Part shown: positions 1 to 64,000 of the stretch, piece by piece | How positions within the stretch are numbered: the stretch's first letter is position 1 | How the letters are laid out: each line of letters opens with the position of its first letter | NCBI GenBank assembly: GCA_026985075.1 | Contig: JALSQX010000103.1 | Location: 1-64,000 of the forward strand | Origin: Blastocatellia bacterium | Lineage (GTDB): Bacteria > Acidobacteriota > Blastocatellia > HR10 > J050 | Length of the DNA stretch: 64,000 bases | Direction of reading: 5' to 3' | The notes under the pieces: model-generated | Databases searched by the model: none | The model's input: the letters and a program-made list of their open reading frames with translations, nothing else | Told to the model about the DNA's origin: nothing | Program-made: the position numbers and the translations under genes

Positions 1-82
1 CCGCGCCCAGCCTTTCTGCGAGAGGGCATGGACGCGGGCCAGTGGCATCAATGGACGGGATTCCCTGGCGGCACAATGCGGA

Positions 83-177
83 TGTGAACATGTCAGGAGA
101 GAAACATCAGCACAGACAACTCGTTGCCAGTGAGGGCGCGCTCGAAGGTGTGAACATGTCAGGAGAGAAACACCAGC
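83..177. repeat. two-copy 29-bp direct repeat, 66-bp period
   Basis: The 29-bp segments at 83-111 and 149-177 are identical except for one base (T/C) near the end; the core reads TGTGAACATGTCAGGAGAG. They are separated by 37 bp of unrelated sequence. No third copy is visible on either side. The surrounding 1-350 holds no gene I can support; a short frame running through both copies reads VNMSGEKHQ twice but has no other protein-like features. The geometry resembles a CRISPR unit, but two copies without cas genes do not support that. A remnant of a mobile element or a duplicated protein-binding site are alternatives. Confidence 0.6.
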
Positions 178-352
178 CTCGACACATCCGCCGCCCTCTC
201 AGAGGATGCTCTCCTTCAAGGAACGGCAGGCTCCAAGATAGAGCGTGACGGAGCATCCCAACCACGAGATCGCGCTCCTGGGAGATGAGGCTCCTCTGTG
301 AGCGCGTCCGTTGGAGCATCCCCCCGTTAGCGCACCGGGCCACTGGGGTCTC

Positions 353-381
353 TTTACAGTTCCCCAGAGTCAACCTATACT
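353..381 (+). promoter_or_regulatory. sigma70-type promoter for the SDR operon
   Basis: TTTACA (353-358) and TATACT (376-381) are separated by 17 bp and lie 24 bp upstream of the SDR start codon. The implied transcript would begin near 388, just before the strong ribosome-binding sequence GGAGGGAG (390-397). Sequence-only prediction. Confidence 0.6.
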
Positions 382-404
382 AGCCCGCTGGAGGGAGTGC
401 AACG

Positions 405-1181
405 ATGAGGTTGAGCGATCGCGTGGTCATCGTCACCGGCAGTGGGCGTGGTCTCGGCAAAGCGATTGCCCTGCGGCTGGCTCGTGAAGGGGCGAGCATC
501 GCCGTCACCGGTCCGCATCGCGATGAACTCCTGGAAGTGGCCTCCGAGATCGAGGCGATGGGCCGTCGCGCGCTGGCCATCGTCGTCGATGTGTCCCGAG
601 AGGACGAAGTCAAGACCATGGCCGAGCGCGCCAGGGAGGGACTGGGACCGATCGATGTTCTCGTCAACAATGCCGGCATCATCGGGCCGACGAGCCTGGC
701 CGTCCACATCGAGCTCGCCGAATGGGATCGCGTGTTGGCCGTCAACCTGACCGGTGCTTTCCTCTGCTGCCGGGCCGTCTTGCCCGAGATGATGGCCCGT
801 CGCTCGGGGAAAATCATCAACATCGCTTCCATGGCCGGTAAGATCGGATATGCGCTTCGAAGCCCCTATGCGGCATCGAAATGGGGACTCATCGGCCTGA
901 CGCGGACGCTGGCCAAAGAGCTCGGCGAGTATAATATCCAGGTGAACGCCGTCTGCCCCGGTCCGGTCGCCGGCCCGCGCATGCAACGCGTCATCGAGCA
1001 ACGCGCCGCTCAGCTCGGCCAGTCGGTCCACGACGTGGAGCGTCAATATCTGGAAGCGGCCGCCCTCCGGCGCATGGTTCACGCCGATGACGTGGCTGCC
1101 CTGGTCGCCTTCCTCTCTTCCGCGGAGGCCGATAATATTACCGGACAAGCCATCGATGTTTCTGCCGGCTATGCGTTGTAG
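405..1181 (+). CDS. SDR family NAD(P)-dependent oxidoreductase
   Basis: A 258-residue classical short-chain dehydrogenase/reductase, at the family's usual length. Visible are the N-terminal Rossmann cofactor motif TGSGRGLG (about residues 12-19), the NNAG motif (about 88-91), the catalytic Ser in NIASMAG (about 142) and the YxxxK pair in YAASK (about 155-159). The ATG is preceded by GGAGGGAG at good spacing and by a consensus promoter. It heads a run of five same-strand genes, and the next encodes a carboxymuconolactone decarboxylase-like protein, which hints at catabolism of a carbonyl or aromatic compound. The substrate cannot be read from sequence; FabG-like ketoacyl reductase activity is an alternative. 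Confidence 0.93.
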   Translation: MRLSDRVVIVTGSGRGLGKAIALRLAREGASIAVTGPHRDELLEVASEIEAMGRRALAIVVDVSREDEVKTMAERAREGLGPIDVLVNNAGIIGPTSLAVHIELAEWDRVLAVNLTGAFLCCRAVLPEMMARRSGKIINIASMAGKIGYALRSPYAASKWGLIGLTRTLAKELGEYNIQVNAVCPGPVAGPRMQRVIEQRAAQLGQSVHDVERQYLEAAALRRMVHADDVAALVAFLSSAEADNITGQAIDVSAGYAL

Positions 1182-1205
1182 GGTGCTCGATGATCATGAC
1201 GGTGA

Positions 1206-1225
1206 TCACAGCATCGATGCTGTGA
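1206..1225. promoter_or_regulatory. 20-bp perfect palindrome before the CMD gene
   Basis: TCACAGCATCGATGCTGTGA equals its own reverse complement. It lies between the SDR stop codon (1181) and the next start (1239), directly before the ribosome-binding sequence GGGAGGAG (1228-1235). As DNA it could be a dimeric regulator operator. As RNA it could fold into an 8-bp stem with a UCGA loop beside the Shine-Dalgarno sequence and affect translation. No U-tract follows, so a terminator is unlikely. Confidence 0.55.
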
Positions 1226-1238
1226 ACGGGAGGAGCCT

Positions 1239-1634
1239 ATGACACTCGCCGATCGCAAAGAGCGTGGTTTGAGATTGCTCGAAGAGATGCTCGGCCGGGA
1301 GCAAGCCGAGCGCACGCGCCGAGCCTGGCACGATATCTGTCCCGATTTCGAGAACTACGTCATCGAATTTCTCTCGGGCGAAATCTGGAGTCGCCCGCAA
1401 CTGGATCGGCGCACCAAAAGTCTGGTCACCATCGCCGCTCTCACGGCCATGGGGCGTTCGCTGGGCCTGGAGCTGAATATTCGCATGGCCTTGAAGAACG
1501 GAGCGACCAGGCAGGACATCGTCGAGACGCTCCTGCATATCGCCCCCTACGCGGGATTTCCCGCCTGTTGGGAAGGGCTGGCGCTGGCCGATAAAGTCTT
1601 CCGCGAATTGGAAGGAGGTGAAGGCGGTGATTGA
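1239..1634 (+). CDS. carboxymuconolactone decarboxylase family protein
   Basis: A 131-residue all-helical protein of the CMD/AhpD superfamily, close in length to 4-carboxymuconolactone decarboxylase. The middle carries the family pattern: DRRTKSLVTIAAL, then the HIAPYAGFPACWEG stretch near residues 101-114 with the conserved His and Gly-Phe-Pro. The CxxC redox pair of AhpD is absent, so a peroxidase partner role is unlikely and a decarboxylase-like role is favoured. The start is supported by GGGAGGAG 3 bp upstream. The 3' end overlaps the next gene by 8 bp, which suggests co-translation. Confidence 0.88.
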   Translation: MTLADRKERGLRLLEEMLGREQAERTRRAWHDICPDFENYVIEFLSGEIWSRPQLDRRTKSLVTIAALTAMGRSLGLELNIRMALKNGATRQDIVETLLHIAPYAGFPACWEGLALADKVFRELEGGEGGD

Positions 1635-1965
1635 ATCGTATCGCTTCGGTCATATCGTCATCGATGGACACTCATTCACCTCGGACGTCATCATTTATCC
1701 GGACCGGGTTCAGGCCCATTGGTGGCGCAAAGAAGGACACAAACTGCAGGTCGAGGATATCGAAGACATTCTCAAAGCGCGGCCCGAGATCCTCATCGTC
1801 GGCACCGGCGCGGCCGGCCAAATGCGCGTGATGCCCGAGACGGCCAAGAAACTCGAAGAGGCCGGGATTCGCTTGATCACCCGGCAAACGGATGAAGCCT
1901 GCCAACTCTATAATGAACTCGCCCGATCGGCGAAGGTGGCCGCTGCCCTGCATCTGACGTGTTGA
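1627..1965 (+). CDS. Mth938-like domain protein (DUF498 family)
   Basis: About 112 residues matching the Mth938/NDUFAF3-type fold: an early beta-rich part (YRFGHIVIDG, TSDVIIYPDRV) and the typical loop EILIVGTGAAGQMRV near residues 57-71, then a C-terminal helix. I place the start at GTG 1627, because AAGGAGG (1612-1618) lies 8 bp upstream of it; a GTG at 1618 is part of that ribosome-binding sequence itself. The gene overlaps the CMD gene. Members are found in archaea and bacteria and, as NDUFAF3, in mitochondrial complex I assembly. Their bacterial function is not established. Confidence 0.85.
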   Translation: MIESYRFGHIVIDGHSFTSDVIIYPDRVQAHWWRKEGHKLQVEDIEDILKARPEILIVGTGAAGQMRVMPETAKKLEEAGIRLITRQTDEACQLYNELARSAKVAAALHLTC

Positions 1966-2114
1966 TCGATCCCTCGGACCGTCCATCGCCATCGCGCGGC
2001 GAACGGCGGGTCGCGCGCCTCCTCAGCCGGTGAGGCCATGCCACTACGTGGAGATCTTCTGAGTCGGCCATTCAGGCTGATCCTGGGACGCGAACGAACG
2101 CAGGGCGACAGCGT

Positions 2115-3200
2115 ATGAGCACCTCTTCTCACCCGCTCGATATCGATATTCCTCCCGCCTGGCAGCGGGCGATCGATCAGATCGTGGCCCGACCGGGAAC
2201 GGTCATGATCCTCGGCGCCGTGGATACCGGCAAGAGCACTCTGACGCGCGCCACTCTTCTGGCGCTCCACCAGGCGGGGCGCCTCGTCGCCTGGGTGGAT
2301 AGCGATGTAGGGCAATCCGATCTCGGGCCGCCCACGACGATTGCCATGGCGATGGTGCGTCCCTCAACCGATCTCACCAAAAGCATCTCGCCCGACGCCA
2401 TGCGATTCGTGGGCGCTGTCTCGCCGAGCGGTCATCTGCTCCAGACCATAGCGGGCGTGCATCGAATGGTTCATCTGGCCCGACAGCGAGGCGCCGAAGC
2501 CATCGTCATCAACACGACGGGGATGGTCCATGGTGGGCCGGCGCGCGCGTTGAAACGGCATCTTGTCGATCTCATCGCTCCCGATTACATTCTGGCCTTA
2601 CAAAAACACCAGGAGATCGAACACCTTCTCAGACCGATCGAGCACTTCCCCGTTCACATCTACCGGCTGCCGCTGTCGGCGCGCGCCCGCGCCTGGTCCC
2701 GAGAGGCTCGCCGCGAGATTCGCCAGCAACATTTCCGCTCGTATTTCCAGAGAGCTACTCTTCACGCCTTTGCCTTGACCGAGGTCAGCGTGCAAAACAC
2801 CTTCTTCGGCTCCGGGCGCGCACTCTCTGAAGGGGAACGGGCCGATGCCTCCTCAACCCTCGATACAGATGTCGTTTATGGGGAATGGTGCAGCGATGGC
2901 CTCTTCCTCGTGGTGGGCGGCGTGTTTCGCGCTCATCACCTTCCCCTTCTCAAAGAGATTTTCGGAATCGGTCGAATCCATATCATTCCCATCTCCGATT
3001 TCGAGCACCGATTGGTGGGACTATGCGATGCCCATAATGACCTTCTCGCCCTCGGTCTCGTGGAGCATGTTGAATGGACCCGAGGCGTTCTCCACATCCT
3101 CGCCCCAAGGATGGACCGACAGCGGATCACGGTCATTCAATTTGGTTCCATGCGCGTGTATCGCGATGGCCGCGAGTATGCCGTGGCGCATCGACTCTGA
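2115..3200 (+). CDS. Clp1/Grc3-type polynucleotide 5'-hydroxyl kinase
   Basis: A 361-residue P-loop protein. The Walker A motif GAVDTGKST lies at residues 34-42 and the family-typical DSDVGQSDLGPP at 62-73. The C-terminal half contains a beta-rich domain like that of archaeal and eukaryotic Clp1/Grc3/NOL9 proteins. Characterised relatives transfer the gamma-phosphate of ATP or GTP to 5'-OH ends of RNA or DNA, in tRNA/rRNA processing and repair. The ATG follows a weak ribosome-binding site, and its ATGA overlaps the end of a 26-codon open frame. The neighbours (Mth938-like, DoxX) do not explain its role. Bacterial substrates are unknown, so the biochemical role is inferred from the family. Confidence 0.82.
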   Translation: MSTSSHPLDIDIPPAWQRAIDQIVARPGTVMILGAVDTGKSTLTRATLLALHQAGRLVAWVDSDVGQSDLGPPTTIAMAMVRPSTDLTKSISPDAMRFVGAVSPSGHLLQTIAGVHRMVHLARQRGAEAIVINTTGMVHGGPARALKRHLVDLIAPDYILALQKHQEIEHLLRPIEHFPVHIYRLPLSARARAWSREARREIRQQHFRSYFQRATLHAFALTEVSVQNTFFGSGRALSEGERADASSTLDTDVVYGEWCSDGLFLVVGGVFRAHHLPLLKEIFGIGRIHIIPISDFEHRLVGLCDAHNDLLALGLVEHVEWTRGVLHILAPRMDRQRITVIQFGSMRVYRDGREYAVAHRL

Positions 3201-3251
3201 GGCGTCGTCAGATGTTGTGCCCATAGCCACCGGGCGATAGAGTATCGCTCC

Positions 3252-3695
3252 ATGAAACGCGCTGAATATGCGACGGCCATCATCGCCTTTCTGAGTCGAT
3301 GGATTGTGGGATTCCTCTTTCTCATGCCCGGTTGGACCAAGATGTTCACCATGGGGCCGATAGCGTTCGCTCGCCGCGTCTTCGTCGAAGGATACGCTGA
3401 GACCTGGATCCCCAAAGTCCTGCTCTGGATCGCCGGCCTGCCCGTTCCCTTCATCGAGCTGATCGGTGGATTCCTTCTCATCCTCGGCCTCTGGACGCAA
3501 CGGGTGTGCCTTCTGCTCGGTCTCTTGCTGGTGATGGTGAACTACGGCCATCTGCTCAAAGATCCATTCTACGATGTGACGACTCACGTCATGCCTCGAT
3601 TGCTCTTATTGTTCATCATCCTGATCATCCCGCCGGAAGAGGACCGCTTCTCTCTCCACGCCTTGTGGAAGCGATGGCGGACCAGAGTCTCCTGA
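3252..3695 (+). CDS. DoxX family membrane protein
   Basis: A 147-residue protein with four hydrophobic segments (about residues 14-34, 58-78, 82-100 and 115-132). It carries typical DoxX/SURF4-like features: an early FLMPGWTKMF stretch and PFIELIGGFLLILGLWT in the second helix. The family is associated with quinol- or thiosulfate-linked redox reactions and with membrane oxidoreductase complexes, but the function here cannot be assigned. It lies 51 bp after the kinase gene on the same strand and is the last gene of the run, facing the convergent universal stress protein gene. Confidence 0.85.
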   Translation: MKRAEYATAIIAFLSRWIVGFLFLMPGWTKMFTMGPIAFARRVFVEGYAETWIPKVLLWIAGLPVPFIELIGGFLLILGLWTQRVCLLLGLLLVMVNYGHLLKDPFYDVTTHVMPRLLLLFIILIIPPEEDRFSLHALWKRWRTRVS

Positions 3696-3734
3696 TCGAG
3701 CATCCAGCCCGTCTCCGAACGAAGGGAGAGGCGT

Positions 3735-4205
3735 TCATTCGTCGATGATCTTCACCGGACGCGGACTGCGCCTCTGAATCTCGGCGACGGCGGAACCGAA
3801 AAGGATGCGGGACAAGGTCGATCGATGCCGCCGAGTCAAAATGACCTGTTCGACTTCCTGTTCGGCGATGACTTCCAACACGGTCTCGATGAAATCGCCT
3901 TCCCGAATCAAGGGACGAGCGGGGACTCCAGCCTGTTCGGCCTGTTGCTGAATCTCACGGACGATGACCTCCGCTTGCGCCACGTATTCGGCCTGCATGG
4001 CCTGATAGAGTCGATCCGAGGGGCTCCCGCCGATCCATCCCTCCTCGGTGAGTTGTCTGATGACCTTATCAGAGAGTTGTCGGTCGACGACGAACAGAAT
4101 CACCAGTTGCGCCGAAGCCACTTTGGCCGCTTCGATGGCTGCGCTCACGCTCTGAGGTGATTTACGCGTCGTCGATAAGACGAGGAGTATTTTTTTCATC
4201 TTCAT
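3735..4205 (-). CDS. universal stress protein (UspA family)
   Basis: A 156-residue Usp fold: an N-terminal MKKILLVLST strand, helices rich in Ala/Glu, a middle VILFVVD strand and a C-terminal FGSAVAEIQRRSPRPVKII. ATP-binding Usp proteins have a G-x2-G-x9-GS signature. Here the first two glycines are replaced in TRRHRSTLSRILFGS, so nucleotide binding may be lost. It starts 3 bp after the stop codon of the SLC13-type carrier gene and is probably co-transcribed with it. Two closely spaced ATG codons (4205, 4199) could each serve as start; neither has a strong ribosome-binding site. Confidence 0.85.
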   Translation of the reverse strand: MKMKKILLVLSTTRKSPQSVSAAIEAAKVASAQLVILFVVDRQLSDKVIRQLTEEGWIGGSPSDRLYQAMQAEYVAQAEVIVREIQQQAEQAGVPARPLIREGDFIETVLEVIAEQEVEQVILTRRHRSTLSRILFGSAVAEIQRRSPRPVKIIDE

Positions 4206-4208
4206 CCA

Positions 4209-5828
4209 TCACAACTCCAATCCGATCCACGGCCAATAACTGACGGCCAGGAGACAGAACACGGCCCAGGCGATCAGGTCGAGTAACAAGCCTCCTTTGA
4301 TCACATCGCGCAGACGGACGAATCCAGAAGAATAGGCCAGCATCATCGCCGGCGTGCTCAGCGGAAGTGTGAACGCCAAACCGGAAGGGATGGCCAGCGC
4401 CAGCGTGAGGAGTCGGGGATCCAGAGCGATGTCGCGCGCCAGTCCAACGGCGACGGGCATCAACGAAGCGACGACGGCCGAGTTGCTCATCATCTCGGTG
4501 AGCACAATCGTCGACAGCGCCAATGCTGCCACCATCAGCACGGGCGAATGGATGAATCCTCCCAGCGTGTGTCGAGCGACCCAACTCGCCGCTCCCGTTC
4601 GCTCCAGCGCGAAGCCCATGGCGATAGCTCCGCCGTAGAGGAGAAAGACGCCCCAGTTGACGTCCTCCTCGACTTCCTTCCAGGTCATCAATTGGAAGAT
4701 GAACGCGATGACGACCGCCGCCAGAGCGATGTTGGCCAATCCCAGTCGATCTCCGAGCGTGACCCAACAGAAGATCGTGACGATCATGAGCGCTCCGATG
4801 CCCTTCTCTCGCCTGGTGAGCGGCCCGAGCGCTTGTGCTTTCTCGGATAAGAAACGCTCGGCGACTTCGACCTCGCCGAGTTCGGAAGGAAAGAACCGGA
4901 GTAACACCAAAAGACCCACTCCCATGAGCACGACGACGGTGGGTCCGGCGGCCAGCATCCAGGGAAGGAATCCGATCGTCCGTCCCGTCGTCTCCTGAAG
5001 GATTCCCACGGCCAGCGGCGCCCGTGCGCCTCCTAAGAATGTCGCTACGCTCCCGATGATACAGCCCCAGGCCATGGCCAGGAAGAGCCCAGCGCCATAC
5101 CGGCTGCGTCCCGGCTTCAGTCCGAGCGCCAAGGCGATCTCCGTGACGATGGGAAACATCATCGCCGCCACGGCGTGCGCTGTGATCCAGAAGGACATCA
5201 CGGCCGAGAGGAGAAACAGACTCCCCATCAACCGCTCCGGCGTCTTCCCACACCGCTTCAACACCAACAGGGCGATGCGCTGACTCAATCCCGATCGCAT
5301 GAACGAGGAAGCGAGAATGAACGCGCCGAGAATGAAGAACACAGCCTGATTGCCGAACAACGCATACGCCTCATTGGCCTTCAAGACCCCAGTCAGCGGG
5401 AACAAAATGACGGCCAACAACCCGGTGATCATCAATGGAATGACATCGGTCACCCAGAAGATGACGCAGACGAGGAAGATGGCCAAAGCCTTCAATCCTT
5501 CGGGCGTCAAGCCATCGGGCGCCGGTTGCGAGACGAGCGCAAAAAAGATGGCCATCGTCAAGGCGATGATGATGAGTCGCTTGTGTCGCGCCAGACGTTC
5601 CAGCCACCGTGGCCGCGTTTGAGCCAATCGACCTCGCAATACCAGAGGTCGCGCCGCGCCCTCCAGCACGCCCTCGGCAGCCGGGGGATCAGGGGCCGGT
5701 GATGACGTCGCTCTCTTCTCGTTCATAACGCTGGCTCGCGGACGAACTATCCGATCAAGCGCGTGGGGTTGACTGGCAGCAGACCGACCATGGGAATCCA
5801 TCGCCCGGTGATCGGGATCTTCGTTCAC
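4209..5828 (-). CDS. SLC13/DASS-type anion transporter
   Basis: A 539-residue polytopic membrane protein with about 11-12 hydrophobic segments, in the divalent anion:Na+ symporter family (dicarboxylates, sulfate). The C-terminal half-site SNSAVVASLMPVA matches the family's SNT/SNS motif. The corresponding N-terminal motif reads WITAHAVAAMMFP rather than SNT, so the substrate is uncertain. The GTG at 5828 overlaps the upstream oxidoreductase stop codon (GTGA), which suggests coupling. The first 34 residues look poorly protein-like, so ATG 5726 (MNEKRATSS) is an alternative start. Likely an importer of organic or inorganic anions. Confidence 0.88.
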   Translation of the reverse strand: MNEDPDHRAMDSHGRSAASQPHALDRIVRPRASVMNEKRATSSPAPDPPAAEGVLEGAARPLVLRGRLAQTRPRWLERLARHKRLIIIALTMAIFFALVSQPAPDGLTPEGLKALAIFLVCVIFWVTDVIPLMITGLLAVILFPLTGVLKANEAYALFGNQAVFFILGAFILASSFMRSGLSQRIALLVLKRCGKTPERLMGSLFLLSAVMSFWITAHAVAAMMFPIVTEIALALGLKPGRSRYGAGLFLAMAWGCIIGSVATFLGGARAPLAVGILQETTGRTIGFLPWMLAAGPTVVVLMGVGLLVLLRFFPSELGEVEVAERFLSEKAQALGPLTRREKGIGALMIVTIFCWVTLGDRLGLANIALAAVVIAFIFQLMTWKEVEEDVNWGVFLLYGGAIAMGFALERTGAASWVARHTLGGFIHSPVLMVAALALSTIVLTEMMSNSAVVASLMPVAVGLARDIALDPRLLTLALAIPSGLAFTLPLSTPAMMLAYSSGFVRLRDVIKGGLLLDLIAWAVFCLLAVSYWPWIGLEL

Positions 5829-7828
5829 GCAATCTTTTCGATCTCCACGCGGGCATCATTGTAACAGGCTCCTCCTCCGACCTCGTTGACATGAGGGGGA
5901 CAAAGCGCCGTGGCCGTGAAGCCGTTCAGGGACGATTTTCGCCAAGCGCCTTTGGGCATAGAAACGACGCCCGCTCGCACCCGCTGGCTCACTTCGGCCC
6001 GGCAGACGACCTCGCCGAACTCATTGAACACGCGGACGACGTCCCCCTCGTTGATCCCTCTGGCCGAAGCGTCGACCGGATTCAGGGTCACGCACAATTC
6101 GGGATAATTGAACTCGCCCAACGTGCTGCTGATCATCCTGGCATTGGCCGGACTGACCAGGGCGAGGGGAAACTGAGAGTTATCGACCGGCTGATACCGG
6201 TATGGCTCTCCCCCCAACGCCGATGGGGCGAGATGAATCTTCCCATCGGGCGTTCCGGGAAAGACCGTTCCGAATTGAATGGGTGTCTCTCCGGGAAAAT
6301 CAAAACGATGAGGGCGACCAGCAAACAAGACGCTGGGATCGACCGGGCGGCCACAGATGGAGAGAGCGGCAGCCACCTTTTTCATGCAGGTCTCCGTATC
6401 CCAGGTGAACGGTTCCTCGTCCCAACCCATCGCTCGTCCGAGGAGAGCGAACACCTCCTCATTCGGTTTCGCCTCGCCACGAGGAGCGATGACCGGCTGC
6501 ACGCCACCCACCGTATAGCTTCCATACGCTTTCTTGATCTCCCACTGCTCGAGGAACGTCGTCGCCGGCAGGAGAATATCAGCGTACCGGGCCGTGTCAG
6601 TCATGACCTGCTCGAAGACGACGGTGAACAGATCCTCGCGCGCCAGACCGCGGAGCACGGCACGCTGATCGGGCGCCGTCACGGCGGGATTGCAATTGTA
6701 CACGAACAACGCCTTGATGGGAGGTCGCGCATCTCCACATAAAACGGCTCCCAGTCGCGTCATGTTGATCACCCGGGTGGACCAGCGATAATTTCCCAAC
6801 AGACGCGATCGGTCGTAGTGGATGGCACTGCCGTTGCTCAGCGTATACCCTCCACCGCGCATGCCGAACTTGCCGAGCAATGCGGGCATGGCCAGAATGG
6901 CGGCGACGGCCTGTCCCCCGTTGCGATTGCGCTCTAATCCCCATCCGCAACGGATGACCGCCGGCGTCGAAGCCGCATACCTTTCGGCCAGTATTCGAAT
7001 CTGGTCGGCCTCAACGCCCGCTTCCTCGGCAGCGCGATGGAGCGACCACGCCTCCGCCCGTTGAAGCAAGATCTCCACGCCCGTGGTATGTCGGTCGAGG
7101 AATGCCCAATCGAGTCGATGGGTTTCCTTCCACAAACGGATCATGGCTAATGCCACCGGTAGATCTGTGCCGGGACGAACAGGGAGATGAAGGTCCACGT
7201 GGCGAGCGGAAAAATTTTCCACCGGATCGACGACGGCCACGAATGCTCCACGACGCCTGGCCTCGCGAAGGAAGGGGACGAGATGTATGTGAGAGACCCT
7301 CGGGTTCGCCCCCCAGATGATGATGCAGCGGGCGTGACGATAATCCTCATAGGCGACGCCGGGCATCTTGCCATACATGGCCGCGGCCACCGCCGTCGTC
7401 GGCGCTGCGCAGAGCGTCCTGGCCAATCGCGAGGCGCCGAGTTTGGCAAAATACAGCTCATCGATGAACCGTTCACCGAGCAATCCGTTCGATCCTCCAT
7501 AGTGATAAGGGAGAATAGCCTCCCCGCCCCATCGCGCGATGATGTCTCGGAATCGATCAGTGATCGTGGCGATGGCTTCATCCCAGGTGATGCGCTCAAA
7601 CTGGCCGGAGCCTTTGGCTCCCCGACGCCGCATGGGATAGAGGAGGCGATCGGCATGATAGACGCGACGATCGAATCGGGACACTTTGCCGCAGATGAAA
7701 CCGTTCGTCGTCCGATGATGGCGCGTCCCGCCGATGCGTTGAATCCTCCCCGTATCCACGACGACTTCGAGGGAACAGGTATCGGGGCAATCCATGGTAC
7801 ACGTGGTGGAGATGATGTTCACAGTCAT
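5825..7828 (-). CDS. molybdopterin-dependent oxidoreductase (DMSO reductase superfamily)
   Basis: A 667-residue catalytic subunit of the Mo/W-bis-MGD family. An N-terminal [4Fe-4S] site is visible as Cys10, Cys14, Cys18 and Cys46. The likely metal ligand is Cys140 in ARTLCAAPTTAV, the position occupied by Sec, Cys or Ser across the family. Further on come GANPRVSHIH, the molybdopterin-binding YNCNPAVTAPDQ and DILLPATTFLEQ, and a C-terminal molydopterin-binding domain starting near residue 545. There is no Tat signal, so it is cytoplasmic. No Fe-S beta or membrane subunit gene is adjacent; the downstream neighbour is an anion carrier. The substrate is unknown; formate, thiosulfate or polysulfide-like reactions are possible. 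Confidence 0.9.
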   Translation of the reverse strand: MTVNIISTTCTMDCPDTCSLEVVVDTGRIQRIGGTRHHRTTNGFICGKVSRFDRRVYHADRLLYPMRRRGAKGSGQFERITWDEAIATITDRFRDIIARWGGEAILPYHYGGSNGLLGERFIDELYFAKLGASRLARTLCAAPTTAVAAAMYGKMPGVAYEDYRHARCIIIWGANPRVSHIHLVPFLREARRRGAFVAVVDPVENFSARHVDLHLPVRPGTDLPVALAMIRLWKETHRLDWAFLDRHTTGVEILLQRAEAWSLHRAAEEAGVEADQIRILAERYAASTPAVIRCGWGLERNRNGGQAVAAILAMPALLGKFGMRGGGYTLSNGSAIHYDRSRLLGNYRWSTRVINMTRLGAVLCGDARPPIKALFVYNCNPAVTAPDQRAVLRGLAREDLFTVVFEQVMTDTARYADILLPATTFLEQWEIKKAYGSYTVGGVQPVIAPRGEAKPNEEVFALLGRAMGWDEEPFTWDTETCMKKVAAALSICGRPVDPSVLFAGRPHRFDFPGETPIQFGTVFPGTPDGKIHLAPSALGGEPYRYQPVDNSQFPLALVSPANARMISSTLGEFNYPELCVTLNPVDASARGINEGDVVRVFNEFGEVVCRAEVSQRVRAGVVSMPKGAWRKSSLNGFTATALCPPHVNEVGGGACYNDARVEIEKIA

Positions 7829-8130
7829 AGGTTGAACTCCGGCGTTTCAGGATAGCGTCAATCCACCAGAGGCAGCAAGTCGCCTCCACCCCCGGCACTC
7901 AACGAATCCAGGCATGGGTGAGCGAAGGCACTCAAGGATGGAGAACCGGTTCCACACCCATCTCACGAATGCGCCTGGTCGGGGCGAGTGAGCGTCCTGA
8001 ACGAAGAATAGAGATCTGGTTCCATGTTCGAACTGACAGTACCGGGAGGGTCGAGGATACGAGATTGGGGCTCCAGTGGCCCCGCCCCGGATGTGGGACC
8101 AGACGGGTCTGCGTCCCTCGCCGGTGAGCG
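7829..8130. other. 300-bp spacer between minus-strand genes
   Basis: No open frame here has protein-like composition or a convincing ribosome-binding site. The part nearest the oxidoreductase gene should carry its promoter. On the minus strand TTGCTG followed after 18 bp by TATCCT is a weak candidate. I see no tRNA or clear hairpin. Confidence 0.4.
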
Positions 8131-10065
8131 TCAGTTCCACCCCGACGTCTGGACGAGGAGGCGCTCGATGGCCGCCTGGACAGCCTGACGATGGGCCTGG
8201 TCGTCAGTCTGAAGCGCCATGCGATAGTGATACAACGCCCGCTCTGGCTCGCCTCGCGCCGCGAGGATCAACCCAAGATTGAAATGCGCATACACATAAC
8301 GCCCGTCCATGAGCAAAGCTCTTTCGAAGGCCCGTTCGGCTTCGTCGAGCCGCCCCATCTCGGCGAGCGTCGTTCCCAGATTCGTTTGGGCCCGCACCGA
8401 ACGAGGATCGACTTCCAAGGCGCGACGATAATATCGCAACGCCGCCTCCCGATCTCCCGTCATCACCAGGACATCCCCGAGGTTCGCGTACACCAGTGCA
8501 GGATTCCCTTCCCCGCTTCGGAGGGAAGGGGCCAAAGAGGACCAACTGGCAATCTCGTGCTCCTGGAGATGCCGCTCGACGACGGCGATGGCTCGATGGT
8601 ACTCCTGGATGGCGGCTTCCAATTGTCCTTTTTTCACTAACAGCCCGGCCAGATTGTTCCGTGCTTCCCAGGAGTCGGGGAGTAACTCGATGGACTGACG
8701 GTAAGCTCTCATCGCCTCGTCGATTTCCCCTTCCCCTTCCAAAGCCTGCGCCAGTTGAAAATGAGCCTCTCCTACGCGCGGAGAGACGGCGACCAGCGCT
8801 CGGCTGGCGGCCACTCCACTATATGATCGCCCGGCTTCCAGCGCGGCCAGCACGAGAACGATGGCCGCCAGATAACCAGCCTGAACCAGACCCGGTTTGA
8901 GCGGCCGCAACCTTTCGCGGATTCCCTGCAGAGAAGACATCATCGCTCGTTCATGAGTCTCTCTCGCCGTGGCAATATCCAGGTACTGGCGCGTCTCGGG
9001 CTCCCGCACTTTCCAGATGAACCCATCGGTGTAATAGTGGAGCGCATTGGACGTAAACACGAACGCCAAAAGCAACCTGAGCATCGACTCGTCGCTGATC
9101 ATGCCGGTGATATAGTTCACGCCGCCATAGGCGAAGATGAGCACGAGATAGAGCACAACGCGGCCCGGGCTCGGTCGAAAGAGGAACCTCATCAAAGCCG
9201 TCACTGGACGCCGGCGCTCCACCCGATTGCGGTTGAATGCCCAAACAATCCCATAGTATTGCACGCAATGGAAGGCCGACCATACGGTGAATCCGACCAG
9301 GAAGTCGCCAATGTACACGTAGAGAACGTACGTCGCTCCCACAAAGATCGCCAGAGTGACGAGCTTGCGGAGACTGACCGGATGGCCTTCCCGCCAACGG
9401 CGAACATGGTATCCCACATAGAGCAGGGTCAATCCCACCGAGAGAAACCACAGTCCTCGGCGAACGCCCAGGAGCGCCGGTGCCGGGATGATAGGAAGAC
9501 CAGCCTGATAGGCGAGCCGGAGCAGGTTGTGCGAATAATGTGGGCTATTGAGGATGAGGGTGAGATACCAGCAGAGCGAAACGATCCAATCCAGGCGCGC
9601 GTTCAACGAGCTCGTCGCTCCCCGTTTGGCGTCATAAATGCGCATGAACCCATAGTGCTGCATCAGCACGTGCCAGATGTCCCAGGCCGATAAGAAGAGA
9701 AACAGCGTATGGAACTCATGACTCCGGAATCCCAGCGCGGCGAAGAAGAAGAGAGGCGGCGCCAACAAAAATCGAAGCCGATATCGGGCAAACAGCTCCC
9801 GATCTCCATAGATGCGCAAAAATCCCGGCAAGTGATGACCGAAGGTGAAAAAGGCGAGGAGGAAAACGGCGATCTGGCGAGAACTGAAGTAGGCTCGCAA
9901 AGGGAGGAACATCGCCATGCAGACCAGAGGCGCGCCAATGAATAATACGCTATCCCAGAAGGGGGAGAGAATCCACAGAGAGGAACCGGGGACGATCGCC
10001 TCAGAACCAGACGATCGTCCAGAGCGCGATGACCCGGTCTTTCGTCGCCGTCTTTTCCTCGACAT
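8131..10065 (-). CDS. polytopic membrane protein with C-terminal TPR domain
   Basis: A 644-residue fusion. Residues about 35-400 hold roughly 8-10 hydrophobic segments. Residues about 430-640 form 4-5 tetratricopeptide repeats (for example AHFQLAQALEGEGEIDEAM and VYANLGDVLVMTGDREAAL). The membrane part has many His-containing motifs: GHHLPGFLRIYGD, IWHVLMQHYGFMRIYDAK, HCVQYYG and LHYYTDGFIWK. Such spacing resembles metal-binding membrane enzymes, but I do not recognise a characterised family. A Lys/Arg-rich N-terminus precedes the first helix. It follows a 300-bp gap after the oxidoreductase on the same strand and diverges from the gene at 10403. Function unknown. Confidence 0.85.
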   Translation of the reverse strand: MSRKRRRRKTGSSRSGRSSGSEAIVPGSSLWILSPFWDSVLFIGAPLVCMAMFLPLRAYFSSRQIAVFLLAFFTFGHHLPGFLRIYGDRELFARYRLRFLLAPPLFFFAALGFRSHEFHTLFLFLSAWDIWHVLMQHYGFMRIYDAKRGATSSLNARLDWIVSLCWYLTLILNSPHYSHNLLRLAYQAGLPIIPAPALLGVRRGLWFLSVGLTLLYVGYHVRRWREGHPVSLRKLVTLAIFVGATYVLYVYIGDFLVGFTVWSAFHCVQYYGIVWAFNRNRVERRRPVTALMRFLFRPSPGRVVLYLVLIFAYGGVNYITGMISDESMLRLLLAFVFTSNALHYYTDGFIWKVREPETRQYLDIATARETHERAMMSSLQGIRERLRPLKPGLVQAGYLAAIVLVLAALEAGRSYSGVAASRALVAVSPRVGEAHFQLAQALEGEGEIDEAMRAYRQSIELLPDSWEARNNLAGLLVKKGQLEAAIQEYHRAIAVVERHLQEHEIASWSSLAPSLRSGEGNPALVYANLGDVLVMTGDREAALRYYRRALEVDPRSVRAQTNLGTTLAEMGRLDEAERAFERALLMDGRYVYAHFNLGLILAARGEPERALYHYRMALQTDDQAHRQAVQAAIERLLVQTSGWN

Positions 10066-10223
10066 CGAGATTCTTCACCACCGAGCGGCCATAACCTCAC
10101 ATGGCGTGCGCTCTCTGTGAGCCCTCGCTTGTGGAGGGCATGATTTTAACATGGGTATGAAACAGCAGCAACATCATCTCCTTTCCCAGACAGCACCTCC
10201 TCCTGAGAGCCCGAAGAAATTCG

Positions 10224-10252
10224 TTGACAGCCAAGTCAAATTCTGATATGTA
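10224..10252 (+). promoter_or_regulatory. possible promoter for the gene at 10403
   Basis: A perfect TTGACA (10224-10229) is followed after 17 bp by TATGTA (10247-10252), a weak -10 element. It lies in the 337-bp divergent gap 10066-10402, which otherwise contains no gene I can support. The transcript would have a leader of about 145 nt. Confidence 0.4.
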
Positions 10253-10402
10253 GTGACTGTGCCTGAGCGTTGAGCCCGTTTCCAGATGCGTCGTCCAACC
10301 GTAGAGGCGGAGCGCCGGTTGAGATCGAGCTGACTTTCGTGCTGCGCCCTTTCGACCGACCCGAAGTGGCTCAACAACCGAAACAGTCTCTAGGGGGGTA
10401 AC

Positions 10403-10852
10403 ATGGGAAAGATCAATGTAGGTCGCGTCGTTCTCGGTGGGCTACTCGCCGGTGTGGTGCTGAATATTGGCGAGTACATTCTCAATGAGCCGATCCTCGG
10501 CCAGGAGTGGAAAGCGGCCATGGAGCGGCTCAATGTGTCCCCTCCCGAAGGGAACGTCATCGCCTGGTACGTGGTGATGGGATTCATCCTCGGGATCGCT
10601 ATAGTCTGGCTCTATGCAGCCATCCGCCCCCGATATGGTGCCGGGCCAAAAACGGCCATCATTGCCGGTCTCGCCGCTTGGTTCTTCGTCTGGTTATGGG
10701 GACCGGTGAGCCTGTCGGTCACCGGTCTGTTCCCGGCGAAGCCCGTGATGGTGACCATCATTTGGGGCTTCTTTGAAGCGCCTATCGCCGCGTTGGCCGG
10801 CGCGTGGCTCTATAGAGAGGAAGAGCACGTCGCCGAACCAGCCGCTCAATGA
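10403..10852 (+). CDS. hypothetical four-helix membrane protein
   Basis: A 149-residue protein with four predicted membrane helices, at about residues 8-27, 51-72, 81-99 and 113-138. The polar loops are short and the tail is acidic (EEEHVAEPAAQ). It starts with a clear ATG 6 bp after TAGGGGGG. I recognise no characterised family. The second helix begins after a conserved-looking WYVVMGFILG. It stands alone: divergent from the TPR membrane protein, with uvrC convergent on the far side of a 194-bp gap (10853-11046) in which I see nothing. Confidence 0.75.
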   Translation: MGKINVGRVVLGGLLAGVVLNIGEYILNEPILGQEWKAAMERLNVSPPEGNVIAWYVVMGFILGIAIVWLYAAIRPRYGAGPKTAIIAGLAAWFFVWLWGPVSLSVTGLFPAKPVMVTIIWGFFEAPIAALAGAWLYREEEHVAEPAAQ

Positions 10853-11046
10853 GGAGGGACTGATCCTCGACCATCTCAACTCCGGGAACGAGCGCCTCGC
10901 TCTTGGTGATCCGTGCCGCCTGACGGGCGATGCCCGAATCGCCTCGCTCCCCGGCCCGCCGTGGACCCCAGATTGTCAAAACGCCCTGGCGTCCATGGTC
11001 AGAACCGCGTCCCGCTTCGTGAGGTGACGTCGAGGATCAGCGGCCA

Positions 11047-12867
11047 TCATCGCTGATCCCGGTTGGAGAAATGCGCGTGGATGCGCCGAGCTAATTCTTC
11101 GCCGACGAAGGGCGTGAGCTCGGCGACGCTGGCTCGTTTGATACGCTCCAGGCTCCCGAAATTGCGGAGCAGGCGCGTCTTGCGTCGCTCGCCGATGCCC
11201 GGGATGGCGAGGAGTTCTGAAGCGAGATGTCGTTTCTTCCGGCGGAGGCGATGATAGGTGACGGCGAATCGATGCGCTTCGTCGCGAATGATCTGAACGA
11301 GGTGAAGGATCGGTGAGCGGCGGTCCAAACGAATGGGTTCATTTTCCCGGCCCTGAACGTAGATCACCTCTTCGCGCTTGGCCAGGGCGGCCAGCGGTTG
11401 AGTCACCAACCCGAGATCGTTCAGGGCTTCGGCAGCAGCCGAGAGTTGCCCCTTGCCCCCATCGACCAGAATGAGGTCTGGTAAGGGCTTCTGTTCCCGG
11501 AGCCGCCGCGCGTAGCAACGAGAGATAACCTCTCGCATCGAGGCATAGTCATCGGGCCCCTGGACAGTTTTGATGGCGTAGCGCCGATAGTCACGTTTTT
11601 TCATCTCTCCATCTTCGCACACAACCATGGAGGCCACCGAATCCGTCCCTTGAATGTGAGAAATGTCAAACGCCTCGATTCGCCGAGGTGGTGCCGACAA
11701 TCCCAGCACCCGGGCGAGCTCTTCCAGGATCGCTTGTCGGTCCGGAGCGAGCACGCGGAATCGCTGCTCGAAGGCCAACTTGGCGTTTTGAATAGCCAGA
11801 TCGACGAGATCCCGTTGACGCCCGCGCCTGGGCACCCTCAGTCGCACGCGCCGGCCTCGTTTCTCTGTCAACCACTGCTCGATGAGAGCTTGATCGGCGA
11901 GGTCCACGGGAAGGTGAATCTCCGCGGGCACAAACGCGGCGCCCGAATAGTATTGGACGAGGATCTCGGAGAGGAAGGTCCGGGGATCGAAATCGTCTCT
12001 GATGTCCTCCCAGAAAAATTCGCGCTTGCCGATGACGCGCCCTTCGCGCATGGTGAACAGATAGAGCGCGAGCTTAGGGCCATCCCGATAATACCCCAAT
12101 GTATCCACGTCAGAATCGGTCACCGAGGCCATCTTCTGGACCTCGCCCAGGTGCTCGACAATGCCCATGAGATCGCGATAACGGGCCGCCGCTTCGAAAC
12201 GGAGCTCGGCGGCCGCTCGCTCCATTCGCCTTCTCAAATCGTCGGCCAGATCTTGATTCTTCCCTTCGAGCAGCTTCCTCACATCCTGGACGGCCTCCCG
12301 GTATTGTTCCGCCGAACACAAGCCCGGGACACAGGGTCCCAGACATCGTTTGATCTGGAATTGCAGGCATGGTCGTCCGCGCCGACGATAGGTGCGAAAG
12401 ACGTCGTCCGAACAGGGGCGCAACTGGAACTCGCGATTGACCAGTTCACAGATTCGGTCGGCCAACGAGGCCGGAAGATAAGGCCCGAAATAAAGAGCCC
12501 CGTCCTTCTGGATGCGCCGTACCTTATACAATCGAGGATAGGGATCACCGACGGTGAGCTTCAAGTGAGGATACTGTTTATCATCCTTGAGGAGCACGTT
12601 GAACCGCGGTTGGTGCCGCTTGATGAGGTTGCTCTCCAGAATGAGCGCCTCGATTTCATTATCGGTGACGATGGTGTCCACATCGGCAACGGCGGCGACC
12701 AGCTCCAGCGTCTTGACGTCCCGAGCGCGCGAACTGTGAAAGTACTGGCGCACCCGATGACGTAGATTCTTGGCCTTGCCGACGTAGATGATATGGCCCA
12801 CGGCGTCCTTGAACAGGTAGCATCCCGGACGCGACGGCAACGCGTTCAATTTTTCCTTCAGTTCCAT
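11047..12867 (-). CDS. uvrC: excinuclease ABC subunit C
   Basis: A 606-residue UvrC, the dual-incision nuclease of nucleotide excision repair, recruited to DNA by UvrB. Domain order is complete: the GIY-YIG nuclease (GCYLFKDAVGHIIYVGKAKN, about residues 16-35), the Cys-rich stretch (about 150-175), the UVR motif near 205-235, the RNase H-like endonuclease domain with EAFDISHIQGTDSVASMV (about 388) and DLILVDGGKGQL (about 455), and C-terminal helix-hairpin-helix motifs (SELLAIPGIGERRKTRLLR). It lies 7 bp downstream of the ZIP transporter gene, probably in one transcript. UvrA and UvrB are not in the window. Confidence 0.98.
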   Translation of the reverse strand: MELKEKLNALPSRPGCYLFKDAVGHIIYVGKAKNLRHRVRQYFHSSRARDVKTLELVAAVADVDTIVTDNEIEALILESNLIKRHQPRFNVLLKDDKQYPHLKLTVGDPYPRLYKVRRIQKDGALYFGPYLPASLADRICELVNREFQLRPCSDDVFRTYRRRGRPCLQFQIKRCLGPCVPGLCSAEQYREAVQDVRKLLEGKNQDLADDLRRRMERAAAELRFEAAARYRDLMGIVEHLGEVQKMASVTDSDVDTLGYYRDGPKLALYLFTMREGRVIGKREFFWEDIRDDFDPRTFLSEILVQYYSGAAFVPAEIHLPVDLADQALIEQWLTEKRGRRVRLRVPRRGRQRDLVDLAIQNAKLAFEQRFRVLAPDRQAILEELARVLGLSAPPRRIEAFDISHIQGTDSVASMVVCEDGEMKKRDYRRYAIKTVQGPDDYASMREVISRCYARRLREQKPLPDLILVDGGKGQLSAAAEALNDLGLVTQPLAALAKREEVIYVQGRENEPIRLDRRSPILHLVQIIRDEAHRFAVTYHRLRRKKRHLASELLAIPGIGERRKTRLLRNFGSLERIKRASVAELTPFVGEELARRIHAHFSNRDQR

Positions 12868-12874
12868 CTCTCCC

Positions 12875-13615
12875 CTATAATCCTAATCCCGTCATCAACT
12901 GGTCCGTCAAGTAGAACAAGGCCACCCCCGCAAAGACGACAACGGAGACGAAGACCCCCTCTTCCTTGTTCACTTCGGGAATGAGATCCGAAGCCGCAAT
13001 ATACAGCGTCACTCCGGCGGATAAGGGCAACACATAACCGACGCTCCCTTGAAATGGCCCCACAGCAATGACCCCCACTAACGTCGCGCCCCCCACCAGA
13101 AGGGTCGCCCACCGCGCCATCTGCCTGGACCGCCCCGAAGCCAATACGATGGACGCCACGGTCACGCCGTCGGGAATCTTGTGGAGGACCACGGCCAGGA
13201 AAATGAGGAACCCCAAGCGAACATCGACCAGAAAGCCGGCGGCAATGACCACACCATCGAAAAACGTGTGAATAGTCAGCCCTCCAATCGCCGCTACCAT
13301 GGCTCGCGTATCGAGCAAGGCCTCAGGATGCGTCTCTTCTCCCAGATGGAAGTGCGAGACCATCGTGTGCTCGAAGAATTGAATCAGAAGATACCCTCCC
13401 AGCACGAGCCCCAAAGGAACCTCCAGCTGACCGGGCCACAACCGGACGGCGGCCGGCGCGACCTCCAAGAAAACGGCAGCCAACATGAATCCCGCCCCCA
13501 AGCCGACCAGCCGAGCCAGTAGCGAGGGACCAATCCGTCGCCGGGAGGTGAGCCAGAAGCCCCCCGCTACGTTGGCCAGCGCAGCCACTCCTCCATACAT
13601 CAACAGTTCGATCAT
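12875..13615 (-). CDS. ZIP family metal transporter
   Basis: A 246-residue membrane protein with about eight hydrophobic segments. The two metal-site helices characteristic of ZIP proteins are present: HTFFDGVVIAAGF (about residue 130) and LHKIPDGVTVAS (about 160). A His-containing loop (EHTMVSHFHLGEE) lies between earlier helices. It probably moves zinc or another divalent cation into the cytoplasm. I place the start at ATG 13615, because AGGAGG lies just upstream; a TTG 12 bp further up is immediately followed by that ribosome-binding sequence. It is followed at 7 bp by uvrC. Confidence 0.9.
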   Translation of the reverse strand: MIELLMYGGVAALANVAGGFWLTSRRRIGPSLLARLVGLGAGFMLAAVFLEVAPAAVRLWPGQLEVPLGLVLGGYLLIQFFEHTMVSHFHLGEETHPEALLDTRAMVAAIGGLTIHTFFDGVVIAAGFLVDVRLGFLIFLAVVLHKIPDGVTVASIVLASGRSRQMARWATLLVGGATLVGVIAVGPFQGSVGYVLPLSAGVTLYIAASDLIPEVNKEEGVFVSVVVFAGVALFYLTDQLMTGLGL

Positions 13616-13809
13616 GAGCCTCCTCAATTATACCGGCGTGGTGAGCGGGCCGACTTCCAGTATACTCACTCCCGCCGAGGGATTCAAACGGGGCTCTTCA
13701 TCTCTCATCTGAAAGCGCATCTTGTGGAATATCAGTGTATTACATCACCTCCCTGAAGCTCCACTTAAATCCCCCTCTTCTAACTTCCTAACAAGAGAAA
13801 ACTTTTCGC

Positions 13810-13838
13810 TTGACAGAGGCCATGAGGTGGCGTACTAT
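13810..13838 (+). promoter_or_regulatory. dcw cluster promoter
   Basis: TTGACA (13810-13815), a 17-bp spacer and TACTAT (13833-13838) make a near-consensus sigma70 promoter. The predicted start is near 13845, giving a leader of about 100 nt before mraZ. It is the main visible promoter for the 17-kb division and cell-wall cluster, whose genes are mostly overlapping or a few bases apart. Confidence 0.8.
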
Positions 13839-13845
13839 AGGCAGG

Positions 13846-13869
13846 GTGGTCTAAAGTGGACCAAAGTGG
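13846..13869 (+). promoter_or_regulatory. MraZ operator: three GTGG boxes at 10-bp spacing
   Basis: GTGG occurs at 13846-13849, 13856-13859 and 13866-13869, so it is exactly phased at one helical turn; the last two are AAAGTGG. MraZ is known to bind short TGGG/GTGG-type direct repeats with 10-bp periodicity in front of its own gene. Here the boxes start at the predicted transcription start, a position suited to repression. An extra GTGG at 13827-13830 is out of phase. Confidence 0.75.
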
Positions 13870-13944
13870 TTAGGCCGTTAGCCGGAGACAGATCGAATTA
13901 AAGTGCTACATTAAGTAGCGGCGGGGAAGGAGCTAAATTTTCGC

Positions 13945-14385
13945 ATGTTACGTGGTCATCACAAGGCGACAATCGATAGCAAAGGGCGATTGAAGATTCC
14001 CGCCGCTTTTCGTCACGTCATCGAGGAGAAATTCGGGACGGAGTTCTTCGTCACCAGCATCACCGGCGAATCGGCCTGGCTTTATCCGCTGCCCGAATGG
14101 GAGGAGATCGAAGCCAGACTGCGCGAATTGCCGATCATGGACCCCCGGAAGATGAAGTTCATGGATCGAACGAATTACTATGGCAAGCAGACATCTATGG
14201 ACTCGCAGGGGCGCATTTTGATTCACCCGGAGTTGCGCGAGCGGGCCGACCTGCACGGGGAGGTATCCGTCCTGGGATACGTCAATCACCTGGAAGTGTG
14301 GAATACCGAGCGCTTTGAGAAGCGACTGGAGAGCGAGCTGTATACCAGGGAAGATGCGGCAGCCCTTGCACAACTTGGCATTTGA
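13945..14385 (+). CDS. mraZ: transcriptional regulator MraZ
   Basis: A 146-residue protein with two AbrB-like MraZ/SpoVT half-domains. The first has the motif DSKGRLKIPAAFR (about residues 12-24), the second DSQGRILIHPELRE (about 87-100). Both carry the conserved D-x-K/Q-G-R core that contacts DNA. MraZ forms a ring and represses the dcw operon it heads. The start is preceded by GGAAGGAG and by the promoter and phased GTGG boxes described separately. It is the first gene of the cluster, with 13 bp to rsmH. Confidence 0.97.
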   Translation: MLRGHHKATIDSKGRLKIPAAFRHVIEEKFGTEFFVTSITGESAWLYPLPEWEEIEARLRELPIMDPRKMKFMDRTNYYGKQTSMDSQGRILIHPELRERADLHGEVSVLGYVNHLEVWNTERFEKRLESELYTREDAAALAQLGI

Positions 14386-14398
14386 GAGCGCGAGCATC

Positions 14399-15373
14399 AT
14401 GGCTCAGGGCCAGATTCATCAACCGGTCCTCGTCAAGGAGGTCCTGACCTTCCTGGCGCCAGAGCGGGGCGGGATTTTCGTCGATTGCACGGTGGGCGCT
14501 GGTGGCCACGCGGGGGCGATTTTGGCCGCATCGGACCGGGCGAGGGTCATTGGCGTGGACCGGGACAGGACGGCCTTGGCCGTGGCCCGAGAGCGACTCG
14601 GCCACTACGGACGGCGATTCCAAGCGATCCATGGCCATTTCAAGGAGTTATCGGGAATCCTCGATGCCCTCGGCCTGACGGCCGTCGATGGTATCCTGGC
14701 CGACCTGGGAGTCTCTTCCCTTCAACTGGAAGATCCCCATCGGGGGTTCAGCTTTCAGCGGGAGGGACCGCTGGATATGCGCATGGATCAAGGACAGGAG
14801 CTGACGGCGGCCGAGCTGGTCAATACGCTCTCCGAAGAGGAGCTGGCCGAGATCATCTATCGATATGGTGAGGAGCGCGCCGCCCGGCGCATCGCCCGCG
14901 CCATCGTGACGGCGCGCCAGAAGCGACCGATTGAGACGACCACCGAGTTGGCCGAACTCGTTCGGCGAGCCGTTGGCCGCCGAGGCCGGATTCACCCGGC
15001 GACGCGCACCTTCCAAGCGCTGCGCATTGCCGTCAACGAGGAACTGCAGGACCTGGAGGCGTTCGTGGCGACGGCCATCGATGGGCTGAAGCCGGGCGGG
15101 CGACTGGTCATCATTTCTTTTCACTCGCTCGAGGATCGCCTGGTGAAGCGGGCGCTCAGGCGGCACGCTGGGCGTTGCCTGTGCGCTCCGCCGTGGCCAG
15201 CGATGAATGAGGCGCGATGCCCCCGATGCGGTGCCGAGCAACGGGTTGACATTCTGACCCCCAAACCGGTCAGGCCGAGCCTGGCGGAGGTGGCCGCCAA
15301 TCCCCGCGCCCGCAGCGCGCGTTTGAGGGCCTGTCAGAAGCGCCCGCTGGCGGCCGAAGGGAGCGAACATTGA
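14399..15373 (+). CDS. rsmH: 16S rRNA m4C1402 methyltransferase
   Basis: About 324 residues from ATG 14399 (MAQGQIHQPVLVKEVL). The open frame extends 84 bp further upstream, but only through mraZ. SAM-dependent RsmH/MraW features are visible: FVDCTVGAGGHAGAIL (motif I), GILADLGVSSLQLEDPHRGFS, and the late VIISFHSLEDRLVKRALR. A C-terminal cluster CLCAPPWPAMNEARCPRCG contains four Cys, perhaps metal-binding and longer than in many relatives. It N4-methylates C1402 of 16S rRNA. It sits between mraZ and ftsL, the usual dcw order, and its stop overlaps the TTG start of ftsL. Confidence 0.96.
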   Translation: MAQGQIHQPVLVKEVLTFLAPERGGIFVDCTVGAGGHAGAILAASDRARVIGVDRDRTALAVARERLGHYGRRFQAIHGHFKELSGILDALGLTAVDGILADLGVSSLQLEDPHRGFSFQREGPLDMRMDQGQELTAAELVNTLSEEELAEIIYRYGEERAARRIARAIVTARQKRPIETTTELAELVRRAVGRRGRIHPATRTFQALRIAVNEELQDLEAFVATAIDGLKPGGRLVIISFHSLEDRLVKRALRRHAGRCLCAPPWPAMNEARCPRCGAEQRVDILTPKPVRPSLAEVAANPRARSARLRACQKRPLAAEGSEH

Positions 15374-16068
15374 CGGTGACGCACTACTACCAACAGAGGA
15401 TCGAAAATGCGCCGGTGCCCAGGCGTCGCTGTGCTCCCGAGGCGCGGCAGACGTTGGTCATCGTTCTGGCCAGCGCGCTTCTGATCGGCGGCTTCCTGTA
15501 TGCCATTCATCAGCATGCCGAGGCGGTGCAGCAAGGATATAAGACGCAACAACTCATGCGGCTCAAGGAGGAACTGGAACGCGAGAAACAACAGTTGGAG
15601 TTGCAGCGAGCTTACTACCGCTCGCCACAGGTCATCGAGCGCATGGCGCGACGCCTGGGACTCGTTCGGCCGGATTCCTCCCAGGTGATCATTGCCGGCG
15701 CCGATGGGAAACTGAAGCGGTGGATTCCACCATCCGTTCATACAGCGAGCGCAAGCGAGGTTCACCGTACGGATCGTCCGGCGAGGCGCACAGTGCCGCC
15801 TTGGTCCAGACGGCGGCCCACGTCGAGGCGAACCGCCTCGGCAAAACATGATCAACGGCCGGGCTCCAGGGCCAGTCTGGCCCAAACGCGACCCAAACGG
15901 GTGACGGATCGAGCACCCACCCGACCAGAAGTTCCCAGTGCTTACGTGACCTCTCAGGTTGAACGACGAGAGCGGCCTCATCCTTCATTGGCCGGGGTCC
16001 TCTTGTTCCCCGAGGGAGAGGCTGAGCTGAAGCTCGATGAGAAGACGGAGAAGCAGAAGAAGCGCTAG
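15370..16068 (+). CDS. ftsL: FtsL-like cell division protein with long basic tail
   Basis: A 232-residue bitopic protein in the ftsL position. One membrane helix (about residues 28-47) is followed by a coiled coil (about 52-82) and the FtsL/DivIC-type segment RSPQVIERMARRLGLVRP. FtsL is normally about 90-130 residues. Here residues about 120-232 add an Arg/Pro/Ser-rich tail, predicted periplasmic and probably disordered. The start is TTG 15370, overlapping the rsmH stop as TTGA; a GTG two codons later is an alternative. FtsL bridges FtsB, FtsQ and FtsI at the septum. Family assignment rests on position and architecture. Confidence 0.85.
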   Translation: MTVTHYYQQRIENAPVPRRRCAPEARQTLVIVLASALLIGGFLYAIHQHAEAVQQGYKTQQLMRLKEELEREKQQLELQRAYYRSPQVIERMARRLGLVRPDSSQVIIAGADGKLKRWIPPSVHTASASEVHRTDRPARRTVPPWSRRRPTSRRTASAKHDQRPGSRASLAQTRPKRVTDRAPTRPEVPSAYVTSQVERRERPHPSLAGVLLFPEGEAELKLDEKTEKQKKR

Positions 16069-16091
16069 CGCGAGCGGAGACGGAGGCTGGT

Positions 16092-18119
16092 ATGAAGCGC
16101 AAGCTTCATGAACGCGGGTTGCGGCGTCGCAGCTTGGTGGTACTCGCTGTGATGGTCGGATGGATGTTGGCCGTGAGTGGACGGATGGCCATGTTACAGA
16201 TCGTGCAACATGACGCCATGCTCGCGCTGGCCGAGCGCCAGCAGCAGCGGACCATTCGCATCACGCCGTTGCGCGGGATCATCTACGATCGGCTCGGACG
16301 GGAACTGGCCCGCAGCGTCCCCGTGGAATCGATCTTCGCCGTTCCCGCCGAAGTGACGGCCAGCCGAGAGACGGCCCTCCGGCTCGCTCGCCTCCTCAAG
16401 CTCAATGTCCGCACGGTGCTCAAGAAACTCTCTCAGCCCCGCGAGTTCGTCTGGGTGAAGAGGAAAGTCTCTCCCGAACAGGCCGCCGCGGTCAAGGCGC
16501 TGAAGTTGCCGGGAATCCATTTCGTCCGGGAGAACAAGCGCTTCTATCCCAACAACACGCTCGCCGCGCACGTCCTGGGCTACGTGAGCATCGACGAGGT
16601 GGGCCTCGACGGCGTGGAGTTGGCCTATGATGCCCACCTCCGGGGTGAGGAAGGGTATGTGTTGGTTCAGAAAGACGCCCGCGGGCGCTCTTACGGACGC
16701 ACGCAACTCCCCGTATTCAAGGGGCAAGACCTGACGCTGACGTTGGATGCGGCCATCCAACTGGAGACCGAAAAGGCCCTGCGGGCCGCCGTTCGACGAT
16801 CTGGGGCGCGCAGCGGCGTGGCGATCGTCATGCAGCCGAAAACGGGGGAAATCCTGGCTCTGGCCAACGTTCCGACCTTCAATCCCAACACCTTCTCCAA
16901 AACCTCCGAAGACCACCGACGCAACCGGGCACTTCGTGACATCTACGAACCAGGCTCCGTTTTCAAGATCGTCACCTACGCTGCCGCCCTGGAGGAGCAT
17001 CAGGCCACGCCCGATGAGATGATCGATTGCTTGGAAGGGCGCATCGTGCTGGCCGGTCACGTCATCCGCGATCACAAGCCGTTCGGCCTCTTGAGCGTGC
17101 GAGAAGCGCTGGAGAACTCCAGCAATGTTGGCGCCATCCAACTCGCCCTGCGGGTGGGACCGCGGCGGTTCGCCGACTATATCCAGCGATTTGGGTTCGG
17201 TGAGCGCACGGGCATTGACCTGCCCGGCGAAGCCCGTGGCATCGTGCGCCCGCCGGATAAATGGTCGCGCATCTCCATCGGTTCTCTGGCCATGGGCCAG
17301 GAGGTGGGCGTGACGGCGCTGCAGATGATCGCGGCGATGGCCGTCATCGCCAACGACGGCGTCTGGGTGCAGCCCCACGTCGTCCGGGCGATTCACTCGC
17401 GGTCAGGTGAGATTCTCTCGCACGCGACGCCAGCGCGACGTCGGGTCATCGACGCGCGCACGGCGCGCACGCTGGCGCGGATGCTGGAGGGTGTCATCCT
17501 GCGCGGCACGGGCAAACGCGCCCAACTGAATGGCTACACGGCCGCCGGCAAGACGGGAACGGCGCAACAGATTGATCCGCGCACCGGACGCTACTCCCCG
17601 ACCCGCTATGTGGCCTCCTTCGCCGGATTCGCTCCGCTGAGCGATCCTCAGATCTGCATCCTGGTGGCCATTCACCGTCCGCGCTACGGACAGCATCATG
17701 GTGGCGATATCGCCGCCCCCGTCTTCAAGCAGATCGCCGAGATGGCGCTCCACTACCTCAACGTCCCGCCCGACCGGGTCAGTACCGGCATCGAGTTGGC
17801 AACGTTGACCAGCGAGTTCACATCAGAAGGCACGAGTGGAGTGAGCGATGCGCCGGTCTCACATTCATCGGATGATGGTTCTCACAGCGACAGCGAGCAG
17901 GATGTTCGCCCCCATCCCCTCGTTCTCTCCACGGCCGTGGTTCCGGATTTCACCGGCCAAGGCATCCGCGCCGTGGCGCACGAATGCGCGCGATTAGGAC
18001 TGCGCTTGCAGGTCGTCGGCTCGGGTCAAGCTGTCCGTCAGAGACCGGCTCCAGGCACGCCGATCACGCCCGGGCTCACCTGCCGCGTCGAATTCCGACG
18101 CCAGGCTCGGGAGGAATGA
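16092..18119 (+). CDS. ftsI: septal transpeptidase FtsI (PBP3) with PASTA domain
   Basis: A 675-residue class B penicillin-binding protein that crosslinks septal peptidoglycan. Order: short cytoplasmic tail, one membrane helix (about residues 15-36), pedestal domain, then the transpeptidase with the SxxK nucleophile motif GSVFK (Ser289), SSN (343-345) and KTGT (487-490). A C-terminal PASTA repeat spans about 612-672 (VVPDFTGQGIRAV to the end), joined by a Ser/Asp-rich linker. PASTA domains are usual in Gram-positive PBP2x and Acidobacteria-like proteins and rare in proteobacterial FtsI. It starts 24 bp after ftsL with GGAGG upstream, and murE follows after 4 bp. Confidence 0.97.
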   Translation: MKRKLHERGLRRRSLVVLAVMVGWMLAVSGRMAMLQIVQHDAMLALAERQQQRTIRITPLRGIIYDRLGRELARSVPVESIFAVPAEVTASRETALRLARLLKLNVRTVLKKLSQPREFVWVKRKVSPEQAAAVKALKLPGIHFVRENKRFYPNNTLAAHVLGYVSIDEVGLDGVELAYDAHLRGEEGYVLVQKDARGRSYGRTQLPVFKGQDLTLTLDAAIQLETEKALRAAVRRSGARSGVAIVMQPKTGEILALANVPTFNPNTFSKTSEDHRRNRALRDIYEPGSVFKIVTYAAALEEHQATPDEMIDCLEGRIVLAGHVIRDHKPFGLLSVREALENSSNVGAIQLALRVGPRRFADYIQRFGFGERTGIDLPGEARGIVRPPDKWSRISIGSLAMGQEVGVTALQMIAAMAVIANDGVWVQPHVVRAIHSRSGEILSHATPARRRVIDARTARTLARMLEGVILRGTGKRAQLNGYTAAGKTGTAQQIDPRTGRYSPTRYVASFAGFAPLSDPQICILVAIHRPRYGQHHGGDIAAPVFKQIAEMALHYLNVPPDRVSTGIELATLTSEFTSEGTSGVSDAPVSHSSDDGSHSDSEQDVRPHPLVLSTAVVPDFTGQGIRAVAHECARLGLRLQVVGSGQAVRQRPAPGTPITPGLTCRVEFRRQAREE

Positions 18120-18123
18120 TGAG

Positions 18124-19686
18124 ATGAAACTGACCGATGTGGCGAGACAATTAGGCGTTCAGTACACCGGTTCAACAGATCCGGTCATCACGGAGATTTC
18201 GCACGACTCGCGTCGCTGCCTCCCGGGCAGTTTATTCGCGGCCATTGTCGGCGAGCGATGTGACGGACACCGGTTCATCGATCAGGCTCTGGAACGCGGC
18301 GCGGTGGCGGTGATGTCCGAGCGTCCCCGTCCATCCGGTTTCTCTCACCCCTGGCTGCGCGTGGCCGATGTTCGATTGGCTCTGGCGTTGGCCGCCGCCG
18401 CGATTTTCGGACATCCTTCTCGGCGCTTGACGCTCATCGGCGTCACCGGGACGAACGGGAAGACGACGACGGTCACGCTCATTGAGGCTATCCTCCGGGC
18501 GGCGGGCTTCCATTCGGCCTCGATGGGAACGATCAGGTACCGGCTCGGCGAGACGGAGATCCCCGCCGAGCGAACCACTCCGGAAGCGCCCGATATTCAA
18601 AGATTTCTCGCTCGCGCCTGTGCCCAGGGCGTCACTCACGCGGTGATGGAAGTCTCCTCGCACGCGCTCGATCTCCGGCGCGTGGATGGGACCGAATTCG
18701 CCATCGCCGTGTTCACCAATCTCACGCCCGAGCATCTCGATTATCATCGAACGATGGACGCTTACTTCGCGGCCAAACGCCGACTCTTCGAGGGAGTGAA
18801 CGCTCCGCCGCCGTGGGGCGTGGTCATCAATGCCGATGATCCGCGAGCCGACGAGCTGTTGACGCTGGCGCTGGAGCGCTCCAGCCGAGCGCTCACTTAT
18901 GGATTCCACGCCCACGCCGACGTCCGAGCTCAGTATTTTGCCGCTTCGCTCGACGGGCTCACCTTCGTGGCCCATACGCCGATTGGCGATTTACCTCTCC
19001 AGTCCCCTCTGGTCGGGAAGCCTCACGTCTATAACATCCTGGCGGCGATCGCCGTAGGGCTCTTGCTCGATGTGGATGCTGAACCCATTGTGGCGGGCAT
19101 ACAACGTTGCCCCACTGTTGCAGGGAGGTTCGAAGTTGTGGATGAAGGTCAGGACTTCGCGGTCGTCGTCGACTACGCACACACTCATGATGCGTTGCAA
19201 AACGCGATTGAGACAGCGCGAGTACTTACCCCCTACCGAATCATCACCCTCTTCGGTTGCGGCGGCGACCGCGATTTAAGTAAGCGCGCGCCGATGGGGG
19301 AAGTGGCGGCGCGGCTCTCCGATCTGGTGATCGTCACTTCGGATAATCCGCGCAGCGAAGATCCCGAAGCCATCATCAGCCATATTGAAGTGGGTCTGCG
19401 AAAGGGGGGAGCGCCGTACCTGAAGATCCCCGACCGGAAACAGGCCATCTGGCGAGCCATCGAGGAAGCCCGATCGGGCGACCTCGTCCTCATTGCGGGC
19501 AAAGGGCACGAGACCTATCAGATTCTGAAAGAGGGCGTCATTCCTTTCGATGATCGCGAGGTCGCGCGCGCCGCCATTCGCGCGCGGCTGGCGGGGTCCC
19601 GATCCGCCTCCCTGGGCGCAGAGGCCGGTCCGTCGGCCGAGGCCACTTCCCGGTCGACGCTGAAGGAGGTCGAGTTGAACGTATGA
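18124..19686 (+). CDS. murE: UDP-MurNAc-L-Ala-D-Glu:meso-DAP ligase
   Basis: A 520-residue Mur ligase adding the third stem residue in the cytoplasm. Three domains are visible: a UDP-binding N-terminal domain with DSRRCLPGSLFAAI, the central ATPase with GVTGTNGKTTT (about residues 107-117), and a C-terminal domain with the substrate motif DNPRSEDP (about 409). In MurE enzymes DNPR marks meso-diaminopimelate rather than lysine specificity, so the organism has DAP-type peptidoglycan. The ribosome-binding site GGGAGG lies just upstream. About 25 extra residues rich in Ala/Ser follow the catalytic core at the C-terminus. It overlaps murF by 4 bp. Confidence 0.98.
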   Translation: MKLTDVARQLGVQYTGSTDPVITEISHDSRRCLPGSLFAAIVGERCDGHRFIDQALERGAVAVMSERPRPSGFSHPWLRVADVRLALALAAAAIFGHPSRRLTLIGVTGTNGKTTTVTLIEAILRAAGFHSASMGTIRYRLGETEIPAERTTPEAPDIQRFLARACAQGVTHAVMEVSSHALDLRRVDGTEFAIAVFTNLTPEHLDYHRTMDAYFAAKRRLFEGVNAPPPWGVVINADDPRADELLTLALERSSRALTYGFHAHADVRAQYFAASLDGLTFVAHTPIGDLPLQSPLVGKPHVYNILAAIAVGLLLDVDAEPIVAGIQRCPTVAGRFEVVDEGQDFAVVVDYAHTHDALQNAIETARVLTPYRIITLFGCGGDRDLSKRAPMGEVAARLSDLVIVTSDNPRSEDPEAIISHIEVGLRKGGAPYLKIPDRKQAIWRAIEEARSGDLVLIAGKGHETYQILKEGVIPFDDREVARAAIRARLAGSRSASLGAEAGPSAEATSRSTLKEVELNV

Positions 19687-21107
19687 ATCTGGGCGAGATC
19701 GCCGAGTGCATCGGCGCTCACGGACAATTGAATGAGACCTGGGCCCAACTGGAGCCGCGCGGGATCTCCATCGATTCGCGGACCATCCGGCCGGGAGAGT
19801 TGTTCTTCGCCCTCCGCGGGCCTCGCCATGATGGCCACGATTTTGTCGGCGAAGCCCTGACGCGAGGAGCCTGCGGGGCCGTCATCTCAGAAGGGATGCC
19901 GCCGCTTCGCTTCCCGGCGCCCCAGGCGGCTTTTCTGCGCGTCAAGGATACGCTGGCCGCCCTGCACGCATTGGCCCGTACGGTCCGAGAACGCTGGGGA
20001 GGACCGGTCATTGGGATCACCGGCAGTTCGGGCAAGACGATGACCAAAGAATTGACGGCGCGCCTGCTGGCCGCCGAAGGAGCCCGCGTTCTCAAATCGA
20101 CGGGCAATTTCAACAATACCTACGGATTGCCCCTGTCGCTGTTGCAACTCATTTCCGCCGACGTGCAACCGGAGAGGATCGATTATGTCGTCCTGGAGAT
20201 GGGGATGAGCGCGGCTGGCGAACTCACCGAGCTCTGCTCGATCGCTCGTCCGGACGTGGGGGTCGTCACCAATGTGAGTGGCGTCCATCTGGAATTCTTC
20301 CCCAGCGTCGAAGCCATCGCCGAGGCCAAAGCCGAACTGATCGATCACCTTGAGGATGACGGCCTGGCTGTCCTCAATCTGGACGATCCTCTTGTGGCGC
20401 GAATGCGCTTCCGACGTCTGCTCGCGGCGCGGACCTTCGGGATTGAGACCTCCGTTGATGTGACCGCCAGGGATATTCAACTGCGAGGTCTGGCCGGATC
20501 TCGCTTCACTTTGCGCACTCCGCGAGGGGACGTCGCCGTCGCCCTCCCCCTCCTCGGCCGGCACAATATCTACAATGCCTTGGCGGCCGCCGCGGTAGCC
20601 GATTATTATGGCGTGTCTCTCGGCCGCTTGGCCGCAGCGCTCTCGGAGGCGGCGCCCGCCCCGATGCGCGGCGAACTCATCGAGTTTTCCCGAGGATTCA
20701 AAGTCATCAATGACGCCTATAACTCCAATCCTCGCGCCCTCACCGAGATGGTGACCACGCTCTGCGCGGTCAACGGCGTTGGACGCCGCATCGTGGTGGC
20801 TGGCGAAATGCTCGAACTCGGCCACCGCGCCGTCCACCTGCATCGCGCCTGTGGCCGCGAGATGGCGCGACGCGGCGTGGATGTGGTGATCGGCGTGCGA
20901 GGATTGGCTCGTCAGTTGATCGAAGGGGCCCGAGAAGAAGCGGGGGCCTCGCTCATCACGCACTTTTGTGAGACGCCCGAGGCGGCGGCTCACTGGCTGT
21001 TTGACAACTTACAGGATGGCGATCTGGTGCTGGTGAAGGGATCGCGTGGCGTCCGCATGGAGCGCGTGATCGAGACGCTCCGGCAGTTGAGTGCGGAGAG
21101 AGGATGA
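19683..21107 (+). CDS. murF: UDP-MurNAc-tripeptide D-Ala-D-Ala ligase
   Basis: A 474-residue Mur ligase that attaches D-Ala-D-Ala to the UDP-tripeptide. Visible: the N-terminal SIDSRTIRPGELFFALRG typical of MurE/F, the P-loop GITGSSGKTMTK (about residues 112-123), the NNTYGLPLSLL loop and the C-terminal VINDAYNSNPRAL motif (about 340). The ATG overlaps the murE stop as ATGA. It needs D-Ala-D-Ala from a Ddl ligase, whose gene is not in this cluster. Confidence 0.98.
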   Translation: MNLGEIAECIGAHGQLNETWAQLEPRGISIDSRTIRPGELFFALRGPRHDGHDFVGEALTRGACGAVISEGMPPLRFPAPQAAFLRVKDTLAALHALARTVRERWGGPVIGITGSSGKTMTKELTARLLAAEGARVLKSTGNFNNTYGLPLSLLQLISADVQPERIDYVVLEMGMSAAGELTELCSIARPDVGVVTNVSGVHLEFFPSVEAIAEAKAELIDHLEDDGLAVLNLDDPLVARMRFRRLLAARTFGIETSVDVTARDIQLRGLAGSRFTLRTPRGDVAVALPLLGRHNIYNALAAAAVADYYGVSLGRLAAALSEAAPAPMRGELIEFSRGFKVINDAYNSNPRALTEMVTTLCAVNGVGRRIVVAGEMLELGHRAVHLHRACGREMARRGVDVVIGVRGLARQLIEGAREEAGASLITHFCETPEAAAHWLFDNLQDGDLVLVKGSRGVRMERVIETLRQLSAERG

Positions 21108-21113
21108 GGGGAG

Positions 21114-22235
21114 ATGCTGCGGTATCTGCTCTATGAGTGGCTCTACCTCACATACCACAAGCAGTATCCCCTCCTCGATCCGCTGAACGTCTTTCGGTAC
21201 ATCACCTTTCGCACCGCCTATGCCTCGATCACGGCGCTGTTGATCAGCCTGGTGGTCGGCCACTGGTTGATCGGCAAGCTGCGCTCCTGGCAGATTGGCC
21301 AGCCGGTGCGCGAGGAAGGGCCGGAAACCCACCTGGCCAAACGTGGGACGCCGACCATGGGAGGCATCCTCATCATTGGATCGGTCGTCGTATCGACCCT
21401 TCTCTGGGGTCATCTGGGAAGCTCCCGGGTCTGGTTGGCGCTCGTCTGCCTGCTCCTGTTCGGCCTGGTGGGATTTCTCGATGATTATCTCAAAGTCACA
21501 CGTCAGCAATCGCTGGGACTGACGGGCCGACAGAAGCTGGCCGCCCAACTGGCCATCAGTCTCGCGCTCGGCGCCACGCTGATCTACGGGCTCCATTATT
21601 CCACTGTGCTCAGCGTGCCGTTCTTCAAGATGTTTCGCCCGGAACTGCCAGGGTACATATACCTGCTGTTCACCGTCCTCGTCGTCGTGGGGGCCTCCAA
21701 TGCCGTCAATTTGACCGATGGCCTCGATGGTCTGGCTATTGGGGTCTCGTTCATCACGGTCGCTGCGCTCACTGCCTTCACCTACGTCACCAGTCACTTT
21801 CAACTGGCTACCTACCTCGCTATCGAACATATGAGCGAGGTAGGCGAGTTGACGGTGTTCTGTGGTGCGCTGGCGGGAGCGTGTCTGGGCTTTCTCTGGT
21901 TCAATGCGCCGCCAGCGGAGATCTTCATGGGTGATGTAGGCAGTCTGGCGCTGGGCGGCACCATTGGACTCATCGCCGTGATGATCAAGCAGGAACTGCT
22001 GCTGGCGATGATCGGCGGCGTGTTCGTCATTGAGGCTCTATCAGTGATCATTCAGGTTGCCGTGTTTCAGATCACGCGGCGGACGACGGGGCGAGGCCAT
22101 CGTATCTTCAAGATGGCGCCGCTGCACCATCACTTTGAATTACTGGGATGGAAAGAACCGAAGGTCGTGTTTCGCTTTTTGATTATCGCCATCCTGTTTG
22201 CTCTCTTCAGCCTCTCGACGCTGAAGCTGAGATGA
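21114..22235 (+). CDS. mraY: phospho-MurNAc-pentapeptide transferase
   Basis: A 373-residue integral membrane enzyme that makes lipid I on the cytoplasmic face by transferring phospho-MurNAc-pentapeptide to undecaprenyl phosphate. About ten hydrophobic helices are present. Signature motifs include the uridine-binding [10 protein letters not shown], the Asp pair in [22 protein letters not shown], and [12 protein letters not shown], followed by the PLHHHFEL loop near residue 342. The start is 6 bp after murF with a GGGGAG ribosome-binding site. A 52-codon small ORF separates it from murD. Confidence 0.98.
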
Positions 22236-22257
22236 GCCCATCGAACCGGAGGACGCG

Positions 22258-22416
22258 ATGACCGAAACCATCATGACGCGGCACCCCTGGCGCGAGGCAG
22301 ACAAAGGGGGAGCCTCACCAATGGCGCCCGGGGCGCACGCACCCTCTACGGTGGACGATGGACGTGGTACAGTGATGCACGCCCGTCCTTGTGGTCCTCA
22401 GTTGGAGTTGGAATGA
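22258..22416 (+). CDS. small ORF between mraY and murD (52 aa, tentative)
   Basis: This 52-codon frame begins MTETIMTRHPWREADKGG. GGAGG (22248-22252) lies 5 bp upstream of its ATG. Its TGA overlaps the murD ATG as ATGA (22413-22416), the same junction type seen at murE/murF and murD/ftsW. The product is hydrophilic, with no membrane helix and one Cys, and I recognise no homology. It fills what would otherwise be a 177-bp gap in a tightly packed cluster. It could be a real small protein, a coupling leader for murD, or chance in GC-rich DNA. Confidence 0.4.
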   Translation: MTETIMTRHPWREADKGGASPMAPGAHAPSTVDDGRGTVMHARPCGPQLELE

Positions 22417-23846
22417 ACATGGAGTTGGAAGGGAAAAAAGTCGCGGTGATCGGCTTGGGACGGAGTGGGTTAGCCATGGTGCAATTCCTCTGTCGGCGCC
22501 GCGCTCGAGTCATTGCCACGGATCAGAAATCGGAAGCCGAGTTGGGATGCCGCACGCTCACCTCCCTCCGCATGCTTGGTGTCCACCTCGAACTCGGCCA
22601 CCACACACCCGAATCCCTTCTCGGCTCCGATTTCATCCTGGTCAGTCCTGGTGTGCCCCTCTCCATCGAGCCCATCCGACGGGCGCGGGCGGCGCGCATT
22701 CCCATATTGGGGGAAGTGGAATTTGCCTTCCGCTTCTTGTCCGGGCACATCATCGGCGTGACCGGCTCTAATGGCAAGACGACGGTGACCAAGCTCATTG
22801 GGGCGATTCTCGCCCGAGCTGGCCGGTGCGTGCATCTCGGAGGGAATATCGGGGTTCCGCTCACCAGTCTGATTGATCGGGTTGGCGAGACCGATTTTGT
22901 CGTCGCCGAACTGAGTAGCTTTCAACTGGAGACCATCGACCGGTTCCGGCCCCACATCGCCGTGATGACGAACATCTCTCCCGACCATTTGGATCGGCAC
23001 ACCACGCTCGGCGAATACATTCACGCCAAGCGACGCATCTTTCTCAACCAGACGGCCGCCGATTGGGCCGTCCTCAACGCCGATGATCCCATCGTCTTGG
23101 AGATGATGTACGAGACGCGCGCTCACCCGGTCTTGTTCAGTCGTCGCCGCGAACTGGATGAAGGGGTCTTCGTCCGAGGAGATGAGATCATCTGCCGATG
23201 GCATGATGGCGAGCGCCTCCTGATGAGGCGCGCTGAGGTCCCTCTGCTCGGCGAGCACAATGTCGAGAACGTCATGGCCGCCGTCGCCGTCGGGCTGATC
23301 ATCGGCCTTGCCACGGAGCCGATGCGAGAGGCCATCCGATCATTCCCCGGTGTCGAGCATCGCCTGGAACGGGTCACGCGCATCAATGGCGTGGACTACT
23401 ATAACGACTCCAAGGCGACGAATGTAGATTCAGCGATGAGGGCGTTGGAAGCGTTCCCGGGAGACCTCATCGTCATCCTCGGTGGGCGCGACAAGGGAAG
23501 CGACTTCAGACCACTGCGCCCGCTGGTCGCCGAGCGGGTCAAGCACATCATCCTGCTCGGAGAAGCGAGCCCTCGAATCGCCCGGGCACTTCGAGGAGCG
23601 GCACCCATGACGCAGGTGGCGTCCATGGCCGAAGCCGTCCAGTGCGCCCATCGCCTGGCGCGGGCGGGAGATACCGTCTTATTGGCTCCGGCCTGTGCCA
23701 GCTTCGATCTGTTCGATGACTACGAACATCGTGGGCGCGCCTTCAAAGAGGAGGTGCACAAGCTCGTCGACCTGGCTGATGAGCCTCTTCAACTGGAGGT
23801 GCCCATCGAGGAGACGAACTCCGTGAATGAGGTGAAACGATCATGA
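22413..23846 (+). CDS. murD: UDP-MurNAc-L-Ala:D-Glu ligase
   Basis: About 477 residues. The N-terminal Rossmann-like domain begins KVAVIGLGRSGLAM. The P-loop GVTGSNGKTTVTKLIG (about residues 117-132) and the C-terminal YYNDSKATNVDS and GGRDKGSDF motifs are those of MurD. It adds D-glutamate, the second stem residue, in the cytoplasm. I choose ATG 22413, since GGAG lies 5 bp upstream and its ATGA overlaps the small ORF; ATG 22419 is a close alternative and a TTG at 22389 is unlikely. The 3' end overlaps ftsW by 4 bp. Confidence 0.97.
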   Translation: MNMELEGKKVAVIGLGRSGLAMVQFLCRRRARVIATDQKSEAELGCRTLTSLRMLGVHLELGHHTPESLLGSDFILVSPGVPLSIEPIRRARAARIPILGEVEFAFRFLSGHIIGVTGSNGKTTVTKLIGAILARAGRCVHLGGNIGVPLTSLIDRVGETDFVVAELSSFQLETIDRFRPHIAVMTNISPDHLDRHTTLGEYIHAKRRIFLNQTAADWAVLNADDPIVLEMMYETRAHPVLFSRRRELDEGVFVRGDEIICRWHDGERLLMRRAEVPLLGEHNVENVMAAVAVGLIIGLATEPMREAIRSFPGVEHRLERVTRINGVDYYNDSKATNVDSAMRALEAFPGDLIVILGGRDKGSDFRPLRPLVAERVKHIILLGEASPRIARALRGAAPMTQVASMAEAVQCAHRLARAGDTVLLAPACASFDLFDDYEHRGRAFKEEVHKLVDLADEPLQLEVPIEETNSVNEVKRS

Positions 23847-24955
23847 CCTGGTTGCTGAGAGCAGCGACTGATCGGCTCTTGTTCGTGACCACGCTCCTGC
23901 TGGTCATCTTCGGCGTGCTCATGGTGTACAGCGCGTCCTCGGTGCTGGCGGCGGAGAAGTTCGGCGATCAACTCTACTTTCTGAAGCGCCAGAGTCTCTG
24001 GGCGCTCGTTGGCCTCGGAGGAATGTTCGTGGCGGCCAATGTGGACTATCACCTGTACGAGAAACCGTGGATCGTGTATCTCAGCTTATTCGCTTCGATG
24101 GTCATGCTCATCGCTGTGTTCTTCATGCCGGAAGTCAATCATGCTCACCGCTGGTTGCGCTGGCGCTCGATCTCGTTTCAACCGGCGGAAGCGGCTCGAC
24201 TGAGTTTGATGATTTTCCTGGCCTCGCATCTGAGCCGGCGAATGGCTTGTGGTGTGGACGATGTCTGGCGAACGTTCGTCCCCTGCGCCGCCGTGACCGG
24301 CGCGTTGATGTTGTTGATCGTCCTGGAACCGGATCTCGGCATGGCGATGTCTATGGGCGGCATCCTCCTCATCGCCCTGTTCGTCGCCGGCGTTCCGTTG
24401 CGCCACATGGCCGCCTCACTCCTGGCGGGATTGCCCGTCCTCTACTACTTCCTCTTCCACGTGAGTTGGCGGATGGAACGGCTGCTGGTCTTCCTCGACC
24501 CCTGGCGAGATCCGTTGGGGAGAGGGTTTCAGAGCATCCAATCGATGATCGCCATCGGGAGTGGAGGAATTTGGGGAAGAGGGTTTGCCCAGGGTAAACA
24601 AAAACTCTTCTATTTGCCCGAACCGCACACCGATTTCATCTTCGCCCAAACGGGAGAAGAACTGGGATTCATCGGACTCCTGGCCCTGCTCGTCGCCTTC
24701 GGCCTGCTGCTGTGGCGCGGCGTGCGCGCGGGATTGCGGGCACCAGAATCATTTGGCACGCTTCTGGGCGTCACCCTGACGATCGCCCTGGTCGGCCAGG
24801 CGCTGTTCAATATGAGCATGACATTGGGCTTGGCGCCCGTCAAAGGGATGCCGTTGCCGCTCATCAGCTATGGTGGATCGTCGCTCGTTCTGAGTTTAGT
24901 TGAGATTGGCATTGTGTTGAATATCGCCCAGCACGGGAGTGCCTATGCCGCTTAG
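23843..24955 (+). CDS. ftsW: septal peptidoglycan glycosyltransferase FtsW
   Basis: A 370-residue SEDS-family membrane protein with about ten helices. Typical features: an early VMVYSASS motif (about residues 28-35), the helix HRWLRWRSISFQPAEAARLSLMIF with the conserved QPAE, and late GEELGFIG and PLISYGGSS motifs. FtsW polymerises glycan strands at the septum as the partner of the class B PBP FtsI, encoded upstream here. RodA is the alternative family member, but the place between murD and murG identifies FtsW. It starts with ATGA overlap of murD and overlaps the start of murG. Confidence 0.96.
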   Translation: MTWLLRAATDRLLFVTTLLLVIFGVLMVYSASSVLAAEKFGDQLYFLKRQSLWALVGLGGMFVAANVDYHLYEKPWIVYLSLFASMVMLIAVFFMPEVNHAHRWLRWRSISFQPAEAARLSLMIFLASHLSRRMACGVDDVWRTFVPCAAVTGALMLLIVLEPDLGMAMSMGGILLIALFVAGVPLRHMAASLLAGLPVLYYFLFHVSWRMERLLVFLDPWRDPLGRGFQSIQSMIAIGSGGIWGRGFAQGKQKLFYLPEPHTDFIFAQTGEELGFIGLLALLVAFGLLLWRGVRAGLRAPESFGTLLGVTLTIALVGQALFNMSMTLGLAPVKGMPLPLISYGGSSLVLSLVEIGIVLNIAQHGSAYAA

Positions 24956-26147
24956 AGTGCTCATCGCCGCCGGAGGAACCGGCGGACATATTTTCCCGGG
25001 CATCGCCGTCGCCCGCGAATTGCAGCGACGCGATCCCGAGGTAGCCATATTGTTTGTCGGCACTGCACGGGGATTGGAGACGCGCGTGGTGCCCGAGGAA
25101 GGATTTCCGCTGGAACTCATCGATGTCGCCGGACTCAAGCGGGTGGGCGTGACCCGGGCGCTCCGCAGCCTGGCTCAACTCCCGCGCAGTCTGTGGCAGG
25201 CCCGAGCGCTCATTCGCCGATTCCGACCCGATGCGGTCATCGGCGTGGGCGGATATGCCTCGGGACCGGTCATGCTCTGGGCGGTGCTCAGCGGCCTTCC
25301 CACGATGGTCATTGAACCCAACGCCTATCCCGGATTCACGAATCGGTTGTTGGCTCGATGGATTCGTCGAGCGGCCATAGGGTTCCCGGAGGCGGCGTCT
25401 TACTTTCACGGCAAGGCCGTCGTCACGGGTAATCCCGTTCGTCCCGAGTTCTTTCATATCGCCGAACAGGACCGGCCCGGAGCACGAACCGGGGGAGCCT
25501 TTCATCTCCTCATCGTCGGCGGCAGCCAGGGCGCTCATGCCATCAACCAGGCGGTCATCGCCGTTCTCCCCACACTCCTCGAAAAGTATCGTCAGCTCAC
25601 GGTCACGCACCAGACGGGAGAGCGCGATTGGACGTGGGCCCGCCTGGCCTACGAGTCCATTGAAGGGAGAGAGCGACTTCATGTCCGGGCGTTCATCGAT
25701 CACATGGCCGAGGAGGTCGCTCGCGCCGATCTGATCATTTGCCGGGCGGGGGCCATGACCGTGGCCGAACTGACGGCGGCCGGGAAGCCGGCCATCCTCA
25801 TTCCCCTGCCCACGGCGGCGGACGATCATCAGCGAAAGAACGCCGAGGCGCTCGAACGGCAGGGAGCGGCGCGCTGCCTCCTTCAGTCGGAACTCACTCC
25901 GGAGCGGTTGATGGAAGAGATCTCCGAGTTTCTGGCCCATCCCCATCGATTGACCACTATGGCTGAAGCCAGTCGTCGCCTGGCGCGCCCCGACGCGGCT
26001 CGGAAGATCGTCGATCTCGTCTACGAACTCGTGGCCGACGGTCGGCACGCGGCGGCCAACCAGGAGCAGCCGGCGAGGCCAGATGAGCGATGGATGGCCA
26101 ATGAGAAAAAGGCGCGGAATGGTCAGCAACTGATCGCTGACCACTGA
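24945..26147 (+). CDS. murG: lipid II synthase (UDP-GlcNAc transferase)
   Basis: About 400 residues, GT-B fold. It transfers GlcNAc to lipid I at the inner membrane face. The N-terminal loop IAAGGTGGHIFPGIAVA, the GVGGYASGP segment, LLIVGGSQGAHAIN and CRAGAMTVAEL are hallmark MurG motifs. I prefer ATG 24945, because GGGAG (24935-24939) lies 5 bp upstream; a GTG at 24939 is part of that site. It overlaps the end of ftsW by 11 bp. The C-terminus extends some 35 hydrophilic residues beyond the usual end (about 365 onward), possibly disordered. Confidence 0.97.
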   Translation: MPLRVLIAAGGTGGHIFPGIAVARELQRRDPEVAILFVGTARGLETRVVPEEGFPLELIDVAGLKRVGVTRALRSLAQLPRSLWQARALIRRFRPDAVIGVGGYASGPVMLWAVLSGLPTMVIEPNAYPGFTNRLLARWIRRAAIGFPEAASYFHGKAVVTGNPVRPEFFHIAEQDRPGARTGGAFHLLIVGGSQGAHAINQAVIAVLPTLLEKYRQLTVTHQTGERDWTWARLAYESIEGRERLHVRAFIDHMAEEVARADLIICRAGAMTVAELTAAGKPAILIPLPTAADDHQRKNAEALERQGAARCLLQSELTPERLMEEISEFLAHPHRLTTMAEASRRLARPDAARKIVDLVYELVADGRHAAANQEQPARPDERWMANEKKARNGQQLIADH

Positions 26148-26165
26148 TCACCATCTCGGCAAGCG

Positions 26166-27545
26166 ATGTTGCGCAGGATTCAACACATTCATTTCGTGGG
26201 CATCGGCGGCTCGGGAATGAGCGGCATCGCCGAGGTTCTCCTCAATCAAGGCTACGAGATCTCGGGCTCTGACCTTCACCTCTCGCCGGTGACCGAACGA
26301 CTCCGCCGCCTGGGAGCGACGATCTTCGAAGGGCATCGGCCGGATCATGTGATGGGAGCTGACGTCGTCGTCGTCTCCACGGCCATTCGCCCGGATAACC
26401 CCGAAGTCCAGGAGGCCAGGCGACGACAGGTTCCGGTCATCCCTCGGGCCGAGATGCTCGCCGAACTCATGCGCCTCAAATACAGCGTGGCGGTGGCTGG
26501 CGCACACGGCAAGACGACGACCACCTCAATGATCGGTGCGGTGATGGCCCACGCCGGCCTCGATCCCACGATCGTCGTTGGCGGGCGGCTTCACACGCTC
26601 GACAGCCACGCCCGATTAGGGAGCGGCGATTTCATCGTGGCCGAAGCTGATGAGAGCGATAAGTCATTCCTCAAGCTCTCGCCGACCATCGCCGTCGTCA
26701 CCAACATCGACCGGGAGCACCTGGATTTCTATCGCGGGTTGGAAGAGATTCGCGAGAGTTTCGTTCAGTTTGTGAACAAAGTTCCCTTCTACGGCTCGGT
26801 CATCCTCTGCCTGGATGATCCTCACCTTCAGACGATCGTCCCTCGCATCACGCGACGATTGATCACCTATGGGCAATCGTCGCAAGCCGAGATTGCCGCC
26901 GACGATGTGGAGCTCTCGCCTCACTTCCGGTCGCGATTTCTCGTCAGACGGAGAGAGAAGCGGCTGGGCGAGATTCAACTGCGCGTGCCGGGATTACATA
27001 ACGTTTACAATGCGTTAGCGGCCATCGCCGTGGGCTTGGATTTGGACGTCGACTTCGCGACCATCGCCGAAGCGCTGGCCGAATTCCGGGGGGTAGCTCG
27101 ACGATTCGAGGTGAAGGGTGAGATGGATGACCTCCTCATCATCGACGATTATGGTCATCACCCGACGGAAATCAAAGCCACTCTGGCGGCCGCCAAGCTC
27201 GCCGGCCGGCGGGTGGTCGTGCTCTTCCAGCCCCATCGCTACACGCGCACCTCTTACCTGATGGATGAGTTCGCCGTCTCGTTCAATGACGCCGATGTCC
27301 TCTTGGTGACCGACATTTATCCGGCGAGCGAAGATCCTATTGAGGGCGTGACGGCGCAAGCGCTGGTGGAGCGGATCAAACAATTCGGCCACAAAAACGC
27401 GCAATACGTGGGAACGCTGACGGAGGCGGCCGCGCGGCTGGGGGATGTGGTGCGCCCGGGAGACCTCGTCTTGACGCTGGGGGCTGGAAGCGTGCATCGG
27501 GCTTGTGAAACACTGATCCAACACCTGAAAGGGAGGCGTCCATGA
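26166..27545 (+). CDS. murC: UDP-MurNAc:L-alanine ligase
   Basis: A 459-residue Mur ligase attaching the first stem residue, L-Ala. Features: N-terminal [17 protein letters not shown] (about residues 8-24), P-loop [15 protein letters not shown] (about 110-124), [10 protein letters not shown] and the C-terminal [15 protein letters not shown] motif. The HGKTTT variant of the P-loop distinguishes MurC/Mpl from MurD-F. In many bacteria murB follows directly; here the next recognisable gene is ftsQ, with a 41-codon frame between that overlaps the murC stop. Confidence 0.98.
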
Positions 27546-27667
27546 TAGAGCAGCGAGCGGGGGAGCTGAACAAGAACGGTCCGAGCGAAATAACAAAAGA
27601 ACGGGGAAGGCGTTGGAGGGCCCACGGTTCATGCTGGAGTGCGACCAAGGAGGGAAACCACCTATGA
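27542..27667 (+). CDS. small ORF between murC and ftsQ (41 aa, tentative)
   Basis: A 41-codon frame beginning [13 protein letters not shown]. Its ATG overlaps the murC stop (ATGA at 27542-27545) and is preceded at 5 bp by GGGAGG (27531-27536). Its TGA overlaps the ftsQ ATG (ATGA at 27664-27667). The product would be basic, with one Cys and three Trp/His-rich positions and no membrane helix. No homology is recognised and it shows no MurB motif, although this is where murB usually lies. Double 4-bp overlap with a strong ribosome-binding site is suggestive but could be chance. Confidence 0.4.
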
Positions 27668-28611
27668 AACCGAGCGAACACGTCATGCCCCAGGCGCGTC
27701 GGCGGCCACGGCGCCAGCGCTCCTGGCGCAAGAACGAAAAAGCGGCCCATCGCCGTCGTCTCTCTTCAGAACGATTGGCCAAGACGATCAAGATCGGGGG
27801 CGCCATCGCCATGATGCTCATCGCGCCTTTCCTTCTTGGCGCCATCTTTCGACCGCTCGCCTCCAGCTCCATGTTCCGCTTGGAGCGGGTCACCATCGAA
27901 GGGAATAACCGATATCCCGTGGAGCAGGCGGAAGCGCTGGCCCGCCAGGTCTTCGGCAGCAACGTCATGGAGGGCCGTTTGCGGGAGGTCCGTCAGAGGT
28001 TGATGGAAGAGCCGCTCATCAAAGATGCCATCGTCGCTCGCGTGTTGCCCAACATGCTCCGCATTCGCCTCATCGAGCGAGAGCCGGTGGCGGTGGTCGC
28101 CCTCTCATCGGGCCGGCTGGTGTGCGTCGATGCCGAAGGCGTGGTGTTAGGCAATTTCGAGCTCCTCGGCGATCAACCACCTCTGCTGGGATGGGATGAG
28201 CGCGCTTCGGCCCTGAGCCGTTCGAGGAATCGGCGACGAATCCAGCTCTATCTGGAATTGAAACGCGCCTTGACGGCGACCGGGCGCGATGACTGGAATC
28301 AGGTCGACCAGGTGGATATTGGCAATCTCTCGGACGTGGCGGTGAGCCTCACGCGGAGTCCGATGACGTGGATTCACCTGGGAGATGGCGATTTCGGTCC
28401 GCGGTTCGCGCTCGGTCTGGACGTTCTGGATGCCATCCGGCATCGGAATCGCGAACAACTTCGGCGTCTGGGCATTCCCTTGAACGACGAGATGCTCGCC
28501 ACGGGAGTGAACATCACGTACATCGATGTCTCCCATCCATCGCGGGTCGTCGTTCGTCTACCCGGCGCCAAACTACGATCGCAGATTCGGAGACGCAAAC
28601 ACCAGGGATGA
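27664..28611 (+). CDS. ftsQ: cell division protein FtsQ
   Basis: About 315 residues from ATG 27664, which has AAGGAGG 10 bp upstream. A long basic cytoplasmic tail (about residues 1-45, many Arg/Lys) precedes one membrane helix (about 43-62). Next comes a POTRA-like domain beginning FRLERVTIEGNNRYP (about 72) and the FtsQ domain with RIRLIEREPVAVVAL. FtsQ recruits FtsB/L and links early (FtsA/Z) to late division proteins in the periplasm. Sequence similarity in this family is low, so position before ftsA adds weight. Confidence 0.93.
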   Translation: MKPSEHVMPQARRRPRRQRSWRKNEKAAHRRRLSSERLAKTIKIGGAIAMMLIAPFLLGAIFRPLASSSMFRLERVTIEGNNRYPVEQAEALARQVFGSNVMEGRLREVRQRLMEEPLIKDAIVARVLPNMLRIRLIEREPVAVVALSSGRLVCVDAEGVVLGNFELLGDQPPLLGWDERASALSRSRNRRRIQLYLELKRALTATGRDDWNQVDQVDIGNLSDVAVSLTRSPMTWIHLGDGDFGPRFALGLDVLDAIRHRNREQLRRLGIPLNDEMLATGVNITYIDVSHPSRVVVRLPGAKLRSQIRRRKHQG

Positions 28612-28626
28612 GTGAAGGAGACGGTT

Positions 28627-29868
28627 ATGTCCAAGCAGACGCACATTGTGGGAGTGGATCTCGGAACGACCAGCACGACGGCGATCATTGCAGATGCTCA
28701 TGAGGGAGAACTCGAAATCCTGGGCGTAGGCGTCGCCGCATCCAGTGGCGTGCGAAAAGGAGCGGTGGTCAATCCGGAAGCGGCCGCTGACCCCATCCGG
28801 GAGGCCGTCGAAGAGGCCGAGCGGATGTCAGGGCTCATCGCCGACTCGGTGTATGTGAGCATGTCCGGGACGCTGTTGCGAGGCGTAAACAATCACGGCG
28901 TCACGGCCATCACGCACAGCGATCACCACATTACGCGCGCCGATATCCGGCGAGTGATCGAGACCGCTTCTCTGGTCACCTTGCCGGGAGGATACGAGAT
29001 CATCGACGTCCACCCGCAAGAGTACATCGTGGATGGTCAGGATGGGATCAGTGACCCCATCGAGATGCTCGGCACCCGGTTAGAAGTGAGAGCCCATATC
29101 ATCACCGGACCGATGACGCTCCGGCGGAATATCATCGCCGCTGTGAATCGAGCTGGTCTCTTGGTCGCCGGCGTGATCCTGGAACCGATCGCCGCGGCGG
29201 AGGCGGTTCTCACCCACGATGAGCGCGAGTATGGATCGGTGGTCATCAATATCGGTGGAGAGACAACCTCTCTGGCGATCTATCAGCGAGGCGCCGTCCA
29301 ACACACGGCGATCTTTCCGCTGGGCGGATCCCACTTCACCAGCGACATCGCTTTCGGGCTGCGCACGCCGATCGCGGAAGCGGAGCGCATCAAGTGCGAG
29401 CAGGGGTGCGTCACGCCTTCGCCGGCTATGGAACTGGATCGAACGACGGTGAAAGTGCCGGCCATGGGCCATCGCCCGTCGCGCACCCTCTCGCGCGAGA
29501 TCCTCTGCCACATTCTCCAACCGCGTGCTGAGGAACTTCTTCATCAAGTGCGAGATGAACTCCGCCGATCGGGATTCGAGCGGCAACTCTCTAGCGGGGC
29601 CGTCCTCACCGGCGGAGGGGCTCTCTTGAAAGGGCTCCCCGCTTTGGCCGAACACATCCTCGACTATCCCGCTCGATTGGGCGAGCCCCAGCAGGTCCGG
29701 GGAATAACCGGAGAGCGATCTCCGGCTCTTGTCGCGACGGCGCTCGGGCTCGTGCTCATGGGATCTCGAGGACGGCGGCTGCCCCAGGCAGCCACTCATC
29801 ATCCGGCTGGCCGCCTGATCGCTCGTACGGCGGCCAGAGTCAGACATTGGTTGAGCGATCTTTTTTGA
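28627..29868 (+). CDS. ftsA: cell division actin homologue FtsA
   Basis: About 413 residues. ATG 28627 has AAGGAG 6 bp upstream; a GTG at 28612 is less likely. Actin-fold ATP motifs are visible: VGVDLGTTSTTAI (phosphate 1, about residues 7-19), VVINIGGETTSLAIY (phosphate 2, about 206-220) and VLTGGGALLKGL (adenosine motif, about 320). The extreme C-terminus ARTAARVRHWLSDLF is the amphipathic membrane-targeting helix. FtsA anchors FtsZ to the membrane and recruits later division proteins. Confidence 0.97.
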   Translation: MSKQTHIVGVDLGTTSTTAIIADAHEGELEILGVGVAASSGVRKGAVVNPEAAADPIREAVEEAERMSGLIADSVYVSMSGTLLRGVNNHGVTAITHSDHHITRADIRRVIETASLVTLPGGYEIIDVHPQEYIVDGQDGISDPIEMLGTRLEVRAHIITGPMTLRRNIIAAVNRAGLLVAGVILEPIAAAEAVLTHDEREYGSVVINIGGETTSLAIYQRGAVQHTAIFPLGGSHFTSDIAFGLRTPIAEAERIKCEQGCVTPSPAMELDRTTVKVPAMGHRPSRTLSREILCHILQPRAEELLHQVRDELRRSGFERQLSSGAVLTGGGALLKGLPALAEHILDYPARLGEPQQVRGITGERSPALVATALGLVLMGSRGRRLPQAATHHPAGRLIARTAARVRHWLSDLF

Positions 29869-29913
29869 ACCCCCTGCGATCCCTCGCAGGGAACTTCACT
29901 GAGGAGGTAGCGC

Positions 29914-31056
29914 ATGCCAGAGCAAGACGAACGCTTAGGGACATTGAGAATCGATTTTGCTGAGAGCCAGGCTGAAGGAGCGGTCATCAAAGTCATCGGC
30001 ATCGGCGGTGGTGGCGGGAACGCGGTCAATCACATGATCGAGCAGCGGATCGAAGGCGTTCAATTTATCGTCGCCAATACTGACGCCCAAGCCCTGCAGA
30101 TGGCTCAAGCGCCGATCAAGATCCAAATCGGCGAAAAGCTGACCAAAGGTCTGGGCGCAGGCGCCAATCCAGAAATTGGACGGCAAGCGGCGCTGGAGGA
30201 TACGGAGAAAGTCCTCGAGGCGCTCGAAGGGGCGGATATGGTGTTCCTCACCACCGGCCTCGGTGGCGGGACGGGAACCGGAGCCGCTCCCATCATCGCC
30301 AGCCTGGCTTCGGAGTTGGGAGCGCTCACCGTCGCCGTGGTCACCAAGCCATTCCCCTTCGAAGGACGCAAACGCATGCTCCAGGCCGAACAGGGACTCC
30401 GCGAACTGAGGGAGTGCGTCGATACGCTGATCACCATTCCCAACGAACGCCTGCTGAACGTGATCGATCAGAAGGTGACGCTGCTGGATGCCTTCAAGCA
30501 GGTGGATGATGTCCTCCGCCAAGCCGTCCAAGGCATCTCCGATCTGATCACTGTGCCTGGCCTCATCAACCTGGACTTCGCCGATGTGAAGACGATCATG
30601 TCCAGCATGGGAATGGCGCTCATGGGCATGGGCGAAGCCACCGGTGAGAATCGGGCCATGGAAGCGACGCAAAAAGCCATCTCCAGCCCGTTGCTCGAGG
30701 AGAACTCCATCGAGGGAGCCAAAGGCGTGCTCATCAACGTCACCGGTGGATCCGATCTCACGTTGTTCGAGGTCAACCAGGCCATCTCGCTGGTCCAGGA
30801 GGCGGCTCACGAGGACGCCAATATCCTGTTTGGCGCCGTCATCGATGAGAACATCAAAGACACGATGAAGATCACCGTGATCGCCACCGGCTTCGATCGG
30901 GCGGCCAGCGAAGTCACCGCCCCAGCGGCAGCGACCAACTTGCGCGCGGTGGGACACGTGGCGGTCGGCGGCTCAGCATCACCTATGGACGCCCCCATGC
31001 GGTCGTCCTCGGAACTCGACGTTCCGGCGTTCATTCGAAAGAAAGCGGGGGAATGA
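29914..31056 (+). CDS. ftsZ: cell division tubulin homologue FtsZ
   Basis: A 380-residue GTPase that forms the division ring. The GTP-binding signature GGGTGTG lies near residues 115-121. [14 protein letters not shown] starts the fold, and the T7 loop is read as [13 protein letters not shown]. The linker is short (about residues 330-365). The C-terminal tail [15 protein letters not shown] keeps the conserved peptide that binds FtsA and ZipA. GAGGAGG sits just before ATG 29914. It closes the dcw cluster and faces mpl across a 103-bp convergent gap containing a weak hairpin (31094-31116) without a U-tract. Confidence 0.99.
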
Positions 31057-31159
31057 TCTGACCGCTCACACGCTCACCGGATCATGTCTCTCGCCGCATC
31101 TTCGGAGAGGATGCGGTTGACGAGGGCTGCCTCCTCGCCGTCGGGCGGTCGAGGCGCCG

Positions 31160-32581
31160 TCAGACGCTCTTCGAGGCGTGTCGGCGCCTCAAGGTCGCCA
31201 ACAAGGTCTCATGGATATGATCGAAGTGGCCATTGGACATGATAGCGACGACGTCTCCCCGCCGCAGCTCGCCACCGAGCAGGGCCACGATCTCACCCAC
31301 GTGACCCGGGGCTTCGGCTCGTTTTCCCTTGGCGCGCAGAGCGCGAGCGATCGCCTCGGGAGATAATCGCTCTCCTTCGGGCACGACAGAAGGATTGTAC
31401 ACCGGCGCAATGATGGCCATATCGGCTTCAGCCAGCGCCCGCTCAAAGGCGCGCTGGAAAACGCGCATCCGCGAGGTTCGGGAGCGCGGCTCGAACACGG
31501 CGATGAGCCGATGGCCGGGATACTTCTGGCGCAAGGCCTGGAGCGTCCCCCGCACTGCCGTGGGATGATGAGCGAAGTCATCAATGATGATGATCCCGTC
31601 GACCTCGCCGCGCACCTCTAACCGCCGCTTGACGCTTTTGAATCCGGCCAGAGCAGTCACGATCGTGCGAGGATCGAGATTCAGCCTCATCGCCACCGCC
31701 GTCGCCGCCAAGGCGTTTCGCACGTTGAATTCGCCCACCAGCGGCATGGAGAATGCTCCCAGATCGCGCCCTTCATGAAGGATGTGAAATCGCGTTCCCT
31801 CCCCTGATGTGCGCACATCCACAGCTCGCCACTGGGCTTCCGGGCTCAATCCAAACGAATCGACCGGACACCAGGCGGCCGTCACGAGTTCCCGCACAAC
31901 CGCAGAATCTCCATCGGCGATCAAGGCTCCATTGGCGGGAATGAGATTGATGAATCGACGAAAGGCGACCTTGATACTGTCCAGATCAGGATAGATATCA
32001 CCGTGATCGAACTCCACCCGATTTAACACCACCGTTTGCGGGAGATAGTGCATGAACTTCGGCCCTTTATCGAAAAATGCCGTATCGTATTCATCGCCTT
32101 CGATGACGAAAAAGGGACTCTCCGTCCAGCGAAAGCTGGTGCCGAAATTCTCGGCCACGCCGCCAATGAGAAAGCTGGGATTCAATCCGCCGACTTCCAG
32201 AATCCACGCCACCAACGAAGTCGTCGTCGTCTTGCCATGCGTTCCGGCGATGACGATGGAATGGCGCCCGCGAAGGAATTGTTCTTTGATCACTTCGGGC
32301 ATGGACGCATAGGTGAGTCCGGCATTGAGCATATACTCGATCTCCGGATTGCCCCGGGACAGAGCGTTACCGACGACGACGACGTCGGGAGGGGGTTGAA
32401 GATTCTCGGGTCGGTACCCCTGGTACACGGTGACGCCGAGTTGCTCAAGGAGCGTCGACGTCGGTGGATAGACGTTCTCGTCAGAGCCCGTCACCCGATG
32501 CCCTCGCGCCTTCAACAGCCCGGCCAGACTGGCCATCGCCGTCCCGCCAATACCGATGAGATGATAATGACGCGCCGTCAT
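31160..32581 (-). CDS. mpl: murein tripeptide ligase Mpl
   Basis: A 473-residue Mur-ligase relative that reattaches the recycled tripeptide L-Ala-gamma-D-Glu-mDAP to UDP-MurNAc. MurC-like motifs are present: HLIGIGGTAMASLAGLL (about residues 7-23), GSDENVYPP, the P-loop [16 protein letters not shown] (about 113), EGDEYDTAFFDKGPKF (typical of Mpl rather than MurC) and IDDFAHHPTAVRGTL. It is transcribed toward ftsZ. Mpl occurs in Gram-negative bacteria that recycle cell wall, consistent with the mDAP signature of MurE. It starts with ATG 32581. Confidence 0.95.
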   Translation of the reverse strand: MTARHYHLIGIGGTAMASLAGLLKARGHRVTGSDENVYPPTSTLLEQLGVTVYQGYRPENLQPPPDVVVVGNALSRGNPEIEYMLNAGLTYASMPEVIKEQFLRGRHSIVIAGTHGKTTTTSLVAWILEVGGLNPSFLIGGVAENFGTSFRWTESPFFVIEGDEYDTAFFDKGPKFMHYLPQTVVLNRVEFDHGDIYPDLDSIKVAFRRFINLIPANGALIADGDSAVVRELVTAAWCPVDSFGLSPEAQWRAVDVRTSGEGTRFHILHEGRDLGAFSMPLVGEFNVRNALAATAVAMRLNLDPRTIVTALAGFKSVKRRLEVRGEVDGIIIIDDFAHHPTAVRGTLQALRQKYPGHRLIAVFEPRSRTSRMRVFQRAFERALAEADMAIIAPVYNPSVVPEGERLSPEAIARALRAKGKRAEAPGHVGEIVALLGGELRRGDVVAIMSNGHFDHIHETLLATLRRRHASKSV

Positions 32582-32761
32582 GCCCTCACACGAGCCATTC
32601 TAGGCATCACGATCAAGGAAGTCAAACCGGCACGTCGACCGAGCGAGGAGGGGATGCACGCAATGAACCCACCGCCCATCCCCCTGACAGGCGAGCATCG
32701 GAAACATCACCACCGAGCGCCCATTTGCTCCCTCTCATCGTCGTTTGTACAATTGAGGAGT

Positions 32762-33529
32762 ATGGCTGAGGAAAAACAGCTCGTCGAGCTGCTCAGGAAG
32801 AAGTTGCCCGAACTGCTGCGCCAGGACGAGGAGTTTCGCGCCCTCATCCTCGGTACGCTCATCCAGTATTTGCCGACGCGAGAAGAATTCACGCTGATTC
32901 TCCAACGGCTCGAACGGCTCGAACAGCGCATGGAGCGCTTGGAAACGGAGATGGTCGAGATGAGAAAGGAACAGATCGCCCTCCGCGAAGACTTCAACCG
33001 GATGCAGCAGACCATCTCCGACATGCAGCAGACCATCTCCGACATGCAGCAGACCATCTCCGACATGCAGCAGACCATCGCTGGAATTCTTCAGCGGCTG
33101 GAGCAAGTGGAGCGTCAACAGGCGATAATCATCGAACAGGCGATATCGTTCCAGCGTGAGACTCGCGCTCACTTCGATGAACTCCATAGGGCATTCGGTC
33201 GATTGGGACTGCTGACCGAGAGCGTGCTGAGGAATGCCCTTCAGACGGCGGTTGAAAAATGGTTCGGAGCTGGTCGCGTGGAACGTATGGAACTGGCCGG
33301 AAGAGAGGTCGATGTAGTGATTCGCGATTCCGAGCATATCCTCCTCGAAATCACAGGGCGCGCGCATCTACAAGATATCGACAAGCTCAAGGCGTCGGCC
33401 GAGGATTATGAGCGGCGATTCCACATCAAGCCTCGCCTGGCCATAGCCTGCGCCTATGCCACGCCCACGGTCATCAAACGACTCGCTGAAGAAGGGATCG
33501 AACTCATCTCCGCCGAGGTACCGGAGTAA
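32762..33529 (+). CDS. coiled-coil protein with C-terminal DUF3782-like nuclease fold
   Basis: About 255 residues from ATG 32762 (MAEEKQLVELLRKK). Residues about 45-135 form a long coiled coil that contains a perfect heptad repeat, MQQTISD, at 81-106. The C-terminal 100 residues resemble the PD-(D/E)xK fold of DUF3782-type proteins: GREVDVVIRDSEHILLEIT, then LAIACAYATPTVIKRLAEEGIEL. The usual ExK is ExT here, so catalysis is doubtful. The open frame continues far upstream, but only antisense to mpl. It stands alone between two minus-strand genes. Function unknown. Confidence 0.8.
   Translation: MAEEKQLVELLRKKLPELLRQDEEFRALILGTLIQYLPTREEFTLILQRLERLEQRMERLETEMVEMRKEQIALREDFNRMQQTISDMQQTISDMQQTISDMQQTIAGILQRLEQVERQQAIIIEQAISFQRETRAHFDELHRAFGRLGLLTESVLRNALQTAVEKWFGAGRVERMELAGREVDVVIRDSEHILLEITGRAHLQDIDKLKASAEDYERRFHIKPRLAIACAYATPTVIKRLAEEGIELISAEVPE
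33002..33079 (+). repeat. 21-bp tandem repeat inside the coiled-coil gene
   Basis: Three perfect 21-bp units (33002-33022, 33023-33043, 33044-33064) and a fourth partial copy of 15 bp are present without a mismatch. Each encodes the heptad MQQTISD. Identity at the DNA level indicates recent slippage or duplication. Loss or gain of a unit would keep both reading frame and coiled-coil phase. Confidence 0.95.
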
Positions 33530-33555
33530 AACGGTTGTGATGCCAGGAGCAAGAC

Positions 33556-36024
33556 TCACGGGCCAGTCTGTGACTCCGCGAAGGACCTCGCTCGATCGAA
33601 GAAGCTCTCGGGAAGAATTCGCCGATAGACCTCATAATGAGCCATTACGCGATACACGTAATCTTTCGTCTCGCGAAATCCAATCTCAATGACGAATCGA
33701 TCTGGATCGTCGCTCTCTGCTCGATCGAGCCACCGCTCGACGTTCTCCACGCCGGCATTATAGGCTGCAGCTACTGCCGCCAGATGCTGCGGAAAGCGCC
33801 GGTGAAGTTCCTCCAAGTGCGCCGCCGCCAACTCGATCGATGTCTCCGGATCGTACAAATCATCGAGGTTGAGATCAGCTTTACCCAACAAAGCCGCCAG
33901 TCGCCGAGCGGTCGCCGGCGTCAGTTGCATGAGTCCACGAGCTGCGGCCGGCGATTTGGCATCGGGGCGAAATCGGCTCTCTTGGCGCATGATGGCCAAC
34001 ATGAACCGCGGATCAATGTGCCGCGCGTGCGCCGCGCGCGACAATATTGTGAGATAAGGTGTTGGATAGAGGATCTGGAGCAAGTCGGGAGAGAGAAGTT
34101 CCCAACGATAATCCTCGGGAAGGCGACGGACCAATCGTGTTTCGCCGATACTCACCGCCCGATCGGGACGTCCTCCACGGGAGAACGCCATCGCCAGTGT
34201 CATCCACTGAGCGGGCGAGAGTTGACGTTCTGCTGATCGGAAAGCGGCGGCCAATTCTGGAGCGCCTTCATCGTAGAGTCCCAGAAAGAACAACTCCCTG
34301 GCCAGAACGCGATGGGTTGGCCGTCGAAACGGCGGTCGGCCGAGAAAGAGACGCCGATCCGCCGGGAGCGCCCGGAGATCCATCCAGCGTCGATATGCGG
34401 GGAGCCGTTGATAGAGAGCCCGTAACGCCCGTCGCACCGACGCTCGCTCGGAGGCATCGGGCGCCAACCGCCACGCTTGTCCGAGAGTCCGGATGGCCTC
34501 CCTCAATCGCCCGGCAGCGCGGGCTGAATGAGCGCGTTGGCGCAACGCCCTGTAACGAGCTCGGAGGAGCGGCTTGGCTTGAGGAATGTCGTTGAATCGA
34601 CGGAGGCGAGCCGTGGCGCGGTAACCATAATATCCCCGGTGCTCCTCCGAAAGTGACAGGTAGACCTCGATGGCTTCCTTGTACCTCCCCAACTTTTCCA
34701 GGCAGTATCCCCGCAGGAACATGACCTCGGGTCGATTGGGAGCACGCGGTCCAGGGCGGTTGAGATTCTCTTTGAGAAGCTCCTCCAGATCCCCGAGCGC
34801 TGCCTGATAATGATGTTGAACGAGATGAATGCGAACGCGCGAGAAGAGCGCCGTCGTCGCCGCCAGGTCGCCGGGAAACCGATCTATCGTCTTTTGACAC
34901 CAGATGAGCGCCTCTCCGTTCAGGCCCGCCGACCGTAGCGCATCGATCGTGTTCAAATATGCTCCCGGCACCCATCGGCTTTGCGGATGAGCGGCGATGA
35001 ACGTCTGGTACTGCTCAACCGCTCTGAGCCATCGTCCCGCTTTTGCCCAGGTATGGCCAATCCAGTACATGGCCTGCTCGCCTTCGGCCGTCTGAGGGTA
35101 TCGAGCGACCGTGCGTAGGAACCATTGGCGAGCCTGATCAACGTTCCCCTGGCGATAGTACCCCATGGCCATGGCCAGCATCGCTTCCGGCGCGCCCGGA
35201 TGCGTTGGCGCGCGCTCCAGCACCCACCGGTAATGTCGGCGCGCGGCGGCGAACTCCCGATTGGCCTGATAGATCCGAGCCAGTTGAAGACGGGTCGCGA
35301 CGTTCAGCGAAATCCTCCCCTGGCGCAGCCACTCGTCGAGCTGGATGGCCGCAGAGAGCGCGATGTCATCGCCAGAGCGACGCTGAATGAGCGTCGTCAA
35401 GAGCCTCGCTGCTCGAACGCGCTCTCCCTGCCGCTCCAGGAGCCGGGCCAGCTCCAACTGCGCTTCTCGCGCCCGACGCCCTCGTCCTCTGGCCAGGAAG
35501 CGGTAGAGAGCGATGGCTCGATCATCCTGCCCACTCTCGGCGTAACTTCGGGCCAATCGCCATCGAGCCGATGCCGCCAGGAGACTCTCCCCATACCCGG
35601 CGAGAAGGCGCCTCAGGTAAACTTGCTCCCGCGGCAACACCCCTTGGACTCTGGCCAACTGAGCGAGATGCCAGAGGGCATAGGCGGTGAGCACACTCCT
35701 GCGCTTGATGACGCGCTGGAAAGCCCGAGCGGCGGCCTCCACCTTCCCCAACTGCTCCTCAACGCGCCCGAGCAAATAATCGTAATTATTGCGGACGAAG
35801 GTTCGAGGGGCGATGCGGCGAAATTCGAGTAATCGCCTCTCGACTTCTGCCCACGCCCCCTTGACGACGGCGCGTCGAATCTGATCATGTCGTCGGGCGA
35901 GCGTCTGGATACCGGGGTGGGCACCCACAAAAATAGTTGACAGCCAGAGGAAGAGCCCGCCCAAAGCCCACACACGCCTTCTCGATCTCCCGCCGACACG
36001 CTTGCCAAACACCACATCGCTCAT
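33556..36024 (-). CDS. soluble lytic transglycosylase with TPR-like helical domain
   Basis: About 822 residues. A signal-like segment WALGGLFLWLSTIFVGAHPG lies near residues 19-38. A long superhelix of TPR-like repeats fills about 40-620. The SLT catalytic domain lies in the last 180 residues, with IMRQESRF (catalytic Glu), SPAAARGLMQLTPATA and AYNAGVENVERW. It cleaves glycan strands in the periplasm to 1,6-anhydromuropeptides, which Mpl could help to recycle. The start is uncertain: ATG 36024 has only GGGA upstream, and a strong minus-strand promoter predicts transcription from about 36017. Codons further inside (GTG 36015/36012 or 35973) are therefore possible. Confidence 0.9.
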   Translation of the reverse strand: MSDVVFGKRVGGRSRRRVWALGGLFLWLSTIFVGAHPGIQTLARRHDQIRRAVVKGAWAEVERRLLEFRRIAPRTFVRNNYDYLLGRVEEQLGKVEAAARAFQRVIKRRSVLTAYALWHLAQLARVQGVLPREQVYLRRLLAGYGESLLAASARWRLARSYAESGQDDRAIALYRFLARGRGRRAREAQLELARLLERQGERVRAARLLTTLIQRRSGDDIALSAAIQLDEWLRQGRISLNVATRLQLARIYQANREFAAARRHYRWVLERAPTHPGAPEAMLAMAMGYYRQGNVDQARQWFLRTVARYPQTAEGEQAMYWIGHTWAKAGRWLRAVEQYQTFIAAHPQSRWVPGAYLNTIDALRSAGLNGEALIWCQKTIDRFPGDLAATTALFSRVRIHLVQHHYQAALGDLEELLKENLNRPGPRAPNRPEVMFLRGYCLEKLGRYKEAIEVYLSLSEEHRGYYGYRATARLRRFNDIPQAKPLLRARYRALRQRAHSARAAGRLREAIRTLGQAWRLAPDASERASVRRALRALYQRLPAYRRWMDLRALPADRRLFLGRPPFRRPTHRVLARELFFLGLYDEGAPELAAAFRSAERQLSPAQWMTLAMAFSRGGRPDRAVSIGETRLVRRLPEDYRWELLSPDLLQILYPTPYLTILSRAAHARHIDPRFMLAIMRQESRFRPDAKSPAAARGLMQLTPATARRLAALLGKADLNLDDLYDPETSIELAAAHLEELHRRFPQHLAAVAAAYNAGVENVERWLDRAESDDPDRFVIEIGFRETKDYVYRVMAHYEVYRRILPESFFDRARSFAESQTGP

Positions 36025-36030
36025 TATAAA
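36002..36030 (+). promoter_or_regulatory. promoter for folD
   Basis: TTGCCA (36002-36007), a 17-bp spacer and TATAAA (36025-36030) lie 36 bp upstream of the folD ATG. The -10 overlaps the -10 of the opposing promoter for the lytic transglycosylase, so the two may compete for polymerase. Confidence 0.65.
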
Positions 36031-36051
36031 TTCCCGGTTCATCTCAAACAA
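36023..36051 (-). promoter_or_regulatory. promoter for the lytic transglycosylase gene
   Basis: On the minus strand, TTGTTT (36046-36051), a 17-bp spacer and a perfect TATAAT (36023-36028). Transcription would start near 36017, inside the annotated start region of the lytic transglycosylase, which argues for a start codon slightly further downstream or a leaderless GTG. Confidence 0.6.
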
Positions 36052-36065
36052 TCGAGGGAGATCGT

Positions 36066-36995
36066 ATGACCGCGAAGAAGCTGGATGGATTGGCCGTTGC
36101 CAGAGCGATCAAAGAAGAGGTGGCCGAAGCCGTCCGAGAGCTGGCTCGGCGGCACATCCGACCGGGATTGGCCGCCGTCCTCACGGGATCGAATCCCGCC
36201 TCCCAGATCTACGTCAATAACAAGGTCAAAACCTGTCAGCAACTGGGCATCTATTCGGAAAAACACGAACTCCCAGACGAAACGACTACCGATGAACTCA
36301 TCGAGCTGATCACCTGGTTGAATGAAAAAGATGAGGTGGATGGCATCCTCATCCAGTTACCGCTCCCACCGCACATCGACGCCGTTCGCGTCCTGGATTC
36401 GGTGGATCCCGCGAAAGATGTGGATGGGTTCCATCCCCTCAATGTCGGTCGACTGGTTCAGAATCGCTCCACTCTCATCCCTTGCACGCCAGCGGGCATC
36501 ATCGAGTTACTGGACCGGTACGACATCCCCGTCGAGGGTCGGCGAGCCGTCATTCTCGGGCGCAGCAACATCGTCGGGAAACCCATGGCCCTCCTCCTCA
36601 TGCATCGACAGGCCACGGTCACCATCTGCCATTCTCGAACGCGCGATCTCCCGGCGGTGGCGCGAGAGGCCGACATTCTCGTGAGCGCGATGGGACGTAA
36701 GGCGATGGTCACGGCCGAGTACGTGAAACCCGGGGCCGTCGTCATCGATGTGGGGATCAACAAAGTGACCGATCTCGCCGAAGTCGAAGAACTCTTTGGT
36801 CCCGATGAAAAGCGACGTCAGGCCGTGAAGACGAAAGGATACACGCTGGTCGGCGATGTCCATCCTCAGAGCGTCAGTAAAGTGGCCGGCTATCTCACGC
36901 CCGTCCCCGGGGGCGTCGGACCGCTCACCATCGCTATGCTCATGAAAAACACCGTGCGCGCGGCCAAACGACGACGGGGAATCGATCACTCGTGA
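36066..36995 (+). CDS. folD: methylenetetrahydrofolate dehydrogenase/cyclohydrolase
   Basis: A 309-residue bifunctional FolD interconverting 5,10-methylene-, methenyl- and 10-formyl-THF with NADP+. Visible: the catalytic-Lys segment YVNNKVKTCQQLGI (about residues 50-63), GILIQLPLPPHI (about 95), the cofactor loop GRSNIVGKPMALLL (about 165) and TPVPGGVGPLTIAMLMKNT near the C-terminus. The catalytic Lys and Gln/Asp environment appears intact. GGGAG precedes the ATG. It is divergent from the lytic transglycosylase gene and convergent with topA. Confidence 0.98.
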   Translation: MTAKKLDGLAVARAIKEEVAEAVRELARRHIRPGLAAVLTGSNPASQIYVNNKVKTCQQLGIYSEKHELPDETTTDELIELITWLNEKDEVDGILIQLPLPPHIDAVRVLDSVDPAKDVDGFHPLNVGRLVQNRSTLIPCTPAGIIELLDRYDIPVEGRRAVILGRSNIVGKPMALLLMHRQATVTICHSRTRDLPAVAREADILVSAMGRKAMVTAEYVKPGAVVIDVGINKVTDLAEVEELFGPDEKRRQAVKTKGYTLVGDVHPQSVSKVAGYLTPVPGGVGPLTIAMLMKNTVRAAKRRRGIDHS

Positions 36996-37190
36996 ATCTG
37001 TTTCCTCACCAATAGAGATGGAACGGCGGCGAGCGAGTGGGATGGGTGACGCGGCCTCAACGATGAGCGTGATCTCATCGGGACGCCTCAGGTTCACCGG
37101 GACGTCCACCGTCGAGAGGGGTTCTCACCAGCGCGAGAGGCTCGCCCCCGACCAAGAAGGGGATGCCGTCCTGCGTCGTCAACGGCCCCC

Positions 37191-39704
37191 TCAGTCCCGT
37201 TCATCCGAGATCGTCGTCGCCGGAGAATCGGGCTCTGGCGCAGGACTCGCCTCCGCCCGGTATCCGCACTCCTTATCATGGCAATACCGAATGAGCGCCC
37301 CTCCCTTGGTCGTCTTCTCCAAAAGGAAGGCCGCGCCACACTGGGGACATTCCTCAGGAACGGGCTTATCCCAGACCGTGAAATCGCACCGAGGATATTG
37401 GGTACATCCATAGAAGAGGCGCCCTCGGCGAGAGCGACGTTGGATCAACTCCCCCTGACAGTCAGTTCGCGGACAGGCAATGCCCAGCGTCTCCTGCTTG
37501 ATATAAGAGCATTCCGGTCTTCGACGACACGCGATATACGGCCCGAATGGTCCATGTTTGAGCATGAGCTGACTGCCGCACTCCGGACAGGTCTCATCGA
37601 GCAACCTATCGACCGCGCCCAATTCTCCATCTTTTTTGATCTTCTGCGTCGTCTTACATTCCGGATAGCCGGTGCAAGCCAGGAATTCGCCCCAACGCCC
37701 CCGCTTGACCGTCATGGGACGACCGCAGTTGGGACAGCTCACATCAGCATAGGGATGGTCTTCGTCTGCTTCCGGCTCGGTTCCTTCACTCACTTTCCGC
37801 GTGGCACCACACTCAGCGTTAGTGCAGGCGAGGAATCGACCGTACCGCCCGATCCTCAGTAGCATAGGGGATCCACATTGATGGCATGTTTCGTCAGACG
37901 GAATCCCCTTCTTCAGGTTATCCATGCGCTTCTCAGCCAGAGCGAGGTCGCGGGCGAATTTCTGGTAGAACTCGCGCACCGCATCGACCCACTTCAACCG
38001 CCCCTCTTCGACTTCGTCCAGCTCCTCTTCCATGCGAGCGGTATATTTCACGTTGAACAGATCATTGAAGCTCTCAACCAACAGATCATTGACCACCATT
38101 CCCAATTCGGTGGGTTTGAGCCGATTCTTGACCTTCTCCACATAGGCGCGATCCTGGATGACGCTGAGGATTTGCGCATAGGTCGAGGGTCTCCCAATAC
38201 CATACTCCTCCAAAGCCTTCACCAGCGTCGCTTCCGTGTAGCGAGGCGGCGGCGAGGTGAAATGTTGTTCCGGTTTTAACTCGTTCAGCGTCAACGTCTC
38301 GCCCGGCTGGACGGGAGGGAGCGTGGCCGCTTGTTCGTCTTCTTCTGGAGTCGGTTCGTCCTTCCCTTCCTCGTAAACGGCCAGGAATCCGGGGAACTTC
38401 AATACTGAGCCGCTGGCGCGGAACAGATACTCACCAGCTTCGATCTCGATTGTCGTTTGATCGAAGATGGCGGGATTCATTTGCGAGGCGACGAACCGCT
38501 GCCAGATGAGCCGATAGAGAGCCAGCTCATCTTTGCTCAAATAGGGTTTGAGCGATTCGGGTGTACGACGGACCGAGGTGGGACGAATCGCCTCGTGGGC
38601 GTCTTGAGCGCCTTTTTTCGACCGGTAGACATTGGGCGTATCTGGGAGATAATCCGAACCGTAATGCTCGTTCACGAATTGACGCACGTCATCGAGCGCG
38701 TTCTCGGAGACGCGCGTCGAATCGGTGCGCATATAGGTGATCAGCCCAACGGTCCCTTCGTCGCCGACATCCACGCCCTCGTAGAGTTTTTGCGCCAGGC
38801 GCATGGTTTTGGCCACCGGGAAACGCAATTTGCGCGCCGCTTCCTGCTGCAGCTTGCTGGTGGTGAACGGGGGGACCGGATGGCGCCTTTTCTCCTTGAC
38901 GTCAACTGAGCGCACCAGAAACGCGGCTTTCTCCACCGCCGAGACGATAGCCCGCATGTCGGCCTCGTTTTTGATATGGACTTCGTTCTTCTTCAGCGGC
39001 TTATCGAAGTCGCCGGTCTTGAGCGTCCACGTCTGTTTCCCTTTCCGTCCGCCCACCAACCGCGCCCGGAATGAGGGCGGATGCGCCGCACTGAGATAGG
39101 CCGTGAGCGTCCAGTATTCGGTGGGAACGAAGGCTTCGATCTCCCGCTCGCGCTCGACGACCAGTCGCAGGGCAACCGACTGCACCCGTCCGGCCGAGAG
39201 TCCGCGACGCACTTTCTTCCACAGCAACGGGCTCACCTGATAGCCGACCAGTCGATCCAGGACGCGTCGGGCCTGCTGCGCTTCGACGCGATTCCGGTCG
39301 ATCTCGCCGGGATGCTCGAAGGCCCGCCGCACGGCGTCTCTGGTGATCTCATTGAACTGAACGCGATACACGGGCTTATTCTCGCCCGGGCGAACGAGTT
39401 CCTCTTTCAAATGCTGACAAATGGCTTCGCCCTCGCGATCCGGATCGGCGGCCAGGTAAATGGCCGCCGCCTGAGCAGCCGCTTCCCTCAATTGGCGGAG
39501 GATTTTACGATTATTTCGCTTCTTCCTATCGGGAATGATCACATAGGTGGGTGTGAAATCATCGTCGATATCGACGCCCAATTCCTTTTCCGGAAGATCC
39601 TTGATGTGGCCGATCGAGGCCATCACCTTGTAATCGCGGCCGAGATATTTATTGATGGTCCTGGCTTTCGCCGGTGATTCGACAACAACGAGATTCTTGG
39701 CCAT
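37191..39704 (-). CDS. topA: DNA topoisomerase I
   Basis: An 837-residue type IA topoisomerase that relaxes negative supercoils. The N-terminal TOPRIM domain starts MAKNLVVVESPAKARTI and contains the acidic triad in LAADPDREGEAI. The active-site region reads LITYMRTDSTRVS (catalytic Tyr near residue 315). The C-terminus carries five four-Cys zinc ribbons, at about residues 605-835 (for example CHQCGSPMLL and CPNCGRPMTV). dprA lies 2 bp upstream in the same direction, so the two are co-transcribed, a common pairing. Confidence 0.98.
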   Translation of the reverse strand: MAKNLVVVESPAKARTINKYLGRDYKVMASIGHIKDLPEKELGVDIDDDFTPTYVIIPDRKKRNNRKILRQLREAAAQAAAIYLAADPDREGEAICQHLKEELVRPGENKPVYRVQFNEITRDAVRRAFEHPGEIDRNRVEAQQARRVLDRLVGYQVSPLLWKKVRRGLSAGRVQSVALRLVVEREREIEAFVPTEYWTLTAYLSAAHPPSFRARLVGGRKGKQTWTLKTGDFDKPLKKNEVHIKNEADMRAIVSAVEKAAFLVRSVDVKEKRRHPVPPFTTSKLQQEAARKLRFPVAKTMRLAQKLYEGVDVGDEGTVGLITYMRTDSTRVSENALDDVRQFVNEHYGSDYLPDTPNVYRSKKGAQDAHEAIRPTSVRRTPESLKPYLSKDELALYRLIWQRFVASQMNPAIFDQTTIEIEAGEYLFRASGSVLKFPGFLAVYEEGKDEPTPEEDEQAATLPPVQPGETLTLNELKPEQHFTSPPPRYTEATLVKALEEYGIGRPSTYAQILSVIQDRAYVEKVKNRLKPTELGMVVNDLLVESFNDLFNVKYTARMEEELDEVEEGRLKWVDAVREFYQKFARDLALAEKRMDNLKKGIPSDETCHQCGSPMLLRIGRYGRFLACTNAECGATRKVSEGTEPEADEDHPYADVSCPNCGRPMTVKRGRWGEFLACTGYPECKTTQKIKKDGELGAVDRLLDETCPECGSQLMLKHGPFGPYIACRRRPECSYIKQETLGIACPRTDCQGELIQRRSRRGRLFYGCTQYPRCDFTVWDKPVPEECPQCGAAFLLEKTTKGGALIRYCHDKECGYRAEASPAPEPDSPATTISDERD

Positions 39705-39706
39705 AG

Positions 39707-40825
39707 CTATAGTTTCTTCACGAAATTTTTCCCCGGGAGCTGCTTGATCACCTGTTTAATTTCCAGATCCAACAGGACGCGCATGAGCTCGGACGAAGGG
39801 AGACCGCTTCGGGTCAGGAGCTCATCCATGTGAATGGGCTCATCGGTCGAGAGGAGATCGACCACCTTGGCCTCCTCCTCACTGAGTACTAAAGCGGGTT
39901 GCTGAGCCTGCTCGCCAGAGGTCGCCACCTCCTCGATCAAAAACGCTTTTCGGATCTCATACGGAAATTCTTCAACCACATCGCGCCAGGTTTGAACCAG
40001 CTTGGCCCCCTGCTTGATGAGGTAATTGGGACCGAAACTCTTACTCGACGTGATATTGCCGGGAACGGCAAAGACCTCGCGATTTTGTTCTACAGCCAGG
40101 CGGGCGGTAATCAGCGAGCCACTATGTTCGGCGGCTTCGACGACCATGACGCCCAAACTCAACCCACTGATGAGTCGGTTGCGAAAGGGGAAATTCCGGG
40201 GGACGGGTGGCGTCCCCAGCGTGAACTCGGACAGTAGAACACCATTGGCTCGAATGGCCTCGACCAATTTTCGATTCTCCCAGGGATAAGCGACATCCAA
40301 CCCCGTTCCCAGCACGGCGATGGTTTTCCCTCCAGCCTCCAGGGCTCCGCGATGAGCGGCGGCATCGATGCCCCGGGCGAACCCCGATACAATCACCAGT
40401 CCCCGGCCGGCCAGGTCTCGAGCGAGATGCTCGGCGGCATTGGCCCCATAAGTGGACGGACGACGCGTTCCCACAATGGCCAGACTCGGTCGCTGAAGAA
40501 CCTCATCGAGTTGACCCATAGCATAGAGCACCAGTGGGGGATCGTAGATTTCCTTGAGCAAGGCCGGATAGCGAGTGTCGCTCAACACCAGGACCTCCGC
40601 TCCCATGGCCTCGATCCTTTTGAGCTGGTCTTCGGCTTCTTGTCGGGGCGCGGGGGATGAGAGGTGTTCGATTTGCTCGTCGCTCAATCCGCTCTCCATG
40701 AGGGCGGCGCGTGGGGCGGTCAAGACCGCCTTGGGCGTCCCAAAATGATCGAGCAGACGAGCCGCCAGGCGCGAACCCACGCCCGTGACCAAACTCAGCG
40801 TCATCCAATCTAATCGTTCGCTCAC
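39707..40825 (-). CDS. dprA: DNA processing protein DprA (Smf)
   Basis: A 372-residue protein that loads RecA on incoming single-stranded DNA during natural transformation. Order: SAM-like N-terminal domain (about 1-70), Rossmann-fold core with the signature VGTRRPSTYG, GFARGIDAAAHRGAL and FPFRNRLISGLSLGVMVVEA, and a C-terminal winged-helix DML1-like domain (about 310-372). The start is GTG 40825, giving the family-typical ERLDWMTLSLV. ATG 40804 is an alternative and neither has a strong ribosome-binding site. The tRNA-Sec gene ends 52 bp upstream and might share the transcript. Confidence 0.96.
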   Translation of the reverse strand: MSERLDWMTLSLVTGVGSRLAARLLDHFGTPKAVLTAPRAALMESGLSDEQIEHLSSPAPRQEAEDQLKRIEAMGAEVLVLSDTRYPALLKEIYDPPLVLYAMGQLDEVLQRPSLAIVGTRRPSTYGANAAEHLARDLAGRGLVIVSGFARGIDAAAHRGALEAGGKTIAVLGTGLDVAYPWENRKLVEAIRANGVLLSEFTLGTPPVPRNFPFRNRLISGLSLGVMVVEAAEHSGSLITARLAVEQNREVFAVPGNITSSKSFGPNYLIKQGAKLVQTWRDVVEEFPYEIRKAFLIEEVATSGEQAQQPALVLSEEEAKVVDLLSTDEPIHMDELLTRSGLPSSELMRVLLDLEIKQVIKQLPGKNFVKKL

Positions 40826-40877
40826 CGGGTCACCAATTGTCGCCTTGAACTCAACGCGTCACGTTCTGAATTCCTCC

Positions 40878-40975
40878 TGGCGGAGGCGTGTGAGAATCGA
40901 ACTCACCGGATCCACCTCTCAGTGAATCCCAACGGGTTTGAAGCCCGCGAGAGCCACCAGGCCCCATTCGCCTCC
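40878..40975 (-). tRNA. selC: tRNA-Sec (anticodon UCA)
   Basis: A 98-nt tRNA including an encoded 3' CCA. The anticodon loop CTTCAAA sits on a GCGGG/CCCGT-type stem, with anticodon UCA at 40939-40941. Features specific to tRNA-Sec are a very long variable arm (8-bp stem GGATTCAC/GTGGATCC with a short loop), a T-arm GTGAG-TTCGATT-CTCAC, and discriminator G as in Escherichia coli selC. The acceptor stem pairs over seven positions (GGAGGCG/CGCCTCC); the eighth pair expected in bacterial tRNA-Sec is an A-A mismatch. It implies SelA/SelB/SelD and at least one UGA-decoded selenoprotein elsewhere in the genome. Confidence 0.93.
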
Positions 40976-40984
40976 AAACACAAC

Positions 40985-41014
40985 AAACTAATGGAAGGAT
41001 CTGGATGATGTCAA
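40985..41014 (-). promoter_or_regulatory. promoter for tRNA-Sec
   Basis: On the minus strand a perfect TTGACA (41009-41014) and a weak -10 TAGTTT (40985-40990) with an 18-bp spacer. The start would lie about 3 nt before the mature tRNA 5' end, leaving almost no leader. Confidence 0.5.
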
Positions 41015-41099
41015 GCACGGTGAAGGTCGAGGGAGAGCATTGTCATCAGGATGACGAGTCGGGGGCTCACATCGTCATTGCCTCCTCGACGCTACTCCA

Positions 41100-41975
41100 T
41101 CACACTGATAGCCCATAGCCCGTCAGGATCAGCGTCACACCGACCAGATTGTAAAAGAGGTGAACGATATAACAAGGCAATAATTTTCCCGTATAAGCTC
41201 GAATGCCCGTGAGGACGAAGCTCAAAATGGTCAGCGAAACCAGGATCAACAGGCTCCCCCAATATTGAGGGAAATGCACGAGGGCAAAAACTCCCCCCAC
41301 AGTGAGAATGGCCACCGGTCGACCGAATCGCGCTTCCACGGCGGGATAGATGATCCCCCGATAAACGAGCTCTTCGACGAGCGGAGCAGATACCACCGCG
41401 AGCAGCGAAACGGCGATACGAACGGCCTGCGACGTGCGCAGCAGTTTATCAAAATCGGTCTCCGCTCCCTCCAGGAAGAGATCCAGCACCCAGGTCGTCG
41501 CGTATAACAGCGCCACGGTGATGAGGGCATGAGAGAATCGGAATCGCCGATGCCAGGACCAGTCGATGACCTCGGTGAATCGTCGTTCCCACCCCGTGAC
41601 CACCGTCCAGGCTATGAACAATGTCAATACGTGCACGCCGAAAACCGAAACGATCCCCACCAGATTGGCCTGGGGATTGCGCATGAGCTGCTCTACGTTC
41701 GTCGGCGTTATGGAGAGTCCCTTCATTTCCGCCCAGATGCCAATGGCGAAGGCCGGAATGAACCACATGGCCAGCATGAAGAACAAGAGAACGGTCAATG
41801 CGGCTGACAGATTCCACGGCGGCTGGGGAGATGGCGATGGGGACCGCGGCGGCGGCTCGGAAAGGGACGGGGAGAGCCCCTGCTGGCGACACTCGGAGCA
41901 CAACGGGAGTGTCTCTGATCCCCAATCCACCGGCTTTCCACAACTGGCACAGAGTTGCGAGATGTTCAAATCCAT
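41100..41975 (-). CDS. CPBP-family intramembrane glutamic protease with zinc ribbon
   Basis: About 291 residues from ATG 41975, which has AAGGAAG 8 bp upstream; ATG 42020 is an alternative with a weak site. An N-terminal zinc ribbon (CASCGKPVDW, then LCSEC) is followed by a Pro/Ser-rich linker and about seven membrane helices. The CPBP (Rce1-like) motifs are present: EELVYRG with the paired Glu and Arg, LVHFPQYW, and HLFYNLVGV. Family members include type II CAAX prenyl proteases and bacteriocin-immunity proteins. The substrate here is unknown. Confidence 0.9.
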   Translation of the reverse strand: MDLNISQLCASCGKPVDWGSETLPLCSECRQQGLSPSLSEPPPRSPSPSPQPPWNLSAALTVLLFFMLAMWFIPAFAIGIWAEMKGLSITPTNVEQLMRNPQANLVGIVSVFGVHVLTLFIAWTVVTGWERRFTEVIDWSWHRRFRFSHALITVALLYATTWVLDLFLEGAETDFDKLLRTSQAVRIAVSLLAVVSAPLVEELVYRGIIYPAVEARFGRPVAILTVGGVFALVHFPQYWGSLLILVSLTILSFVLTGIRAYTGKLLPCYIVHLFYNLVGVTLILTGYGLSV

Positions 41976-42187
41976 CAACGACTTCCTTCGGCTCCCGGTC
42001 GGCTTCGTGCCTTCCGACATCCAAAATGGCGAACGAAGATATTAACATAAGCCTCTCCCCCAGTGAAAGATAAAGAGGGGTATTTTCGGATGCCGAGTAG
42101 CCGGAAGGCGCGAAACGGCTGAGAATCACCCCCTGAGATCGCTCATCGAGATGGCCTCAGGCGAACGGGGGCAATGAGGGCCCGGCG

Positions 42188-44650
42188 TTAAGCGGGGGCG
42201 TAGTTTTTCAAGAAGGGAACCAGAACGGCCTTGATCTCCTGTAGTGTGAAGGGCTTCTTCAAATATTTATTGCCCGTCTCCAGGATGAAATCGAACGTCT
42301 CTGGTGATGAAGCATCTCCGGTGATGAACACGATCCTTTCGGCCATATGAGGATTGAGGTTCTTGACCAGTTGATAAATCTGCTTCCCATCCAGATCGGG
42401 CATCTTGATATCCAACAGGATATGATCGAACGATTCGGACTCAATGCGTCGAAGCGCGTTGCGTCCGTCATAGACGCCTTCGACCTCGAATCCTTCTTTG
42501 CTGAGCACCGTGGTGAGCAAAGTGACAATGGACGTCTCGTCATCGACGACCAGCACGCGTCGTCGCTCTGGCTTCTCGGTTGATCCGGCGCGCAGATCGA
42601 TCATCTTTCGCTGACCGAGATATTCGATTGTTTGATCCTTGATGGTCTCCAATCGACGCATGATGTCGCGAATGCGCAAGGTCAGGCTCTCGACGGTCTC
42701 CAGTCGCTGACGCACATCCTCAGGCAAATCCTCCTTGAGCAGAAGAAGCTGGACGTTGCCCAAGATGCCGGTGAGCGGGTTATTGATTTCGTGACGCATA
42801 GTCAAGCCGAGTTGTTCGAGCGCCTCTTGTCGCTCGGCTTGGATCACGTACTGTTGCGCCTCCTCCAGGTGGCTCAAATCCCTGACCACTACGAGAACCT
42901 GCCGTTGGCCATCCCAGGTCACTCGGCGAACTCGGCAGTGAGCATGGAACCGGGACCCATCCTTGCGCCATTGATACAGGTCCGGAATCTCGACCATCGT
43001 CTCTCGCTCGATGGCCGACTTCAGTTGGGCGAGTACGTCCGATTGATCTTTCTCGGGGAAGAGATCGAAGAGATTTTTCTCTCGTAACTCGTCCCGCCCG
43101 TATCCGGTCATCTCTTCGGCGCGGGCATTGACGTCGAGGATTTCGCCACTGGCGGGATCAACTACATAGATGGCCTCATGAACGGCATCGAAGAGAGCGG
43201 CCACTCGCGCGATGTGACCGGGTACGAGACGGGCCAATCGATGATGGTCGGCAACGAGAGCGAGAAGCTGAGCGACCTGTCCGGCCAGATAGAGCTCAAC
43301 CGGTTCGAAAGTTCGATCCGCCACAGTATAATGCAGCACGACCATTCCCACCGGAACGCCCTGCACCGTGAGTGGGGCGACCAGGACAGCCCCGGCGCCG
43401 AACTGACGGGCATAATCGGCAGGAAACCGAGCGTCCTTCGAAACGTTTATCACGGCGATGGGCATCTTCGTCGATAAGAGTTCCGAGGTTAACGCCGCCG
43501 CGGGCAGGGTGCGTTGGAGTTGGCGAAGATGCCGATCGCTCAATCCGTAACCTATGGGCCCGAATTGTGCGGCCAGTCGCTCGTCGAGGAAGAAAAGGCC
43601 ACCAGCGTCCGCGTCGAGCAGGGTGACCAGCGCGCTGATGATCTTCCGTATGACGCGCTCGGCTGGCTCTCGGCTCGCCGCCATGAGAGTGATTTGACGA
43701 AACGTCTCCCATTGTCCCTTTCGAAGCCGCGTCTCGGCCGAGCGCCGGATCCGGGCGATGGCCGGGGCGAGATGACGAGCGGCGAAATGAGCCAGCTCGA
43801 CGTCGTCGGGCGAACACTCCGCCGATCGGCGGGAGCTCAATGTGAGGACTCCCAGCTTTTCACTCCCCAGGGCGAGGGGAATCGAGAGCGTCGGACCGTC
43901 AGAGGACGGTGCTCGTTCGTCGGCGGCGAGCGGTGCCGTGGCATCCAGCAACTCCGAGGAACCTTGCTGAGAGGCGTACCACTCCATCGTGCCCGCCGTG
44001 TATTCCTCCACATACTGTCCGGAGTCATCGAGCAAGGCGATGCACACCCGCTCACAGGAGGTGAGTTGTTGCAGTTCCCGAGCTAAACGGGCACACATGG
44101 CCGGGACGCTCGACTCCTCGACCAACAAGGCCAACACGCGATGATGTGCTCGCAACGAGTGATACTGAGCTTCCAGATGCCGCACTCGCCCCTCAACTGA
44201 GGTCTGCGCAAATGCCAGCGAGGCCACCTGCAGCAACTCGCTCAGTCGGATAACCGTTTGAACTTGAACGCGAGAGTCGGGTATCTCCTGTCTGAGAAGA
44301 GAATGAGTGGATGCCTGAAAGAGAGAAAACCACCCGGCCAGAATGTCCAGAGGTGCTCCCCGCGAGATGGCCTCGTCGGCCAGCGCCCGCACGCGATCCA
44401 GAAATCCATCCACGTCCCCATCGGAGATCCGTTGAAAAAAGGCATCCAACAACCGATCGCCGAGATCGATGAGGAGGTTGGCATCTCGCGCCATGAGCTC
44501 CGAAGCCCCGGTTTTCCATCGAGCGAGGATGTCTTGCCGAATCGCCGGTTGGTGGCGCTGCAACTGTTGCGCGGCCCGTTGCAGACAAGAGCGGTCAGCT
44601 TCATCCAATGGGGGAACACTGGGCCACCGTTTTTCCACCGCCGTCACCAT
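42188..44650 (-). CDS. GAF-GAF-PAS-DHp-receiver protein lacking a kinase ATPase domain
   Basis: An 820-residue cytoplasmic sensor. An N-terminal helical domain (about 25-150) recalls RsbR-type sensors. Two GAF domains (about 165-300, 330-470), a PAS domain (about 485-605, ALFDAVHEAIYVVDP) and an H-box with the phospho-acceptor motif MRHEINNPLTGILGNVQLL (about 635) follow. No N, G1 or G2 boxes of an HATPase domain come after it. Instead a short linker leads to a full receiver domain (about 700-815; VLVVDDE, LLDIKMPDLDGK, LKKPF). It may be a phosphotransfer scaffold receiving phosphate from another kinase. There is no adjacent regulator gene. Confidence 0.88.
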   Translation of the reverse strand: MVTAVEKRWPSVPPLDEADRSCLQRAAQQLQRHQPAIRQDILARWKTGASELMARDANLLIDLGDRLLDAFFQRISDGDVDGFLDRVRALADEAISRGAPLDILAGWFSLFQASTHSLLRQEIPDSRVQVQTVIRLSELLQVASLAFAQTSVEGRVRHLEAQYHSLRAHHRVLALLVEESSVPAMCARLARELQQLTSCERVCIALLDDSGQYVEEYTAGTMEWYASQQGSSELLDATAPLAADERAPSSDGPTLSIPLALGSEKLGVLTLSSRRSAECSPDDVELAHFAARHLAPAIARIRRSAETRLRKGQWETFRQITLMAASREPAERVIRKIISALVTLLDADAGGLFFLDERLAAQFGPIGYGLSDRHLRQLQRTLPAAALTSELLSTKMPIAVINVSKDARFPADYARQFGAGAVLVAPLTVQGVPVGMVVLHYTVADRTFEPVELYLAGQVAQLLALVADHHRLARLVPGHIARVAALFDAVHEAIYVVDPASGEILDVNARAEEMTGYGRDELREKNLFDLFPEKDQSDVLAQLKSAIERETMVEIPDLYQWRKDGSRFHAHCRVRRVTWDGQRQVLVVVRDLSHLEEAQQYVIQAERQEALEQLGLTMRHEINNPLTGILGNVQLLLLKEDLPEDVRQRLETVESLTLRIRDIMRRLETIKDQTIEYLGQRKMIDLRAGSTEKPERRRVLVVDDETSIVTLLTTVLSKEGFEVEGVYDGRNALRRIESESFDHILLDIKMPDLDGKQIYQLVKNLNPHMAERIVFITGDASSPETFDFILETGNKYLKKPFTLQEIKAVLVPFLKNYAPA

Positions 44651-44781
44651 CAGGGCATCTCACATTGGACCATCATACCCAGTCTTATCTAACCACAATT
44701 GACAGGAATTTTCAACACAAAATTCGGCCACTCGACGAGAGAGGCGCAGACGATGTGAGGGCCGACTCTCCCGGGTGAGAT

Positions 44782-44811
44782 TTGACCCCGAGCAGGCTGA
44801 GGATGTAAACT
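44782..44811 (+). promoter_or_regulatory. promoter for the YtxH-like gene
   Basis: TTGACC (44782-44787), an 18-bp spacer and TAAACT (44806-44811) lie 47 bp upstream of ATG 44858. The ribosome-binding site AAGGAGGG is close to the start codon. It sits in the 207-bp gap divergent from the sensor gene. Confidence 0.55.
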
Positions 44812-44857
44812 CTAAAACCTTACACAACACGGACACTGTACGGTCAAGGAGGGACCT

Positions 44858-45196
44858 ATGGCTGAAGATAACGGGGCGAGCAAATTCGCTTATTTTGTCA
44901 TCGGATTCGGTTTCGGTGCCGTGGTGGCGTTGTTGTTTGCCCCCAAATCGGGGCGCGAAATTCGCGCCGACATCGCCGATACGACGCGGCGAAGTCTGGA
45001 TAAAGCCTCAGAGGCTTATCAAACGACGCGAGAGCGGGCCAAAGAACTGGCCTCCACCGGCCGCGAAAAGGCCGTAGAGGTGATCGAGGAAGCCAAGGAG
45101 ACGGTCACCAAGCAGCGGGATCGCTTATCGGCGGCCATCGAAGCGGGCAAGCAAGCCTATCAGGAAGAAAAAGAGAAGCTCGCCGAGGAACGCTGA
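44858..45196 (+). CDS. YtxH domain-containing protein
   Basis: A 112-residue protein. One hydrophobic segment at about residues 8-25 (FAYFVIGFGFGAVVALLFAP) is followed by PKSGREIR, the YtxH signature, then a long charged amphipathic helix rich in Ala, Glu and Lys. YtxH-like proteins are small general-stress or envelope proteins, anchored by their N-terminus, with unknown biochemical role. It is followed at 19 bp by a DUF948-type gene, a pairing often seen, and both probably form one operon. Confidence 0.85.
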   Translation: MAEDNGASKFAYFVIGFGFGAVVALLFAPKSGREIRADIADTTRRSLDKASEAYQTTRERAKELASTGREKAVEVIEEAKETVTKQRDRLSAAIEAGKQAYQEEKEKLAEER

Positions 45197-45215
45197 ATCT
45201 CGGGGGGAGACGCGC

Positions 45216-45755
45216 GTGCAGCAAGGACACCTCATCTTCGAATTGGTCTTCGCGATCCTGGCGTTGGGCGCTCTCATCGCCATCTTCGTCTGTCTCCTGC
45301 GGATCAATCAGGCCTTGCAGGAGGTGAAAAGCAGCGTGGAAGCCACGCGCCAACGCATCGAGCCGATCCTCCAGGAGGCCCAGACGATCGTTCAGGAGAC
45401 GCGGGCGGGGCTCGCCACCCTGATGGAGCGAACCCAGGCAACGGCGGCCATGGTCACGACGACGGCCGAAGAAATCAGCCAGATGGCTCACCAACAAGCC
45501 ATTGAATTCCGAGCGCTGGCCCGCGATTCCGTTCTCGCCGCTCGCAATCAGGTGGAGCGATGGGATGACCTGCTGATGCGAACGGCCGCCCGCGTCGACG
45601 AGACGGCAGCTCTGGTTCAAAAAGAGGTGCTCGACCCGATCAGGGAATTCCACTGCCTGATGGTCGGCGTCCGACGCGCTCTGGGAGTTCTCTTTGCCCG
45701 GCGCCGGCAAATTCCCGTCGACAAGGCCTACCAAGATGAAGAGATGTTCATCTGA
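45216..45755 (+). CDS. DUF948 (YtxG-like) membrane-anchored coiled-coil protein
   Basis: A 179-residue protein from GTG 45216, with GGGGGGAG just upstream. An N-terminal membrane helix (about residues 7-27) precedes a long alpha-helical region, RINQALQEVKSSVEATRQRIEPILQ in character, with heptad pattern through about residue 150, and a short basic tail. This matches DUF948 proteins, which are commonly encoded beside YtxH. An envelope-scaffold role is inferred only. Between it and ileS is a 111-bp gap with a GC-rich imperfect hairpin. Confidence 0.75.
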   Translation: MQQGHLIFELVFAILALGALIAIFVCLLRINQALQEVKSSVEATRQRIEPILQEAQTIVQETRAGLATLMERTQATAAMVTTTAEEISQMAHQQAIEFRALARDSVLAARNQVERWDDLLMRTAARVDETAALVQKEVLDPIREFHCLMVGVRRALGVLFARRRQIPVDKAYQDEEMFI

Positions 45756-45866
45756 TTCCACGACGCCGGAATACCATACTCAGGCCCGAGATGGGGGGAT
45801 TGCCGGGAGCCCCGCTCCCCCCGTGGCCGGTGTTCATCATCGACGTCCTGATCCCGAGAGAGAACC

Positions 45867-48674
45867 ATGACCACGCAAGCGCCACTGGACTTGAAATCGA
45901 CGATTAATCTTCCCAAGAGAATCCTGCCCATGAAGGCGAACCTGGTTCAGTCTGAGCCTGCCCGGTTGAAGCGATGGAAGGAGATGGACCTCTATCATCT
46001 CATTCTCAAATCGCGGCAGGGTCGCGAAACCTTCGTTCTTCACGACGGTCCACCCTACGCCAACGGCAATATTCACATCGGCCACGCCCTCAATAAAATC
46101 CTCAAAGATTTCATCGTGAAATCACGGACGATGATGGGGTATGCCTGCCCATTCGTTCCTGGGTGGGACTGCCATGGATTGCCCATTGAGATTCAGGTGG
46201 ACAAGAAGTTAGGAGCGCGAAAAGCGCGCATGTCCGTGATCGACATTCGGCGCGCCGCCCGCGAACACGCCGCCTACTTCGTTCGCGCTCAATCGGAAGA
46301 CTTCCAGCGGCTGGGCGTCCTCGGCGAGTTCGACAATCCTTATCTGACCATGGACTTCCGGTACCAGGCCGATATCGTGCGGGCATTCGGCCAGTTCGTC
46401 CGAGAGGGCAGCGTCTATAAAGGACTTCGCGCCGTTCACTGGTGCATCCACTGCCAGACGGCTCTGGCCGAAGCGGAGATTGAATATCGTGACCGACAGA
46501 GCCCATCCATCTATGTGAAATTTCCTCTGGCTGGAGATCCGGCTCGCCTCGACGCCGCCTTGGCCGGCCGATCGGTCTCGGTCGTCATTTGGACGACGAC
46601 GCCTTGGACATTGCCGGCCAATTTGGGAATCGCGTTTCACCCGGAAGCGGAATATAGTGCGGTGGAGGTCAACGATGCGGTCTACATCGTGGCCAGCGCG
46701 CTCCTCGACGAGGTGGCCGGGAAGCTCGGGTGGGAGCGATGGCGCATTCTGGCCCGGTTTCCGGGGAAGAAGCTCGATCGTCTGGTGGCGCGTCACCCGT
46801 TCATCGATCGGGAGTCGCTCCTCATGGTAGGGGATCACGTGACCCTGGATACGGGAACGGGAGCGGTGCACACGGCGCCCGGCCACGGCTACGAAGACTA
46901 CTTGCTCGGACAGGAATATGGCCTGGAGATCTATTCGCCGGTTGATGAACGGGGACGATTCACCGAAGAGGTCGATCACTTCGCCGGTCTGGAGGTGTTC
47001 GAGGCCAATCCTCGCATCATCGAGCACATGCGCCGGCTGGGCGTCCTCCTGGCCGAAGAGGTCATCACCCACTCCTATCCCCATTGTTGGCGCTGTCACC
47101 AGCCGGTCATCTTCCGCGCCACCCCGCAGTGGTTCATTTCCATGGACAAGACGGGGCTGCGCCAGCGGGCCTTGCGGGCCATCGAGAGCGTCACCTGGTT
47201 GCCCGAGTGGGGATACGAGCGCATGCGTAATGTGATTCTCCAGCGGCCCGATTGGTGCATTTCCCGACAGCGCCTGTGGGGCGTGCCCATCGTCGCTTTC
47301 TACTGCCGGCAATGCGAGACCATCCTGATCACGCCATCCATCATTGAGCATGTGGCCCAGATCTTCGAGCATAAGGGAGCCGACGCCTGGTATGAGATGG
47401 AGCCCCATGAACTCCTCCCGCCGGGCACCACCTGTCCTCACTGCGGCTACGATCAGTTTCGGAAGGAGACCGACATCCTCGACGTCTGGCTCGATTCGGG
47501 CACCAGTTCGCTCGCCGTCCTGCCACGCCGCGGGCTCCCCTGGCCCGCCGACGTCTACATCGAAGGCGGCGACCAGTTCCGCGCCTGGTTCAATTCATCG
47601 CTGACCGTGGCCCTGGCGGCCAGGAACCAGGCGCCCTTCCGCTCGGTCATCGCCCACGGCTGGACGGTCGACGCTCAGGGCGAGAAGATGTCCAAGTCCA
47701 AGGGCAACGTCATCGAACCCCAAGAGGTGATCAAAAAGAGCGGCGCCGAAATCCTCCGCCTGTGGGTGGCATCGTCCAATTATCACGAGGAAGTTCGCAT
47801 CTCCAACGAGATTCTCACCCGACTGATCGAGGCCTATCGCAAGATTCGCAATACGGCCTGCTACATGGTCAATAACCTCTGGGACTTCGATCCCCAGCGC
47901 GATTGGATTCCCCTTCATCAGATGCTCGAAATCGATCGCTGGATTCTGGCCGAACTGGAGGAGCAACTCCATCGCGTGCGCAAGGCCTATGAGAACTATC
48001 AGTTTTACGTCGTGTACCATTCCCTCTACAAGTTCTGCACCGTGGAGCTGTCGGCCATCTATTTCGATATCTTGAAAGATCGACTGTACACCTCGGCTCC
48101 CAAATCTCTCGGCCGACGGAGCGCGCAAACCGCCCTCTATCTCCTGCTGGACAAACTGACGCGACTGATGGCTCCCATACTGGCGTTCACGGCCGACGAA
48201 ATCTGGGAGCGCTTTCTCAGTCACCATCAGCCCAATGAAGCCTGGCGACCGTCAGTTCACCTGGCCGAGTTCCCCGCCTCCGATGCCGCCTTCCACGATG
48301 AGGGCTTGCTCCGACGTTGGCGCGAGTTGATGGAAATCCGCCGTCAGGTTCTCAAAGCCTTGGAGATCAAGCGGGCGGAAAAAGAGATCGGATCGAGCTT
48401 AGAAGCGAAAGTGATCATCACCGGTGGAGGGCCATCGTTCGAGCTCCTCAGCCAATACGAGGATCAACTCCCCGCCATTTTCATTGTGTCGCAAACCGAG
48501 TTGCGGCCCGCCGAGACTCAACAGCTCCACATCCACGTCACCCGCGCTGAGGGCCAGAAGTGCGAGCGCTGCTGGAATTATTCTCCTTCGGTGGGACAGC
48601 ATCCTCGATATCCCACCGTCTGTCAGCGATGCGTCACCACCCTCCTGGAACTGGAATCGGGAGCCCACTCCTAG
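45867..48674 (+). CDS. ileS: isoleucyl-tRNA synthetase
   Basis: A 935-residue class I synthetase. The HIGH motif (HIGHALNKILKDF, about residues 70-82), the CP1 editing domain including TTTPWTLPANLGI (about 238), and the KMSKS loop (EKMSKSKGNV, about 608) are present. The C-terminal zinc site is CERCWN with CQRC (about 895-925), as in the bacterial ileS1 type. It charges tRNA-Ile and edits valine. It heads an ileS-lspA-lgt run, a common bacterial arrangement. Confidence 0.99.
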   Translation: MTTQAPLDLKSTINLPKRILPMKANLVQSEPARLKRWKEMDLYHLILKSRQGRETFVLHDGPPYANGNIHIGHALNKILKDFIVKSRTMMGYACPFVPGWDCHGLPIEIQVDKKLGARKARMSVIDIRRAAREHAAYFVRAQSEDFQRLGVLGEFDNPYLTMDFRYQADIVRAFGQFVREGSVYKGLRAVHWCIHCQTALAEAEIEYRDRQSPSIYVKFPLAGDPARLDAALAGRSVSVVIWTTTPWTLPANLGIAFHPEAEYSAVEVNDAVYIVASALLDEVAGKLGWERWRILARFPGKKLDRLVARHPFIDRESLLMVGDHVTLDTGTGAVHTAPGHGYEDYLLGQEYGLEIYSPVDERGRFTEEVDHFAGLEVFEANPRIIEHMRRLGVLLAEEVITHSYPHCWRCHQPVIFRATPQWFISMDKTGLRQRALRAIESVTWLPEWGYERMRNVILQRPDWCISRQRLWGVPIVAFYCRQCETILITPSIIEHVAQIFEHKGADAWYEMEPHELLPPGTTCPHCGYDQFRKETDILDVWLDSGTSSLAVLPRRGLPWPADVYIEGGDQFRAWFNSSLTVALAARNQAPFRSVIAHGWTVDAQGEKMSKSKGNVIEPQEVIKKSGAEILRLWVASSNYHEEVRISNEILTRLIEAYRKIRNTACYMVNNLWDFDPQRDWIPLHQMLEIDRWILAELEEQLHRVRKAYENYQFYVVYHSLYKFCTVELSAIYFDILKDRLYTSAPKSLGRRSAQTALYLLLDKLTRLMAPILAFTADEIWERFLSHHQPNEAWRPSVHLAEFPASDAAFHDEGLLRRWRELMEIRRQVLKALEIKRAEKEIGSSLEAKVIITGGGPSFELLSQYEDQLPAIFIVSQTELRPAETQQLHIHVTRAEGQKCERCWNYSPSVGQHPRYPTVCQRCVTTLLELESGAHS

Positions 48675-48797
48675 CCCACCGGTCTCGGGCGGCCATGGAG
48701 CTGGCATTCCCCAACGCCGACTGGAGATGGCCGGATTCGGGCTCTTGACGGAGGGAGGAAAACATTGGAAAGTTAACATATGCGGCGAGGATACGGC

Positions 48798-49325
48798 ATG
48801 GCGATCAAGCAGCGCTTCGGCTACCTGAGCGCGGCGTTGATCATCTATGCGCTCGATCAGCTCACCAAGATGCTCGCCACGCACTATCTGACGAGCGCAG
48901 GTTATCATCACGGAGTGAGCGTGATCGACGGCTTCTTTCATCTCACCTATGTGGAGAATGCGGGCATCGCCTGGGGCCTGTTCGCCGATGCCGGCGCGGG
49001 AGGGCGATTGGCTCTGGGCGCCATTTCGTTCATTGCGGCCACCGGCATCATCCTCTATGCGGTGCGGACGCCCGTTTCGGAACGAATGACCCAGTGGGGT
49101 CTCACGCTCGTGCTCGGAGGAGTGCTCGGGAATCTCACCGATCGGTTGGTGCGCGGAGCGGTGATCGATTTCCTCGACTTCACTATCGGCTCCTATCGCT
49201 GGCCGACATTCAATATCGCTGATATGACGATCAGCATCGGCGCTGCCATTCTCATCGTGGATGCGCTCCGATCGCCAAAAACCGAGAGACCGGCACGTCC
49301 GGTGGAGGGACTGTCGAGCGAATAG
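48798..49325 (+). CDS. lspA: lipoprotein signal peptidase
   Basis: About 175 residues from ATG 48798, since GAGG lies 7 bp upstream; ATG 48780 is possible but poorly placed. Four membrane helices are present. The two catalytic Asp regions are visible: NAGIAWGL then GNLTDRLVRGAVIDFLDF, with Asp in NLTDR and in VIDFLDF. It cleaves the signal peptide of diacylated prolipoproteins in the inner membrane. It is followed after 5 bp by lgt, which performs the preceding step in the same pathway. Confidence 0.96.
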   Translation: MAIKQRFGYLSAALIIYALDQLTKMLATHYLTSAGYHHGVSVIDGFFHLTYVENAGIAWGLFADAGAGGRLALGAISFIAATGIILYAVRTPVSERMTQWGLTLVLGGVLGNLTDRLVRGAVIDFLDFTIGSYRWPTFNIADMTISIGAAILIVDALRSPKTERPARPVEGLSSE

Positions 49326-49330
49326 AATGT

Positions 49331-50134
49331 ATGCTACCTGAACTGTTCAGAATTCCCTATATTGACTTCCCCATCTACACCTACGGCGTCCTGTTGGCCA
49401 CCGGTATTCTCCTGGGCATCTGGCTGGCGGCGCGCCTGGCGGCCGAGGAAGGTTTAGATAAGGATACCGTCTACAACTTCGCCATATGGGTCATCGTGGC
49501 GGCGCTGATCGGGTCCAAGCTGTTGATGGTATGGACCGAATGGGGCTCGTTCTCGCGAGAGTGGCGCCGCATCTTCTCGCTGGATTTCATCCGCGCCGGA
49601 GGAGTCTACTATGGTGGCTTTCTCGCCGGGGTGGGCGTGGCCACCTGGCTCATCTGGAAGCAGCACCTGCCGGGCTGGAAACTGGCCGATGCCTTCGCGC
49701 CGGCCATCGCCCTCGGTCAATCCATTGGCCGATTGGGATGCTTCTCGGCGGGCTGTTGTTGGGGACGCCCGACGACGTCTTGGGTGGGAGTGAGATTCAC
49801 GGCCCTGGCCCACGAAAACGTCGGCGTACCCATCGGCGTGTCCCTCCATCCCACGCAACTCTATGAGTCGGCGGCGACGTTCCTCATCTTCCTCTTCCTG
49901 TTGTGGCTCCGACGTCGCCGGGAATATCCCGGCCAGGTCATGCTGATGTACGTGGTGTTGTATGCCGCGGCGCGATTCGTCATCGAGTTTTATCGCGCCG
50001 ATTGGCGTGGGTGGGTCGGACCGCTGTCCACCTCACAGTTCATCGCCGTCCTCCTCGGTGTGGGAGCCGGTCTGTTGCTCATCACGCGGCGGAAACGAGC
50101 CATGAAGGTGAAGGACGTCAAGGCGGGGAGCTGA
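49331..50134 (+). CDS. lgt: prolipoprotein diacylglyceryl transferase
   Basis: A 267-residue membrane enzyme with seven helices. It transfers diacylglycerol from phosphatidylglycerol to the lipobox cysteine. Hallmarks: FIRAGGVYYGGFLAG (about residues 82-96), the Lgt signature IGRLGCFSAGCCWGRPT (about 133-149), HPTQLYES (about 173) and RFVIEFYRAD (about 216). The last includes the conserved Arg essential for catalysis in E. coli Lgt. It lies 5 bp downstream of lspA and 72 bp before ruvB. Confidence 0.97.
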   Translation: MLPELFRIPYIDFPIYTYGVLLATGILLGIWLAARLAAEEGLDKDTVYNFAIWVIVAALIGSKLLMVWTEWGSFSREWRRIFSLDFIRAGGVYYGGFLAGVGVATWLIWKQHLPGWKLADAFAPAIALGQSIGRLGCFSAGCCWGRPTTSWVGVRFTALAHENVGVPIGVSLHPTQLYESAATFLIFLFLLWLRRRREYPGQVMLMYVVLYAAARFVIEFYRADWRGWVGPLSTSQFIAVLLGVGAGLLLITRRKRAMKVKDVKAGS

Positions 50135-50206
50135 ACCCGGCCAGGGAAAAACCGGGGCGAGGCCTCGTTGTGAGCGTTCCCATTGTCAGACTCATCATTG
50201 ACGAGT

Positions 50207-51250
50207 ATGACCGATTCAGACGCACGACAGCTTTTGACGGGCGGGGCGACTGACGAAGATCGCCGGTTCGATCAAGCGCTGCGCCCTCGATTCCTCAGCG
50301 AGTTCGTGGGGCAGCGGAAGATCGTCGACAACCTCGGCGTCTACATCAAAGCCGCACGCGGGCGCGGAGAAGCGCTCGATCACGTCATCCTGCACGGTCC
50401 GCCGGGCATCGGCAAGACGACCCTGGCCTACATTGTGGCCAACGAATTAGGCGTGGAGATCAAAGCAACATCCGGACCGGTCATCGAACGCGCCGGCGAT
50501 CTGGCCGCTCTGCTCACGAATCTGGAAGAACGGGAAGTCCTCTTCCTGGATGAAATCCACCGGCTGAATCCGGCCGTCGAAGAGATTCTCTATCCGGCGA
50601 TGGAAGAATATAAATTGGATTTGATCATCGGGCAGGGACCGGCGGCCCGCTCCATCAAACTCGATCTCCCTCCCTTCACGCTCATCGGCGCGACCACGCG
50701 AAAGGGACTATTGACCGCTCCACTGCGAGGCCGGTTTGGCATCGATTTGCACCTGGACTTCTATCGTCCGGAAGAACTGGAATCCATCGTCATGCGCTCG
50801 GCAGCCATCCTGAACATCGAGATCGAACCCGAGGGAGCGCGCGAAATCGCCCGTCGCTCGCGAGGCACGCCGCGGATTGCCAACCGATTGCTCCGGCGCG
50901 TCCGCGACTTCGCTGAGGTGGAAGGTCAGGGGCGCATCACCCGTCAGATGGCCGATTACGCTCTGAACCGCATGGAAGTCGATCGATTCGGTCTCGACGA
51001 AATCGATCGAAAAATCCTGCTCACCATCATCGAGAAGTTCGGCGGCGGCCCGGTCGGTCTGGGGACCATTTCTGCGGCGATCAACGAGGAGAAAGACGCC
51101 ATCGAAGAGATCTATGAACCGTACCTCATCCAGATCGGCTTCCTGAATCGAACGCCACGGGGTCGCATGGCCACCCCCGCCGCCTATCAGCACCTCGGAT
51201 ACGATTTACTCGGCCGGCCGACCGACCAAGGGGGACTCTTCGGGGAGTGA
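50207..51250 (+). CDS. ruvB: Holliday junction branch-migration ATPase RuvB
   Basis: About 347 residues from ATG 50207 ([14 protein letters not shown]); a TTG 24 bp upstream is less likely. AAA+ motifs are complete: Walker [12 protein letters not shown] (about residues 65-75), Walker B LFLDEIHR (about 111), GATTRKGLL sensor 1, the arginine finger region LRGRFGI, and the C-terminal winged helix that contacts DNA. RuvB drives branch migration with RuvA; ruvA and ruvC are not in the window. It starts close after lgt and probably shares its transcript. Confidence 0.98.
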
Positions 51251-51300
51251 TCCCCCGACGAGCACCGAAGGATGGTCTCCCTCAACCAACTGCCCTCGTC

Positions 51301-52431
51301 TCACCCTTCATCAGGACAAGGAGGGAGGTCTTCTGGCGCCGGGAAACTCGTCCCTCCCAGGTCGTCATTGACGATATTATCCTCAAAACAGTGATCCCGG
51401 CCCGTTCCATCCCAGAACAGATTGGCGCCGATGGGGAAATCAGAAATGCCGACCGCCCGTATCCTCTCCCGATCGGGATCGCGCCCGTTCAGCAGGCTGA
51501 GATTCCCGATCACTCGGTTCCGGTCGGGGATATGATTGACCAGAGGATCGAGCGCATCGAAGATGCGCGGCAACCGAGCGATGCCAATGCCGAACGAATT
51601 GTTGTTGAGAATGACGTTGTCCTGAATCGTCACGCCGTTGGCTCCGACGACCAGGATGCCTCCTCCGACGGGAACCGCTTGAATGAACTGCTCCGAGGTT
51701 CGATGCTCCCCGGGATTGTTATTGGCATGGACGTAGTTTCTGGTCACCAGCACGCCATCGGTCGTCGGCACATCCAGCAGGGGCAACTCGACGACCAGTA
51801 TGCCCACCACGTTATCGAAGAGTTCGTTCTCAGAAACGACGCAGTCGGAGCTGTTCTCCACTTCGATCCCGTTGATGTTGCCCCACGCCACGTTGTGCGC
51901 AATCGTGGCTCCAGAGGACTGACCAACGTAGATCCCCGTATCCGAATGCCCGATGGCCACATTGTCCGCAATGAGCCCGCCGGTCGAGAAAACGGGAAAC
52001 ACGCCATATTCGCCGTTATTCTCGAACACATTATGGGTGATGCGATAATCCCGGACGCCGGTCAGCCATATCCCGTTTTCGTTGAACCCGCGGATGAGAA
52101 ATCCGGATAACTGGAAATGATCGGCCCCTTCCATGACGGTAATGCCATTATCGGCGCCCACGCCCTCATTACTGAGGACGGTCCCTTCGTCCGATGCGCC
52201 AGCGCCAATGAGCCGAATATTCGGTTGTGTGATGGTGAGCGACTCCCGATAGACCCCGGCATCTACGATGATCGTACTGCCGGGGGAGGCCTGGCTGACG
52301 ATCTCCCCCAGGGCATCACCAGGACGGACGTGAATAACCGGAGGCTGCGCCACCGTCGACGGTAACAGCACGCCCCACCCGCTCAACAGAACCATTGCCG
52401 AAATGACGGCCAGACTGATTCTCGAGTTCAT
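51301..52431 (-). CDS. secreted right-handed beta-helix (NosD-like) protein
   Basis: About 377 residues from ATG 52431, supported by GGAGGAG 8 bp upstream and an immediate signal peptide (residues about 1-27). The rest consists of parallel beta-helix (PbH1) turns with repeated N-N-x and G-I motifs such as NGIWLTGVRDYRITHNVF and GIYVGQSSGATIAHNVAW, preceded by the DUF1565-like start HVRPGDALGEIVSQASPGSTIIVDAG. Such proteins bind or cleave polysaccharides or take part in metal-centre maturation, as NosD does. No nos genes are adjacent, so the substrate is unknown. It is convergent with ruvB across 50 bp. Confidence 0.85.
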   Translation of the reverse strand: MNSRISLAVISAMVLLSGWGVLLPSTVAQPPVIHVRPGDALGEIVSQASPGSTIIVDAGVYRESLTITQPNIRLIGAGASDEGTVLSNEGVGADNGITVMEGADHFQLSGFLIRGFNENGIWLTGVRDYRITHNVFENNGEYGVFPVFSTGGLIADNVAIGHSDTGIYVGQSSGATIAHNVAWGNINGIEVENSSDCVVSENELFDNVVGILVVELPLLDVPTTDGVLVTRNYVHANNNPGEHRTSEQFIQAVPVGGGILVVGANGVTIQDNVILNNNSFGIGIARLPRIFDALDPLVNHIPDRNRVIGNLSLLNGRDPDRERIRAVGISDFPIGANLFWDGTGRDHCFEDNIVNDDLGGTSFPAPEDLPPCPDEG

Positions 52432-52896
52432 CCTCAGGCTCCTCCCTATCTTGGTTTTCGTCACCGCAACATTATGGCTCTTACGGCCCGCTGTATTGTA
52501 TCCCATTGCTTTAGGGGTCACAAGCACTGGTGAGAGTCGCGCGCACTGCGACTGGCTTGCACGCTGGTAGACCTTCAACGTATACTGGGGAGGTGTTGAC
52601 GTGTCACATCTGATCCTGGCATCCAGAGATCAAGCGGGCCATCCATACGGGCTCAAGGTGCCCGTGGACGTTCGACCGAGCGTTCTGACCGCTCGTTCAG
52701 TCCTTCTTCGCCGGTACCGACATTGGCCCATCGAGGCTCATCGACCATATAGTGCCATCCAGGCTGTTCATCAGGTGCGGCGACGTGTCCTCGCTCACCG
52801 GAGTGCATCGTGGCCTGTCTGCATCATCAACCGTAAACATGGGCCGGAGATGGGCTCTCCTGGACGTGACTTCAGAGAGGAGCGTGCCCACGTTTG
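52432..52896. other. 465-bp divergent gap with promoter and doubtful 98-codon frame
   Basis: On the plus strand TTGCAC (52557-52562), an 18-bp spacer and TATACT (52581-52586) form a good promoter leading to the acyltransferase gene, leaving a leader of about 300 nt. Inside it a GTG-started frame (52601-52897, 98 codons) has GGGGAGG 7 bp upstream, and its stop overlaps the acyltransferase ATG as TGATG. Its predicted product has no recognisable motif and is Arg/His-rich, so I do not call it a gene. It could act as a coupling leader. Confidence 0.45.
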
Positions 52897-53829
52897 ATGC
52901 TCATGCGATCGCGATACCCCATCCGCGACTGGATCGAATACCTCCCGGCATGGTTATTGCTCAAGGGCCTCGGCGCCCTCCCTCGCCGTTGGGCGCTGAC
53001 CATGGGGTATGGGATTGGATGGATTGTGTATTGGTGCTGGAGACGGTTGCGCCGGGTGGGATTGCGGAACCTTGAGCTAGCTTTCCCCGATCTCTCTCCA
53101 CCCGAGCGAAAACGAATTCTCAAACGGGCGTTTCGAAATCTGGGACGATTATTGGCTGAATTCAGCCAATTCCCCAAACTCACGCCGACGAATATTCATC
53201 ATCTTGTCAAGTATGAAGGGTTGGAATACTTCCTTCAAGCTCGGGCTCGCGGACGCGGTGTCCTCATCCTGACGGCTCACTTCGGTGCCTGGGAATTGAG
53301 CTCGTTGGCCCACTCCCTGTACGGGTACCCGATGCACTTTCTGGTCAGGCGATTGGATAATCCACGGCTCCATCGCCTCATCGAGCGCTATCGGACCCTC
53401 GGTGGAAACCATCCCATCAATAAGGCGGAAGCTGCTCGACAGGTCCTCGGCGCACTCAAACGGGGCGAAACGGTGGGCATCCTCATGGATCTGAACACTC
53501 AGCCACACGAGGGCATTTTCTGCGATTTTTTTGGCCGTGCGGCCTGCACCTCCCCCATCATTGCCACCTTTGCGCTGCGGACGGACACGCCCGTGGTCCC
53601 GGGATTCCTGATCTGGGATGAACAGGAGCGCATCCATCGGCTCCGGTTCGCGCCCCCGGTCGATCTCATCCGAACCGGAGATCCCCAACGAGATATCGAG
53701 CTCAATACCACCCAGTTCAACCGCATCATCGAACAGATGATCCGTCAATACCCCGATCAGTGGCTCTGGGTACACAAGCGGTGGGCCACGCGTCCCCCGG
53801 GCGAGCCGGATCTGTATGACACGACCTGA
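52897..53829 (+). CDS. LpxL/HtrB-family lipid acyltransferase
   Basis: About 310 residues. One N-terminal membrane helix (about 13-45) precedes the acyltransferase fold. The catalytic H-x4-E motif is seen in ILTAHFGAWELSS (about residues 125-137). The following LMDLNTQPHEGIFCDFFGR and late QYPDQWLWVHKRW are typical of lipid A late acyltransferases. It probably adds a secondary acyl chain to the lipid A precursor at the inner membrane, which implies an LPS-containing envelope. ATG 52897 and ATG 52903 are both possible starts. It is convergent with the restriction gene. Confidence 0.92.
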   Translation: MLMRSRYPIRDWIEYLPAWLLLKGLGALPRRWALTMGYGIGWIVYWCWRRLRRVGLRNLELAFPDLSPPERKRILKRAFRNLGRLLAEFSQFPKLTPTNIHHLVKYEGLEYFLQARARGRGVLILTAHFGAWELSSLAHSLYGYPMHFLVRRLDNPRLHRLIERYRTLGGNHPINKAEAARQVLGALKRGETVGILMDLNTQPHEGIFCDFFGRAACTSPIIATFALRTDTPVVPGFLIWDEQERIHRLRFAPPVDLIRTGDPQRDIELNTTQFNRIIEQMIRQYPDQWLWVHKRWATRPPGEPDLYDTT

Positions 53830-53877
53830 GGGGTCTTCCCGATGAATCTCAGAAGGGCGCCTCTGTGTGAATGGTGG

Positions 53878-54627
53878 CTATCCTTTTCGCAACCTGGCGA
53901 AGGCCAATGCATGAGCAGTCAGGGATGTCGCAAACGTTCGGAAGCTCAGCTCAGGCGACGGCTCGGTATAGTCGCCCCGTAGGCCTCCCGCCTCGCTCGA
54001 AAGGATGAGGCAGGCGGCATCATAAAGCCGCTCCCGTATGAGTTTCTCACACAAGATTCGATAGCGATCAATGTACGACGCTCCCTGAAACTCAGGAAAT
54101 ACTGGGAAATGGGGCTCACTCACTGACACAGGAATGCGTGAACGGGGTGCATCCTCGAGCAACATGAAGTACCCCACCCATGGCCGTGCCGATCCCCGGA
54201 ACGCGCCTTCCCGGTATGCGGTGATAAGGTCAATTGCGCTTCCTATGGCTTCCTCAGCGCGGTTATTAAAGTTATTGCCGAATGAACCAACCTGCGACTT
54301 GAATTCGATGACCGCCAATAAGGTGTCATCGACCAGAGCGATGAGGTCCCACTGTTTCACTGGTCGAAACCACCCAGGAAGAATAACTTCTCTCTTCCTA
54401 ATATGTATGGATTGGTGCGGCAATTCGCTTTCCACGAGCACATCGCGCACCAGGTGAATGAACCCATCGAGCTGTCTCCCTCCTGTCGCCGCAGCGCGGC
54501 CACCGTACGGCCTTCTTTCGGTTCTGCGCCCTGAAGCGCGCGCCTGCTCTTTTCTCGTCAGCCAGAAATGCCGGACGGCACCCCGAACCCGATTATCCAG
54601 GTCGCGCACAACTCCCTTCTCTCCCAT
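53878..54627 (-). CDS. PaeR7I/XhoI-like type II restriction endonuclease
   Basis: A 249-residue protein. The PD-(D/E)xK core reads WDLIALVDDTLLAVIEFK (Asp94, Glu108, Lys110), followed by the family-typical SQVGSFGNNFNNRAEEAIG. This resembles PaeR7I, an XhoI isoschizomer that cuts CTCGAG, so that specificity is inferred by family only. Its ATG lies 35 bp inside the 3' end of the methyltransferase gene. This order lets methylase be made first. The pair looks lower in GC than its flanks, as expected for an acquired restriction-modification unit. No controller gene is evident. Confidence 0.85.
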   Translation of the reverse strand: MGEKGVVRDLDNRVRGAVRHFWLTRKEQARASGRRTERRPYGGRAAATGGRQLDGFIHLVRDVLVESELPHQSIHIRKREVILPGWFRPVKQWDLIALVDDTLLAVIEFKSQVGSFGNNFNNRAEEAIGSAIDLITAYREGAFRGSARPWVGYFMLLEDAPRSRIPVSVSEPHFPVFPEFQGASYIDRYRILCEKLIRERLYDAACLILSSEAGGLRGDYTEPSPELSFRTFATSLTAHALAFARLRKG

Positions 54628-55576
54628 AGAAGTTCAGTTCGACATTACTGAAGAGTCCTTGCGTGGCTCCGGCGATCAGCTTACAGGCCATATCCCAGTA
54701 GTAGGGATCAACCTCGATGCCGATGCTATTGCGGCCACAACGCGCCGCAGCAATTGTCGTCGTACCCGTGCCCATGAATGGATCCAGAACCGTGTCTCCT
54801 GCGAAACTGAACATACGGATTAACCGTTCGGCTAACTCGACGGGATACGGGGCCGGATGTTTCTTCGTAGAAGCTCCGGGGAGATCATCCCAAATGAGGC
54901 GAAACCATCTCCTGTGATTCTCCTCAGAAATGACGCTCATAATCCTGGCGGCGAGCGAGGGCTTTCGATACCCCCCTGGCTTGCGCTGCATCAGGATATA
55001 CTCCACATCATTCTTAATGATGGCATTGGGTTCGTAAGGCTTCCCCAGAAAGCCGGATCCACTTTCAACTTCGTAGCGAGCATTGGCGATCTTGAACCAG
55101 AAGATGCCCTGGAGGTTATCAAAGCCTATTCGTCGGCAATGCTCTTGAATCGAGGCATGTAAAGGCACGACCGTGTGTCTTCCTTTATTCTTGCGCCTCG
55201 ACAAACAAACATCCCCAACGACGATTATTAATCTCCCACCGGGAACAAGCACCCGGTAGCAGTGAGACCAGACTTTGTCCAACTCAGTCAAGAAATGCTC
55301 ATAGTCAGTGATGTCCCCGAGCTGCCCTTCTTTCTTCGGATACGACTTGAGCGTCCAATATGGCGGTGAGCAAACGATGAGATGGACGCTTTCTGATTGG
55401 AGAAACTCCATTTGTCTCGCATCCCGAAGGTAGAGGTGATGACGCGTGGGAAGCTGCCGTAGGGCACGATCAATGAGCTGCGTCAGCCGTCGATCTTTTG
55501 CGATACGAGGCAACGCCGTTTGGTGGTCGGCCCTAATATCTCCAAGCTCTTTGGGAATGAATGCGGCGAGATCCAT
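54593..55576 (-). CDS. DNA methyltransferase of the restriction-modification pair
   Basis: About 327 residues from ATG 55576, which has GGAG 5 bp upstream. Amino-methyltransferase motif IV, SPPYW, is at residues 70-74. Motif I, DPFMGTGTT, is near the C-terminus (265-273), followed by GIEVDPYYWDMA. The order IV then I is the beta class, which methylates adenine-N6 or cytosine-N4. SPPYW is more usual in the N4-cytosine enzymes. It should protect the sites cut by the endonuclease encoded downstream. The known PaeR7I methylase is, as far as I recall, an adenine enzyme of another class, which would make this pairing atypical. Confidence 0.9.
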   Translation of the reverse strand: MDLAAFIPKELGDIRADHQTALPRIAKDRRLTQLIDRALRQLPTRHHLYLRDARQMEFLQSESVHLIVCSPPYWTLKSYPKKEGQLGDITDYEHFLTELDKVWSHCYRVLVPGGRLIIVVGDVCLSRRKNKGRHTVVPLHASIQEHCRRIGFDNLQGIFWFKIANARYEVESGSGFLGKPYEPNAIIKNDVEYILMQRKPGGYRKPSLAARIMSVISEENHRRWFRLIWDDLPGASTKKHPAPYPVELAERLIRMFSFAGDTVLDPFMGTGTTTIAAARCGRNSIGIEVDPYYWDMACKLIAGATQGLFSNVELNFYGREGSCARPG

Positions 55577-56166
55577 GGCATCTCCAGTCGCAGAGTTCCT
55601 CTCTAGGCGTATTGGCCTCGACATTCATAATGCTCGCTCGGGGGAGATGAGGGCTGGCCTGCCTTGCTCATGTTACCTTGATCGCGAGTTTCGATTTCAG
55701 TGCCCATCCCCTGAGAGAAAAGGCCAGGAGTTTGACAACCGCCAAGCCATTCCATCCGGGTTAGTGACCGCATCTCCCTCAGTTCGGCATTATACGTCGA
55801 GAGCACCATATCAGCAAGTTCCTCTCGATCAGAGATGCCCCCTCTCGCGTCAGGGGTCCGGCGAGAGCTTGAGGCTCGTCGAAAGTCTACCAGTGGCATT
55901 CTTCGAAGTATCTTCTTTGACCAACAGAAGATTTTTCCGCTCGAGGCCAAGATTTCCTTGACGACCCACTGGCTTTTGGTGTATCAATAATAAGGTCAAG
56001 GTACGGGGGTTGGGGGGGCCCCAAGAACGGTTCTTCGCAAGATGTGAGGCGTCTGCTCGTGCTGTTTCCTATGCGCCTTATCCCATCTGTTGAGTCCCCG
56101 TTGATTCGGTGCCGAATCTGATGTGACGAATAGAGACACTATCAGGCACACTGAGGTGACGTGACT
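55577..56166. other. 590-bp gap upstream of the methyltransferase; no clear gene
   Basis: The gap separates the minus-strand methyltransferase from the plus-strand AAA+ ATPase and looks lower in GC than the neighbouring genes. A minus-strand frame of 115 codons (55603-55950) includes the protein-like segment GGISDREELADMVLSTYNAE but lacks a good ribosome-binding site and known motifs. It could be a gene remnant. A G-run (56003-56016) adjoins a GGGGCCCC palindrome. I see no helix-turn-helix controller, which many type II systems carry here. Confidence 0.4.
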
Positions 56167-57552
56167 ATGGACGAAAAATCTCCTTCTCTTGATTGGCAAT
56201 CGGATCTCACGCGCTCCCATCTTCCAGCCGAGTTCCCGCCCGTACCGTCATCGATCGAGGAAACGGGATTGCAACTCGACCTGTTGATCCAGTTACTGGT
56301 GAAGATGCTGTACTTTGCCGGTGAACTCACCGAGGCCTCGGCCGCCCAGCGCCTCAAATTGCCCTTCGCTCTGGTCGATGAGTTGTTTCGCACGTTGCGC
56401 GCTGACAAGCTCTGCGAAGTGAAAGGGCTGAGCGGAGCGCGCGCCATCCTCTATCGATATACGCTCACCGATTTAGGGCGCGCCCGAGCTCGCGAGTACA
56501 TGGACGTGAGCCAGTATATTGGTCCAGCTCCCGTCCCCCTCTCTCAGTTCGAGGCCATGGTTCACCGCCAGTCGGTCGCCGGCATTCATATCAATCGAGC
56601 GACGCTGGAGCGGGGACTGGCTCATCTCTCCCTGTCTTCAAACATCATCGATCAACTTGGCGAAGCCATCAACTCCGGGATGCCGATCTTCCTCTATGGC
56701 GAGCCCGGAAACGGCAAGACAGTGATTGCCGAAGCAATCGGCGATATCCTGGGAAGCGCCGCCGGAGGGGATATCTTCATTCCCTACGCCGTAGAGGTCG
56801 ACAACCAGATCATTCAGGTTTATGACCCCGTCGTGCACAAAGCCGTGGAAGTCGTCAATGGAACGGCCAGATCGCTCGTCGAATCGGAAGTGGAATATGA
56901 TGCCCGATGGGTCCTCTGCAAACGCCCCATCGTCTTCGTCGGTGGAGAGCTGACGCTCGAAGTTCTCGATCTCTCGTTCAATCCCATCTCGAAATATTAC
57001 GAAGCGCCTCCCCAGGTCAAAGCCAGCGGGGGCGTCTTCATCATCGACGATTTTGGGCGACAGATGGTCCGGCCACGGGATCTGCTCAATCGCTGGATCG
57101 TGCCGTTAGAAAAGCGGGTCGACTATCTGACCCTTCACACCGGCAAGAAGTTCTCCGTCCCCTTCGACACCATCGTCATTTTCGCTACCAACCTGGAGCC
57201 GCAGAAATTGGCCGATGAGGCATTCCTTCGCCGCATTCGCAACAAGATTTACATCGGTAATCCGACGCCGGAGACGTACATGGAGATCTTCAAACGCTAT
57301 TGCGAGAAGAAAAACGTTCCCTTTGATCCTGGGGCGGTGGTGTACCTGTACGAGAATTACTACCAGAAGTACAATATCGATCTGCGCAGTTGCCACCCAC
57401 GAGATCTCATCGAGCAGATTTTGAGTATCGCCAAATTCAATGAGGTCCCGCCTTCCCTGGATCGGTCCTTGCTCGATCGCGCCTGCCGGATTTACTTCAT
57501 GCTCGATGAACGAACGTCCCCCTCCAAGTCGGAATTCGCCAAGAGCTTTTGA
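56167..57552 (+). CDS. AAA+ ATPase with N-terminal helical domain
   Basis: About 461 residues. Residues about 35-120 form a helical, winged-helix-like domain (LPFALVDELFRTLRADKLCEV). The AAA+ module follows: Walker A GEPGNGKT (178-185), Walker B FIIDDFG (Asp294/295), sensor-1-like FATNLEPQKL (about 339) and the arginine-bearing FLRRIRNKIY. The lid contains CHPRDLIEQILSIAKF. It resembles MoxR/RuvB-like chaperone ATPases, but I recognise no characterised member. ATG 56167 is preferred, with GAGGTG 9 bp upstream; a GTG at 56161 is an alternative. It stands between the restriction pair and a hybrid kinase. Role unknown. Confidence 0.85.
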   Translation: MDEKSPSLDWQSDLTRSHLPAEFPPVPSSIEETGLQLDLLIQLLVKMLYFAGELTEASAAQRLKLPFALVDELFRTLRADKLCEVKGLSGARAILYRYTLTDLGRARAREYMDVSQYIGPAPVPLSQFEAMVHRQSVAGIHINRATLERGLAHLSLSSNIIDQLGEAINSGMPIFLYGEPGNGKTVIAEAIGDILGSAAGGDIFIPYAVEVDNQIIQVYDPVVHKAVEVVNGTARSLVESEVEYDARWVLCKRPIVFVGGELTLEVLDLSFNPISKYYEAPPQVKASGGVFIIDDFGRQMVRPRDLLNRWIVPLEKRVDYLTLHTGKKFSVPFDTIVIFATNLEPQKLADEAFLRRIRNKIYIGNPTPETYMEIFKRYCEKKNVPFDPGAVVYLYENYYQKYNIDLRSCHPRDLIEQILSIAKFNEVPPSLDRSLLDRACRIYFMLDERTSPSKSEFAKSF

Positions 57553-57645
57553 CGACGAGGGGACGCCGGCGACGCGCTGACCCGAACGCGGAAAAAGTGC
57601 GATTCACCAAGAAGAAGTCGAACGCGCCGTCCAGAGTCATTCACC

Positions 57646-59670
57646 TCAGATGAGACCGAAGAAGGGATGCGGCGGATGAGGCACCTTATTCTTCGTGGAT
57701 GCGCCTTCCCGATTCTCCATCCTCGATTGATCCAGCGCCCGGCGCACGGCTTGGGCCAGTTCTCGGATCTGGTAGGGTTTTCTCACCAGTCCACACACGC
57801 CTGATTGAAGTAATTCTCTGACCAATGACTGCGACGTATCATATCCCGAAGCCAGAATCGCCTTCACTCCAGGATCGATGCGCCGTAATTCCCTGAACGT
57901 CTCCCGCCCTCCCAGCTTGGGCATCACGACATCCAGAATGACGAGAGCGATTTCGCTTTGGTGGTCTCGATAGGTGGCGATGGCCTCCAACCCATTTTGA
58001 GCGGTGAGGACCTGATAACCATAATGTTCCAGAGCCGCCCGAGCCAGTTCGAGCACCGTCGGCTCATCCTCGACCAGCAGAATGGTCTCCGATCCCCCTT
58101 TCACATCAACCGAAGGCGCTCGCTCCACCTGGGCCGGTTTTTCCACTAACGGAAAGTAAAGGGCAATGGTCGTTCCTCGCCCGACCTCACTATCCACCTC
58201 CACTGCCCCTCCGTGGTTCTTGACGATCCCATAGACGACGGGTAAGCCTAATCCCGTCCCTTTCCCCGCCTCCTTGGTCGTGAAGAAGGGATCGAAGATG
58301 CGCCTTTGAATGTCCGGAGGAATCCCCACGCCCGTATCGCTCACTCGCAGGCGAACGTAATCGCCCGGTCGGAGATCGGGATGAGCGCGACAAAACGACT
58401 CATCGAGGTTGACCCGTGCCGTTTCAATGCGCAAGCGCCCCCCTTCGGGCATGGCATCGCGAGCATTGACCACCAGATTCATGACCACTTGTTGAAGCTG
58501 CGTGGGATCGGCTTCGACCGCCAGATCCTCGGCCGCCAGGTGCATCTCCACTTCGATGTTCTCCGGAATCATGCGTTGCAGCAACTTGCCGATCTCCTTC
58601 AACAAGGGATGCAGTAACAACCGCCGTTGTCGACTCGTTCCTTCGCGACTGAAGGTGAGCAATTGCTGAACCACATCGGCCGCTCGTTGGCTGAGCACTT
58701 CGATCTGCTGCAGATGCTCATAAAACCGATCCCCCTGACTCGCCTCGCGCAGCAGCAGTTGCGTATACCCCAGAATCGCCGTCAGCATATTGTTGAAATC
58801 ATGAGCGATTCCTCCCACCAACGTGCCTAAACTCTCCAGCTTCTGAGCCTGGAGCAATTGTGCTTCGAGTTTCTTCTCCGCACTGATATCGCGAGCCGTC
58901 GCCCAATACCCCTGATACGCTCCCTGACGATCGCGCACGCCGACCATATTGAGGCGCACCGGAATGCGATGCCCATCGCTACACACCAACTCCAGCTCCA
59001 CGCTCCCCGCTTCTCCCCGCTCCCGACACTGCTCCTCCCGAGCCGATAAGCGGCGGCGATGTTCGGGAGCGACCAGCTCCGCAAACCGCATCTCACCCAG
59101 AATCCCCTCACGACGACACCCCAACCACTCCAGGAGAGTGGCATTCATCTCCGTGACCACTCCTTCGGCATTGACGGTGAAATATCCGTCGGGAGCTCGG
59201 TCGTAGAGGTCCCGATAGCGAGCCTCGGCCTCTTGCCGCTCAATGGCGTGCCGAATGACGCGCGCCAGAGAATGACCGTCCAGATCCGACTTGAGCAGAT
59301 ACTCCTGAACGCCTTCCCGAATCGCTCTCACCCTCCCGAGCTGATGCTCTTCTTCGCTCAACACGACGATGGGCACTCCGGGGGCCACAGCGTGGAGGCG
59401 CGCGATCAGATCAATATCCGAATCCCCGGCAGGCGAAACATCCAGCAGGATGAGATCCACCACCTCTTCGGCTAATCGGTTCACCGCTTCTTCGATCTCT
59501 CGCACGTGCACCACCTCTCCTCGTACCAGCGGCGACTCGGCCACCGCTTTGCTGATCATCCCAGCAATGGCAGCATCATCTTCAATCAACATCATCCTGA
59601 GTCGCGAAGAGTGACGCGCCATCGGCTCCATGTTTTCTACGTTATTGCTCCCCTTGGATTTGTCGTTCAT
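57646..59670 (-). CDS. hybrid histidine kinase (REC-PAS-HK-REC)
   Basis: About 674 residues from ATG 59670, which has AAGGAG upstream. Order: N-terminal receiver (about 25-145; MLIEDDAA, LILLDVSP), PAS (about 165-275; LYDRAPDGYFTVNAEGVV), kinase core with GGIAHDFNNMLTAILGYTQ (phospho-acceptor His), the N-box MNLVVNARDAMPEGG, G-boxes SDTGVGIPP and GKGTGLGL, and a C-terminal receiver (about 545-665; LVEDEPTV, VILDVVMP, VRKPY). No membrane helix is seen, so it senses cytoplasmic signals or is driven by another kinase through the N-terminal receiver. No separate output regulator is adjacent. Confidence 0.95.
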   Translation of the reverse strand: MNDKSKGSNNVENMEPMARHSSRLRMMLIEDDAAIAGMISKAVAESPLVRGEVVHVREIEEAVNRLAEEVVDLILLDVSPAGDSDIDLIARLHAVAPGVPIVVLSEEEHQLGRVRAIREGVQEYLLKSDLDGHSLARVIRHAIERQEAEARYRDLYDRAPDGYFTVNAEGVVTEMNATLLEWLGCRREGILGEMRFAELVAPEHRRRLSAREEQCRERGEAGSVELELVCSDGHRIPVRLNMVGVRDRQGAYQGYWATARDISAEKKLEAQLLQAQKLESLGTLVGGIAHDFNNMLTAILGYTQLLLREASQGDRFYEHLQQIEVLSQRAADVVQQLLTFSREGTSRQRRLLLHPLLKEIGKLLQRMIPENIEVEMHLAAEDLAVEADPTQLQQVVMNLVVNARDAMPEGGRLRIETARVNLDESFCRAHPDLRPGDYVRLRVSDTGVGIPPDIQRRIFDPFFTTKEAGKGTGLGLPVVYGIVKNHGGAVEVDSEVGRGTTIALYFPLVEKPAQVERAPSVDVKGGSETILLVEDEPTVLELARAALEHYGYQVLTAQNGLEAIATYRDHQSEIALVILDVVMPKLGGRETFRELRRIDPGVKAILASGYDTSQSLVRELLQSGVCGLVRKPYQIRELAQAVRRALDQSRMENREGASTKNKVPHPPHPFFGLI

Positions 59671-59781
59671 AAGACCACTCGCTCCTTCCGTCTCACCGGG
59701 AGACGAATTCAACGGAGTCCGGCAGTGACGCGCTTCACATACTGGCACCACCCGTCATTTACACTTAACAACACCAGTACA

Positions 59782-59859
59782 TTGACTTCACCTCTCCCAC
59801 TGTTTAAGTTTCATAACTCAGCGAGAACTTGGGTGTAAAAAATTTCCGAGGCGAAATTT
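59782..59859 (+). promoter_or_regulatory. AT-rich upstream region of the small exported peptide, with dyad
   Basis: The 380-bp gap 59671-60050 is AT-rich compared with its surroundings and holds no other gene. A possible plus-strand promoter is TTGACT (59782-59787), 17 bp, TAAGTT (59805-59810). Downstream lies a dyad, AAATTTC (59840-59846) and GAAATTT (59853-59859), with the 6-bp centre CGAGGC. It could be an operator for the peptide gene or the kinase gene. TATATT (59883-59888) is another -10 candidate. Confidence 0.45.
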
Positions 59860-60050
59860 CAATTTCCCAACTAAAAGATCGATATATTGTGAAACTCACA
59901 TTGATGGAGAAGGGGTGACCCTACTCTCTATCCTGAAAATTGGATCGGATGTCGCGACTGACGCCGGTCGCCGGCACAATGAGGTGCCAAAGTGCTGATG
60001 CGTCGGCCGACGCAGCGCGACGCCGAAATCCCAGCATCGAGGAGGATACT

Positions 60051-60242
60051 ATGTTCGCGATTAAATGGCTCTTGACCATCGCGCTTCTGAGCTCACTACT
60101 CTCCACGCCCGCCTGGACGCCCCTGTTCGGCGATAACGATAATCCCTCGGGCCAGAATCAAGGTCAACAACTCCTGGGAGACGGGATAGACGCTGCGTGC
60201 TGTTATCTTCGCGCGGATTGCTGCCGCAGACCTCTGCCATAG
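60051..60242 (+). CDS. small exported Cys-rich peptide (63 aa)
   Basis: A 63-residue product with a strong ribosome-binding site (GAGGAGG, 60039-60045) 5 bp before ATG 60051. The first 20-odd residues, MFAIKWLLTIALLSSLLS, form a textbook signal peptide, followed by a Pro/Ala/Trp cleavage region. The mature part is polar (GDNDNPSGQNQGQQ) and ends in CCYLRADCC, two Cys pairs five residues apart, then RRPLP. Such spacing suits disulfide formation or metal binding. No homology is recognised. It is convergent with the CHAT protease gene, 27 bp away, and may be its substrate or partner, which is inference from position. Confidence 0.7.
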   Translation: MFAIKWLLTIALLSSLLSTPAWTPLFGDNDNPSGQNQGQQLLGDGIDAACCYLRADCCRRPLP

Positions 60243-60254
60243 AGCTTCGCCCGA

Positions 60255-60276
60255 GAGATAGCATGCATCCTATCTC
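60255..60276. other. inverted repeat between convergent peptide and CHAT genes
   Basis: GAGATAG (60255-60261) and CTATCTC (60270-60276) can form a 7-bp stem with an 8-nt loop. It overlaps the stop codon of the CHAT gene and lies 13 bp after the peptide stop. No U-tract follows on either strand, so intrinsic termination is unproven. It might slow polymerase in both directions or be a protein site. Confidence 0.4.
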
Positions 60277-63200
60277 GCCACTCCCAGAGCGTCATCGGGA
60301 GGGCCGACGAGCACGAACGGCGCCCAGAAGAAGGGAGCCGCGCCCCGGCGAAGGACGTCGAGCTTCGCCCACTGGAGGGCGCGAGGGACCGATTGTCTTT
60401 GCATCAACAAGCGTCGATAAAAAGAGATCATCAGTTGACGGGTCGATTCATCTTCGACGCTCCATAGAGAGGCGCAGATATCTCGCGCGCCGGCCAGCAG
60501 GAACGCCCGGCTGAGGCCGATGATGCCCTCGGCACCAGTCGTCTCGCCACCGCCCGTCTCACAGGCGCTGAGCACGACAAGATCGGCAGTCAATCGCAAT
60601 CGCTCGATCTCGGCGGCGGTGAGCAATCCATCATCGTCGGGCGGCTCGTCGCCCAGAGTGAGGATGATGCCGGAGAAATCGCCCTCCACGGGATCGGCTA
60701 CGGCGTGAGTGGCGAAGTGGATCAACCGATAGGCGCCGAGATCGTCTGACTTGAGATTGCGCTCGCTGGCCTGGAAGCCGAGCCAGACTCTGGCCTGCCA
60801 CCGGGCCCGCTCGGCCAGTTCGGCGATGCTGAGCACTTCCTTGCGGGTGGCCGGAAGTCGATAGACTCCCGAACGGAGGCGCGGCTCCCGGAGCCTGGCC
60901 ACTTCCGATTCTCGTTCTTCGGACGATTGGTGCCGTCCGGCCAATCGCGGATCGCGCTCGCTGAACACGGGATCGCCGATCAGGAGCAATCTCTTCACTC
61001 TGGCGGATGCCGCGATCATCGTTCGCTCCCGGCGCTCCACTTCGGCCAGGACCGAAATCGATGGAGCATAACTGATGGCGTGATCATGCACGAGATAGCG
61101 AAGCCGATTGAAGTTCCCGGCATCTTCGGGCGCCGAGACGACCAGACTCTCGAAGGCCAACTGGTAGAGCGATTCGTCGGGCACAATGACGAGATCGTAT
61201 CCGCGAATGACGCGCGCCGCCGGTCGGACGAGTAGATCGTAGAGGCGGTGAGCCACTCGCGCGTACTCCCTGACCAACTTCTCGGTCGGCTCACGCGGCT
61301 TCAGTTGACGCCCGATGGCCGCTCGCCACTCGGTCACCGCCTTGCCGATGGCGTCCCACCCGGCGAGCTTGAAGAGATGAGCCTCATCTCGCCGAAGGAC
61401 GATCAAGAAACTCTCTCGAGGACCGAGTTGATAGAAGAGGATGGCCGTCCGGGGATGGGTGCCCAGGAATCGCTCTCGAACTTCGCGGGCGGTGAGCGGC
61501 GAGAGCAAGGCAGCATCATAGCGATTCTTGGCCAGGTGACGCAGCCGGGCATCGAGCCGCATGCGAGCGGCCACCAGTCGGGCGCGCTCGCGCTCCAACT
61601 GCTGGACGGTGAGCGGATCGAGATTTCCCCGAGCCTTCAAAAACACCAGTCGCCGACCGAGCGTGGAGATGCGTTTCAACAGATCGCGCTCCCGCCCCAG
61701 CAATCGGGCATCGACGATAGATGCCCGCTCCGCGTTGGAAGTCACCAGTTGATGAAGCAATGCCAGGCAGCGACTCCGCTCGGCGAAATCGAACGCCTGT
61801 TCGGCGTATTCTCGATTCGAGTGTCGCTCGCTCAAAGCATGCAGGTTTCTGATGATTTGCGTGGAGACAGCCTTGGATTGAGACAAGTAGTGCTGGCGAA
61901 GTTCTTCGACCGATTCTCGCGCCCAGGCCGCTTCGGTGACCTGCAAGGCTTCCAGGGCGAGCTGAAGGGCCGCCTCGTGATTCCCTCGCAACATCTCTCC
62001 CTGCGCCTGGAGCTGGAGCGCTCTCCGTCGCGGATTGGGATCTTCATCGTCGGGACGGGTTAATGCCACCGCCTGCCGCGCCGATCGGATCATGCCGTCT
62101 ACGTCTTTCCGACGAAAATACTCCAGGCTCATGAGGGTGAGGGCGGCGACTTCCTGATCGCGATATCCCAGTCGATGAGCCATGTCGCGCGCCTGTTGCA
62201 TCAATGCGAATCCTTCCTCTGGACGACGAGATACCATATAAGCAACGGCCAGCGCTTGAATGGCTTTCAATGTCAGGACAGGCGCGATGCCCGCGCGCAG
62301 GTCATAGGCTTTATGTGCGTATTCCAGCGCCTTCTCTCGATCCTGCAACAGTCGAAATTCGCTCAACGTGGTATACAATTGCGCGGCGGCACTCGATTGT
62401 TCGAACGACCGGAAGTAATCAGCGGCTTTGCGATAGTAGGTGGCGGCCAGTTCGGCGCGATCGATGTACCGATAGAGATCGCCGAGTTCGATGGAGGTGA
62501 CGGCTTCGGCCCAGTCGGCAGCCCACAGTTTCCGGCTCATCTCCAGAGCCCGTTCCAATTGATCGACGGCTCGATCGTAGCGGCGACGCTCCCTGAGCAG
62601 GATACCGCGTTCCAGCGCCACCGCCCATCGACCGTATGAGAAGTCCGCTCGTTGAGCGGCGGCGAGACTTCGGGCGTAATACGTTTCGGCCCGCTTCCAT
62701 TGTCGGTGCTGGCGGAAGTATCTTCCCAGGGCCAGATTGAGCCAACTCATGGCGCGCCAGTTCTGCTCTCGCTCGGCCCAGGCCATGCCCTGATCATAAT
62801 AGGCCATGGCCGATGTTTCGTTCCACGCCGTCAGTTGGTCTTCCTCTTCGATACTCAACCAATAGGTTCCATACTGATCGGCGTTGAGGCCACAGACGAC
62901 GATCGTATACCGTCCGGATACCGGTAGTGTGGTGGAAATTCGGGCATTAAAAAATCCCCCACTATCGTCGCTCCAGGCGATTTGTCGGCCTGTGGGATCG
63001 ATGAGGATGAGATAGGGATCGAACTCGTAAGATTGAGCTATGATGGTGACCGTCTGACCGGCTCGGGCATTCAACGCCCAGTACTGCTCGCGACCATAGG
63101 GAGCGTTTCTCCGAATGGGATTGGTTTGGTGAAGGACTTGTCGATGGCGTTCGCCGAAGCGGGCCTGGTGATAAATGGGCGAGAAACGGCAACCGAACGG

Positions 63201-63317
63201 GGCGGAGGCCAGCACTAATCCAACCAACCCCACGATGACGAAGCCAGACCGCCACCCCTCGAGCCTCGCGGGAGAATATGCCCGCCATCGAGACGACCGT
63301 TTGTGGTCCTGGCTCAC
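60270..63317 (-). CDS. envelope-associated PPC-TPR-CHAT protease
   Basis: About 1015 residues from GTG 63317, which has AAGGAGG 9 bp upstream; a TTG at 63386 lies inside the predicted -35 box and is rejected. A hydrophobic N-terminal segment (about 25-40, ending FGC) exports or anchors it. A PPC-like beta domain follows (about 75-165; DPYLILIDPTGRQIAWSDD), then 6-8 TPR units (about 170-500), a helical linker, and a C-terminal CHAT domain (about 700-1010). The caspase-like dyad is present: His871 in HFATHAVADP and Cys919 in VVLSACETGGGE. CHAT enzymes are separase/caspase-like proteases. It is divergent from a sigma-like gene. Confidence 0.92.
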   Translation of the reverse strand: MSQDHKRSSRWRAYSPARLEGWRSGFVIVGLVGLVLASAPFGCRFSPIYHQARFGERHRQVLHQTNPIRRNAPYGREQYWALNARAGQTVTIIAQSYEFDPYLILIDPTGRQIAWSDDSGGFFNARISTTLPVSGRYTIVVCGLNADQYGTYWLSIEEEDQLTAWNETSAMAYYDQGMAWAEREQNWRAMSWLNLALGRYFRQHRQWKRAETYYARSLAAAQRADFSYGRWAVALERGILLRERRRYDRAVDQLERALEMSRKLWAADWAEAVTSIELGDLYRYIDRAELAATYYRKAADYFRSFEQSSAAAQLYTTLSEFRLLQDREKALEYAHKAYDLRAGIAPVLTLKAIQALAVAYMVSRRPEEGFALMQQARDMAHRLGYRDQEVAALTLMSLEYFRRKDVDGMIRSARQAVALTRPDDEDPNPRRRALQLQAQGEMLRGNHEAALQLALEALQVTEAAWARESVEELRQHYLSQSKAVSTQIIRNLHALSERHSNREYAEQAFDFAERSRCLALLHQLVTSNAERASIVDARLLGRERDLLKRISTLGRRLVFLKARGNLDPLTVQQLERERARLVAARMRLDARLRHLAKNRYDAALLSPLTAREVRERFLGTHPRTAILFYQLGPRESFLIVLRRDEAHLFKLAGWDAIGKAVTEWRAAIGRQLKPREPTEKLVREYARVAHRLYDLLVRPAARVIRGYDLVIVPDESLYQLAFESLVVSAPEDAGNFNRLRYLVHDHAISYAPSISVLAEVERRERTMIAASARVKRLLLIGDPVFSERDPRLAGRHQSSEERESEVARLREPRLRSGVYRLPATRKEVLSIAELAERARWQARVWLGFQASERNLKSDDLGAYRLIHFATHAVADPVEGDFSGIILTLGDEPPDDDGLLTAAEIERLRLTADLVVLSACETGGGETTGAEGIIGLSRAFLLAGARDICASLWSVEDESTRQLMISFYRRLLMQRQSVPRALQWAKLDVLRRGAAPFFWAPFVLVGPPDDALGVAR

Positions 63318-63357
63318 CGCTTCCGACCTCCTTGCTGCGCTCACCGCTGATGCTAAA

Positions 63358-63386
63358 ACAATAACAAATGTCACCTGGAATCGCAA
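63358..63386 (-). promoter_or_regulatory. promoter for the CHAT gene
   Basis: On the minus strand TTGCGA (63381-63386), 17 bp and TATTGT (63358-63363). The start would be near 63352, giving a leader of about 35 nt that contains the AAGGAGG ribosome-binding site (63327-63333). It supports GTG 63317 as start codon. Confidence 0.6.
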
Positions 63387-63486
63387 CTACCCGCTGACGG
63401 CGCGGTGCGCCGATCGGGGGTCGGTACGTTCTGACCGACTCCCAAGCGTTGGGAGAAGGCAAGCTCAGGAGCGCGAGGGGAGGGAA

Positions 63487-63634
63487 CCCCGCCGCTGGTC
63501 GGCGGGGAGCAATCCGTTGTCAGCTAGTCGAGCGGGCACGATCCTCCCGGGAAGCCCCGCCGCTCGTCGGCGGGGAGCAATCCGTTGTCAGCTAGTCGAG
63601 CGAGGGGCGGCCCACTGCAAAGCCCCGCCGCTCG
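63487..63634. repeat. 68-bp-period hairpin repeat in the CHAT/sigma intergenic region
   Basis: Two 48-bp copies (63487-63534, 63555-63602) differ at one base, and a third copy starts in register at 63623 but stops after 12 bp, so the period is exactly 68 bp. The 20-bp spacers differ. Each copy begins with a near-perfect hairpin, CCCCGCCG-CTCGT-CGGCGGGG, followed by an invariant 27-bp tail. It lies between the divergent promoters of the CHAT and sigma-like genes. It resembles a REP-type extragenic palindrome more than a CRISPR, given long repeats and short spacers. No other copy was noticed in the window. Confidence 0.85.
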
Positions 63635-63747
63635 AAGACTGGTTCCCCATCGCCACCTGCTCCGAATGGTTTGGGAGCAGTAGCGGCCAATGGTTTCTTC
63701 TCATCAGTGATTTCCACAGAGATGTTAAGCAGGTGAAAAAATGCCGG

Positions 63748-63776
63748 TTGATTGTCTCCTGACTGTATGATATTCT
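63748..63776 (+). promoter_or_regulatory. promoter for the sigma-like gene
   Basis: TTGATT (63748-63753), 17 bp and TATTCT (63771-63776); transcription would start near 63783. TATGAT at 63766-63771 is an alternative -10. It lies 35 bp upstream of the GTG start at 63811. Confidence 0.5.
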
Positions 63777-63810
63777 ACCTCTGCTTTTCATCGAGCTCGA
63801 GGCACGGAAA

Positions 63811-64000
63811 GTGAGCAGGTCGCAAAAGAGTGGGTTGAGCCCGATCAGGACATTGTCCCCCTCTGATTCTGAATCTCACATGGCGCAATACAAAGCAGAG
63901 CAGCTCTCTCGTCGGCACCTTCGTTCTCTACTCGCCTCCGCCCAGGCGGGCGATGCTGAGGCGCGAGAGCAAATTTTTTTATTTTTACACACAAGATTTT
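63811..64000 (+). CDS. RNA polymerase sigma factor-like protein, 5' part only
   Basis: A frame open to the window end, encoding at least 63 residues. GTG 63811 has GAGG 8 bp upstream; ATG 63880 is the alternative and lacks a ribosome-binding site. The segment LRSLLASAQAGDAEAREQIFLFLHTRF matches the sigma region 2 start of ECF-type factors (LL-x-xAQ-x-GD-x-xA-x-E-x-L). The rest lies outside the window, so the family is tentative. It is divergent from the CHAT gene, with hairpin repeats between them, and could control that gene or its own regulon. Confidence 0.55.
   Translation, partial: MSRSQKSGLSPIRTLSPSDSESHMAQYKAEQLSRRHLRSLLASAQAGDAEAREQIFLFLHTRF

Follow-up and report, generated by a model that had tools for sequence, protein, structure and literature searches.

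Membrane proteins with conserved His residues include the fatty acid desaturases and hydroxylases, which carry HxxxH and HxxHH boxes and share with the family described here the conserved membrane His and a suspected metal. UbiA prenyltransferases and microbial rhodopsins, characterized by Asp-rich motifs and a retinal Lys, respectively, are helical bundles like the present domain, and structures exist for the AdipoR/ceramidase group. Brp/Blh enzymes (beta-carotene 15,15'-dioxygenases of ~260-330 aa) are likewise membrane proteins with invariant His across several helices; four His are essential in one Blh, where replacing His21, 78, 188 or 192 leaves <5% activity according to excerpts of a review (PMC9227343). 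In four Blh proteins from rhodopsin plasmids, invariant His were found in an HGxxD motif, in an HF motif and at two later positions.

The gene analyzed here lies in a stretch of 64,000 nucleotides (hereafter, the window) from a Blastocatellia bacterium, and encodes a membrane domain followed by TPRs. The family of this domain (~350 aa) shows no detectable sequence relation to Brp/Blh and no rhodopsin context was seen for it; unlike the paired boxes of desaturases and hydroxylases, it has one invariant His per helix (63 rows). In our judgement there is about an even chance that the window protein is an inner-membrane metalloenzyme, probably a redox enzyme with non-heme iron, bearing a periplasmic TPR scaffold.

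Gene and domain organization

The preliminary description had placed four His motifs in the membrane half of an open reading frame at 8131-10065, joined to TPRs; the coordinates, the motifs and the TPRs (Pfam) were all found. The features are as follows.

8131..10065, minus strand: whole coding sequence, 644 aa, comprising the membrane domain, an extra TM helix and the TPR domain; relatives share the frame in L001-L009
8971..9990, minus strand: 10-TM membrane domain of the unnamed family, residues ~26-365 (profile family; AlphaFold2 model)
9952..9954, minus strand: D38, invariant, start of TM1 (63/63 rows)
9835..9837, minus strand: H77, invariant, TM2 (63/63 rows)
9658..9672, minus strand: H132 and Q136, invariant, TM4 (63/63 rows each)
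9256..9270, minus strand: H266 and Y270, invariant, TM8 (63/63 rows each)
9025..9039, minus strand: H343, invariant (63/63 rows), and D347, near-invariant (62/63 rows), TM10
8833..8889, minus strand: TM11, extra hydrophobic helix, residues 393-411, joining the membrane domain to the TPRs (hydropathy 2.01 over 19 residues)
8164..8769, minus strand: TPR domain, residues ~433-634 (Pfam TPR_1, E 6.3e-32, five stretches; other TPR models)

The four His fall within GHHLPGF (H77), HVLMQHYGFMRIYD (H132), HCVQYYG (H266) and LHYYTDGFIWK (H343). The tandem TPR repeats were above the Pfam cut-off, while residues 1-420 gave nothing over it, with a sub-threshold match to DUF6418 only. A 97-aa frame at 7850-8140 was dismissed as spurious, and no Rfam match was obtained between 3500 and 14000.

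Distribution of the family and origin of the TPR tails

The membrane-domain family was detected in 72 of 396 Acidobacteriota genomes with a 36-row profile (A1), and in 68 of the 338 genomes of a better-quality subset; the single membrane-domain sequence matched 25 of the 396 (the window's own genome is included in the counts over 396). Pattern scanning of genome contigs, with patterns that reach close relatives only, yielded nine loci, every one from a record titled Acidobacteria or Bryobacterales. One short pattern applied to viral contigs and two queries applied to plasmids brought up no relative. Most family matches were standalone proteins of ~350-450 aa, and identity to the window protein dropped to ~20% among the members of A1. 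The TPR half used as a query (8131-9000) matched 98 of 98 genomes and was excluded from the family definition.

In agreement with the preliminary description, whose author had recognized no characterized protein of this architecture, the membrane domain was assigned to no named Pfam family (36 members of A1; 58 members of a second alignment, A4), NCBIfam returned chance-level matches only for the 36 members, and a profile search of PDB chain sequences gave no match for the 36 and two chance-level matches for the 58. No account of the family appeared among the matches listed from the open-access literature searched, the coverage of which is incomplete. At two loci (L113, 4409-6205; L115, 5501-10135) the family domain was C-terminal, behind N-terminal parts of ~260 and ~1210 aa, respectively, that had no match in Pfam.

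A 63-row alignment was used for the tree and the residue counts, L139 (same gene as L061) and the incomplete L008 and L136 having been dropped beforehand; A4 (58 rows) was built with other limits on its rows and had a mean column identity of 22%. Two changes are required on the 63-row tree to place the long C-terminal tails, and TPR tails were thus probably acquired on two separate occasions. The TPR label on this tree denotes a tail of >150 aa and was assigned by hand for L002, L003, L004, L006, L007, L046, L114 and the window protein, whereas Pfam-confirmed TPR tails are limited to five proteins (window, L108, L110, L112 and L114).

Conserved residues

Seven residues (D38, H77, H132, Q136, H266, Y270 and H343) were identical in 63 of 63 aligned members and D347 in 62, and the same seven columns were invariant in A4. 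The preliminary description had likened the His of its four motifs to metal ligands and had proposed their conservation across homologues as a check. Each motif supplies exactly one His that is invariant in all 63 rows, so that this part of the proposal held, although the invariant His are spaced one per helix and not in the clusters typical of desaturase boxes. Neighbouring His were poorly kept (H78 in 15 and H137 in 23 of 36 rows). Since the four His are identical in every row while adjacent ones vary, chance is ruled out, and an active or cofactor site would be the natural reading of the alignment. In addition, conserved basic residues were observed at the cytoplasmic helix ends of the family domain.

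Predicted structure and topology

AlphaFold2 produced confident models both for the window domain (pLDDT 91.8, pTM 0.88) and for a second member ~19% identical to it (pLDDT 93.4, pTM 0.91), each with ~ten membrane helices. The four invariant His occupy mid-helix positions on TM2, TM4, TM8 and TM10 in the two models; in the second, counting from where each helix begins, they lie 14, 14, 11 and 17 residues in. The four His would presumably lie close together in space; their depth spread of 6 residues has a chance probability of ~0.04, which, coming from a post hoc test, is a weak argument. Sampled in 72 of 396 Acidobacteriota genomes and modelled with confidence, with neither a name nor a clear fold match, a family that conserves four His, two Asp, a Gln and a Tyr almost absolutely represents a clean target for new membrane chemistry.

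In the metalloenzyme proposed here, the ten helices would make the core, and H77, H132, H266 and H343, predicted at approximately mid-membrane depth, would hold a single metal or a metal cluster, for which non-heme iron is the likeliest candidate. Placed a helical turn nearer the cytoplasm, Q136, Y270 and D347 could act as further ligands or acid/base groups. The most likely chemistry would be redox, whether oxygenation, desaturation or cleavage, with a substrate that is hydrophobic or anchored in the membrane. This reading is supported by the invariance of the residues, by the agreement between two models of divergent members and by the Lys/Arg topology given below, as well as by the four essential His reported for Blh in the review excerpts cited above (PMC9227343), and is weakened because heme binding, or proton or ion transfer, would be alternative roles for invariant His.

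The first of these options is a heme-binding membrane redox protein, in which the His would ligate one or more hemes, Arg, Lys and Asn at the cytoplasmic ends would hold the propionates, and the TPRs would dock a cytochrome c. The presence of four invariant His on four helices, the conserved basic residues at cytoplasmic ends and the genes for 7-CXXCH proteins near four of the nine window-branch members are in line with such a protein; however, with all four His at a similar depth in the models, a single site is more fitting than a pair of stacked hemes, Pfam matched no heme-protein family, and no heme protein was among the Foldseek matches listed. We regard heme binding as unlikely.

Loops following the even helices had on average 4.2, 4.5, 3.4, 5.6 and 8.3 Lys/Arg and the segment before TM1 had 5.7, whereas the countable odd loops had 0.1-1.6. 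Because of this enrichment, both the N-terminus and the points where even helices leave the membrane would be cytoplasmic. A hydrophobic segment follows the domain in all 21 long-tailed members that have the searched end-of-domain motif (best 19-aa mean hydropathy 1.2-2.3). The preliminary description had left open whether the TPRs face the periplasm or the cytoplasm; given that an extra hydrophobic helix follows the ten-helix domain, and with the Lys/Arg counts, they are probably periplasmic, on the opposite side from the N-terminus. In the proposed metalloenzyme, the TPR scaffold would extend from this eleventh helix into the periplasm and might hold a partner protein there.

Comparison with known membrane families

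Foldseek searches of the PDB with both models gave nothing at E<=0.001 and no E below 0.08, and the first model gave nothing at E<=0.001 against viral models, with no Blh-like name among the BFVD matches listed. With VIA-align, the top Z scores of both models (<=7) were in the background range for helical bundles. The top rows were UbiA prenyltransferases and microbial rhodopsins: for model 1, 8djk (Z 6.9, 184 residues at 5.4 A) and 4tq6 (Z 6.3, 169 residues at 4.0 A), and for model 2, 3qap (Z 7.0, 169 residues at 5.2 A). The UbiA rows (Z 6.9 and 6.3 for model 1, 6.2 and 6.0 for model 2) were tied with unrelated rows, and the Asp-rich motifs or retinal Lys of these two groups differ from the invariant His of the present family.

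Likeness to desaturases or Brp/Blh had also been suggested in the preliminary description; taken as membership, it was not supported by the profile searches. Pfam gave no desaturase or hydroxylase match in 36 and 58 members, and PF15461, which matched all four Blh controls, had no match at E<=1 in the 36 members nor at E<=0.1 in the 58. The hhalign probability against Blh profiles, which are shallow, was 0.2% (4 rows) and 0.3% (6 rows). Run globally, hhalign produced no alignment fit for use, and helix parity in Blh, judged from hydropathy, was ambiguous and set aside. PF15461 was over its cut-off in none of 149 Acidobacteriota genomes; two weak matches in this phylum, discarded as candidates, were judged to lie in a frame resembling a histidine kinase and in a small unrelated protein. 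No PDB sequence match for Blh was obtained in the PDB copy searched.

A distant but genuine membership of the carotenoid-cleaving Brp/Blh enzymes is encouraged by an arrangement common to both, with invariant His in an early helix, at later positions and in the last helix, together with the four His essential in one Blh, but the hhalign values, obtained against shallow profiles of 4-6 rows, and the lack of PF15461 matches in the 36 and 58 members and in the 149 genomes make it most improbable. By analogy, the family may work like Blh, whereas kinship is unsupported; it is in this sense that the proposed metalloenzyme is considered Brp/Blh-like.

Gene neighbourhood

In one standalone branch of the family, 13 of 19 rows had an FAD amine-oxidase gene (PF01593) upstream in the same orientation, directly adjacent in 10 of them, and the retrieved stretch included a spermidine-synthase-like gene (PF01564) in 13 of the 19 (both labels derive from Pfam runs on representatives only). 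Genes for DUF4178 were also near standalone-branch members at some loci. The amine oxidase of this standalone branch and the 7-CXXCH proteins of the window branch support the redox reading of the metalloenzyme, which is in turn weakened because the amine-oxidase and spermidine-synthase-like neighbours come from another branch than the window gene. The window genome had no match to a spermidine-synthase-like query, in a search without positive control, and only a weak match to an amine-oxidase query, and this context was dropped for the window gene.

Groups of spermidine-synthase, DUF4178 and polyamine-oxidase genes occur with PspA, as given in excerpts of PMC11237479, and resemble the neighbourhood of the standalone branch; they differ in that the present membrane family goes unmentioned in those excerpts and in that the window genome has no spermidine-synthase-like match. 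The recurrence of both neighbours makes a substrate hypothesis testable. Speculatively, and rather unlikely as a whole, the family could be an unnamed class of intramembrane four-His metalloenzymes, the fold of which might itself be unreported. These would oxidize or cleave a membrane-bound product made by two kinds of partner, membrane spermidine-synthase-like proteins and FAD amine oxidases, and would have acquired TPR scaffolds in the periplasm on at least two occasions.

The neighbours also bear on two further alternatives. GDSL-lipase and membrane-acyltransferase genes were found at a few family loci and, together with a His/Asp/Tyr/Gln set that would suit zinc hydrolysis, they recall a zinc hydrolase or lipid-head-group transferase that parallels the ceramidase/PAQR group by convergence; with no such fold among the Foldseek matches listed and no Pfam match, this is decidedly unlikely. 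As for a metal or proton transporter or sensor, with a His/Asp translocation path and TPRs that bind a regulator, D38, D347 and the four His are distributed over five helices and the window has a ZIP-like gene close by (12875-13627), but Pfam and NCBIfam gave no convincing transporter match and the FAD amine-oxidase and spermidine-synthase-like neighbours in one branch suggest metabolism, so that we consider it very unlikely.

Directly downstream of the target gene, the minus strand of the window encodes a molybdopterin oxidoreductase (5825-7828; DMSO-reductase-type NCBIfam matches below cut-offs), followed by a DASS anion symporter (4209-5828, minus strand; NCBIfam match over cut-off). A molybdopterin oxidoreductase gene is also downstream in L001, the closest relative of the window protein. 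A 149-aa membrane protein (10403-10852, plus strand), divergent from the target and with no family over cut-off, has the same place in L001. At L002, L003, L004 and L009, the first or second gene downstream of the relative of the target encodes a seven-CXXCH protein, in which TPRs were checked with Pfam for L002 and L003. At the locus of a distant member (L126, 1-11001), genes for an MFS/spermidine-synthase-like protein, a TPR protein, a standalone family member and an acyltransferase-TPR protein are consecutive on one strand. Elsewhere in the window, a large protein is encoded at 60270-63386 (minus strand), the end of which presumably resembles a CHAT protease domain.

Follow-up and report, generated by a model that had tools for sequence, protein, structure and literature searches.

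Genes at the locus

The window, that is, the whole stretch of 64,000 nucleotides that was analysed, ends within a group of genes whose last member lies just beyond it on the same contig.

60051..60242, + strand: gene for a Cys-pair peptide of 63 aa, with an N-terminal hydrophobic segment and a CCx5CC tail; predicted exported or membrane-anchored
60270..63317, - strand: gene for a PPC-TPR-CHAT protein of 1015 aa, GTG start, predicted exported, with H871 and C919 invariant within its subfamily
63811..64000, + strand: 5' part of an ECF sigma factor gene, complete in the contig, where it ends at 64461
64572-65417 of the contig, outside the window, + strand: putative anti-sigma factor gene (ZAS-TM-TPR), downstream of the sigma gene

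The 1015-aa protein is, by sequence, a member of the PF12770 CHAT protease family with its catalytic His/Cys pair intact, as the original prediction had it. PF12770 is matched at 3.8e-60 (204 bits against a Pfam gathering cut-off of 24) and exceeds the gathering score in 9 of 9 CHAT homologues, and the catalytic pair H871/C919 is unchanged across nine diverse homologues. The gene, which is convergent with that of the peptide, has an AAGGAGG sequence preceding its GTG start. TPR_12 is recognized at 3.9e-10; the PPC domain, also part of that prediction, is weak by sequence (E 0.056) and is supported by the predicted N-terminal beta-sandwich, which matches the collagenase PPC fold (5sv5, TM 0.80). 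Foldseek comparison of the moderately confident CHAT model (pLDDT 68, pTM 0.52) with the PDB gave Csx29/TPR-CHAT as the top match (4.6e-13), followed by DdvA, a transmembrane anti-sigma factor (7e-10), and by separase (3.6e-9), all with low whole-length TM-scores (0.21-0.28). CHAT genes are abundant in this class of Acidobacteriota, with as many as about 20 strong matches in a single genome.

The gene at 63811, earlier described as sigma-like, is identified by its database matches as a true ECF sigma factor: PDB ECF sigma factors match its product down to 1.2e-6, spanning regions 2 and 4, and TIGR02937 scores 43.2 bits against a cut-off of 42.9. Pfam sigma region 2 is present in all seven homologues and region 4 in three of them. 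Translation may start at GTG 63811 (216 aa) or ATG 63880 (193 aa); a housekeeping-like TTGATT-17-TATTCT, recognized by eye and under the threshold of the promoter scan, stands before the gene. Reading past position 64000, a check proposed at the outset, revealed the end of the sigma gene and, adjoining it, the gene at 64572-65417, whose product has the features of a ZAS-type membrane anti-sigma factor with a zinc motif near its N-terminus and looks cognate to the adjacent sigma factor. The residues C3, H31, C35 and C38 of this motif (C...HxxxCxxC) are invariant in the alignment, all seven members match zf-HC2, the best at 1.1e-5, a single TM helix is flanked by positive residues on its N side, and the TPR model agrees with known TPR structures (TMt 0.86-0.89). 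The zinc motif is predicted to be cytoplasmic and the TPR domain to face outward. The other neighbors of the locus are an SfiI-like restriction-modification pair, a histidine kinase and an AAA protein.

Hairpin repeats between the divergent sigma and CHAT genes had been counted among the elements of the system. Repeats do occur there, at 63482-63640 (two 53-nt copies, 94% identical and 68 nt apart, plus a partial third), but a regulatory part was rejected, as they belong to a dispersed tandem repeat family with about 97 further matches on 17 contigs of the genome, have no match in Rfam, and fold no more stably than shuffled sequences (z -0.76). The corresponding place in the sister genome holds partial weak repeat matches only. 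An inversion between repeats flanking the sigma/anti-sigma pair is likewise disfavored as the cause of the divergence: the sister species shares the divergent layout and has hardly any repeat, and the locus L103 is divergent separately.

The Cys-pair peptide family

The 63-aa peptide with its CCx5CC tail was correctly predicted: the gene is preceded by a GAGGAGG Shine-Dalgarno sequence and encodes CCYLRADCC near the C-terminus. Neither Pfam nor NCBIfam has a match for it, the NCBIfam matches of two homologues being far under the cut-offs, and it is a member of a new family, whose alignments share a layout of M, [KR]W, a hydrophobic stretch, a low-complexity linker and the CCx5CC tail. No conserved cleavage-like motif other than the cysteines is visible in the peptide alignment. 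A Shine-Dalgarno sequence lies ahead of the peptide gene in each of the nine loci compared first. Among relatives the changes fall mostly in third positions and dN/dS is 0.08-0.30, and this purifying selection indicates that the open reading frame is a real gene. Three other matches were discarded: a CCx5CC match at L056 as chance, lying near an unrelated CHAT fragment, a weak match in contig C50 of genome G005 as noise, with internal stops, and a weak match in genome G123, also as noise.

Conservation of a four-gene module

Conservation of the peptide beside CHAT genes, like the sigma identity of the gene at 63811, had been named beforehand as a point on which the prediction stood or fell, and both hold. 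The peptide gene is convergent with and adjacent to the CHAT gene in all 12 loci that have both on one contig, which come from two classes of Acidobacteriota; the stop codons are 27 bp apart in the window, and the gaps are 23-163 bp in 11 loci and 1308 bp in the remaining one, in genome G006. The search for co-occurrence in Acidobacteriota, likewise suggested in advance, showed that the peptide and a single subfamily of the exported PPC-TPR-CHAT proteins are present in an identical set of 6 of 396 genomes in a phylum-wide sample, with eight copies each, and 15 other CHAT loci are without the peptide. Two genomes, G166 and G181, were first found via the peptide alone, and the CHAT, sigma and anti-sigma genes were then found alongside. 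A contig scan of GTDB r220 with two narrow exact patterns returned members of the same clade only, so that further members may occur in other phyla. Small open reading frames of such kind are common, and the locus could in principle be a chance neighborhood of unrelated genes; this is excluded for practical purposes because of the conservation in two classes, the identical phyletic pattern and the purifying selection.

The usual order is an operon of sigma, anti-sigma and CHAT genes with the peptide gene following head-on. The divergent sigma/CHAT arrangement first described thus holds for the window locus and is a local variant, which the sister species shares and L103 shows separately. The CHAT, anti-sigma and sigma trees are concordant in their supported clades. 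The sigma, anti-sigma, CHAT and peptide genes almost certainly form a module of four genes inherited together; the three genes of the original prediction are indeed conserved together, but the list was incomplete, the anti-sigma factor being missing from it. In two further loci, L113 and L114, sigma/anti-sigma/CHAT operons exist without the peptide, and in general the CHAT-sigma link therefore does not depend on the peptide. Genome G006 has the sigma/anti-sigma pair and the CHAT and peptide genes on different contigs, and that the peptide there stays with CHAT would fit a role as a structural partner of the CHAT protein, such as a chaperone or a metal/disulfide donor, outside sigma control. 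We regard such a role as rather improbable, as the peptide is confined to this one CHAT subfamily and the G006 genome retains the sigma/anti-sigma pair.

Proposed mechanism

According to the original prediction, which offered this as inference, the sigma factor drives expression of the module and the protease processes or senses the peptide. It is proposed here, as the likeliest mechanism, that the anti-sigma factor holds the sigma factor at the membrane, and that CHAT, as a cysteine protease, would sit at the outer side of the inner membrane and there read the peptide through the TPR/PPC part, responding to how much peptide is present or to the state of the cysteine tail (redox, metal or processing). 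If CHAT does read the peptide, the latter would therefore be the protease's dedicated ligand or substrate. Once activated, CHAT would cleave the anti-sigma factor in its outward-facing TPR domain; breakdown of the anti-sigma factor would then begin and free the sigma factor. That CHAT controls the anti-sigma factor is, in our analysis, an evenly balanced proposition, and the chances that the peptide is a ligand or substrate of CHAT seem to us equal either way. The complete chain from peptide through CHAT and anti-sigma cleavage to sigma release falls somewhat short of an even chance. More tentative still is the reading in full, in which a periplasm-facing CHAT protease gated by a Cys-pair microprotein of its own cleaves the membrane-bound anti-sigma factor and thereby turns on the sigma regulon; the peptide would then be a protease ligand or substrate of a new class, sensing envelope redox or metal.

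The anti-sigma factor may instead sense the envelope alone, with CHAT and the peptide as products of the response; CHAT would then trim the exported peptide, and its mature CCx5CC tail, disulfide- or metal-bound, would serve as an outside signal, an antimicrobial or a metal/redox peptide. The peptide does resemble a leader, a linker and a conserved Cys core, is strictly paired with one CHAT subfamily, and is encoded by a convergent gene with its own strong Shine-Dalgarno sequence. Seven of 10 peptide genes are preceded by the 7-mer GYGAAAY, which resembles an ECF -35 box, but this signal is weak, coming from a post hoc search and reaching the same count in 1 of 40 shuffle sets, and neither a matching -10 box nor a convincing shared promoter was found. 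Linked genes for export, immunity or modification were not seen, and the CHAT-anti-sigma operon arrangement is left unexplained; we consider this explanation unlikely.

CHAT relatives occur in defense, and caspase-like proteases activate bacterial gasdermins. By analogy, the peptide could be a membrane-active toxin that is harmless until cut by CHAT, with the sigma factor amplifying the response, and both the caspase/separase-like fold of the CHAT model and the small, hydrophobic nature of its partner would suit such a role. Against it, PADLOC reports no defense family apart from a generic TPR match, neither a variable recognition part nor a mobile-element context was seen, and the concordant trees of the parts are as in a stably inherited module, so that we judge a death or defense function very improbable.

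Comparison with known systems

In agreement with the original prediction, no described system with these parts was found in the literature searched, nor was any paper that treats the CHAT domain together with zf-HC2 or Acidobacteria. The proposed control of the anti-sigma factor by CHAT resembles the type III-E Craspase (Cas7-11/gRAMP, Csx29, Csx30 and CASP-sigma), in which a TPR-CHAT protease and an ECF sigma factor are likewise neighbors. Its Csx29, the top structural match of the CHAT model, has been demonstrated to cut an inhibitor of the sigma factor (PMC10028731). In contrast to Craspase, the CHAT protein here is predicted exported and carries a PPC domain, the candidate inhibitor is a membrane ZAS-TM-TPR protein, the Cys-pair peptide is added, and none of Cas7-11, Csx30 and Csx31 was identified among the neighboring genes read. 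The III-E RpoE-like sigma model NF041236 gives 26.7 bits on the sigma factor here, under its cut-off of 100.

Proteolysis of the DegS-RseA-sigmaE and RsiW types is alike in combining an envelope protease with a membrane anti-sigma factor that has cytoplasmic sigma-binding and outward parts. DegS-type proteases are PDZ serine proteases, whereas the protease here is a caspase/separase-like CHAT protein whose cleavage of the anti-sigma factor is a proposal, and a dedicated peptide gene is present. DdvA of Myxococcus xanthus (PDB 8rot/8rw5), which acts with DdvS and whose inactivating signal is unknown (PMC4374960), matches the CHAT model by Foldseek at a low global TM (0.21-0.25), and the two have no match by sequence. 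In DdvA the sigma-binding and outward parts form one polypeptide, whereas CHAT and the anti-sigma factor are separate genes here, and the module was not placed in the DdvA-like class, in which ZAS, TM and a large outward domain form one chain. The L113 and L114 operons of other Acidobacteriota likewise unite an ECF sigma factor, a TM anti-sigma factor and CHAT in one operon, but their CHAT and anti-sigma proteins are only distantly related to those described here, and no Cys-pair peptide is reported there. Other systems with ECF sigma factors near caspase-like proteins differ in having other sensor/adaptor domains, no exported CHAT and no such peptide.

Substrates of exported CHAT proteins seem undescribed in the literature searched, and the gene partners of this one name two candidate targets, the membrane anti-sigma factor and the matched microprotein; the module is compact enough for reconstruction in E. 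coli. If true, the proposed mechanism would link the caspase/separase fold to envelope signaling, and would suggest that the Craspase circuit of TPR-CHAT, sigma inhibitor and sigma factor may derive from an older, non-CRISPR one.

Gene organization

The genes and repeats considered here lie at the end of the window and on the adjoining part of its contig (C103, of which bases 1-64000 are the window; the genome is 5.2 Mb):

57646-59751, minus strand: hybrid histidine kinase
60051-60242, plus strand: small Cys-pair peptide, 63 aa
60270-63317, minus strand: PPC-TPR-CHAT protein, GTG start, 1015 aa (Pfam CHAT 3.8e-60, TPR_12, weak PPC)
63482-63640: repeat array
63811-64461: ECF sigma gene, cut by the window end and complete in the contig
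64572-65417 of the contig, outside the window: anti-sigma gene, next after the sigma gene
65555-66087 of the contig (locus L009:9556-10088): repeat array, opposite in orientation to the first

The usual order is sigma, anti-sigma and CHAT genes with the peptide gene head-on, as found on contig C42 of the same genome and in relatives G004, G007, G008, G009, G036, G161, G181 and G166 (contig C287), and in G005 as far as assembled; in the window, the sister genome G001 and G166 contig C43, the sigma and anti-sigma genes are instead divergent from the CHAT gene. In G006 the sigma pair is on a different contig from CHAT and peptide. The supported clades of the CHAT, anti-sigma and sigma trees agree.

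The hairpin repeats, which the original prediction counted as an element of the module, are rejected as such: the arrays that flank the sigma/anti-sigma pair belong to a GC-rich, palindromic, dispersed family of ~70-nt period, with ~97 matches on 17 contigs and no match in Rfam. Elsewhere in this genome an array of the same repeat (~7141-7674 of locus L055) immediately follows the 3' end of a further CHAT gene (C1:29534-32026), an adjacency that may be due to chance. Just beyond the module are adjacent genes for an SfiI-like restriction enzyme (PF11487, 3.9e-50) and for an N6/N4 DNA methylase that contains an HTH insert (L009:10552-12304).

Just beyond the peptide gene and divergent from it is the gene of a hybrid histidine kinase, seen at four loci in two classes (the window, L048:840-2885, L101:7818-9803 and L103:3132-5330). 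These kinases have the domains HisKA-HATPase-REC, and their sensor parts, of PAS, GAF or REC type, vary; the window and G181 kinases share 48% identity over 532 aa. It is possibly a fifth member of the module. In G006 another hybrid-kinase end adjoins the separated sigma pair (L111:7596-8174).

The peptide and its pairing with CHAT

The paralogous CHAT gene on C42 (58% identity) has its own convergent peptide of 58 aa ending in WCCERGLTCCQ, and peptides adjoin the CHAT orthologues in G004, G006, G007, G008, G009, G036 and G161; in G005 the peptide is at one contig end and CHAT at another. M1 and CC-x5-CC are invariant in the peptide alignment and W6 is almost so, a Shine-Dalgarno sequence is present in the nine loci compared first, and among four close relatives third codon positions take most changes and dN/dS is 0.08-0.30. 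The family alignment, this dN/dS and a phylum survey mark the peptide as a conserved gene, upholding the proposal that it is retained beside CHAT genes in relatives. GYGAAAY, which resembles an ECF -35 box, occurs upstream of seven of ten peptide genes (~59851 and ~59889 in the window), a count equalled by 1 of 40 shuffle sets.

Across 162 genomes of the class, strong matches to the peptide alone (E <1e-20) were confined to genomes with this CHAT subfamily; the G161 peptide scores weakly (0.006) yet is convergent with and adjacent to its CHAT gene. The peptide query of 396 genomes across the phylum added three distant peptides in another class (one in G181, two in G166), each convergent with an adjacent CHAT gene from this subfamily and accompanied by genes for the sigma and anti-sigma factors. 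When the 396 genomes were searched independently for CHAT, the identical 6 genomes and 8 genes came back; the chance of matching 6 of 396 is ~2e-13, from counts of choices and assuming independent genomes, which they are not fully. No such peptide was found within 2.5 kb of available sequence at 15 other CHAT loci (bits <420). In G001 contig ends break both CHAT genes of the subfamily, and a search of that assembly found neither their 3' halves nor the peptides. Strong CHAT matches (E <1e-30 to the window protein) number ~20 each in some relatives (G012, G016 and G022); CHAT genes are greatly expanded in this class.

The sigma pair and the CHAT protein

Profile and PDB-sequence comparisons identify the gene at 63811, earlier called sigma-like, as a real ECF sigma factor. 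The next gene, by its sequence, is a zinc-type anti-sigma factor: zf-HC2 was found in all seven members, C3, H31, C35 and C38 are invariant, a TM helix (~88-104) is preceded by positive residues, and a high-confidence prediction places a TPR domain at the C-terminus. By the positive-inside rule, this TPR part is predicted to face outward.

Proteins of the CHAT subfamily begin with a hydrophobic segment (weak in G166 C287), followed by a PPC-like sandwich, whose predicted model matches the fold of the collagenase PPC domain, TPR helices and a CHAT region in which H871 and C919 are invariant. Among solved structures, the predicted model of the CHAT protein (moderate confidence, pLDDT 68) is closest to Csx29/TPR-CHAT of Craspase (4.6e-13), next to the Myxococcus transmembrane anti-sigma factor DdvA (7e-10), and then to separase. 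Csx29 has been shown to cleave Csx30, which inhibits an ECF sigma factor (PMC10028731); a TPR-CHAT protein and a sigma inhibitor are therefore known to work as a pair, and the same parts are present here, although the Craspase pair acts in the cytoplasm under CRISPR control.

Proposed mechanism

The simplest and most likely reading of the module is regulated proteolysis. The anti-sigma TPR part, CHAT and the peptide tail would be three outward parts sharing one compartment and one fate; the peptide would gate CHAT, CHAT would cut the anti-sigma factor and the sigma factor would be freed. Peptide and CHAT are more tightly paired with each other than either is with the sigma pair, as seen in G006, which suggests that CHAT is the peptide's direct partner; the peptide may be its ligand, substrate or cofactor. 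The conservation of the cysteines suggests that the readable feature is the disulphide or metal state of CCx5CC. Sigma/anti-sigma/CHAT operons of a more distant type exist (L113, G003:C156; L114, G166:C164), and the peptide therefore looks like something added to an older circuit.

The peptide matched no Pfam or NCBIfam model. Our literature search found no paper linking the CHAT domain with zf-HC2 or with Acidobacteria, and CHAT, ECF sigma factor and anti-sigma together only in the Craspase paper. Protease-controlled ECF sigma factors are already known as a type; the composition of this module is new.
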